Below, piece after piece: positions 1 through 26,225 of a stretch of 26,225 bases of DNA. A program made the translations under genes and the position numbers. This DNA is from a virus. The DNA is taken from positions 1 through 26,225 of IMG/VR virus record IMGVR_UViG_3300042154_001914. The stretch is one strand, 5' to 3'. How positions within the stretch are numbered: the stretch's first letter is position 1; every line of letters starts with the position of its first letter. The notes beneath the pieces are model-generated. The model worked only from the letters and a program-made list of their open reading frames with translations. It was not told where the DNA came from and made no database searches.

Positions 1-304
1 TTTGACCTAACATTTTAGTATCTGATACTATACGCTTAATGTCATCCGAACTAACTAAACTCAAAAAGTTAGCATAATCTGTTGGCTTTTTACTAGCGTC
101 TAATGCAGTAATTCCACGTCCATAAATAAGTTTACAAATGTTATTAATAACGGCATTATTCGTAGCTGAATTTTGAAACCTATCTATTAAGAACTGATAG
201 TAATCGTTCTTTTTTCCAAAGTCAACCCACCCTTCATTACGTTGTTCAGTAATTACAGGCGTAGTATATTGACTTAATTCTATTATTTGCGTTTGTTTAT
301 TCAT
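1..304 (-). CDS. Portal protein, N-terminal fragment (runs off the window)
   Basis: The reverse strand from the ATG at 304 stays open to the window edge, giving the first 101 residues of a longer protein. It contains DYYQFLIDRFQNSATNNAVI followed by a short helix ending IYGRG. I recognise this N-terminal pattern (a line of residues binding the DNA-exit channel region, then S-x-T-N-N-A-V/I-I-N) from portal proteins of Bacteroidota siphophages. A portal forms the dodecameric ring at the capsid vertex through which DNA is packaged and ejected. The start overlaps the end of the upstream 139-aa gene by 8 nt, so the two are co-translated. The C-terminal part lies outside the window, so length and completeness cannot be judged. 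It could be another head-vertex protein, but portal is the best reading. Confidence 0.72.
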   Translation of the reverse strand, partial: MNKQTQIIELSQYTTPVITEQRNEGWVDFGKKNDYYQFLIDRFQNSATNNAVINNICKLIYGRGITALDASKKPTDYANFLSLVSSDDIKRIVSDTKMLGQ

Positions 305-716
305 ATATTATAAAATCGTTTTCACTTGTTTTTTGATTATAAACTCCATCAGTAATTTTGTACGGTAAACTTTGATCCGTGCAAAAAACTTTCCCTAAAA
401 AACGAGTGTTGGTTATCGTATCTTTGTAAACTCGAATTTTGTAAAAATGTCCTTCAATTAACGTAAATTCTGCCGTTATTGTGTGGTAATAACCACCTAT
501 GTAAGAGCTGTCAATCGTTAGTTCAGTTGTTTCATTCGTTTGCTCATCTGTTATTGATAGCTTGTTGTAGGTAGTCTCAACAGAGCTATTCACTAGAATG
601 TTAACTATCTCATTGCTTTGCTCATCTCTAACAGGAAAAACATCAAAATCTACATCCTTTGTACGAGGAATAAAATTAAATGTCTGCGCTGTCGTTTCTG
701 TTGATAGTATTATCAT
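297..716 (-). CDS. Conserved phage structural protein (139 aa), head-tail region
   Basis: This is a complete 139-aa reading frame rich in beta-strand-forming Thr/Val/Ile and with no membrane segment. Residues around 90-115 (GHFYKIRVYKD...GKVFCTDQ) and the end (ENDFIIYE) resemble small proteins I recall between the major tail protein and portal genes of Bacteroidota phages; their function is unknown to me. Position suggests a head-tail connector or tail-tube accessory protein. The gene starts after a terminator hairpin (751-782) and carries the nonamer TTAATCGTT exactly 8 nt before its ATG, a signal shared with two other late genes, so it may have its own initiation signal. It overlaps the portal start by 8 nt. 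Confidence 0.7.
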   Translation of the reverse strand: MIILSTETTAQTFNFIPRTKDVDFDVFPVRDEQSNEIVNILVNSSVETTYNKLSITDEQTNETTELTIDSSYIGGYYHTITAEFTLIEGHFYKIRVYKDTITNTRFLGKVFCTDQSLPYKITDGVYNQKTSENDFIIYE

Positions 717-724
717 ATCATTTT

Positions 725-733
725 AACGATTAA
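725..733 (-). promoter_or_regulatory. Late-gene start motif TTAATCGTT, copy 1
   Basis: Reading the minus strand, TTAATCGTT is followed by 8 nt and then the ATG at 716. Upstream, ACAA lies 9 nt before the nonamer. The same arrangement occurs at 3175-3183 and 12233-12241. It may be a phage late promoter element or a translation-initiation signal; the sequence alone does not decide between them. Confidence 0.5.
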
Positions 734-750
734 TTTCAAAATTTGTATTC

Positions 751-782
751 AAAAAAAAAGCCTCACATTTCTGTAAGGCTTT
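751..782 (-). terminator. Rho-independent terminator after the major tail protein gene
   Basis: On the minus strand AAGCCTTAC pairs with GTGAGGCTT (9 bp, one G-U pair) across a 6-nt loop, and is followed directly by a run of T residues. It lies 18 nt beyond the stop codon of the major tail protein gene and before the next co-directional gene. Confidence 0.85.
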
Positions 783-800
783 AATATCAATCATTTATTA

Positions 801-1349
801 CTATCCTACAACTAAAGTAGCCGAAGTAAATAAAGCAACCATTGCAGTCTCAGTCGCTGCATTTAAAAAGTTTGCATAACATTCTTCTTGAGCTTCAAAT
901 GTCAAAGAATAACCATTAAAGTCACCCATTGCACCACCACTAGACAAAGTACCTGCAGTAACATCTGCTCCGTGGTTTAAACCCATTAAAAAGAATTGCC
1001 CAGAGTTAGTTTGTAGAACTACGTGTGGCATTCCATAACTCAATAATTTGACATTTTTTGAAGTTGCTATATCTTGTTTTTTCAACTTAACATTCAATGT
1101 TTGTGTAAAGAATGTTGTACCTGCGTTTCTGTCGGAATTAATAGTTTGTTCAAACGTATTTTCCGTAGATTTTAACTCGTACTTATATAAACTATCTACG
1201 TTCGTAACCGCCGTAATTAAATCAGTATTTGTAACATCATAAGTTACATCTGATTTTTGAATTTGGTTATTAATAAAGTATATCGCTTTTAAACCTGATA
1301 CACTATCTTTGCAGGATTCAATACGTCCCGCTGCTATACTACATGACAT
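801..1349 (-). CDS. Major tail (tube) protein
   Basis: The 182-aa product begins MSCSIAAGRIESCKDSVSG and contains YKYELKST, INSDRNAGTTFFTQTLNVKL, a KLLSYGMPHVVL block and a late NGYSLTFEA segment. This order of motifs matches the major tail protein family I recall from Bacteroidota siphophages, whose C-terminal half packs as a beta-sandwich in the tail tube. Length fits (about 170-200 aa). It is bracketed by terminators: one lies between the capsid gene and this gene (1364-1397) and another follows it (751-782), so it could form a separate transcript or depend on read-through from the capsid gene. No SD sequence precedes the ATG; the leader is A/T-rich. Confidence 0.8.
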   Translation of the reverse strand: MSCSIAAGRIESCKDSVSGLKAIYFINNQIQKSDVTYDVTNTDLITAVTNVDSLYKYELKSTENTFEQTINSDRNAGTTFFTQTLNVKLKKQDIATSKNVKLLSYGMPHVVLQTNSGQFFLMGLNHGADVTAGTLSSGGAMGDFNGYSLTFEAQEECYANFLNAATETAMVALFTSATLVVG

Positions 1350-1363
1350 AATTTTTATGTATT

Positions 1364-1397
1364 AAAAAAGGGGTAGCGTATTTCTCACCACCCCCTT
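1364..1397 (-). terminator. Terminator between major capsid and major tail genes
   Basis: The minus strand has AAGGGG-G-TGG pairing with CTACCCCTT (9 bp with one bulged G and one G-U pair) around an 11-nt loop, followed by a T run. It starts 23 nt past the capsid stop codon and its T run ends about 14 nt before the next ATG, so some read-through is needed unless there is a promoter I did not recognise. Confidence 0.8.
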
Positions 1398-1419
1398 AGA
1401 TTATTAATTTTATTTAATT

Positions 1420-2436
1420 CTATCCTCCGTAAAGTACACCTTTTGAAGCTTGACCTACGTGTGCTGCTAAAGTGTAGATAGATCTTACGAATTGAACGTC
1501 TCCGTCATTTGTCAAAAGCCCAGTTTCAAATTTCAAAATATCATCTTGTAAATCCGTCAACCACATTATTGCCGCCTTTCTTTGAGCGTAACACATTAAG
1601 TTATTTGGAGTTGGTACGAAAATCATTTCAACACCATTGTAGAAACATTTAGCGTCTGCACCTGATCCATCAAACTCAAAGTTAACTTGTTGCGCTGCAC
1701 CTACAGAGTTGTTAGCTATACGTGCTAATTGTCTCCAAGCTCTTGGGCAATAAATAGCTGTTGGTGAAACTGTATCAGCTAAATTTTCAGCAGGGATTGC
1801 CGCATACACCAAGGCCATTTGCGCAGCAATATTTGAGCTAGTTACCGTTGTTCCAGTTACCTTAATGTAACCACCTAATGCAGAATTGTCATATAAAACA
1901 CGTGAGAAGACCCCGTCAATTAATCTAGGAGTCAACGCTGCTACTGCTGTTTGTGTAGCTGCAGTCATAGAACCTTGAGCCCCTCCCGGAGTTAACGCTG
2001 CAATTGATACTTGAGTTGTTGAAGTAATACCACCCCAAAATAAAGACTCAGCGTCTTGAGAGATATTAGGCCCATATTGTGCTAAAACTGTAGATGCAAA
2101 TTCTGAGCTTTCAATATTCCAAGCTCCCGGATTCATTGATCTACCAAAACGACCTGATCTTAATGCTTCTTGTAAGAATGTTTGTTTGTACTCTAATTTT
2201 GTAGGGGTTACAATTCTGTCATTAATTGACATAGAACCTGAACTAGATAAAGCCGAACCTGTGTACAATTGTGCTGTAACATCAACACCCGATTCGGTAA
2301 TGATTGTACCTGCTTTGATATCAGTTGCGAAAGTTACATAACCTTCTGATACCGTTTTGTTCGCAAATAAAACCTCTTCTAAAATAGGCTCTACTGCTTT
2401 TCCTCTAATGTCTACACTTGTGTAAGAAATTGCCAT
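1420..2436 (-). CDS. Major capsid protein
   Basis: The 338-aa product is Ala/Thr/Ser-rich, lacks membrane segments and sits directly after a scaffold-like gene and before the major tail protein, the usual place for the capsid subunit. It contains AIYCPRAWRQLARIANN, FYNGVEMIFVPTPNN and a C-terminal IMWLTDLQDDILKFETG block followed by VQFVRSIYTLAAHVG, which resembles the C-terminal A-domain of HK97-fold capsid proteins from Bacteroidota phages. An internal 20-residue repeat is visible around the two AALTP motifs (nucleotides near 1928 and 1988). There is a strong terminator after the gene, consistent with high-level expression of this product relative to those downstream. The start is 3 nt after the stop of a 55-aa gene. 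Confidence 0.85.
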   Translation of the reverse strand: MAISYTSVDIRGKAVEPILEEVLFANKTVSEGYVTFATDIKAGTIITESGVDVTAQLYTGSALSSSGSMSINDRIVTPTKLEYKQTFLQEALRSGRFGRSMNPGAWNIESSEFASTVLAQYGPNISQDAESLFWGGITSTTQVSIAALTPGGAQGSMTAATQTAVAALTPRLIDGVFSRVLYDNSALGGYIKVTGTTVTSSNIAAQMALVYAAIPAENLADTVSPTAIYCPRAWRQLARIANNSVGAAQQVNFEFDGSGADAKCFYNGVEMIFVPTPNNLMCYAQRKAAIMWLTDLQDDILKFETGLLTNDGDVQFVRSIYTLAAHVGQASKGVLYGG

Positions 2437-2439
2437 TGT

Positions 2440-2607
2440 TTATTTGTTTTTATTTAATTTATAATGTTTCAAATCATTGATTAACCATTCAATTTGTTCA
2501 TTTGTTAAGTGACCTTTACAGTATGTTCTTACTGTTTTTGTACCTAATGCTTTAGTGAACATATCGTAATTAACACCTACTTCAAATGGATTGCAAAAAT
2601 TACCCAT
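2440..2607 (-). CDS. Small protein (55 aa) between scaffold and capsid genes
   Basis: ATG at 2607 to TAA at 2440 gives 55 residues starting MGNFCNPFEVG and containing TYCKGHLTNEQIEWLINDLK, a compact amphipathic helix pattern. The gene overlaps the end of the scaffold-like gene by 8 nt and stops 3 nt before the capsid ATG, the tight spacing seen through the whole operon, which supports it being real. I recall similarly placed small proteins in related phages but know no function; a head-assembly role is inferred from position only. Confidence 0.7.
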   Translation of the reverse strand: MGNFCNPFEVGVNYDMFTKALGTKTVRTYCKGHLTNEQIEWLINDLKHYKLNKNK

Positions 2608-3166
2608 TCATTCTACTTTTAATGTCTCTAAATCTCTCTAATGGAGTTAAAGGTTTGTTATTTACTGACTTGTTCTCAGGGTTGTGTTTAATTGGTTTAA
2701 CTTCTTCAAGTTCTACAACTTCCTCAACTACTTCTTCAACCTTAGATAACTCAGTAATTTTAGCCTCTAACTCAGTAATTTTAGCCTCTAATTTTGAAAA
2801 GTGTTGCTCCTCAGTTGTTGTTTTAACTATCTTTTTTGCTGTTGTTGTTTGTGGTGCTACTTTCTCAGCTTCTACAGGTACTTCAGTTGGTTCTTCAACT
2901 TCTGTTTCTTCTGACACTTCACCAATTGAAGCTATAATACCTGAAACTTCAACTACTAATATCCTGCCGTCTGCAAGTTCATATTCTCCCGTCTCTAATT
3001 CTACTAAAGCACCCTCAGGCCCCACGATAAAAACTGCTTCACCAACCTCAAACATATCAGCTTGTATAGTTGTCATTCCATCTGCTAAGGGCATATCCTC
3101 AAGTTTTGTCTCCATTCCTAAAAAGGTTTTAAGTGTTTTAATTGCTTTTTTTACTTCTTTGTTCAT
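2600..3166 (-). CDS. Scaffold-like protein, acidic with coiled coil (188 aa)
   Basis: Residues roughly 35-80 form a beta-rich segment (AVFIVGPEGALVELETGEYE, then LADGRILVVE) of a kind I recall in proteins upstream of capsid genes in Bacteroidota phages. The middle is an acidic, low-complexity stretch rich in Glu/Val/Thr, and residues about 125-155 form a coiled coil with the heptad repeated as KITELEAKITEL. The C-terminus is basic. Gene order (protease, beta-helix protein, this gene, capsid) and acidic helical composition suggest an internal scaffold cleaved or expelled during prohead maturation. That role is inference; the beta-rich part is not typical of scaffolds. The start carries the TTAATCGTT motif 8 nt upstream and follows a 61-nt gap, so it may begin a transcription or translation unit. 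Confidence 0.68.
   Translation of the reverse strand: MNKEVKKAIKTLKTFLGMETKLEDMPLADGMTTIQADMFEVGEAVFIVGPEGALVELETGEYELADGRILVVEVSGIIASIGEVSEETEVEEPTEVPVEAEKVAPQTTTAKKIVKTTTEEQHFSKLEAKITELEAKITELSKVEEVVEEVVELEEVKPIKHNPENKSVNNKPLTPLERFRDIKSRMNG
2748..2789 (-). repeat. 21-bp tandem repeat in the scaffold coiled coil
   Basis: Two perfect head-to-tail copies of a 21-bp unit (plus strand AACTCAGTAATTTTAGCCTC plus T) encode two copies of the heptad AKITELE. Exact nucleotide identity indicates a recent duplication of one coiled-coil heptad. Confidence 0.8.
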
Positions 3167-3174
3167 ACCATTTT

Positions 3175-3183
3175 AACGATTAA
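3175..3183 (-). promoter_or_regulatory. Late-gene start motif TTAATCGTT, copy 2
   Basis: On the minus strand TTAATCGTT stands exactly 8 nt before the ATG at 3166, with ACAA 8 nt further upstream. Spacing and sequence match the copies at 725-733 and 12233-12241. Confidence 0.5.
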
Positions 3184-3227
3184 ATTTATACTTGTTTCTA
3201 TTTATTTACTTAACTATTTGATTATGT

Positions 3228-4514
3228 TTATTTTATCTCTGTAATTACAAAATTCATATCCGTAACTGTTATGTTTTGACCCGAAGTATTATTGGCGCAC
3301 CATATCTCTATATAATCCCCAACTGAATGTTGCACTACACAATTAAAGAATACATTTTCTGAACGACCACCACCATTTGAAGTTGATTTAGTTCGTGACG
3401 GAGTTCTAACCGCTCCTAACTTGCTATCGTAAAAACCGAACTCACAAACGTGGGACGCTCCCGAAGTGAACGAAACTGAGCAGGAAATTAAATACTTTCT
3501 ACTTATTGTAGCGTCGTTTGTCAATCTATTATTTGAGTGTGTATATTTAGAATTATCAGCACTTGCAGTTGTTGTACCTAATACTTTTGTAAATGTACTA
3601 GATGCACCTATAACAGTAGCTGTAGCATTATTTTGCATATACAATTGACCGTTAACCGCTGTATTTGTAATACCAACACAATTAATAAATAGTGACTTAT
3701 TGCTTGTATGATCTACTCCCGTAATATAAGTTCCACCACCTGAGAAATTGACTGTATCTAATATGTAACGCTCATCTGATATTGTTGCACTTGTAGAAGT
3801 ATTTATTCCTGTTTCACCTGACAATATTACAAAAGATGAATAAATAATCCTAAAACGTCTTGAAACTGTTAAGGTAGATGGTAATGTAATAGCTGTTTTC
3901 GTTGATGCACAATCGAATAAACAATTACTCATACCAATAGTTCCAATCGTACCGTCAAATGTTAACCCACCACTATTTAAGAAGGCACTATCTGCCATGA
4001 TAAAGTTGGTATAATCTTTAATCGTTCCAACTGTTGCACAATCTGTAAAATTAACCCCGAACCAATCGAGTGCGGTTGTCGTTCCATCACCATCTAAATT
4101 AAGTACCGTTCCATGAGTGAAAGTAATATTACGAATAGGCAAAGAATACACCGAAGTAATTAAGGCTGTTGATGAATTTAAACCCGTAGATTTAATTCTA
4201 CAATTTTCAGAACTTGCACCGAGTATAGTTGTATTTTCTCCACATACTAAACGATCACCTGTTAAATCTACAACCGTAGTAAAATAATATGTTATGCTAG
4301 GCAGTAAAGTAATAACTCCACTTACTGCAGTTGGTAGGTCTGACTTGCTATTAACGAAAATAATATTACCACTAGAAATCGAACTAATAGCACTACTGAA
4401 ATTATCATAAGAAATACGCTGTAAAACTTGCGTTCCGTTATCATAATAAATATAATCACTATCCGTTATGGTAGTTGCTTCTTTAAACCGCCTATTATAA
4501 TTTAAGTCAATCAT
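3228..4514 (-). CDS. Beta-helix protein with jelly-roll-like C-terminus; possible fibre/decoration protein
   Basis: The 428-aa product has an N-terminal adaptor-like segment (about 1-50), then many short irregular repeats of strand-turn-strand (about 60-300: repeated N/T/S-rich turns, LxxxxFxN/D patterns such as VNFTDC, SNCLFDC, VNFSGG, SLFINC) typical of right-handed parallel beta-helices. The last ~100 residues (SRKYLISCSVSFTSGAS..., FFNCVVQHSVGDYIEIWCAN) look like a C1q/TNF-type jelly roll, a common receptor-contacting or trimerising end of phage fibres. No enzymatic residues are evident. It lies in the head gene cluster between protease and scaffold, unlike a normal tail-fibre location, so a capsid-attached fibre or decoration is possible. 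It overlaps the protease stop by 4 nt (ATGA). Confidence 0.65.
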   Translation of the reverse strand: MIDLNYNRRFKEATTITDSDYIYYDNGTQVLQRISYDNFSSAISSISSGNIIFVNSKSDLPTAVSGVITLLPSITYYFTTVVDLTGDRLVCGENTTILGASSENCRIKSTGLNSSTALITSVYSLPIRNITFTHGTVLNLDGDGTTTALDWFGVNFTDCATVGTIKDYTNFIMADSAFLNSGGLTFDGTIGTIGMSNCLFDCASTKTAITLPSTLTVSRRFRIIYSSFVILSGETGINTSTSATISDERYILDTVNFSGGGTYITGVDHTSNKSLFINCVGITNTAVNGQLYMQNNATATVIGASSTFTKVLGTTTASADNSKYTHSNNRLTNDATISRKYLISCSVSFTSGASHVCEFGFYDSKLGAVRTPSRTKSTSNGGGRSENVFFNCVVQHSVGDYIEIWCANNTSGQNITVTDMNFVITEIK

Positions 4515-5101
4515 AATTTAGATAGCAAATCTTTAATTTCTTCAATCAACTTTTCTTCTTCTGTTTGTTCACTCATTTTAAGTTGATCCAAACCATCAAA
4601 CATACCTTCTATAGAAAACCCGTTAAATTTACCCAACTTAACACCCTCGTAAACTTCATCATTATAGATTTTCATCTTAACAACCCACGCACCTTTAACG
4701 GCATTTAAACCGTATATGTTAGATTTGTCATTTTTTGGATCTTCAACTATCCAACTTTCAATCAAAGAAACTCCGTTAACTGGCTTTTCATGGTCAATAG
4801 TAACGTTATTTGCACGTAAATTTTTCATGTAAAGCTCTTGTACTTTCTCAATTGTTTGTTCTGAAAACTCAATATTAAATTCGACATCGTTTTTTCGTCT
4901 TAATATCTTCTTATTTGGCACTAATGCAAGTCCGATAACCTCCCTTTTTTCTTCATCAATTACTTTTAATTCAACTTTTAAGGCATTTAACATAATGAAA
5001 TCTTCTTCTATGGCCGGAGCGTCGACAAAACTTATTGCAAAAACCCCTTCTTTTAGTTCATCTTTAATCGTTAACTCGATTGTTTGTAGTTCTTTTTTCA
5101 T
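4511..5101 (-). CDS. XkdF-like prohead serine protease
   Basis: This 196-aa product starts with a beta-rich domain containing SFVDAPAIEEDF and EVIGLALVPNK, then NNVTIDHEKPV with a candidate catalytic His104, and KFNGFSIEGMF with candidate nucleophile Ser163. The spacing and the DHE...GFSIEG pairing match the XkdF/herpesvirus-assemblin-like prohead protease family, which cleaves scaffold and capsid during head maturation. The C-terminal ~25 residues are a charged helix, often the part that contacts scaffold. It lies upstream of scaffold and capsid as expected. The start is 4 nt after the tape measure stop; the end overlaps the beta-helix gene by 4 nt. Confidence 0.8.
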   Translation of the reverse strand: MKKELQTIELTIKDELKEGVFAISFVDAPAIEEDFIMLNALKVELKVIDEEKREVIGLALVPNKKILRRKNDVEFNIEFSEQTIEKVQELYMKNLRANNVTIDHEKPVNGVSLIESWIVEDPKNDKSNIYGLNAVKGAWVVKMKIYNDEVYEGVKLGKFNGFSIEGMFDGLDQLKMSEQTEEEKLIEEIKDLLSKL

Positions 5102-5105
5102 ATTT

Positions 5106-6917
5106 TTATAACGTTGCGTTTCTTAATCTGTTTCTATCAAGTGATTGTTGTGTAGACATTTCGCCACTTACTACATAAGCTTGAACAGGTGCTTGTTTTA
5201 ATTGTTGTAATTGGTTTGTGCCGTTATTACCTACTATATTGAAGTTTGGAGTTATAACGTTTTGAGGAGTTGCACCACCACCGCCACCAGTCGAAGGAGC
5301 AGAACCACCACCACCCGTAGCGCCACCTACATTGAATTTTGTAGATGCTATTTTCTTTACATTTAATAAACCTGCAGTAAGTGCCGCTCCTGCTGCTGCA
5401 ATACCTAATCCAACTCCAACAACTGGAATACTAGATAACGAAGCATAAGCACCTGTTGCAGCTTTATAAGTGTCAATTGTTGCATTTGCTATATTCGCAG
5501 CCTTTTGAATTTTAAATGCTGTCTCTTGTTGTTTTCTAGATTTACCTGCAAATAGTTCAGATAAATTTGCAATAGTTGTAAATGTACTTTGAACTGCGTC
5601 AATTTTTTGATTTTGTAAAAGTTTATCTGCTTCTAATTTCTTTTTATCTATTTCATCTTGTGCTTTAGTTTCAGCATCTCTATATTTATCATTAATAGCT
5701 TTTAACTCATCTTTTTGTGCTTGTTCTAATATTGCACTATCAGTATTGTATATTTTAGCTTGCTCAATTAATAAAAAATATTTGTCTTGCGTATTTTGAA
5801 CTTCTAATTGTTCATCTGTTAATTTAGAATTATAGTAATCGTTTTCGGCTTCTTCTTTTTCCGCTAAGTATTGATTTTCTAAGTTTTTTAAATTTCTTAA
5901 TCTTTCTTTTTCAGTGTTAAAATCTTCTAAGTCTTGTGCTTTTTTTGATTCTTTATTTTTATCTCTATTAACTTTATTTTCTGCACTTCTTTTTGCGTTT
6001 GCATCTTTTTGTGCATTTAATAAATCGCTATTGTGTTGAGCCTCTAATATCTTTAAATCAAACTTATCCTGTTTCTGTTGTGCGTATTGTTCAGCAGTTA
6101 ATTTTGTACCGCTGTCATGCGTCAACTTTCTATATCTTATCTGTTCTTCTAATCTTGATTTTTCTAATTGAAATATTTGTTCTGAATTTGCACCTTCTGC
6201 CTTTGCTAAAGCTATTTTATTTTTACTAGATGTGTTTAGCTTTGAAGTGTATTTATCTACTTCATCTTGACTTTGTTTCATCAATCTAATAGACAATTCA
6301 TTTTGTCTATTTAATTCTTTTTGAGCTTCTGCATTTTCATCTGTTGAACGAGTCAATAAATAAAAAGCACCAACCAAAGAACCTATTGCTGTAACTATTA
6401 AAAGAATAGGATTTGCAGCCATAACAACATTTAAAACCCTCATAGCTGCTGCACCTACAATTTGAGCTGCTGTTAAAACTTTTTGTCCTATTGCTGTTTG
6501 ACCTATAACCGCTTTTAATTGTATAAATGAATCTTTAGCTTCTCCCAAACCTTGCAACCCTTGAGACAAAGCCATAGCACTTTGCACCTTCAATAAAGTA
6601 GCTTCAAGTTCTTTAGAATCTACACCAATTAAACCTAAAGCACCTTGATAAGCTGCAAAACCACTTGCAACACCGCTTAATGAATTTGTTAAAGCATTAA
6701 ATTTAGCATCTGGATTAAATGCATCCGTTAAATTCTTTGCATCTCCTATAGCATCTTTTAATTGTGCTGCTTTTCTCGCTGCATTTGTCGCTGCTTCTGA
6801 CGTTGCTCCAAACTTTTCCGATAATGTTTCAACCTCTTTTTGGGCTGTTTTTAATTGGCTCTTTAAACTACCTAAGTTAGTTTCTACATTTAAATTAACT
6901 GTTTTAGTTTCTGCCAT
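5106..6917 (-). CDS. Tail tape measure protein
   Basis: The 603-aa product has an N-terminal helical region with SLKSQLKTAQKEVETLSEKF (about 17-36), a hydrophobic segment at about 168-188 (NPILLIVTAIGSLVGAFYLL), a long charged coiled coil (about 195-430), a second Ala/Gly/Ile-rich hydrophobic stretch (about 490-518) and a Gly/Asn/Gln-rich tail. This is the classic tape-measure layout. At roughly 1.5 angstrom per residue, a figure from known siphophages, it would give a short tail of about 90 nm. It is flanked by other tail genes but sits upstream of the head protease and capsid genes, an unusual order. Its start overlaps the preceding 52-aa gene by 14 nt. Confidence 0.88.
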   Translation of the reverse strand: MAETKTVNLNVETNLGSLKSQLKTAQKEVETLSEKFGATSEAATNAARKAAQLKDAIGDAKNLTDAFNPDAKFNALTNSLSGVASGFAAYQGALGLIGVDSKELEATLLKVQSAMALSQGLQGLGEAKDSFIQLKAVIGQTAIGQKVLTAAQIVGAAAMRVLNVVMAANPILLIVTAIGSLVGAFYLLTRSTDENAEAQKELNRQNELSIRLMKQSQDEVDKYTSKLNTSSKNKIALAKAEGANSEQIFQLEKSRLEEQIRYRKLTHDSGTKLTAEQYAQQKQDKFDLKILEAQHNSDLLNAQKDANAKRSAENKVNRDKNKESKKAQDLEDFNTEKERLRNLKNLENQYLAEKEEAENDYYNSKLTDEQLEVQNTQDKYFLLIEQAKIYNTDSAILEQAQKDELKAINDKYRDAETKAQDEIDKKKLEADKLLQNQKIDAVQSTFTTIANLSELFAGKSRKQQETAFKIQKAANIANATIDTYKAATGAYASLSSIPVVGVGLGIAAAGAALTAGLLNVKKIASTKFNVGGATGGGGSAPSTGGGGGATPQNVITPNFNIVGNNGTNQLQQLKQAPVQAYVVSGEMSTQQSLDRNRLRNATL

Positions 6918-7062
6918 ATTTTCTAGATTTTATTTTTCTAACTCCTTGTTTTAACGCTTCCATTGAGCTTTTTGGTATCTCATTAATACCCTTTGCAATA
7001 TCTATATTTTCCGACTCACCGTAAAAGTTAGAAATTGATAATAATTGTAATAAATTTTTCAT
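6904..7062 (-). CDS. Small protein (52 aa) upstream of the tape measure
   Basis: ATG at 7062 to TAA at 6904 encodes 52 residues, beginning MKNLLQLLSISNFYGESENI and ending in a basic stretch (RKIKSRKYGRN). The start overlaps the previous stop as ATGA and its end overlaps the tape measure start by 14 nt, so it is translationally locked into the tail operon. I do not recognise a family. Given the location, an accessory tail-assembly role is possible. Confidence 0.65.
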   Translation of the reverse strand: MKNLLQLLSISNFYGESENIDIAKGINEIPKSSMEALKQGVRKIKSRKYGRN

Positions 7063-7364
7063 AAATTAATTAGTATATTTTCCGTAAATGTAACCCCAAA
7101 AGTATCCGTCCAACTCATATCTAAATTAGGTAAATATGCTGTGCCTTGTTCTGATATTCTGTTATATCCATCTTCAGTTATTCTTTGATAACTTGTCTCC
7201 GTTGTAATGTTGTAAATAGGGTCTGGGTCAGTTGCAATAGTTACCACCAATAATGTATCGGTTGTGATATTTGACGGTACAGGAGTAACCCCAACACTAC
7301 CTGTGTAAGTTACCCCGTTTATATCTGTTTGATTCGGCACTAAGCCTTCTATTTCGTATATCAT
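7059..7364 (-). CDS. Tail-region protein of unknown function (101 aa)
   Basis: The 101-aa product is rich in Thr, Val, Ile and Pro with alternating strand-like segments and no Lys-rich or membrane regions, suggesting a small all-beta protein. There is a near-repeat YQRITEDGYNRISEQGTAY at about residues 60-80. I do not recognise a named family. ATGA overlaps join it to both neighbours (7361-7364 and 7059-7062), indicating coupled translation with the large tail protein upstream. Confidence 0.65.
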   Translation of the reverse strand: MIYEIEGLVPNQTDINGVTYTGSVGVTPVPSNITTDTLLVVTIATDPDPIYNITTETSYQRITEDGYNRISEQGTAYLPNLDMSWTDTFGVTFTENILINL

Positions 7365-9403
7365 TGTATTACTTTTCTAAAGTCATTAATCAATTCTAAA
7401 GATACTTCACCCGTTGTTATGTCTGAATTAAAAGAGTTAATTATATACCTCTTATCTTGTATAACGAGCCTGTCGTTTAAACGTAACGAGGTGACTAAAC
7501 CTATAGGGAAATAAGCCTTAATTTTAGTTAGTCTATTCTTAGTATTAAATAGGTTTGATAGGTACCCGAAATAATAAGTGGCAAATAATGAGTTGTCAAT
7601 TATCTTATCATACCATGTTGAATTATCACTAGAGAAATTAAGAGAATAAATTTGATTATTATACTCCAAATCTTGACCGAAAATTGCTGTATTTGTTATT
7701 GATGTTTCGGTTGTACCATCAAAAAAACGAACAGTAAAAAAAGGCGCATGACCGTTGTAATATAATAGAATAGGTTTTGGTACATATGGCTTTAAATCAG
7801 GATAACTAGTTAATGCATATCCAACTTGTATATTTGTATTTGAAAACTTTTGAAACTGTAGATTTTCAAATGGTACACTAATATTAAATTCCCCACCATC
7901 ATATGGGTAATCATTTGAAATATCTCCATACTCCCGTCCATTTGCATCACCAAAAGCTCTATTTGTAAATGATTCACTTTTTTGATAGTTGAATGATACT
8001 TTTTTATAAAGTGGCAACCTATCAATTGATATAGTGTCTGTATCAACATATTTTGTTATGTCAGTTGTTGCGCCTTTACTATACCAATTGTCCAAAGGTT
8101 CTATTTGAAAAGTATCAACTCCAACTGAATAGCAAGTTAAATTAAATTGTTTTAATATACCGCTAAAAAAGTCTGATATTGTTATGTCGGGCATATTGTC
8201 GGATATACCTACATAAGCAGCAGGCACGTTTAAAGATGGCACTATCTGTCTCGCAATTACACCACCACCACTTACCGAGTATGCTGTCGTAGTTCCAGCG
8301 AATGTAACCGTATAATTACTAACCCTATCAACTATAATGCTATACCGTATATCTGTATTAATATCTGATCTAACTTTAAATGTCATCACATCTTCATAAG
8401 TAGAGCTAGATTCCATTTCATATATTTTTATATTATTTTCAATTGCAGAATCAAGAGTTACTACCTGATAAAATAAACCATTTTTATATACTGAAATTCC
8501 TAAATTAACATTCGCAACTGTCGTGGCATCTAATCTAAAAAAAATAGTTGACTTCATTGGAAAACCATTTGTCGTTCCTCTCAATGTAAACTCCCCACTA
8601 TCATAAACTAAAGGATCTACATTTGCATCATCATTTATGGGTGCTATATCCGTATATGTTAAATATTTTCCGTATTTTTTAGCTTCTATATTATCTATAT
8701 TTTTACACCATAAAAACAGCTTCTTAAATTTGTTTGTTTGAAGGAATGTCGATTGAAAAGTTATATCATATTTTGTTTGAATTGCTTGAAATATTTTACT
8801 TACTTTAACTGCGGGAAATAGCTCGGCATAGTCTATTCTGCCAACACTAGTATTAATATCTGTGCTTGTTGCATCGTTGTAGCTCCATGCTTTTTCGCTT
8901 GTTATTAAAGGAAATCTAACATCATAATCGGTCACGCTATTTGTTACCCTATCTTGAATTTCAGCTCCGCTTGTAACATCGGTTAAAAATGAATAGTTTA
9001 AATCACTTATCTTAGCAATTCCAAACTTATCTTTTAAACTAGTTAAGTCACCATAGAAAGTAATTGAATAATGTTGTACTTTTCCATCTTTTACGCTACT
9101 CCCCTCTAATTGTATTTTACCCGTTCTAAATGGAACTAAACCAATCTCAATGTAGGCAAATCTTCTTTGATTGTGATCTATTTTATTATTGACATCATTC
9201 TGATAAAAGTATTCAAAGATTTTATTGTTATTATCCGAAGCGGGAACGGTAAAAGACTGACTAAAATCTGTATAAACTTTTGAAATATCCTGAATATTTT
9301 GAATCGAACTAGATATGTTTATTTTTTCATCATCAAATAAATCTAATTTAGTGTAATCGTTTTGCGTTGTCCCTTCAATATAAATATCTACCTGTCGCTT
9401 CAT
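7361..9403 (-). CDS. Large minor tail / baseplate-like protein (680 aa)
   Basis: The 680-aa product begins MKRQVDIYIEG and carries an N-terminal region with DISKVYTDFSQSFTVPASDN, a block I recall from a conserved structural protein of Bacteroidota siphophages. A central segment (about residues 390-450: NMPDITISDFFSGILKQFNL, then TFQIEPLDNWYSKG and DITKYVD) also fits that family. It is beta-rich throughout, without membrane or enzymatic motifs. The position between neck genes and tape measure suggests a distal tail or baseplate hub component. It overlaps both neighbours by 4 nt. Family assignment is from recall, not a search. Confidence 0.68.
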   Translation of the reverse strand: MKRQVDIYIEGTTQNDYTKLDLFDDEKINISSSIQNIQDISKVYTDFSQSFTVPASDNNNKIFEYFYQNDVNNKIDHNQRRFAYIEIGLVPFRTGKIQLEGSSVKDGKVQHYSITFYGDLTSLKDKFGIAKISDLNYSFLTDVTSGAEIQDRVTNSVTDYDVRFPLITSEKAWSYNDATSTDINTSVGRIDYAELFPAVKVSKIFQAIQTKYDITFQSTFLQTNKFKKLFLWCKNIDNIEAKKYGKYLTYTDIAPINDDANVDPLVYDSGEFTLRGTTNGFPMKSTIFFRLDATTVANVNLGISVYKNGLFYQVVTLDSAIENNIKIYEMESSSTYEDVMTFKVRSDINTDIRYSIIVDRVSNYTVTFAGTTTAYSVSGGGVIARQIVPSLNVPAAYVGISDNMPDITISDFFSGILKQFNLTCYSVGVDTFQIEPLDNWYSKGATTDITKYVDTDTISIDRLPLYKKVSFNYQKSESFTNRAFGDANGREYGDISNDYPYDGGEFNISVPFENLQFQKFSNTNIQVGYALTSYPDLKPYVPKPILLYYNGHAPFFTVRFFDGTTETSITNTAIFGQDLEYNNQIYSLNFSSDNSTWYDKIIDNSLFATYYFGYLSNLFNTKNRLTKIKAYFPIGLVTSLRLNDRLVIQDKRYIINSFNSDITTGEVSLELINDFRKVIQ

Positions 9404-10482
9404 ATTAATGGATTTGAAAAGTTAAAATCTAAAGCATAATTTATCAATTTATTATTGATATTTTTCTGCAAATCAACTTGCTTTGTTGTAATTGTCGCAG
9501 GTCTATTATTAATCAATATCCTATCACTTAATAGTATCTGTTTGATAGTATCTTTAAAATCCTCAGTAACCCACCCTGAGTTAGTTTTAATTGATTCGTT
9601 ACCATTTGTGTTGAATGTACTAACTAATCCTTCTTGAGCGTTAAATGTACCTTCATCAACTCTGTAATTTTTGTATGATTGACTTTCTATATTTAAAGAA
9701 TCTGTTGAGTTTTTAAATAAAAATTCTCTTTGCCACGCTCCGAACCTATTTATAAAATCTAAAATTACAGGTGAATATTTACACTCCTCTTGTGGCTTAA
9801 AATAATAAGTAGCTAAAACAGTTGTCGTATCATTATCTATAATTTCTAGCTTATTACCGTCCGCCCAATAAGTAGGGTAAACCTTGTAGATTTGCTTCCA
9901 CTCTGGTAGCTCAGGACTTGCTTCACTTATCGTGTTAGTTACCGTTGCGCCACTTACTAGATTTGTGTATTTATATCTTAAATTATAACTACTAGTATAG
10001 CTATTATAGACAGCTATATCTCCAGGTTTTAAAGTGGCATAAGTTTCAGAGCTATCATAGTGATAGTAATATGTTTTAGGATCTAATAAGTAAGGATCAG
10101 GATTTACATTTATTCCATTTTGTTGGTAGGCATAACCTTTGAATCCTGAATAATCGATACTGTCTAATAATGTATAAGTTGTTCCTACCAATTTATAACG
10201 CTTTATATTAACATTTGTGTAAATTTCTGTATCTAAATCATAATTTAAAGTATTACCATTAATACCATAAGTTAAATTAGTTATGTACTCGTTTATGTAC
10301 GGTGAAACGTCGAAATTTACCTTTGTTACATTAGTTGCCGGAGTTAATTTACTTAGCGTATATTGTGGTAAACTAGGATAGGAAGCTCCTTGCTTCCATA
10401 AAAATATCTCAACTAAACCACCAACTACACCAGTTCCACTAACAGGGATAATATAAGGACTTCTTGTTAATATTATATTCAT
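9400..10482 (-). CDS. Conserved minor tail protein (360 aa)
   Basis: A 360-aa beta-rich protein starting MNIILTRSPYIIPVSG. It contains VNFDVSPYINEYI (about 82-94) and, near residue 240, PVILDFINRFGAWQREFLFK followed by S-T-D-S-L-N, patterns I associate with a tail-structure protein found beside the large tail protein in Bacteroidota phages. The end includes PATITTKQVDLQK and LDFNFSNPLI. It is likely a tail-tip component working with the next gene, with which it overlaps by 4 nt. The biochemical role is unknown. Confidence 0.65.
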   Translation of the reverse strand: MNIILTRSPYIIPVSGTGVVGGLVEIFLWKQGASYPSLPQYTLSKLTPATNVTKVNFDVSPYINEYITNLTYGINGNTLNYDLDTEIYTNVNIKRYKLVGTTYTLLDSIDYSGFKGYAYQQNGINVNPDPYLLDPKTYYYHYDSSETYATLKPGDIAVYNSYTSSYNLRYKYTNLVSGATVTNTISEASPELPEWKQIYKVYPTYWADGNKLEIIDNDTTTVLATYYFKPQEECKYSPVILDFINRFGAWQREFLFKNSTDSLNIESQSYKNYRVDEGTFNAQEGLVSTFNTNGNESIKTNSGWVTEDFKDTIKQILLSDRILINNRPATITTKQVDLQKNINNKLINYALDFNFSNPLI

Positions 10483-11009
10483 TTTTTTGGTTGTTCAATT
10501 GTTTGATTAAATAACGTAACTGCATCCAAACCGTATTTAGTGACTAATTCTTCAGGCAATCTTTTATAAGCTGCTTCAAATGGTTTTGTAAAAAATAAAC
10601 TTGGTTTTATTCCATTGTAATAAATTGACCTAGCAATTAAGAATTGAATTGATTTTCTGAAACCTACTGCGCTAATCGTTCTACCTGTAAATTTTCCATT
10701 TTTTCCACGTGGTGCAAGTCCCTTTCTTACTATCCATTTATCAAGTGCTTTTGGTGGTGGCATCTTTGTACCGAACTTATAAGCGGTCGTCCAAACTGAT
10801 CTTTTACCATTAACTCCCTTATCCTGAAAAGTACCGTAATCCTCCATTGAGAAATACAAGCTAAATGAATTTGCCATTAGTTTGTATTCGCCTTTTAAGC
10901 TATTATAAAGCTTCTTAGAACTATTCTTTTTTAGCTTAGTAAGATTTGTTCTACTTTCTTTTATAACGTAGTCACGAAACTTCTTTAATTCCTTTTCAGT
11001 TTCTAACAT
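10479..11009 (-). CDS. HK97-gp10-like neck/tail-completion protein
   Basis: The 176-aa product is basic, with an N-terminal helix (ETEKELKKFRDYVIKESR), a YGTFQDKGVNGK segment near 58-69, TKMPPPKALDKWIVRKGLAP (about 81-100), then KSIQFLIARSIYYNGIKPS and FFTKPFEAA. The small size, the YGxFQDxG-type turn and the rigid helix followed by the IARxIYxxGI motif match the gp10-like tail-completion family of Bacteroidota phages. Such proteins sit at the head-tail interface. It overlaps the 151-aa gene before it by 7 nt and the 360-aa gene after it by 4 nt. Tail-completion is family-level inference. Confidence 0.65.
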   Translation of the reverse strand: MLETEKELKKFRDYVIKESRTNLTKLKKNSSKKLYNSLKGEYKLMANSFSLYFSMEDYGTFQDKGVNGKRSVWTTAYKFGTKMPPPKALDKWIVRKGLAPRGKNGKFTGRTISAVGFRKSIQFLIARSIYYNGIKPSLFFTKPFEAAYKRLPEELVTKYGLDAVTLFNQTIEQPKK

Positions 11010-11458
11010 ATAACCATACTATTTTCGCAAATAACATCGAAAGTCATAGTCCAGCCAGCTACATTTTCCTCAAACTTATCATAAAAAGGCTCGCAGTTAG
11101 CAACATTTTCAATCTGATATAGATCACTGAATAAAGAACCTCTATACATACTTTCATAAAGTCTATTTAGAATTGATAATGTCGTATTCATTACGTCGTC
11201 TTCATTATTATTCCCTACATATTCTATTAACGTTTGATCCTTGCTAAAATCAACTAAATCCATGCATATTATTGATATGTTAAAGATTAAAACTTGCTTA
11301 TCAAATGTAGAACTATTAACCATTATATGACATAAAGGGAAAAGGTTTTGTTTGTTGTTTAATACACTTGCAAGGTCTCCCTTAGTCGTTTGATTAACTA
11401 AACTATCATTGTTAACACTATCATATAACTTTGTCACTATGTCGTAAAATCCACTCAT
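11003..11458 (-). CDS. Conserved neck/tail-terminator-like protein (151 aa)
   Basis: The 151-aa product begins MSGFYDIVTKLYDSV and contains LFPLCHIMVNSSTF (about 40-53), an IICMDLVDFSK strand, a helix with MNTTLSILNRLYESMYRG, and NVAGWTMTFDVICEN at the end. The N-terminal helix, central beta-sheet and late AGW-x-M/L-TFDV strand match a Bacteroidota phage family located next to gp10-like genes. In other siphophages this slot holds the tail terminator, which is the inferred role. ATGA joins it to the frameshifted chaperone reading frame, and it overlaps the next gene by 7 nt. Confidence 0.62.
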   Translation of the reverse strand: MSGFYDIVTKLYDSVNNDSLVNQTTKGDLASVLNNKQNLFPLCHIMVNSSTFDKQVLIFNISIICMDLVDFSKDQTLIEYVGNNNEDDVMNTTLSILNRLYESMYRGSLFSDLYQIENVANCEPFYDKFEENVAGWTMTFDVICENSMVIC

Positions 11459-11733
11459 TTTAATCTTTGTTTTTTTAATTGGTTAATTTCTATTCTATTC
11501 TTTTGCTTTTCGAATGTCAAAAAGTTAAGGATGGTAAATAGTTCTGTTCTGAGGACTTCATCAAATTTTGTAACGTCTCCCTTTGCGACTGCATAAATTG
11601 ACTGATACCATCCCCATTGTTTGCTGAACTGATTTTCTTCGCTAAAATCATTCTGTTGCTCTTGTTCAGTTTCTTCATCTGTGTCTCCAAATAGTTGAGT
11701 GTAGCTTCCAACAACTCCCTTTCTAAATTCCAA
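11455..11733 (-). CDS. Tail-assembly chaperone, -1 frame extension (GT-like part)
   Basis: This 92-codon frame has no ATG at its left end; it opens at a TTG that lies inside a run of nine T residues and is in the -1 frame of the 235-aa gene. It encodes LEFRKGVVGSYTQLFG, an acidic linker, then KQWGWYQSIYAVAKGD, VTKFDEVL and a C-terminal FLTFEKQKNRIEINQL helix, a pattern I recognise from the second tail-chaperone protein of Bacteroidota phages. The simplest reading is a -1 ribosomal frameshift giving a 256-aa fusion (164 residues of the first frame plus 92). It ends with ATGA overlapping the next gene. An independent TTG start is a weaker alternative. Confidence 0.7.
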   Translation of the reverse strand: MEFRKGVVGSYTQLFGDTDEETEQEQQNDFSEENQFSKQWGWYQSIYAVAKGDVTKFDEVLRTELFTILNFLTFEKQKNRIEINQLKKQRLK

Positions 11734-12224
11734 AAAAAAACATGTGAACTTAATGCAACTGATAATGGAGTGTATTTCATTAAGTCGCTAAATTCCTCAA
11801 CGTTATTAAATGGTGCAATTAGATATTGATTCTTTTTATTCTTCTCAATTACGGGACGGTATAACACTGCCATTGCTTTGTGAAAGGTATCAAAATCTTT
11901 AAATTGACTTTCTAATTCAATATATTCCTCCCAAGTTATTTTATCAAAGTTTGGTATCATACCAAGTTCCAAATCTTTTATTTTGAAAGTAGGTTTTAAC
12001 TTCGGTATCTCGGAGAACAATTTATTAAAATGATTAACCAATTCAACCATATCATTGAAAGCTATTTTAACAACTTCTTTTAATTCAATTCCACAAAAGA
12101 TTTGTATCATTTTTTGCGCTGTAAACTCATCATCATTTGAGTTCTTAGATACCTCCATAAACTTTTGGTAATGTAGTAATGGAATTTCATCTAAAGACGT
12201 TGGTATTGTAAGTTCTATTTTCAT
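11517..12224 (-). CDS. Tail-assembly chaperone, 0-frame product (G-like, 235 aa)
   Basis: The 235-aa product begins MKIELTIPTSLDEIPLLHYQ and contains FTAQKMIQIFCGI, a MIPNFDKITWEEYIELES segment and FHKAMAVLYRPVIEKNKKNQ, typical of the first tail-chaperone frame in Bacteroidota phages. After the slippery T run its own frame continues for 71 residues ending with NNGDGISQFMQS, which also resembles natural ends of this family, so 217 nt appear to code for protein in two frames. Chaperones of this type coat the tape measure before tube assembly. The nonamer TTAATCGTT lies 8 nt before the ATG, and a 31-nt gap separates the gene from terL, so this may start a late unit. Confidence 0.72.
   Translation of the reverse strand: MKIELTIPTSLDEIPLLHYQKFMEVSKNSNDDEFTAQKMIQIFCGIELKEVVKIAFNDMVELVNHFNKLFSEIPKLKPTFKIKDLELGMIPNFDKITWEEYIELESQFKDFDTFHKAMAVLYRPVIEKNKKNQYLIAPFNNVEEFSDLMKYTPLSVALSSHVFFWNLERELLEATLNYLETQMKKLNKSNRMILAKKISSANNGDGISQFMQSQRETLQNLMKSSEQNYLPSLTF
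11732..11740 (-). other. Slippery run U9 for -1 programmed frameshift
   Basis: The minus strand reads CAT GTT TTT TTT TGG in the 0 frame, so the heptamer T-TTT-TTT stands in the correct phase (X-XXY-YYZ) for tandem slippage by one base. Slipping back after the second TTT moves reading to TTG GAA TTT AGA, the frame of the 92-codon extension. The 0 frame and -1 frame are both open here. Confidence 0.7.
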
Positions 12225-12232
12225 ATATTTAA

Positions 12233-12241
12233 AACGATTAA
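12233..12241 (-). promoter_or_regulatory. Late-gene start motif TTAATCGTT, copy 3
   Basis: The nonamer precedes the ATG of the tail chaperone gene by exactly 8 nt, with ACAA 8 nt upstream of it, as in copy 2. It lies in the short gap after the terL stop codon. Confidence 0.5.
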
Positions 12242-12255
12242 ATTAATATTTGTGT

Positions 12256-13458
12256 TTAGTAGATTGAATAATTACCTTTATTTCTACCTAATCCTATAGT
12301 TTCCATTTCGTGGTATCTCCAGGCATCAATTGCGTGGTTAAAATTCTCAATCGGTTTATTCAATTTCGCTCCTGTTTTTTTGTCTTTGTCCCATGCATAT
12401 TTACGTAGTTCATTTATCAAATTTAAAGAAGTTTGACTAACTAAATAACTATTGTCTTGAATTGTTTGGATACCATAGTTTATACTATCCGAACCTTTTG
12501 TGACTGCATAAGCATTTACACCGTATGATTTTAATTCTGCTATTGATTTTGGCTCTGCACTATCACAATAACAAGGTAATTTTGTTGTAATATATTTTGC
12601 TATTTGTGAATTACTTAACCCTTTGTTATAACATATCTCATTTATTATTCTTTGGTCGTTATATTTATATATTTCTATTATAGAAGTAGGATCATTTGTA
12701 TAACCAAAATCTAATCCGTAACCGATTAAACGAGCCTCACTAGGTATATTGTCAATTAGCTTCCAATTATTGAATATAACCCCTTCTAAATTACCAATTT
12801 CACCTAGAATATAAACATAACACCAATTCGCCCAATAACTATTCTTTATATTATTGCTATCCTTCCAATCTTTATTGACATCGTGAAAGGCTTTTGACTG
12901 TTTAATCAATAAATCTTCTAAAGTTTCTGGTGGTAAACCTTCATTATCGTGGTATGTTAATAATAAAAATTCAGAATTATGTTCCTGTAAAGTTTCAGTA
13001 TGCACCCAAAATTCATTGTCTGGGTTAAAATCTATCCAAGTTTCTTTTGACCTAATCATTAAAGCATCTGCTATGTCAAAAGCTATATGATTTGCCTCAT
13101 TAATAAATAATATATCACGCTTACCACTTGCTTTTGCCTTACCTACATTATCAAATGATTTGAATTGAATACGTGTGCCGTTGTGAAAAGTATATGTTAA
13201 GCTAGATGCATTCCAATGTGTATCAATCCAACGATTTGTCTCTTGCATTATGGTTCTAAAGATGTCTAATGCACCCTCTTTTACTGCTGGTAATGTTTCA
13301 GCAACTACGGTTATTTTTATCTTAGATGTCTTTGTTGCCTTATCAATTAATATTGGTATAATTCCATACGTTTTACCTGCTGAAGTACCGCCTTGAATAA
13401 CTCTTTTACGAGCCTTCATATTTAGCAATTTCTTTATTGCAGTAGTTTTCGTAAACAT
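12256..13458 (-). CDS. terL: Terminase large subunit
   Basis: The 400-aa product has an N-terminal ATPase with Walker A GGTSAGKT at 23-30, a Walker B-like RDILFINEANHI near 115-126, and a C-terminal RNase-H-like nuclease with acidic clusters at GLDFGYTNDPT (about 248-258), CDSAEPKSI and NFNHAIDAWRY (Asp378). Together these define the DNA-packaging motor that translocates and cuts phage DNA at the portal. The length is near the family minimum (about 400-430) and no motif is missing. It is similar in style to PBSX-type terminases. The ATG overlaps the TerS stop by one base (TAATG). Confidence 0.93.
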   Translation of the reverse strand: MFTKTTAIKKLLNMKARKRVIQGGTSAGKTYGIIPILIDKATKTSKIKITVVAETLPAVKEGALDIFRTIMQETNRWIDTHWNASSLTYTFHNGTRIQFKSFDNVGKAKASGKRDILFINEANHIAFDIADALMIRSKETWIDFNPDNEFWVHTETLQEHNSEFLLLTYHDNEGLPPETLEDLLIKQSKAFHDVNKDWKDSNNIKNSYWANWCYVYILGEIGNLEGVIFNNWKLIDNIPSEARLIGYGLDFGYTNDPTSIIEIYKYNDQRIINEICYNKGLSNSQIAKYITTKLPCYCDSAEPKSIAELKSYGVNAYAVTKGSDSINYGIQTIQDNSYLVSQTSLNLINELRKYAWDKDKKTGAKLNKPIENFNHAIDAWRYHEMETIGLGRNKGNYSIY

Positions 13459-13853
13459 TAATCAAATAATGGTTGCTCTGTTTTCTGACTTACTTCAGAT
13501 TTATCTACAAGTCCATTTAAACGCTGTGTAATTGATGCATTATATTGACCTACCATTCCGCCCTCAATTTGATCCGCTTGTCTTTCTAGCCTTATATGTG
13601 AACAGATAGCAATGTAATCGTCATATAATTTATCTTGATTGTCGAAATATTGACCTATAGTAAAACCATGTTTTCTTTTAACATACACCTCAAAACCTTG
13701 TTGTGTTAGTGGAACTTCGTGAGGCACAGGAACTAAACTACCATTCCGATCTAATTGATAAATAAGTCTAGGATTGTTTTTTACATGTGTTCTATAATCC
13801 TCCCATAAATCATACATTTTTTGTGGAGTTTCAATAAGTTTAACTTGTCCCAT
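13458..13853 (-). CDS. terS: Terminase small subunit
   Basis: The 131-aa product contains a predicted helical DNA-binding region with PQKMYDLWEDYRTHVKNNPR, an LTQQGFEVYVKRKHGF segment and, near the C-terminus, DQIEGGMVGQYNASITQRLN followed by GLVDKSE. The last block is characteristic of small terminase subunits in Bacteroidota phages. TerS selects the packaging site and stimulates TerL, whose gene follows with a one-base overlap. The start lies 1 nt after the stop of the 76-aa gene. Confidence 0.85.
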   Translation of the reverse strand: MGQVKLIETPQKMYDLWEDYRTHVKNNPRLIYQLDRNGSLVPVPHEVPLTQQGFEVYVKRKHGFTIGQYFDNQDKLYDDYIAICSHIRLERQADQIEGGMVGQYNASITQRLNGLVDKSEVSQKTEQPLFD

Positions 13854-13854
13854 A

Positions 13855-14085
13855 TCAATTATTATCTAAAACTTTTTTAAGTTCTTTTACCAAATCTCTC
13901 CAACATGATCCGCACATTGTAGGTTGTTCGTTTTTGCTGAATATCCTATTGAATATTTGTATTAATCTAATTTGCTCTAATGGTGAAATCTCATCACTTA
14001 AAAAGCAATCGTTTAAAAATTCAATCTCATTTAACTCTAATGGTAAATGGTTTGCCACTACTAATTCACATTTTTTCTTTGCCAT
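13855..14085 (-). CDS. Small CxxC protein next to terS (76 aa)
   Basis: This 76-aa protein is mostly helical, with a Leu/Glu-rich first half and a CGSCWRDLVKELKKVL ending (Cys pair near residues 58-61). One CxxC pair plus a Cys near the start might bind metal, but no full zinc site is evident. I recall similar short proteins with CxxC directly before terS in Bacteroidota phages without known function. It is tightly packed, 1 nt from each neighbour. Confidence 0.62.
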   Translation of the reverse strand: MAKKKCELVVANHLPLELNEIEFLNDCFLSDEISPLEQIRLIQIFNRIFSKNEQPTMCGSCWRDLVKELKKVLDNN

Positions 14086-14086
14086 G

Positions 14087-14599
14087 TTATATCAATTCAT
14101 ATTCTTTATTTAAATAATCTTCAAAATCTTCGCCTATCTCTAACCTAATTTTTTCCTTAGTTTTCTTAATACTTCTAAAAACTGTTGAAGGAGCTATATT
14201 GTATTTCGCTGCTATTTTTCGCATTGATAAACCTTTCTCGAAATAGTTATTTAGTATTATAACGTCTGAATAGTGTGTTTTGTATTTAACGGCTTCTATC
14301 TTTGTATTTATCTTTGTGAAGGATTGAAATTCTAATTCATCTATTTGCTCCGAAACTAAGCTTTTAACGTCCTCTAAGTTGACTTTTGTCATTCTGTTGT
14401 CTATTCTTACCTTATCAATGTAGACCGATCTTAAAGTTAACCAAATGTATGCGTCTGATATATCTTTGTTGCTCTTGTTTGTGTATATTTTTAGATACAT
14501 ATCTTGAACGACATCTTCTGAAAGTTCACCAGCTCCAAATGACTTTGCTATTGATACCCATTTTTTATGATTCTTAGATATTTTTTCTAATTGCTTCAT
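14087..14599 (-). CDS. Phage RNA polymerase sigma factor (sigma-70-like)
   Basis: The 170-aa product has a region-2-like N-terminal half (about 10-70: GELSEDVVQDMYLKIYTNKS then YIWLTLRSVYIDKVR, including the promoter-core binding pattern) and a C-terminal region 4 helix-turn-helix (about 124-146: LSMRKIAAKYNIAPSTVFRS). This is the architecture of ECF-sized sigma factors and of phage sigma-like regulators. It stands just before terS, at the start of the late genes, which suggests it directs host RNA polymerase to late promoters; the TTAATCGTT motif at three late starts is a candidate target. ATGA overlaps the upstream gene, so it is expressed from the middle operon. Confidence 0.82.
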   Translation of the reverse strand: MKQLEKISKNHKKWVSIAKSFGAGELSEDVVQDMYLKIYTNKSNKDISDAYIWLTLRSVYIDKVRIDNRMTKVNLEDVKSLVSEQIDELEFQSFTKINTKIEAVKYKTHYSDVIILNNYFEKGLSMRKIAAKYNIAPSTVFRSIKKTKEKIRLEIGEDFEDYLNKEYELI

Positions 14600-14796
14600 A
14601 TGATTAAGGTCATTTGTTTATTAAACATAGCATCAACAACCGTAGGACAACCATATCTAGTAACAGCTAAGTTTATGAAGTACGGTTCTTTTCTAACTCT
14701 ATAATTCGATTTAACTACAGGCAAAGGATAAATAAGAATACCATCTACAAAAGTAGCTTTAATGTCTCTAACTCTGCAATATTGTTCTAATTTCAT
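14596..14796 (-). CDS. Unknown protein (66 aa)
   Basis: The chosen start is the ATG at 14796, which shares a base with the previous stop (TGATG); an in-frame ATG four codons earlier would create a longer overlap with no benefit. The product begins MKLEQYCRVRDIKATFVDG and is a small basic beta-like protein with no family I recognise. It ends in an ATGA overlap with the sigma factor gene. Confidence 0.6.
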   Translation of the reverse strand: MKLEQYCRVRDIKATFVDGILIYPLPVVKSNYRVRKEPYFINLAVTRYGCPTVVDAMFNKQMTLII

Positions 14797-14894
14797 CAGT
14801 TGTAACAAATTCTTTCATAAATATAGTAATATTTTTCACAACTATAATTTTCGAATACAATAAATTCTACCCATTCAAATAGTTCAGCTGTCAT
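14796..14894 (-). CDS. Tiny protein (32 aa)
   Basis: ATG at 14894 to TGA at 14796 encodes MTAELFEWVEFIVFENYSCE and 12 more residues rich in Tyr and Glu. It is locked between ATGA at its start and TGATG at its end, and covers what would otherwise be an ~80-nt gap, so it is probably translated. No family is recognised. It may act mainly to couple translation of its neighbours. Confidence 0.5.
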   Translation of the reverse strand: MTAELFEWVEFIVFENYSCEKYYYIYERICYN

Positions 14895-15073
14895 TTCTTA
14901 GTTTTGAAATTTGTATAATTCGCTATAATATAGATGACAAATTCACGCATAAATACACTATCCTTCTCGCTTTTATACCATTCAATGGCAACTTTATGAA
15001 GGTCGGACAATGTACCGTGCTTTGTAATTATATTTCTTCTATTTGGAAGATCAAGGATTGGCTGTATTAACAT
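14891..15073 (-). CDS. Unknown protein (60 aa)
   Basis: The 60-aa product starts MLIQPILDLPNRRNIITKHG and has a helical centre (LSDLHKVAIEWYKSEKD) and a hydrophobic VIYIIANYTNF segment near the end. I recognise no family. It overlaps the upstream gene by 7 nt and the next tiny gene by ATGA. Confidence 0.55.
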   Translation of the reverse strand: MLIQPILDLPNRRNIITKHGTLSDLHKVAIEWYKSEKDSVFMREFVIYIIANYTNFKTKK

Positions 15074-15495
15074 AGTTCTTTAATTTTAGCTTGCAACTTC
15101 TCAAACTGAATTTTCATTTCATTATACCTACCTAACAATAAAAAGTAAGTATCTTTTTGTTCTTTAATCTTTTGTAAATAAAGTAAACTATCCATTAACT
15201 CCTCAGATAAATGTTCGTAAAAGTCATCTGTATTATTTTCTTCAAGTGTAGTATTGTATTTCTTAATGCCAATTTCTGAACGTTTTTTAAATTTATCTAC
15301 AATTTGAGTAACAATTTTATCCTCTTTAGGTTCGTTATTTCGTATATGAAAATCTAATAAACTCCAAGTTGAATAAGTTCCAACTGGGTTAGATATGTCA
15401 CCTACTAAAACTCTACCTATAAAAACTTTATCATTCAATTCCTCAACTTGTATTATTAAATCACTTGAACAATGTTCTGCTATAATATTTTTCAT
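15067..15495 (-). CDS. Phage protein with MazG-like C-terminal helical domain (142 aa)
   Basis: The N-terminal ~60 residues are beta-rich (LIIQVEELNDKVFIGRVLVG). The region from about 65 to 115 contains FKKRSEIGIKKYNTTL and DFYEHLSEELMDSLLYLQKI, a motif set that I recall from many phage proteins of the all-alpha MazG-like/dNTP-phosphohydrolase type, with EELMD in place of a metal-binding E-x-x-x-D. A role in nucleotide pool clean-up is possible but the usual EExxE motif is not obvious. A MazG-like enzyme lies two genes upstream, so the pair may act on different nucleotides. Start is 1 nt after the previous stop. Confidence 0.6.
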   Translation of the reverse strand: MKNIIAEHCSSDLIIQVEELNDKVFIGRVLVGDISNPVGTYSTWSLLDFHIRNNEPKEDKIVTQIVDKFKKRSEIGIKKYNTTLEENNTDDFYEHLSEELMDSLLYLQKIKEQKDTYFLLLGRYNEMKIQFEKLQAKIKELC

Positions 15496-15496
15496 A

Positions 15497-15667
15497 TTAA
15501 TATCTTTTTTCCATTATCTTAAATAAATCCGAACTACCTAAGCAATAAGAATTTTTACTCATTTTAATCAATTCTTGTTTTGCTTTCTCATCTAGTTTAT
15601 GCCTTTCAACAAAACTATCAATGTCCTCTAAAATAGTTTTAGACGTTGTTTCCTTTAGTTTTTTCAT
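15497..15667 (-). CDS. Small helical protein (56 aa)
   Basis: ATG at 15667 to TAA at 15497 gives MKKLKETTSKTILEDIDSFV and then a Lys/Glu-rich helix and SSDLFKIMEKRY. It overlaps the previous gene by 29 nt and ends 1 nt before the next ATG. I recognise no function. Composition and fit in the operon support it. Confidence 0.6.
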   Translation of the reverse strand: MKKLKETTSKTILEDIDSFVERHKLDEKAKQELIKMSKNSYCLGSSDLFKIMEKRY

Positions 15668-15764
15668 TGATGTAAATTTTAATCATTGATTCTATTGATT
15701 GGTTCATATATTTTTCTCCGTTTTCTCTAAACCAAAGAAAAAAATCTAGTAATTCCTTTTCCAT
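15639..15764 (-). CDS. Small protein (41 aa)
   Basis: The 41-residue product MEKELLDFFLWFRENGEKYM continues with an amphipathic helix (SIESMIKIYINE). Similar tiny proteins of the form 'E-L-L-x-F-x-x-W/F' are common in flavobacterial phages, from recall, with no assigned role. It shares one base with the MazG-like stop (TAATG) and overlaps the next gene by 29 nt. Confidence 0.58.
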   Translation of the reverse strand: MEKELLDFFLWFRENGEKYMNQSIESMIKIYINEKTKGNNV

Positions 15765-16057
15765 TAATCTTTTATAAAATTACCATTTTCCGTACGTCCA
15801 GTCCTATTCTTAATCTCATCGTAAGCACTTTCTAAACACTTATCAAAATCGTGTCCTAATTGATTAGCTAAAATAATTAAAACCACCGCACAATCTCCAA
15901 TTGCATCTATTTGCTCGTAGGGATCCTTATCTAAAATTGACAATAAAAGCTCGTTACTTTCCTCCTGTAGCTTACTATATTGTTTTAAAGCATTTTCATT
16001 ATGTAGCAAATTCCTTGCCTCACCCCATTCTAATACTTTCTCTTTAATGTTTTTCAT
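15764..16057 (-). CDS. MazG-like nucleotide pyrophosphohydrolase
   Basis: The 97-aa all-helical product has the family metal-binding pattern: QEESNELLLSIL with Glu32, Glu33 and Glu36, then QIDAIGDCAVVLIILANQ with Asp51 and Asp55. MazG-type enzymes cleave (d)NTPs to (d)NMP and pyrophosphate; in phages they adjust nucleotide pools or blunt host alarmone signalling. The single-domain length is normal for phage forms. It is linked to the membrane peptide before it by ATGA and to the next tiny gene by TAATG. Confidence 0.83.
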   Translation of the reverse strand: MKNIKEKVLEWGEARNLLHNENALKQYSKLQEESNELLLSILDKDPYEQIDAIGDCAVVLIILANQLGHDFDKCLESAYDEIKNRTGRTENGNFIKD

Positions 16058-16230
16058 AATTTTCTTTCTTTTTTAATTTCTTTATACGAATATTTAATTG
16101 TTGATGCAAAGTCTATAATTGACTTTACAAAGAATATATAAAATATCCAATCTATATTAAATTTATAAGCTAATAAAGTTATTATTATAGATAACCCTAG
16201 TGTTAATTCTTCAAATTGATGTTCTTTCAT
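16054..16230 (-). CDS. Small membrane protein (58 aa)
   Basis: ATG at 16230 to TGA at 16054 encodes 58 residues with a hydrophobic core LTLGLSIIITLLAYKF and a second hydrophobic stretch IDWIFYIFFVKSIID, suggesting two short membrane passes, followed by a Lys-rich tail (KEIKKERKL). ATGA overlap with the MazG-like gene and 13 nt spacing from the nuclease gene make it a real operon member. The function is unknown; a host-membrane interaction is possible. Confidence 0.65.
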   Translation of the reverse strand: MKEHQFEELTLGLSIIITLLAYKFNIDWIFYIFFVKSIIDFASTIKYSYKEIKKERKL

Positions 16231-16243
16231 AATCTGTTTAGTT

Positions 16244-16609
16244 TTATTCGGCTAATATAACTATTTTTTTGAATTCGTCAAGTGATCTAACTAAAAAATA
16301 TTTATGTCCTTCCAAAGTTACTATATTTTCAAATTCTTTTTGCTTATCTGATTGCTTACCTTTGTAATCTTTAAGCTCTATAAAGTATGTTTTACCTTTA
16401 TTAAGTACAATCAAATCACTTACACCAGCTAAAACTCCTGATTTAATATATTTTGAATTATTTCTTGTTGCTTCATTTGGTACTGAAAAACAAATTATGT
16501 TATTTTTTCTACAATAATCTACAATTTCAACTTGAATTGTAAACTCTGACTTGTTGCTTAATGCCTTAATTTTACTCTCACTCATCTTTTTTATGCTTTC
16601 TAACTTCAT
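16244..16609 (-). CDS. VRR-NUC domain nuclease
   Basis: The 121-aa product carries the VRR-NUC (PD-(D/E)xK) pattern: FTIQVEIVDYCRKNNI, AGVSDLIVLNKGKTYFIELK with Asp65, Glu78 and Lys80, then KGKQSDKQKEFEN and a GHKYFLVRSLDEF ending. These stand-alone phage VRR-NUC proteins are thought to be structure-specific endonucleases acting on replication or recombination intermediates, for example Holliday-like junctions. It is the first gene after the octamer array and follows the primase-helicase and SF2 helicase, so a replication-fork role fits. The first octamer copy is directly before the ATG. Confidence 0.88.
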   Translation of the reverse strand: MKLESIKKMSESKIKALSNKSEFTIQVEIVDYCRKNNIICFSVPNEATRNNSKYIKSGVLAGVSDLIVLNKGKTYFIELKDYKGKQSDKQKEFENIVTLEGHKYFLVRSLDEFKKIVILAE

Positions 16610-16610
16610 T

Positions 16611-16878
16611 TTGTAACCTTTTTATGTTTTGTAACTTATTGATTTTCACTACTTGTAACCTTGTAACCTTGTAACCTTGTCGTTTTAAAACTATTTTCTA
16701 TAAATATAATATATGTCATTATGTATGATGTGATGTAATATATATGTTTTCTATAATACTTTTATTCTAATATTTTAGGTTACAAGGTTACAAAGTAGTT
16801 TATTTATTTGATTTGTAATAACTTAAGGTGTAACCTTTTTGTTTTTTTTTAGGTTACAAAAAGGTTACAAGGTTACAA
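16611..16878. repeat. Octamer array TTGTAACC / GGTTACAA, candidate replication origin
   Basis: This 270-nt gene-free stretch holds nine perfect octamers. In forward (plus) orientation TTGTAACC is at 16611, 16653, 16661 and 16669, the last three head-to-tail with no spacer; in reverse, GGTTACAA is at 16778, 16786, 16852, 16863 and 16871. Variants lie at 16629 (TTGTAACT) and 16828. Between the two groups, 16681-16770 is almost pure A/T. Iterons flanking an A/T-rich unwinding zone beside replication genes is the layout of an initiator-bound origin. The two arms can also form a long hairpin. No ORF of note crosses it. Confidence 0.68.
16829..16869. repeat. 13-bp perfect inverted repeat within the array
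   Basis: TGTAACCTTTTTG (16829-16841) and CAAAAAGGTTACA (16857-16869) are exact inverted copies separated by 15 nt. It is not followed by a T run in the direction of transcription, so it is a poor terminator and better read as a protein-binding or cruciform site. Confidence 0.7.
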
Positions 16879-16879
16879 A

Positions 16880-19063
16880 TCAAAACGGTGGTTCGTTATT
16901 GTTTTTCATAAATTCAAATTCTTTATACAATTTATATCCTTTCTTAACTTTTCCCATATAACGATATAGTTTTATTTCCATTTTGTGTTTAGTAACTAAT
17001 CTTTTAATATCGTATTTACTTAGTTGTGTTTTGAATTTTATAGACATATAATCCATTATCTCACCTTGATTTAGGATTACTTCATTTATAAAATTTTCGC
17101 TTTGTTCAATCGAAAATTCAGTAAAAAATAAATCTTCAAAAATATCAATCTCTAAATTCGCTGTTGTATTTTCGTTTAGGTAGTCTATATCTTCTTTGCT
17201 AAATATCCTAAATTCAAAATTATCTTTATACATTGTATATGCACATTTTAGTAAAGCATCTTTATTAAACGCTTTTGCTCGTTCATAATCAACTGAATTA
17301 AATTCTATTGGTAAAATTCTTCTATTTCCTGTTTCGTCCTTTAAAACAGCTGAATCGTTTGTTGTGCCACAAAGCATAGTTCTTCTTTTTAAGTCAACAT
17401 CTAAATGACCATAAGGAAGTCTAACAGTTATTTTATTTTTTTCTGTTATTTTTTTAAAGTTTTTTACGTCCTTTCCTGCCATTCCGCCAAACTCATCATT
17501 TAACATTATTAAAGATGTAGCCATTCTTTTCATTACATCTTTACCAGCTTCTTCCATGCTTTCATCAATAAAGTATTTTCTTAATTCTAATGGTAAAATG
17601 TTTCTAAAAAATGATGTTTTTCCGCTCGCTTGTTTGCCACATAAAACTAGAACTAATGGGCTAACCTCTTCGTGTTCGTATGGAGCATTCCAATTGTGTA
17701 TAGCACCGACTAACCATTTTCTTAAAACCCATCTATTAAAAATATTAAACGGTTGAATTAAATCTGCGTATTCGTCTATTTCGTTCCCTGTTATTTCTGT
17801 GTTATTATTTTTAAAATAGTCATCAATAGGATTATAACTTAATGATTTTGAATTAAATATAAGTTGTCTTACATCTGTTCCACTTACTTTAAAATCAAAA
17901 TATTTCTTTGCGTGAACGGTTATTGTATTAATAATTTCATCGTTTAATATTTCGTTACCAATTTCCATTAATTGGTTAAAATCATTTTTAATTATCGGAT
18001 AGTTTTCTTTTATAAAATTGTCTAGTTTGACCGTTTCATTATTCTCATCTTCTATATTTTTAACAAAATTTTCTTTTGAATCAATTAACTGCTGAATGAA
18101 TTTTTTATCTGTTGTTGTTGTTCCTAAAACTTCTAATGTTTTAATTACACTTTCAGGAGTTTGAATACTTCCATTTGCTTTTCCTACTGCAACTCTTTTA
18201 ATTATTTTCTTTGAAGTTTCAGAATAAAGTTCGCATCCAGCTTGCTTAGCATAATGATAAAATGTAGAAATATTTATAGTTCCTTTTTTACAAAATTTAC
18301 TATATTGTTTTTCAATTCTTTTAGCATCGTATTTAGAACCGTTTTGACAAATAGCTTTAAAATAATCTAATCCATTTATTCCGAATTCAGAACCAATAGC
18401 GAAACCAATATCACAAAACTTTTTATAATCGTCTTCGCAAAGGTCTATATTTCTACTTTTAATTTGATCTATAATATATGAAAAGTCATCCTGAGCAAAA
18501 AAGAATGTTTCTTTTTTTATTTCTTTCTTTTGTTTTTTAGCTACAAACTTTGATGATTTTTCATTAACATAAATGTCAATATCATATGATATGTATCTAA
18601 GCCTTGAAGCATCTTTACAGGATTGATCAATATCTACATTAAACATATCAGAATAATATTGAGCTAATCCATGAAACGATTCAATAAATAATTCAGGATT
18701 TATTTTGACAAATACGACTAAGCCAGTACCACTAACAGAACGATTTGAACACATTGTGTATTTATCTTCATCTATACGTTTACGAAGTTCTGTATCTACA
18801 ACATCATCAATATCAATTAAAATTAATCCGTTCATTTCTTCAACATTTGCAACTGAACGACCGCCTTGTTTCTGTGTACAACTTCCAGTTATTGCAGGTA
18901 ATTGAGATTTAAAACTATTGTAGATTACTTTATCCTTTATGTTTGCTCTTGCGTTAAAAATCAATCCTTGATGGTCTCCGTTTTTTACTAATTCTACATA
19001 TTTATCAAAATCAATTTTGATGTTATCTTTTTCGAAATGTGTTTTATACTTACTGAATATCAT
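16880..19063 (-). CDS. Primase-helicase (BT4734-type primase, PriCT-2, VirE ATPase)
   Basis: The 727-aa product combines an N-terminal primase-like domain (GLILIDIDDVVD with Asp84/Asp86, SVSGTG at 109-114, and DASRLRYISYD at 151-161, matching archaeo-eukaryotic primase motifs), a PriCT-2-like linker (about 215-275: KKFCDIGFAIGSEFGINGLD) and a C-terminal VirE/D5-type ATPase with Walker A GKQASGKT near 476-483, a MLNDEFGGM Walker B-like stretch and CGTTNDSAVLKD sensor. It should both prime and unwind phage DNA. Its last residues, NNNEPPF, resemble the SSB acidic tip. The start overlaps the helicase stop by 14 nt; the gene ends against the octamer array. Confidence 0.88.
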   Translation of the reverse strand: MIFSKYKTHFEKDNIKIDFDKYVELVKNGDHQGLIFNARANIKDKVIYNSFKSQLPAITGSCTQKQGGRSVANVEEMNGLILIDIDDVVDTELRKRIDEDKYTMCSNRSVSGTGLVVFVKINPELFIESFHGLAQYYSDMFNVDIDQSCKDASRLRYISYDIDIYVNEKSSKFVAKKQKKEIKKETFFFAQDDFSYIIDQIKSRNIDLCEDDYKKFCDIGFAIGSEFGINGLDYFKAICQNGSKYDAKRIEKQYSKFCKKGTINISTFYHYAKQAGCELYSETSKKIIKRVAVGKANGSIQTPESVIKTLEVLGTTTTDKKFIQQLIDSKENFVKNIEDENNETVKLDNFIKENYPIIKNDFNQLMEIGNEILNDEIINTITVHAKKYFDFKVSGTDVRQLIFNSKSLSYNPIDDYFKNNNTEITGNEIDEYADLIQPFNIFNRWVLRKWLVGAIHNWNAPYEHEEVSPLVLVLCGKQASGKTSFFRNILPLELRKYFIDESMEEAGKDVMKRMATSLIMLNDEFGGMAGKDVKNFKKITEKNKITVRLPYGHLDVDLKRRTMLCGTTNDSAVLKDETGNRRILPIEFNSVDYERAKAFNKDALLKCAYTMYKDNFEFRIFSKEDIDYLNENTTANLEIDIFEDLFFTEFSIEQSENFINEVILNQGEIMDYMSIKFKTQLSKYDIKRLVTKHKMEIKLYRYMGKVKKGYKLYKEFEFMKNNNEPPF

Positions 19064-20621
19064 ACTTTTGTTTTAATTTTGTTAATACTGTATCTCTTTG
19101 TTTTATCCATGTTCTGTTTGATGATGATTCTAAATCGGATTGTATTATTTTCCAATACCCTTTTTTAACTGTTGTTTCTAAAAAACGATGAACACCTCCG
19201 TTTAAATTTCTTTGAAATTGTGCTTTATCTACATTGTCAAATTTTCGGACAGCCTGCGAAGTTAAAACTTTTAAAGCGAAAATCTTTCCTTTTCCTTCCG
19301 AGTATCTAATTATTTTATCAATATCAATACCAACTGTATTTACTTTTACTGCAATTCTGTTTAATATTTCTACATCTTTTATCTCGCAGTTATTGAACTC
19401 ACAAGCCTTACATAAACAAGCCTTTATATTCATTAATTGACCGCAATTTTCACAATCTTTTGTTTCTTCTTCGGGTGCTTCTTTTTTAGGCTTGTAATCT
19501 CCTTTACACCAAAATTTATCGTTCCAATCAAAATCTTCTGACCATCTACCTAGTCTTTGAATATTTGTTCCGCCATCAATTACAATAAATTTATCTTTAA
19601 ATACTTTATCTGTAGTTCGTGAACCTCTACCTACTATTTGAATCCATAAAGATAATGAAGATACTCGCCTAGCAACTATTATACATTCAACATCTGTAAC
19701 ATCAAAACCTTTGGTAAAACATCCAACATTAAATAAAACAGATCCTGGAGTATCTCTAAATTTATCTACTGTTTCTTTTCTGCTAAATTCAGTCCAATTC
19801 ATACTATCATACATAAATGTATTTTCAATTTCAGCTTTTAAAAATTGATTAAATAAAAGAATATTTAGGTTTGTATCTTGCGTAAAAATTAGAGTTTTTT
19901 TTCCTTTACAGAATTGTAAGTAATTTTGTAAAACATCCATTTGAAATTTAACATCAAAAACTTCTTCTGAATTAGATACCTCTCCAAATGAATCGAATTT
20001 AAAATCATTCTCATCTACTGGAATAATATAATTTTCATCAGGAACTAAAAAGCCACGCTCTATTAATTTAGAAATCGGAATACCTGTAATAATATCTTCA
20101 AAAATATCAGACAAATAAAAATCTTTTTTAAATTCAATTCTCCTTTCTAAATGTTCTTTATACATTTTTTTATCTTCAAAATCATAGAAGTATTTATCAA
20201 CTCTATTAGATACTGGAGTAGCTGTAAATCCTATTATTTTACAAGTTGCTATTTTTAATATTTGCTCATAACATAAAATATGACATTCGTCAATGATTAT
20301 TAAATCAAAGTCGTTTATCATTTCGGGAGTTTTTTTAATCCTTGATCTTAAAGTCTGAGCCATTGAAATAATAATTTTGTCTTTTGATATTTCTTTGTCT
20401 TTAGCTTCAAATGTTCCAGCACCTTTAATATGGTTTGATGTCTGAATAACTAACTCCGAACTATCAACAAGTATTAAAACACGTCCTTCATAGTTTTCTG
20501 CTAATTCTGAAAAAATAACCGTTTTTCCTCCTCCAGTTGCGAGTTGAACACATATTTTTTTGTGGTGGTTTTGATTTATTTTATCTAATAAATCTTTTTG
20601 GTAATCTCTTAAAATCCTCAT
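19050..20621 (-). CDS. SF2 DEAD/DEAH-type DNA helicase
   Basis: The 523-aa product begins MRILRDYQKDLLDKINQ with a Q-like motif, Walker A ATGGGKT at 28-34, Walker B DECH at 111-114, TATP at 133-136, and motif VI QIVGRGSR at 328-335. A cysteine cluster DCENCG...LCKACE (about 389-408) is probably a zinc ribbon. These are UvrB/ResIII-type superfamily 2 helicases that remodel forked DNA, common in phage replication modules. The ATG at 20621 is preferred over an upstream in-frame ATG at 20663, because the latter lies in a terminator-like hairpin. A leader RNA structure precedes the gene, so its expression is probably regulated. Confidence 0.88.
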   Translation of the reverse strand: MRILRDYQKDLLDKINQNHHKKICVQLATGGGKTVIFSELAENYEGRVLILVDSSELVIQTSNHIKGAGTFEAKDKEISKDKIIISMAQTLRSRIKKTPEMINDFDLIIIDECHILCYEQILKIATCKIIGFTATPVSNRVDKYFYDFEDKKMYKEHLERRIEFKKDFYLSDIFEDIITGIPISKLIERGFLVPDENYIIPVDENDFKFDSFGEVSNSEEVFDVKFQMDVLQNYLQFCKGKKTLIFTQDTNLNILLFNQFLKAEIENTFMYDSMNWTEFSRKETVDKFRDTPGSVLFNVGCFTKGFDVTDVECIIVARRVSSLSLWIQIVGRGSRTTDKVFKDKFIVIDGGTNIQRLGRWSEDFDWNDKFWCKGDYKPKKEAPEEETKDCENCGQLMNIKACLCKACEFNNCEIKDVEILNRIAVKVNTVGIDIDKIIRYSEGKGKIFALKVLTSQAVRKFDNVDKAQFQRNLNGGVHRFLETTVKKGYWKIIQSDLESSSNRTWIKQRDTVLTKLKQKYDIQ

Positions 20622-20626
20622 ACAAT

Positions 20627-20670
20627 AAAAAACCCCATAAATCGGAGGTCGCTGTCTCGTCATTACGGGG
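20627..20670 (-). terminator. Terminator/attenuator hairpin just before the helicase start
   Basis: On the minus strand CCCCGTAA pairs with TTATGGGG (8 bp with one G-U) around a 22-nt loop and is followed by TTTTTT. The T run ends about 6 nt before the helicase ATG, so unregulated termination here would silence the gene. Confidence 0.72.
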
Positions 20671-20705
20671 AGTTTATAAAATTTCTATAAGTGTCAGCGA
20701 CAACA
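20627..20705 (-). ncRNA. Structured leader RNA with possible pseudoknot upstream of helicase
   Basis: In transcript order: GTCGCTG (20701-20695), the stem arm CCCCGTAA (20670-20663), CAGCGAC (20654-20648) and the stem arm TTATGGGG (20640-20633). The two 7-mers are perfect complements and each is separated by one arm of the terminator, so the two helices cross. Either a pseudoknot or a switch between two structures results, which is an attenuator-like layout. A -7-like promoter box at 20712-20719 would begin transcription shortly upstream. Confidence 0.45.
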
Positions 20706-20711
20706 CGAGTG

Positions 20712-20719
20712 TAAAGATA
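20712..20719 (-). promoter_or_regulatory. Promoter-like -7 box TATCTTTA
   Basis: Minus-strand TATCTTTA differs from the Bacteroidota TAnnTTTG box only at the last base. No TTG is found 19-20 nt upstream (GTT/AGT instead), so it is weaker than the 25509-25538 promoter. It would start a ~85-nt leader before the helicase gene. Confidence 0.4.
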
Positions 20720-20911
20720 CTAAATATATTTATTATAAACTCTTTTTTTATAAACTTTCACTCTTTTTTTTCTACTATCTCTAATTTTCTGCTGTTCGTT
20801 CCTACTTTTTTGGTCAAATTGTAGCATTGATTTTTGTTGTTGGATCATATTAGCTTCGTGAACGCTGTATGTTTGACAGGAAAATAGTAAGAAAATTATA
20901 AGGTATTTCAT
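20720..20911 (-). CDS. Small lipoprotein-like protein (63 aa)
   Basis: The 63-aa product begins MKYLIIFLLFSCQTYSVHE: a Lys, a hydrophobic stretch and LFSC resembling a lipobox with Cys12 as the lipid site. The rest is short, Gln/Lys/Arg-rich and strongly basic at the end (SRKKRVKVYKKRVYNKYI). If processed it would be a small outer or inner membrane-anchored peptide, as in phage superinfection-exclusion or Rz1-like factors, but no family is recognised. It lies between two terminators, separate from the operon flow. The start is 17 nt past the T run of the previous terminator. Confidence 0.55.
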   Translation of the reverse strand: MKYLIIFLLFSCQTYSVHEANMIQQQKSMLQFDQKSRNEQQKIRDSRKKRVKVYKKRVYNKYI

Positions 20912-20927
20912 AGAATGTAAAGGTAAT

Positions 20928-20958
20928 AAAAAAAGCCTACTAAATTAATAGTAGACTT
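20928..20958 (-). terminator. Rho-independent terminator downstream of the small-gene block
   Basis: Minus-strand AAGTCTAC pairs with GTAGGCTT (8 bp with one G-U) across a 10-nt loop and is followed by a T run. It ends the early operon of small genes at 21033-25483. Confidence 0.85.
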
Positions 20959-21032
20959 AAAAACAAGCCCCCCTGAGCGTGTACCAGGTTAACAATATCT
21001 ATTTCGAAATTCAATATTGAAGGAGTAAGCTG
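20928..21032 (-). ncRNA. Candidate ~105-nt phage small RNA
   Basis: A Bacteroidota-type promoter (21039-21069) predicts a start immediately after the stop codon of the 41-aa gene, and the RNA would end at the terminator at 20928-20958. Inside are a 7-bp hairpin stem (CAATATT...GATATTG), and a GC-rich block GGTACACGCTCAGGGGGG that stands out from the A/T-rich surroundings and can form a 5-bp hairpin. There is no credible ORF. It may alternatively be the 3' UTR of the early operon. Confidence 0.4.
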
Positions 21033-21158
21033 TTAAGACAAAGATATTTCTAATCCGCTAATATTCCAAACAAATTTTCCACTTTCAAATTGAATTAAAG
21101 CGTAGTTACCTTCTTTCTTTATAATTGAATACCACTTATTATTAATTAATACATTCAT
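21033..21158 (-). CDS. Small protein (41 aa)
   Basis: ATG at 21158 to TAA at 21033 encodes MNVLINNKWYSIIKKEGNYA and continues LIQFESGKFVWNISGLEI, a compact beta-hairpin-like sequence. It overlaps the upstream gene by 17 nt. No family is recognised. Its last codons overlap a promoter-like sequence for the RNA that follows. Confidence 0.58.
   Translation of the reverse strand: MNVLINNKWYSIIKKEGNYALIQFESGKFVWNISGLEISLS
21039..21069 (-). promoter_or_regulatory. Bacteroidota-type promoter at the end of a small gene
   Basis: The -7 box TATCTTTG (21039-21046) is a perfect TAnnTTTG and a TTG -33 element lies 20 nt upstream (21067-21069). Both lie inside the 3' end of the 41-aa gene, so coding use is possible; the position just before a terminator-bounded non-coding stretch supports promoter function. 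Confidence 0.45.
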
Positions 21159-21366
21159 TATTCACATATTTTTTTCGATAATTGGTTATATTATACGAAA
21201 AGTATTCCTTTTTGCAATGTTTTAACAAGACTTTAGCTTTAATCTTACTAGATTTACAGAATAGATTTTTAAAGTCTTTATTTCGCATATATGCAAGCCT
21301 GTGATTATTTGTAATTAATGGGTTACGTTTGACTGAATTTTCAAACTTTATTTCTTGATCTAACAT
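21142..21366 (-). CDS. Unknown basic protein (74 aa)
   Basis: A 74-aa Lys/Asn/Tyr-rich protein starting MLDQEIKFENSVKRNPLITN. Residues about 30-60 hold FKNLFCKSSKIKAKVLLKHC, which is basic and may be helical. It overlaps the upstream gene by 7 nt and the next gene by 17 nt. No function can be assigned. Confidence 0.55.
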   Translation of the reverse strand: MLDQEIKFENSVKRNPLITNNHRLAYMRNKDFKNLFCKSSKIKAKVLLKHCKKEYFSYNITNYRKKYVNNECIN

Positions 21367-21674
21367 AATTCATATTCTTTTAAAATTATTCTATATTTAT
21401 AACTATTTTTTATAGATTTTGTAAAATTAATATAATCATACCTTGATAGTTGTCTTTTAGAATTTCTTAATTGTATATTATAATTAAGAAATAAAATTTT
21501 AATATTACAATTTCGATAAACTAAAACATCATTGCTAAAATGATGGTGTATAAATGAAGCTATATTATATTCTTTTATTTTAGCTTTTTTAAATGAACTA
21601 AAACAAGTATCTATAAACATACTAGAATTTTCATATTCTAGATATTGTACTTTTAATTTTTCTATTAATTCCAT
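21360..21674 (-). CDS. Unknown protein (104 aa)
   Basis: The 104-aa product starts MELIEKLKVQYLEYENSSMF and contains FIHHHFSNDVLVYRNC and a Lys/Tyr/Asn-rich basic C-terminal half. It has no recognisable motif or membrane helix. It shares its first base with the previous stop (TAATG) and overlaps the next start by 7 nt. The extreme A/T content explains the Lys/Asn/Tyr bias. Confidence 0.55.
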   Translation of the reverse strand: MELIEKLKVQYLEYENSSMFIDTCFSSFKKAKIKEYNIASFIHHHFSNDVLVYRNCNIKILFLNYNIQLRNSKRQLSRYDYINFTKSIKNSYKYRIILKEYELC

Positions 21675-21997
21675 TATTCAACCTCTTTAAAGTTAGTTTC
21701 AATCCAATTCTCAAATGACATTGTGATATTATTCATTTGATCGGCAACTGCTTGCTTTTCGTTCTCAGGACACTTAAAGAAAATACTATTAATATTTTGA
21801 TTTAATGTTTTAATCATTTCTTTAGAATAATGTTCAGGAAATACTTTGTTTAACTCCTCACAATATTCGATAAAGATAGGTAAACAACCAGCCACTACAC
21901 ACGCTTTAACATCAAAGTTATGTTTATCAGACATATAAAGATCGTGTCTTAATTGCCTTTCAAGTTTGCGTTTTTCAACTATTAATTTTTTATTCAT
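21674..21997 (-). CDS. Unknown helical protein (107 aa)
   Basis: A 107-aa, mostly helical protein with a very basic N-terminus (MNKKLIVEKRKLERQLRHDL) and a C-terminal MSFENWIETNFKEVE. Two Cys (ACVVAGC) occur near residue 33-38 and another at CEEL. No family recognised. It begins with an ATGA overlap of the 37-aa gene. Confidence 0.55.
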   Translation of the reverse strand: MNKKLIVEKRKLERQLRHDLYMSDKHNFDVKACVVAGCLPIFIEYCEELNKVFPEHYSKEMIKTLNQNINSIFFKCPENEKQAVADQMNNITMSFENWIETNFKEVE

Positions 21998-22107
21998 TTC
22001 TTATCAATTTTAAATTTTGAACTTGTTTTCGTTTTACTTACTAAATAATAATCTAAACTTTCGTAGTGGATATAGTAAGTTGTTTTGTCTATTTTAATTG
22101 TTTTCAT
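21994..22107 (-). CDS. Tiny protein (37 aa)
   Basis: ATG at 22107 to TGA at 21994 encodes MKTIKIDKTTYYIHYESLDY and continues YLVSKTKTSSKFKIDKK, a beta-hairpin-like basic peptide. It overlaps the zinc-finger gene end by 14 nt and the next start by ATGA, which is good evidence for translation in this packed operon. Confidence 0.55.
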   Translation of the reverse strand: MKTIKIDKTTYYIHYESLDYYLVSKTKTSSKFKIDKK

Positions 22108-22399
22108 ATTCTTTTAATATTTCGTTATAACTTGGTGCTTTATATTCGTAATTTTCGCCCTCAAAATAACATTCTTCTTTATATCCTAATACCGCTTGTC
22201 TAATGTAGTGCATTCCTTTACTCGGTAGTATTTTATTTCTGCGATCCTTTCTCAATTGAATCTCGTTCTTATTATGGCATCTTCTGCATCTATAAGTGAA
22301 GTATTGATTCGCTGTGCCTCTGTGCTTGTTAAAACCTTGTAGGAAGTTAAGAATATTTAGCTCCTTTTCCTTCCCACATTGCTTACATTCTCTTGTCAT
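22094..22399 (-). CDS. Zinc-ribbon protein (101 aa)
   Basis: The first 45 residues have two CxxC pairs (RECKQCGKEK... and YRCRRCHNKNE), a treble-clef/zinc-ribbon arrangement common to phage HNH and endonuclease-VII-like proteins. The rest is basic (LRKDRRNKILPSKG) and acidic at the end; no His-Asn-His catalytic set is apparent, so a nuclease claim is not supported. It may bind nucleic acid. Its start is 1 nt after the stop of the 51-aa gene. Confidence 0.62.
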   Translation of the reverse strand: MTRECKQCGKEKELNILNFLQGFNKHRGTANQYFTYRCRRCHNKNEIQLRKDRRNKILPSKGMHYIRQAVLGYKEECYFEGENYEYKAPSYNEILKEYENN

Positions 22400-22400
22400 C

Positions 22401-22556
22401 TTATTTTACTTTTGGTTTATAAATATTTTTATCCCATCCTTCCTTGATCTTTGCCATTTCAGTTGCGTACATTCCGAAGAAGTACATACTCCATTCATTG
22501 TACGAACTAAATTGAAACGGAGGGTAAACTGTGCGAATAATTCTTAATGTTTTCAT
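22401..22556 (-). CDS. Small protein (51 aa)
   Basis: ATG at 22556 to TAA at 22401 encodes MKTLRIIRTVYPPFQFSSYN and continues with EWSMYFFGMYATEMAKIKEG. Aromatic- and Met-rich, no membrane segment certain. It lies 1 nt from the zinc-ribbon start. I do not recognise a function, though similar 'YPPFQFSSYNEWSMY' peptides seem familiar in flavobacterial phages. Confidence 0.6.
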   Translation of the reverse strand: MKTLRIIRTVYPPFQFSSYNEWSMYFFGMYATEMAKIKEGWDKNIYKPKVK

Positions 22557-22615
22557 AATGTTTTTAATTTTAATTGATATGCGTTACTTGCTTCATGATA
22601 TAATACCAATGTAGG

Positions 22616-22831
22616 TTATAGTTTAATTAATTCGTCTTTCACTTCTCCCCAATAGTAAGTATTATCATTCCATTGGAAGTTGCCTCCTCTATCTGAATCC
22701 TCATAGCATGGATTTGAATTTATAATCTCATCAACTGCAATTAATGCACATTGTTTAGCTTCAATACTAGTAATTAAACCAACATCTGAAAAGTTAACTA
22801 TTAACTCCTTTGCTTTATCTTTTGGTGTCAT
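22616..22831 (-). CDS. Small conserved protein, paralogue A (71 aa)
   Basis: The 71-aa product begins MTPKDKAKELIVNF, has AKQCALIAVDEIINSN in the middle and ends YYWGEVKDELIKL. The same three blocks occur in the 73-aa gene at 23341-23562, so the two are paralogues. I recall this family from many Bacteroidota phages with no known function. A 91-nt non-coding gap precedes it, which is unusual here. Confidence 0.65.
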   Translation of the reverse strand: MTPKDKAKELIVNFSDVGLITSIEAKQCALIAVDEIINSNPCYEDSDRGGNFQWNDNTYYWGEVKDELIKL

Positions 22832-22922
22832 AATCTTTTTTTAGTTTATTTATGTGTTTCTTTTTTGCATCTACTAACAACAGTTATGGGGCATAATGAC
22901 GTTCATACCCGTTCGACCTTGA

Positions 22923-23162
22923 TTAATATAAACGTTCACCACATTTTAAGCATTCAGGCATATCAACGTCTTCACCTTTTATAAAATGACATGGGTGTTC
23001 ACAAGGGTTAATTTTATGCAAATCTTTAATTATACTATTAAATTTAATCATATAATCTAAATTTTCATTCTCATTATGTATTTTATTCATTCTTTGATAT
23101 ATAAATTCTAAATGTCTTATATCATCTCTACATATTTTTATTAATTTTCCTTCTTCTTTCAT
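22923..23162 (-). CDS. Putative zinc-binding small protein (79 aa)
   Basis: The 79-aa product has an N-terminal helical region (IKICRDDIRHLEFIYQRMNK) and a C-terminal Cys/His cluster: NPCEHPCHFIKGEDVDMPEC followed by LKCGERLY, i.e. CxxxC and CxxC pairs able to bind one zinc. Such C-terminal ribbons are common in small phage regulatory proteins, but the role is unknown. It overlaps the upstream gene by ATGA. Confidence 0.6.
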   Translation of the reverse strand: MKEEGKLIKICRDDIRHLEFIYQRMNKIHNENENLDYMIKFNSIIKDLHKINPCEHPCHFIKGEDVDMPECLKCGERLY

Positions 23163-23344
23163 AATTTTGGAATCCTTTCACCGTTAATAGCTAAATCATA
23201 ACCTTCCTTCCAAGCATCTAATATTTGTTGTTCTTCCATTATTTCAGCTTGTTTAAATATATCGTTATTAAAATCAATATCCCCATTTGATAAAGGTAAA
23301 TTAATCAATAAATTTTCTTTTAAAAATTCAACGACTGTCTTCAT
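23159..23344 (-). CDS. Small conserved protein (61 aa)
   Basis: The ATG at 23344 forms an ATGA overlap with the previous stop and is preferred over an in-frame ATG at 23377, which would overlap by 37 nt. The product is MKTVVEFLKENLLINLPLSN, then FKQAEIMEEQQILDAWKEGY. The 'A-x-x-MEExQIxDAWxxG' helix is familiar from small proteins of Bacteroidota phages; the function is unknown. ATGA links it to the next gene. Confidence 0.62.
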   Translation of the reverse strand: MKTVVEFLKENLLINLPLSNGDIDFNNDIFKQAEIMEEQQILDAWKEGYDLAINGERIPKL

Positions 23345-23562
23345 AATTTTTTTATTTCTGTTTTTACTTGTTGCCAATATTCTTTTCTTTCAGTATCATG
23401 AAGCCAGTATTCATCTATTATCTCATTAACTGCAATTAATGCACATTTTTCAGCATTATAATATTCGTTTTCTGCTCCGTTTTCAGCGTAATCATAATCA
23501 GTTGTAAATGAATACATTCTAAATTTTTTAACTAATTCTTTTGCTTTTTGTTTTGGTGTCAT
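23341..23562 (-). CDS. Small conserved protein, paralogue B (73 aa)
   Basis: The 73-aa product begins MTPKQKAKELVKKF, contains AEKCALIAVNEIIDEY and ends EYWQQVKTEIKKL. It aligns end-to-end with the 71-aa gene at 22616-22831, with a divergent loop between blocks. It overlaps the start of the next gene by ATGA. A duplicated small protein suggests that dosage or partner choice matters; the role is unknown. Confidence 0.65.
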   Translation of the reverse strand: MTPKQKAKELVKKFRMYSFTTDYDYAENGAENEYYNAEKCALIAVNEIIDEYWLHDTERKEYWQQVKTEIKKL

Positions 23563-23774
23563 AAATAATTTTTAAATACGTTTAAAACCTTTTCACTAAT
23601 CGGTTGCTTATATATTATAAACTTATTATAAGTTGCCCTTGTAGTGCTTTCTAATACCTTCGCCCTAATAGGTGAATAAATACGATTACCAACAACCTTT
23701 CGTTGTCTTGATTCGATAGCGACAAAGCTATCCCTAACCTTGTCGCATTCATTTTTGTTTACTAATAATTTCAT
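23559..23774 (-). CDS. Unknown basic protein (71 aa)
   Basis: The 71-aa product begins MKLLVNKNECDKVRDSFVAI and has a basic segment SRQRKVVGNRIYSPIRAKVL, reminiscent of a nucleic-acid-binding peptide, but no known motif. It sits 2 nt after the DUF3127 stop and overlaps the next gene by 4 nt. Confidence 0.55.
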   Translation of the reverse strand: MKLLVNKNECDKVRDSFVAIESRQRKVVGNRIYSPIRAKVLESTTRATYNKFIIYKQPISEKVLNVFKNYL

Positions 23775-23776
23775 AC

Positions 23777-24106
23777 TTAAAATGGTGGTTCTTCTAGTAT
23801 AGTATTCTCAATCTTCACCTCGTTTGTAACAGTTTCGATTCTCCAACAATCTAAAGAGATAAAGTTGCTAACAATTTGAGTAGTCTGGTTCGTCCAATCA
23901 CGGCCATTAAGGTTACAATGAACATTCACTTCATCACCTATTTTAAACTTGTCTAATAACGGACATTTGTCTTTAGTTACTTGAACCTTGTAGGTGTTCG
24001 GGTACTGGTCTAAAGTAGTCACTTTAAATTCTCTTTTAGAAAATGCATCACTTACTACGATTGTGTCGTTGATTCCTACAATTCTACCTTTAATTTCAAT
24101 TTTCAT
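23777..24106 (-). CDS. DUF3127 OB-fold ssDNA-binding protein
   Basis: The 109-aa product is a single OB-fold-like domain: MKIEIKGRIVGIN, KREFKVTTLDQYP, then KFKIGDEVNVHCNLNGRDW and a final WRIETVT strand, matching the DUF3127 pattern (QYP, GDEV, NxxGRxW). The C-terminus ILEEPPF resembles the acidic tip of bacterial SSBs that recruits partner proteins. It probably coats ssDNA during recombination and replication, working with ERF upstream. The start overlaps the small membrane gene by 11 nt. Confidence 0.78.
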   Translation of the reverse strand: MKIEIKGRIVGINDTIVVSDAFSKREFKVTTLDQYPNTYKVQVTKDKCPLLDKFKIGDEVNVHCNLNGRDWTNQTTQIVSNFISLDCWRIETVTNEVKIENTILEEPPF

Positions 24107-24275
24107 ATCTGTTTATATTTATTTGTTTGTTAATGTACTCGTTTGTTGTTCCATTTGTGTCTATGTAAAATGATTCTTTACGCTCATTTATCCGATAGTT
24201 TTTACTTTCCTTAATGCATCGGAATTGCAAAACTAACACAATTCCGACACAAGGCAATATTAAAACCTTAAACAT
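24096..24275 (-). CDS. Small membrane or secreted protein (59 aa)
   Basis: ATG at 24275 to TGA at 24096 encodes 59 residues starting MFKVLILPCVGIVLVLQFRC. The first ~20 are hydrophobic (one membrane helix or signal anchor), the rest polar and basic. It overlaps the upstream gene by 8 nt and DUF3127 by 11 nt, filling what would be a 161-nt gap. No family recognised; a membrane-targeting early protein is plausible. Confidence 0.6.
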   Translation of the reverse strand: MFKVLILPCVGIVLVLQFRCIKESKNYRINERKESFYIDTNGTTNEYINKQININRYEN

Positions 24276-24768
24276 TCTTAATCATAATTGAACTTTTGCT
24301 AAATGTTATTATCGGACGCTGTAAAACCTCTCCAGTGCTTTCATCTAAGCTACTAACTTTTGACAATGCAACTTGTTTATATTTCTCCTCGATTTCTTTA
24401 AGGTTATCCTTAGCAATTTTCCATTCCTCAATATCTGAATAGTCAATCATTCGTCTACCTTCTACTTTAGTTATCATTTTAGATCCGTATTTAAAACTTT
24501 TTTCAGTTCTATTTTCAGCTTCTTCAATTGCTAACTCCTGGACATCTCTATTAACTTTATCTGCTATGTCTTTAACCTCATTAGATATAGTATAAAGGCT
24601 CAAAGCGTCTAGATCTCCATTTCTTACTGCTTGTATCATCATATCAAAATGATCGTGTAAAGTCATTACAGTTGCTTCTGTTACTACTGATAAATGAAAG
24701 GGATTTTCAACTGGTGTATTTTCCCAGTGCATTTGATCTTCTCTGTTAATGTCGTTTAAATTTTCCAT
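24268..24768 (-). CDS. Conserved early phage protein next to ERF (166 aa)
   Basis: The 166-aa acidic product contains TVMTLHDHFDMMIQAVRNGD and LSLYTISNEVKDIADKVNRD, then EEWKIAKDNLKEIEEKYKQV, indicating a helical fold with a coiled coil. I recall such proteins beside recombination genes in Bacteroidota phages without a defined function. It starts 2 nt after the ERF stop, so it likely belongs to the recombination set. Confidence 0.62.
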   Translation of the reverse strand: MENLNDINREDQMHWENTPVENPFHLSVVTEATVMTLHDHFDMMIQAVRNGDLDALSLYTISNEVKDIADKVNRDVQELAIEEAENRTEKSFKYGSKMITKVEGRRMIDYSDIEEWKIAKDNLKEIEEKYKQVALSKVSSLDESTGEVLQRPIITFSKSSIMIKNV

Positions 24769-24770
24769 GA

Positions 24771-25283
24771 TTATTTACTTTTTTCGATTAATACTTTTTC
24801 AATTTCGCTACTTACATTGTACTTTGCTTTGATTTGCTCTAGTGTTCCTTTACCTTCTTTTAAAGCATCTACACATCTAATAAAATTAGTTGAACCAACT
24901 TGTAAGATTTCCTTAACTATTGGTTGTGGTGCGCTTGCTTTATGTCCGTCGTCATCATCCGCCATTAACGATAAAATTGCCGAGATTTGGTAACGACGAA
25001 AATAAGTTATTTGGCTACCGAGAGCTTGGGCAGTTAAATTAGGACTTAACTCTATATTACTTTCAATCATTTCACCACTATCAATATCAATGATTTGTGT
25101 ATGTACTTTGCCGTCTTTAATAGGTTGTAATAAGATTAAACCTTTCTCTAGTAGTATCGGTTCAACTGCATCAATTAAAGCGTTTAAATCGGCATAAGTA
25201 TTTTTAAAATGTGGATTTTTTGCGTTTTTCTTTACAACTCCAATTTCTTTTTTTGCCTCGTGTAATTTTGCGTAAATTTTCAT
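24771..25283 (-). CDS. erf: ERF-family single-strand annealing protein
   Basis: The 170-aa product carries the ERF signature: NPHFKNTYADLNALIDAVEP (about 23-42), KGLILLQPI, then TAQALGSQITYFRRYQISAI and LMADDDDGH (about 83-113). These proteins form rings on ssDNA, anneal complementary strands and drive phage recombination or circularisation. The length is normal for the core; the variable C-terminal tail is short. It overlaps the first early gene by ATGA and is second in the operon from the strong early promoter. Confidence 0.87.
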   Translation of the reverse strand: MKIYAKLHEAKKEIGVVKKNAKNPHFKNTYADLNALIDAVEPILLEKGLILLQPIKDGKVHTQIIDIDSGEMIESNIELSPNLTAQALGSQITYFRRYQISAILSLMADDDDGHKASAPQPIVKEILQVGSTNFIRCVDALKEGKGTLEQIKAKYNVSSEIEKVLIEKSK

Positions 25284-25483
25284 AATTTTTCGTAAGTTAA
25301 CATTTTTATATAATCTATTTTATCAAAAAGTAAATCTAGAATATCTATTTCGCTATCTTCTAACTTAATACTCTCAATGTCAAAATTGCCGTTAAGGTTT
25401 AAGTATTCCTCTTCAAATGTTGGGTGAGTGAACTCAATCTCTACCCTTAATTTTAATTCTCTAAATTCAATTTGTACTTCCAT
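25280..25483 (-). CDS. First gene of the early operon, unknown (67 aa)
   Basis: The acidic 67-aa product starts MEVQIEFRELKLRVEIEFTH and ends DLLFDKIDYIKMLTYEKL. Alternating strands then a helix; no known family. Its position as the first gene after the perfect promoter suggests high early expression. It overlaps ERF by 4 nt. Confidence 0.6.
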   Translation of the reverse strand: MEVQIEFRELKLRVEIEFTHPTFEEEYLNLNGNFDIESIKLEDSEIDILDLLFDKIDYIKMLTYEKL

Positions 25484-25508
25484 AATTAATTTGTTTTAGT
25501 TTGTTTGA

Positions 25509-25538
25509 CAAAGATACTACATTTATTTAAATATACAA
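25509..25538 (-). promoter_or_regulatory. Strong Bacteroidota-type promoter of the early operon
   Basis: On the minus strand TTG (25536-25538) and TATCTTTG (25509-25516) are spaced by 19 nt, an exact match to the TTG-N19-TAnnTTTG consensus for the Bacteroidota primary sigma factor. Transcription should begin near 25502, about 20 nt before the first ATG. Confidence 0.85.
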
Positions 25539-25562
25539 GCGTTTATTTAAATTATTTTAATT

Positions 25563-25597
25563 AAAAAAAGTGAGATAGTTTTAATTACCTCACTTTT
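25563..25597 (-). terminator. Terminator after the endolysin gene
   Basis: AAAAGTGAG pairs with CTCACTTTT (9 bp) around a 14-nt loop, followed by a T run on the minus strand. It separates the lysis cassette from the early promoter. On the plus strand the stem ends in only four T, so reverse function is weak. Confidence 0.87.
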
Positions 25598-25641
25598 AAC
25601 AACTTAACTAAAAACTAAAATATTATGAATTATAAAGATAG

Positions 25642-26106
25642 TTAAATAATTGGATATTTCATTCCATTATTAATCATTATTTCTTTTTTACTTAATGTTT
25701 GCCACGTATGACCGAATGTTTTTTCAAAGTGTGGTGCATCTTTAAATGATTTCCAGTCACCTCCCCAAGTCCAGCCTTTAGATTTGAAATAAGATACTAC
25801 TGTTTTCCAATGTTCATCTATATCAAATGACGCAGTTTCAAAAGTTCCATTATTATCTTTGTCTTTAAGTATAACAATATCAAAAGCTAATCCGTAATTA
25901 TGAATTGATTGCCCACCCCTAGCATTAGTAACTTTTGGACGTTTAGCAAATAATATATTTTGTTCTTCAACTGATCTATAAACGTAAGTAAAACGCAACC
26001 TTACACCTTTAGGTAATAAGTTATTACATTGTATATAGTCATTATGTAACTCATCACGTAACTTTGGGTGAGCTGTTTTAATTCTGTTTATTGTAATTAA
26101 GTCCAT
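25642..26106 (-). CDS. M15-family peptidase, endolysin
   Basis: The 154-aa product has the M15 zinc-binding pattern: SIHNYGLAFDIV with His69 and Asp76, and DAPHFE with His126; the GGxSxHxxGxAxD layout matches L-alanyl-D-glutamate/D-Ala-D-Ala peptidases. It should cleave peptidoglycan stem peptides at the end of infection. There is no signal peptide, so it needs the holin-like partner encoded immediately upstream, sharing one base (TAATG). Length is that of a bare catalytic domain. Confidence 0.9.
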   Translation of the reverse strand: MDLITINRIKTAHPKLRDELHNDYIQCNNLLPKGVRLRFTYVYRSVEEQNILFAKRPKVTNARGGQSIHNYGLAFDIVILKDKDNNGTFETASFDIDEHWKTVVSYFKSKGWTWGGDWKSFKDAPHFEKTFGHTWQTLSKKEIMINNGMKYPII

Positions 26107-26225
26107 TATATCTTAGTTAATTTAGCTATTGCAGTAGCAGTGCTTCCAACCGTAATTAATACTGCTCCGATTGTTGCAGTTGCAGGTAGTGTTATAAGTC
26201 CACCACCTATTAGTCCTAAAACTAT
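26106..26225 (-). CDS. Holin-like membrane protein, C-terminal fragment
   Basis: The open frame enters from the window edge and gives 39 residues: IVLGLIGGGLITLPATATIG and AVLITVGSTATAIAKLTKI. Gly/Ala/Thr-rich hydrophobic helices with a basic end, directly before an endolysin, are typical of phage holins. The N-terminus is outside the window, so topology and class are unknown. Confidence 0.65.
   Translation of the reverse strand: MVLGLIGGGLITLPATATIGAVLITVGSTATAIAKLTKI

Follow-up and report, generated by a model that had tools for sequence, protein, structure and literature searches.

A conserved T run and two overlapping, apparently selected C-terminal reading frames in a probable tail chaperone gene of Bacteroidota phages

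We describe a viral gene that appears to encode two proteins with a common N-terminal part and different C-termini, the latter read in overlapping frames from the same DNA. The core of this claim, which comes from comparative sequence analysis and which we hold with high confidence, is that a T run is conserved at the junction, that both frames beyond it are under selection, and that the second frame lacks an independent start. The gene lies in IMG/VR virus record IMGVR_UViG_3300042154_001914; the window, meaning the whole stretch of DNA that was analysed, is 26,225 nt long.

The structural genes of the window are on the minus strand, in the order probable small terminase subunit gene, TerL, frameshift gene, 151-aa gene, 176-aa gene, genes for larger proteins, tape measure gene and probable head genes. 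The frameshift gene begins with an ATG at 12224, and codons 162-165 of its 235 codons read GTT TTT TTT TGG (Table 1). From inside the nine T the -1 frame stays open to 11455 and includes KQWGWYQSIYAVAKGD; joined to the 164 codons upstream, its 92 codons would give a fusion of 256 residues. An earlier note, made from the letters of this stretch alone, had described the T run with its in-phase T_TTT_TTT, a -1 frame opening at a TTG in the run without a nearby ATG, and a 0 frame that continues for 71 codons past the run, so that some 217 nt code twice and the products have 235 and 256 residues. We reproduced these coordinates and lengths exactly, and near the opening of the -1 frame no start-like codon is present other than the TTG, which the T run itself forms. 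Ahead of the terminase genes, 14087-14599 encodes a 170-aa protein resembling a small sigma factor; in Nonlabens phage P12024L, too, a Sigma-70 region 2 gene precedes the terminase gene. Elsewhere in the window, a 196-aa ORF (2586-3176, plus strand) lies antisense over a 188-aa Glu/Lys/Val-rich gene (2600-3166, minus strand) and is probably a compositional by-product.

Table 1. Features of the frameshift gene and of the gene that follows it, in positions of the window.
Feature	Position	Strand	Basis
0-frame product, 235 aa: shared N-terminal domain and 71-codon, probably helical C-terminal tail	11517..12224	-	Conserved in alignments A1/A4/A8; AlphaFold model
Part common to both products, 164 codons, ending FF; probable tail-assembly-chaperone domain	11733..12224	-	phrog_166 alignment in several members; 2ob9 match within noise
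T9 slip run (11740-11732) with in-phase T_TTT_TTT heptamer (11739-11733)	11732..11740	-	At least 9 T in 253/253 distinct loci
-1 frame of 92 codons with the WGWYQSIYA-x-AKGD domain, accessible only through a frameshift	11455..11733	-	ATG in first 40 codons in 4/247 loci
Dual-coding stretch, 217 nt, 0 and -1 frames both constrained	11517..11733	-	0-frame openness test; -1 synonymous rates
Next gene, 151 aa; ATG overlaps the -1-frame stop, not the 0-frame stop	11003..11458	-	Junction ATGA or TAATG in 200/247 loci

Searches with either frame yielded 344 loci including the window, 253 of them distinct. Nearly all come from IMG/VR; the others are three contigs filed under Bacteroidota genomes (two Bacteroidetes bacteria and one Flavobacterium) and the isolated phages Nonlabens P12024S and P12024L. 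Every distinct locus has an uninterrupted T run at the site, with nine T in 235 cases, ten in 17 and twelve in one, and none is shorter. Among 59 divergent relatives, runs of at least nine T occur at the site in 59/59 and elsewhere six times in 312,743 bases; on these counts, the presence of the run at the site far exceeds chance. Read in the canonical register, 56 of the 59 clusters have TTT as the second Phe codon, two have TTG and one has TTC, and in these last three the run has been lengthened upstream. Beyond the run, the 0 frame is open for 52-101 codons in all distinct loci except the Nonlabens phages, where the tail has 25 codons. These two phages, P12024S and P12024L (genes 38-39 and 40-41, respectively; Inhavirus), provide an isolated homologue of the gene: it adjoins TerL, carries T9, and has a -1 domain (FFLSFRERL...KWGWY) whose first residues, FFLSFRERL, begin within the run. 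The annotation lists its two parts as hypothetical proteins in their own right and mentions no frameshift. Homopolymer sequencing error was rejected as the source of the split reading frame, since 252 of the 253 distinct loci require a shift. The single locus that does not (L070) has a T10 run (959-968), which places both frames in a single ORF. The run is T9 in the closest relative of this locus (L081), with 96% identity downstream, and the T10 reflects either an error of assembly or a fusion that has become genetically fixed.

A conserved -1 peptide might by itself keep the 0 frame open, and for this reason openness was tested by holding the -1 peptide constant and sampling codons according to the usage of each phage. 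The expectation was an open length of about 21 codons and the observed mean was 71 (median P of the observed length 0.001), and among 60 clusters more than 25% divergent about 1.6 were expected to be open, whereas 60/60 were. A stricter permutation of each gene's own codons gave a P per cluster with a median of about 0.07; the combined P was 3e-21, a figure that overstates the evidence because the loci share ancestry. Judged by these tests, the long open 0 frame is beyond chance and is not explained by the -1 peptide. Synonymous rates were compared in 107 disjoint pairs. The 0-frame rate upstream of the run was 0.357, and the -1 rate was 0.159 in the overlap and 0.274 after the 0-frame stop, giving ratios for the overlap of 0.50 to the upstream rate (95% interval 0.44-0.56) and 0.62 to the rate after the stop (0.52-0.75). 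The -1 rate fell below the upstream rate in 98 of the 107 pairs, with its minimum in the first 20 codons (0.109) and its maximum just past the 0-frame stop (0.337). This pattern indicates that both frames are constrained, most strongly near the slip site. Comparison of related phages and an examination of synonymous sites had been named in the earlier note as checks on the frameshift, and both bear it out: the T run, its phase and both tails are conserved in about 250 distinct loci, and the -1 rate drops by half over the overlap, then climbs once the 0-frame stop is passed.

Two rival accounts of the locus were weighed against these data. The 0-frame tail could be a by-product, open by accident, with the -1 domain alone mattering to the phage. 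Some conserved 0-frame residues (GDGI) are indeed dictated by the conserved WGWY motif of the -1 frame, the Nonlabens phages have only the short tail, and the replacements forced on the 0 frame are hardly more conservative than expected (mean BLOSUM score -0.30 observed, -0.35 expected), this last comparison being uninformative. However, the openness of the 0 frame lies far above expectation given the -1 peptide, and the suppression of -1 synonymous change over the overlap is relieved past the 0-frame stop, which largely refutes this account and leaves it very improbable. The locus could instead hold two separate genes and make no fusion, the second starting inside the first from its own start codon or by reinitiation. 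The TTG at the run in the window would suit such an arrangement, as would the annotation of the second part in Nonlabens P12024L from an ATG that overlaps the 0-frame stop. In the relatives, however, the codon at the run is TTA, TTT, CTA and others, with no conserved start, and the conserved -1 peptide FFL-x-FR begins in the run, in the Nonlabens phages too. A conserved ATG belonging to the 92-aa part, which the earlier note had said would count against a fusion, was looked for: just four of 247 loci have an ATG within the first 40 codons of the -1 frame. A separate start codon for the 92-aa part was rejected on these grounds, and the two-gene arrangement is scarcely credible. Since the -1 frame has no conserved start, a frameshift is needed to reach it.

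We propose that a large group of Bacteroidota tailed phages has conserved this frameshift gene, which is most likely a tail assembly chaperone gene analogous to lambda G/GT and P2 E/E+E'. The majority of decoding would keep to frame 0 and give the 235-aa protein. A minority would slip one base back on U9, most likely through two tRNA-Phe re-pairing on U_UUU_UUU, and would then proceed in the -1 frame to give the 256-aa protein. The unshifted protein would have its own C-terminal tail, conserved, about 70 codons long and probably helical, and the DNA that encodes it would also encode the start of the -1 domain, so that the slip would exchange two C-termini instead of adding a domain to a truncated form. 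Shifted decoding would end at the start of the next gene, since the -1 stop overlaps that start. Taken as a whole, with the presumed synthesis and amount of the fusion, the ribosomal route and the chaperone function all included, we regard this chain as moderately probable.

The -1-frame stop occupies 11455-11457, some 60 nt beyond the stop of the 0 frame. A homologue of the 151-aa gene is found directly downstream in 233/233 loci with room for it. The overlap of the -1 stop with the ATG of this gene suggests translational coupling for shifted ribosomes, and because the 0 frame stops short of it, frameshifting may tune translation of the next gene.

The same two products could arise by RNA polymerase slippage on T9, in which case transcripts with U10 would place the -1 domain in frame, those with U9 would give the 235-aa protein, and other lengths would reach a stop within a few bases of the run. 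The sequence is compatible with both routes, and phase cannot separate them, because any run of nine holds an in-phase heptamer. Several observations favour the polymerase. The run is never of seven or eight T in any of the 253 loci, though a ribosomal heptamer needs only seven, and nine A or T is the length at which transcriptional slippage is documented in bacteria, as reviewed by Atkins and co-workers (PMC5009743). The third frame meets a stop within two codons of the run in 59/59 clusters, and lineages in which the canonical last T codon has changed have extended the run upstream. No RNA stimulatory structure was found downstream or upstream of the run, the 70 and 110 bases after it folding like shuffled sequence (59 clusters, mean z about -0.1), and no other conserved frameshift stimulator was seen. 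The total absence of runs shorter than nine is suggestive of polymerase slippage, not decisively so: the two flanking T can be explained by amino-acid constraint (hydrophobic xTT, FF, W/Y/C; L in the -1 frame), and nine is thus no proof. Known tail chaperones, lambda G/GT among them, use ribosomal slippage (PMC5009743, PMC3931495), and because of these cases we place programmed -1 ribosomal slippage on U_UUU_UUU first, as the likely route. Slippage by the polymerase seems somewhat unlikely, and we consider it unlikely that the Bacteroidota phage group makes a tail-chaperone pair by polymerase slippage on T9 with a swap of two selected, overlapping C-termini. Of the programmed -1 frameshift claimed at the outset, the need for a shift stands and the ribosome is its likely agent; the sequence itself does not separate polymerase from ribosome slippage.

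The frameshift gene is likely, though not proven, to encode a tail assembly chaperone, on the basis of weak profile matches, the mechanism and the setting among tail genes. Of 60 members, 13 weakly matched the phrog_166 profile (tail protein), with a best E of 5e-4, across residues of about 10-73, a range taken from members scanned singly; P2 gpE also matches this profile, at 4e-7. Pfam Phage_TAC_7 was matched by three members at about 0.1. Direct hhalign comparison with P2 gpE, HK97 gp13 and lambda gpG gave nothing, and a PDB sequence search gave no match. AlphaFold modelled the 0-frame protein with a mean pLDDT of 85.6. The shared N-terminal part models well, as does that of the natural T10 fusion from L070. 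In the tail region, helices were predicted at 154-185, 188-199 and 206-223 with lower confidence; the first carries the slip site and runs on in the 0-frame model. Because alignments rich in -1 fragments were misaligned, the fusion was modelled with few -1 rows, and its C-terminal domain has low confidence. Foldseek found no match in the PDB at E up to 0.001, the fusion model giving one noise-level row only. The HK97 tail assembly chaperone 2ob9 was matched with Z 4.0 over 63 residues within 1-72, among unrelated rows of like Z and thus within noise. As a separate observation, the motif WGWYxSIYxxAKGDVTKFDEV of the -1 domain and the N-domain motif FGFIPNLEEISFGEYVDLE were aligned with each other by MAFFT when present as fragments (alignments A5/A7); an internal duplication is possible.

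In gene order, this locus departs from typical tail chaperone genes. The weak profile matches and the neighbourhood agree with the tail chaperone named in the earlier note, but the gene follows TerL and is not found directly before the tape measure gene, in the position between major tail protein and tape measure that is typical of tail chaperones. The tape measure gene (5106-6917) belongs to the same gene block, with several other ORFs between it and the frameshift gene. The order across 5106-13458 is unusual in this respect, the putative tail chaperone coming after the large terminase and several ORFs before the tape measure gene. Literature searches for the frameshift gene in Bacteroidota phages returned nothing specific.

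The lambda G/GT system resembles the arrangement proposed here in having one gene, a slip site, a low-level -1 shift, two proteins that share an N-terminal domain, and tail genes around it. In lambda, the slip occurs on GGGAAAG 18 nt before the end of G, whereas the T9 run of the window lies about 213 nt before the 0-frame stop and is followed by a selected 0-frame tail. There is no detectable sequence similarity between the two, and lambda G/GT sits between the major tail protein and tape measure genes, whereas the window gene adjoins TerL. P2 E/E+E', with its T6G slip site, shares a T-run slippery site, the -1 direction and a match to phrog_166, for the window family in the N-terminal region; it differs in that E ends 20 nt past the shift site, and the window family has no direct match to gpE. 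E' extends 37 nt back into E (PMC3931495). Genes that use transcriptional slippage on A or T runs, such as Thermus dnaX and Shigella spa13 (PMC5009743), also have a homopolymer run and two products per gene, but they are not phage tail genes.

The length of the overlap sets the family apart. According to PMC10274946, slip site and 0-frame stop are on average 26 nt apart in SEA-PHAGES, and for the collection of Xu and colleagues the mean is 36 nt. In the relatives outside Nonlabens the distance is 156-303 nt, and the doubly coded stretch of the window is about six to eight times the average of well-studied phages. An early end of the 0 frame, typical though not strictly defining for the lambda G/GT kind, is absent here, which weakens the case for a standard member of that kind. 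PRFect counts closeness of the 0-frame stop among its features and is reported to fail on long distances (PMC10274946); genes like this one would therefore tend to be missed. Frameshifted tail chaperones are already known, and what is new is the long, conserved dual coding that gives alternative C-termini. Phage tail-chaperone frameshifts are usually pictured as yielding a short form and an extended one. That hundreds of phages maintain both frames along roughly 160-300 nt points to a tail of the unshifted form that matters in its own right, and a T run that is always pure and at least nine long makes the choice between ribosomal and transcriptional slippage directly testable in a phage tail gene.

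Follow-up and report, generated by a model that had tools for sequence, protein, structure and literature searches.

The short repeats directly 3' of the primase-helicase gene in this DNA very probably mark where replication starts in a virus of Flavobacterium-like bacteria, and comparison with the loci of about a hundred related viruses suggests that three helicase residues (701, 706 and 708) decide the letters of the repeat. The first-pass annotation, made from the sequence alone, had proposed a likely phage replication origin. This is supported as the best reading by the position 3' of the VapE helicase gene, the convergent iterons, the AT-rich core and the conservation of the arrangement. 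The window, meaning the whole stretch of 26,225 nt that was analysed, encodes a terminase large subunit, and several long ORFs at 801-11009 are structural in look (by eye). The features of the replication module are as follows.

16244..16609, minus strand: gene for a VRR-NUC / Holliday-junction-resolvase-like nuclease (phrog_824/93/5702), without wing-like covariation with the iterons.
16610..16879, no strand: non-coding putative origin region of 270 bases, from the 3' end of the VapE primase-helicase gene to the start of the VRR-NUC-like gene; layout kept in relatives.
16611..16618, plus strand: outermost iteron TTGTAACC, an exact octamer that abuts the VRR-NUC start codon.
16629..16636, plus strand: degenerate iteron TTGTAACT, a near-copy.
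16653..16676, plus strand: three iterons (16653, 16661, 16669) in exact 8-nt tandem, one arm beside the core.
16677..16777, no strand: AT-rich core, presumed melting region, with 16 G/C of 101.
16778..16793, minus strand: inverted pair of iterons in exact 8-nt tandem, the other arm beside the core.
16829..16835, plus strand: seven-base iteron TGTAACC in the orientation opposite to its neighbours, forming a 14-nt inverted repeat with 16863-16870.
16852..16878, minus strand: three iterons (16852, 16863, 16871), spaced 11 and 8 nt, beside the helicase stop codon.
16880..19063, minus strand: VapE-type primase-helicase of 727 aa, presumed origin-binding initiator, with BT4734-like_N, PriCT_2 and VapE-like domains (Pfam and PHROGs).
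16913..17143, minus strand: C-terminal winged-helix domain, aa 641-717, in which R701, V706 and K708 covary with iteron bases.
About 16937-16975, minus strand: wing of the winged helix, about aa 697-709.
19050..20663, minus strand: SF2 (ResIII/DEAD) helicase of the same replication module, without covariation comparable to that of the wing.

On both strands of the window, TTGTAACC occurred 11 times versus a mean of 1.01 in shuffles, and none of 100 shuffles reached 11. Nine of these copies, read as TTGTAACC or GGTTACAA, lie inside 16611-16878, and the remaining two are at 2206 and 23911. Simulating the gap by itself 2,000 times with a Markov-1 model gave at most five copies of any octamer. The nine exact copies in 268 nt that had been claimed at first were therefore borne out, as was the enrichment of the octamer at this site relative to the rest of the window. 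The three copies in exact 8-nt tandem (16653/16661/16669) and the two inverted groups around the core were also found as described, and two near-copies are in keeping with the array (TTGTAACT, 16629; TGTAACC, 16829). The array ends 1 nt from the helicase stop codon (16880, minus strand), immediately 3' of the initiator gene. Domain matches of both neighbours confirmed the placement between primase-helicase and VRR-NUC.

The one-sided inverted repeat was confirmed, with a length of 14 nt (16829-16842/16856-16869). Two points of the first description were corrected. The core had been called A/T only, but 16677-16777 contains 16 G/C and its longest A/T-only run is 16 nt. The gap is not the only large one in the module, as 15496-15763 is a second stretch of 268 nt in the same region without an ORF of at least 60 aa. 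The GC skew of the window does not switch at the array, but this carries no information, since almost all genes have the same orientation.

The scans of viral contigs yielded 24, 23 and 80 loci, some of them on the same contigs, which together with the window and one phage record resulted in 66 unique loci. Loci without a readable helicase ORF (L054, L057, L058, L059, L125 and L130), loci with a gap below 100 nt (L024, L025, L043, L053 and L118) and duplicates with identical last 200 aa were left out, as were phi46:1 and P12024L (L035 and L036), where no array of this kind could be made out downstream. Nearly all 66 loci have a repeat in the gap 3' of the helicase gene, and its unit varies. 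The units are TGTAACC, TGTTACC, TGTAACT, TGTAATA, TGTAATG, TGTAATT, GGTAATA, GGTAAGG, AGTTACC, GTTTACT, TTTTACC and others. The expectation that related phages would carry different octamers at the same site thus gave a strongly positive result. A convergent unit pair around a core of 100-124 nt (unit to unit) was detected in 46 of the 66 loci in a first pass, and a second, stricter pass on the remainder brought the labelled loci to 55. The 11 unlabelled loci were L027, L092, L095, L099, L100, L101, L114, L116, L119, L123 and L129. Among same-strand neighbours less than 30 nt apart in Flavobacterium-type loci, spacing 8 was the commonest (76/219), followed by 11.

Within the core, a conserved element was seen at 16693-16777 of the window and at the same place in L009, L010, L016 and L029. 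Read on the helicase strand, it has a TATTATAGAA-like sequence at the helicase-proximal end and a ACATAATGACAT-like sequence in mid-core, and it stays constant while the iterons change. It is a candidate melting or host-factor site.

In the genome collection, 27 stretches matched a pattern, and none of these encodes a relative. Bacteroides phage BK687P5 and Phocaeicola phage BV674P5 showed nothing comparable to the array downstream of their VapE genes, and in TCUEAP1 the gap is missing. Cellulophaga phage phi46:1 (L035) is a VapE phage whose helicase gene is followed by a gap of only 3 nt. Repeats of the AAAAGTTA type are located upstream of its helicase gene and before VRR-NUC, so the origin may have moved.

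To relate the repeat letters to the helicase, the unit was read from the helicase side towards the core as a-g-T-W-A-y-z, which in the window is T-G-T-A-A-C-C. This reading frame was settled after the data had been seen; like the grouping of residues, it was based on the Flavobacterium-type data and preceded the Streptococcus-type test described below. An earlier scheme, with GTAA-centred, strand-blind labels, already gave residue 708 the top rank for the base that follows GTAA. It was replaced by the core-anchored frame because near-identical helicases fell in opposite orientations.

By weighted normalized mutual information (NMI) over about 719 primase columns, R701 ranked first for base a (0.51 versus 0.34 for the next column), V706 for W (0.42 versus 0.24) and K708 for y (0.56 versus 0.29). 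The best columns for a, W and y reached 0.32, 0.16 and 0.22 in VRR-NUC and 0.23, 0.16 and 0.27 in the SF2 helicase. The residue-to-base counts in the 55 labelled loci of the 66, with ambiguous bases excluded, were as follows.

Residue 708 to y: K, C in 32/32; R, C in 3/3; M, I, V or T, T in 8/8; H, G in 3/3; F, T in 7 and G in 1.
Residue 706 to W = A: V in 27/27, F in 4/4, A in 1/1.
Residue 706 to W, mostly T: L, T in 13 and A in 1; I, T in 2/2; T, T in 4 and A in 1; Q, T in 1; S, T in 1.
Residue 701 to a: R, T in 24 and G in 4; W, T in 5/5; K, G in 14 and A in 4; T, A in 1.

Exceptions to these rules were seen for 701 (4 loci of the GTTTACT group combine R701 with G), for 706 (L088 and L117) and for 708 (L096).

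On a quick tree built without the C-terminus, the labels of a, W and y changed 15, 15 and 10 times, respectively, numbers that recombination may inflate. Independent pairs on this tree followed the expected direction in 7/7 cases for y (P = 0.016), in 10.4/11 for W with 0 opposite (P = 0.002) and in 8.7/10 for a with 0 opposite (P = 0.004). With the alternative grouping of R versus not R, the values for a were 9.0 and 0.6 opposite (P = 0.02). When the same test was run over all 515-517 variable columns, 706, 708 and 701 ranked first. Where the unit has W = T, y is C by construction. In the W = A loci only, 708 and y still agreed (5/5 independent pairs, P = 0.06). Similarity of the whole wing was tried as a predictor of the bases and offered a modest gain only, the nearest neighbour being right in 108/150 cases for the whole wing, 103/157 for the rest of the winged helix and 80/152 for the helicase.

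Such correlations could also arise by linkage alone, if recombination exchanged the 3' end of the helicase gene together with the array, so that the letters correlate without the wing reading the repeats. The wing does adjoin the left arm, and the modules are mosaic, as the label changes on the tree without the C-terminus indicate. Natural pairs of close relatives argue against this explanation. Among 42 helicase pairs that differ by less than 6% over aa 1-640, 25 had the same unit and 17 had different units. The wing difference rate was 0.049 in the same-unit pairs versus 0.498 in the different-unit pairs, while the rates over aa 1-640 were 0.029 and 0.041, respectively. In the sharpest pair (L084 and L131), whose repeats differ at three variable positions, the helicases differed at 8/637 positions over aa 1-640, 0/56 over 641-696, 7/13 in the wing and 0/13 over 710-722. 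The change is thus confined between 56 identical residues before it and 13 after it. In phage snusmum (L034) and contig L077, 98/99 core bases are identical and yet both arms were switched (arm identity 51/87 and 32/59). As the far arm changed too, linkage of the wing to the near arm is not an easy explanation. In addition, VRR-NUC on the other side of the array has no comparable column, and identical residue-base pairings are found again in distinct clades and in another phylum. Linkage alone is therefore improbable.

After the rules had been fixed, viral contigs with Streptococcus-type helicases were scanned; 80 of 209 loci were kept, of which 44 were unique, with identity of the last 60 aa defining duplicates and L221 dropped for having no readable helicase ORF. 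Convergent arrays around a core of 81-124 nt were found in 41 of the 44. L158, L211 and L215 had no called array and 8 more were outside the frame, so that 33 loci were scored. The 701 rule (R701 with T, K701 with a purine) was right in 28, wrong in 0 and ambiguous in 5; the five ambiguous loci all have K701, with A or G at 48/48 sites. The 706 rule was right in 19 loci and wrong in 7, and 7 had no rule. The 708 rule was not counted because the frame fit requires y = C. Judged from these sequences, the 701 rule generalises to Streptococcus-type phages and the 706 rule does so partly. The test was not fully blind, because the rules were drawn up with five named Gram-positive records (SW6, PH15, Javan562, Javan351 and LFP01) already in view; L166 is probably PH15, whose helicase C-terminus it shares, and L184 and L187 are close to Javan562. 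By eye, 17 named records including SW6 and PH15 comprised 11 with arrays flanking an AT core, 1 partial, 2 unclear, 2 without an array and 1 without a gap.

The commonest spacing in Streptococcus-type loci was again 8 (45 neighbours). The 8-bp period had been regarded as an uncommon design, but 8 is the commonest spacing in both the Flavobacterium-type and the Streptococcus-type loci. It is the norm of this family, because the layout is conserved in most of the 66 loci and in 41/44 Streptococcus-type loci. Phages of two bacterial phyla thus keep the layout of the putative origin, with different repeat letters.

The Pfam matches of the primase-helicase were PF05272 (E = 6.4e-30), PF08800 and PF08707. 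An AlphaFold2 model built from 62 sequences had a mean pLDDT of 76.8, with 71-88 in ten-residue blocks of the C-terminal domain. Its C-terminus is a winged helix (H641-649 E660-664 H666-677 H683-692 E698-702 E705-714), the wing strands being 698-702 and 705-714. The closest solved structure was PriRep1 with double-stranded DNA (7pds, Z 18.5 over 347 residues), and the next ones, NrS-1 (Z 10.4) and the SaPI5 helicase (Z 9.9), were well below it. If the hairpin has a two-residue turn, the strand limits in the model would make 701 and 706, as well as 699 and 708, cross-strand neighbours, so the residues would probably be on one face of the wing.

What the sequences show is a conserved layout with units that switch in concert and covary with these helicase residues; binding, hexamer loading, melting and origin activity at the array are predicted from it. 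In the proposed mechanism, the C-terminal winged helix of the primase-helicase would read each 7-8 bp unit via its beta-hairpin wing, with residue 701 setting base a, 706 setting W and 708 setting y. Several helicase copies would assemble next to one another along the 8-bp tandem sites that flank the AT-rich core, and thus one hexamer per side would be placed in opposite orientations. The core would then melt, and the helicase/primase would start bidirectional replication.

The primase domain of the same protein offers another possible use for the octamers, as template recognition sites for primer synthesis. The NrS-1 primase-polymerase is described as requiring an 8-nt recognition sequence for priming (PMC7102993), and the NrS-1 C-terminal region resembles the window helicase model at the Z score given above. 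The covarying residues, however, are in the C-terminal wing outside the primase domain, and arrays inverted about an AT core suit initiator sites on double-stranded DNA, which makes a priming site quite unlikely. It is still harder to credit that the array is an operator binding a repressor or autoregulating downstream genes and not a replication start: the iteron at 16611-16618 abuts the VRR-NUC start codon and such sites could also repress VRR-NUC, but a conserved 100-nt AT core with convergent multi-site arms would not be expected of an operator, and the layout is that described for PICI origins (PMC6092414).

The array is, in all likelihood, a SaPI/PICI (VapE)-type origin of a tailed phage, a bidirectional start with units read by the helicase wing, as far as sequence comparison can indicate. 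PICI origins are described as an initiator gene followed by two iteron sets around an AT-rich region (PMC6092414), and SaPI Rep is reported to use its C-terminal domain on downstream iterons and appears to bind as two hexamers (PMC7581432). The putative origin of the window shares the VapE-family helicase, the location directly 3', the two iteron sets flanking an AT-rich region and a presumed C-terminal recognition domain. In contrast to these elements, the window is a tailed phage with a fused BT4734-like primase and its own terminase, and because of the latter it is not a PICI, a satellite that depends on a helper phage for structural and packaging genes. Its array consists of 8-bp tandem units with a GT(A/T)A-type core, and wing residues covary with single bases.

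The Streptococcus phages SW6 and PH15 (Aliceevansviridae) have a similar order of an SF2-type gene, primase, VapE helicase and then a gap of 300-350 nt, in which 8-bp tandem units are inverted around an AT core. They differ in that the primase is a separate gene, the units are such as GTTACCGT and TGCTACCG, and the matched helicase stretches are less than 30% identical to those of the window. The ori of phage Sfi21 is a close known system that groups with these phages. Iteron plasmids also have repeated initiator sites beside an AT-rich region, with iterons of about 20 bp, or about two helical turns. The family of the window differs from them in its spacing mode of 8 and then 11, in the inverted arms on both sides of the core and in an unrelated initiator. 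In SCCmec Cch2, the C-terminal domain binds short direct repeats downstream of the helicase gene, as is predicted for the window, and in isolation it is reported to bind the putative Cch2 origin; this helicase belongs to the D5/Primase_Cterm family and has three 5-nt iterons (PMC7581432).

A search covering literature other than the main SaPI origin papers found no paper on a residue-to-base code for VapE-type initiators. The VapE/PICI-type origin layout was already known; what appears to be new is a VapE-type phage origin with a specificity code legible from natural variation. How an initiator and its origin change specificity jointly without a dead intermediate is an open question. Since near-identical helicases that differ almost only in the 13-residue wing have different repeats, the code is directly testable. 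If confirmed, it would make the origins of many phages and satellites predictable from the last 30 or so helicase residues, and would help to explain replication compatibility among phages, satellites and origin-attacking nucleases.

Such nucleases may occur in the relatives. Six distinct loci (L014, L021/L022, L026, L033/L076, L117 and L128) have a GIY-YIG gene within the origin or at its border; the window has none. The T5orf172 genes are located at L033:4741-5304, L014:4692-5261, L026:6236-6808, L021:6470-7051, L117:5236-5811 and L128:5237-5809. T5orf172 (PF10544) and MUG113 (PF13455) domains were present in all five of the origin-inserted nucleases scanned. An HMM of the primase C-terminal domain, run on 1,406 ORFs, gave 115 primase-like matches and 12 others, and these 12 represented five distinct sequences, all of them origin-inserted nucleases. 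The L014 nuclease was below the HMM cut, its likeness to the helicase C-terminus being seen by eye only. The model of the L117 nuclease consists of a GIY-YIG part, a long helix and a winged helix with the same element order as that of the helicase.

By analogy with Odn of phage ICP1, these genes are candidate origin-directed or homing nucleases. Odn is described as a chimera of a T5orf172 nuclease and an origin-binding domain taken from a replication initiator, and was proposed as a driver of origin change in its target (PMC8263062). The origin-inserted nucleases likewise combine T5orf172 with a domain of the initiator's origin-binding type, here the VapE wing domain. They differ in having a C-terminal winged helix and a location inside the phage origin, whereas Odn has an N-terminal RepA_N domain and targets a satellite. 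It seems reasonably probable, with less assurance than for the origin itself, that the wing of VapE-type initiators is a compact residue-to-base code (701/706/708 to three iteron bases) common to phages of two phyla, and that origin and wing rewire together repeatedly, possibly under pressure from wing-copying, origin-directed GIY-YIG nucleases.

When the wing rules were applied by hand to the six nucleases, a number too small to support a claim, y agreed with the local unit in 6/6. For W, L033, L014 and L128 agreed, L021 and L026 disagreed and L117 had no rule; for a, L033, L014 and L026 agreed, and L021, L117 and L128 had no rule or an ambiguous base. The nuclease is present in phage mumin and absent from its close relative snusmum. 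The gaps of L101, L095, L103 and L096 hold two unit types per array, e.g., GGTAATA with GGTAAGG or GGTAGA, and all four helicases have F708. These mixed arrays are possibly intermediates of a unit switch.
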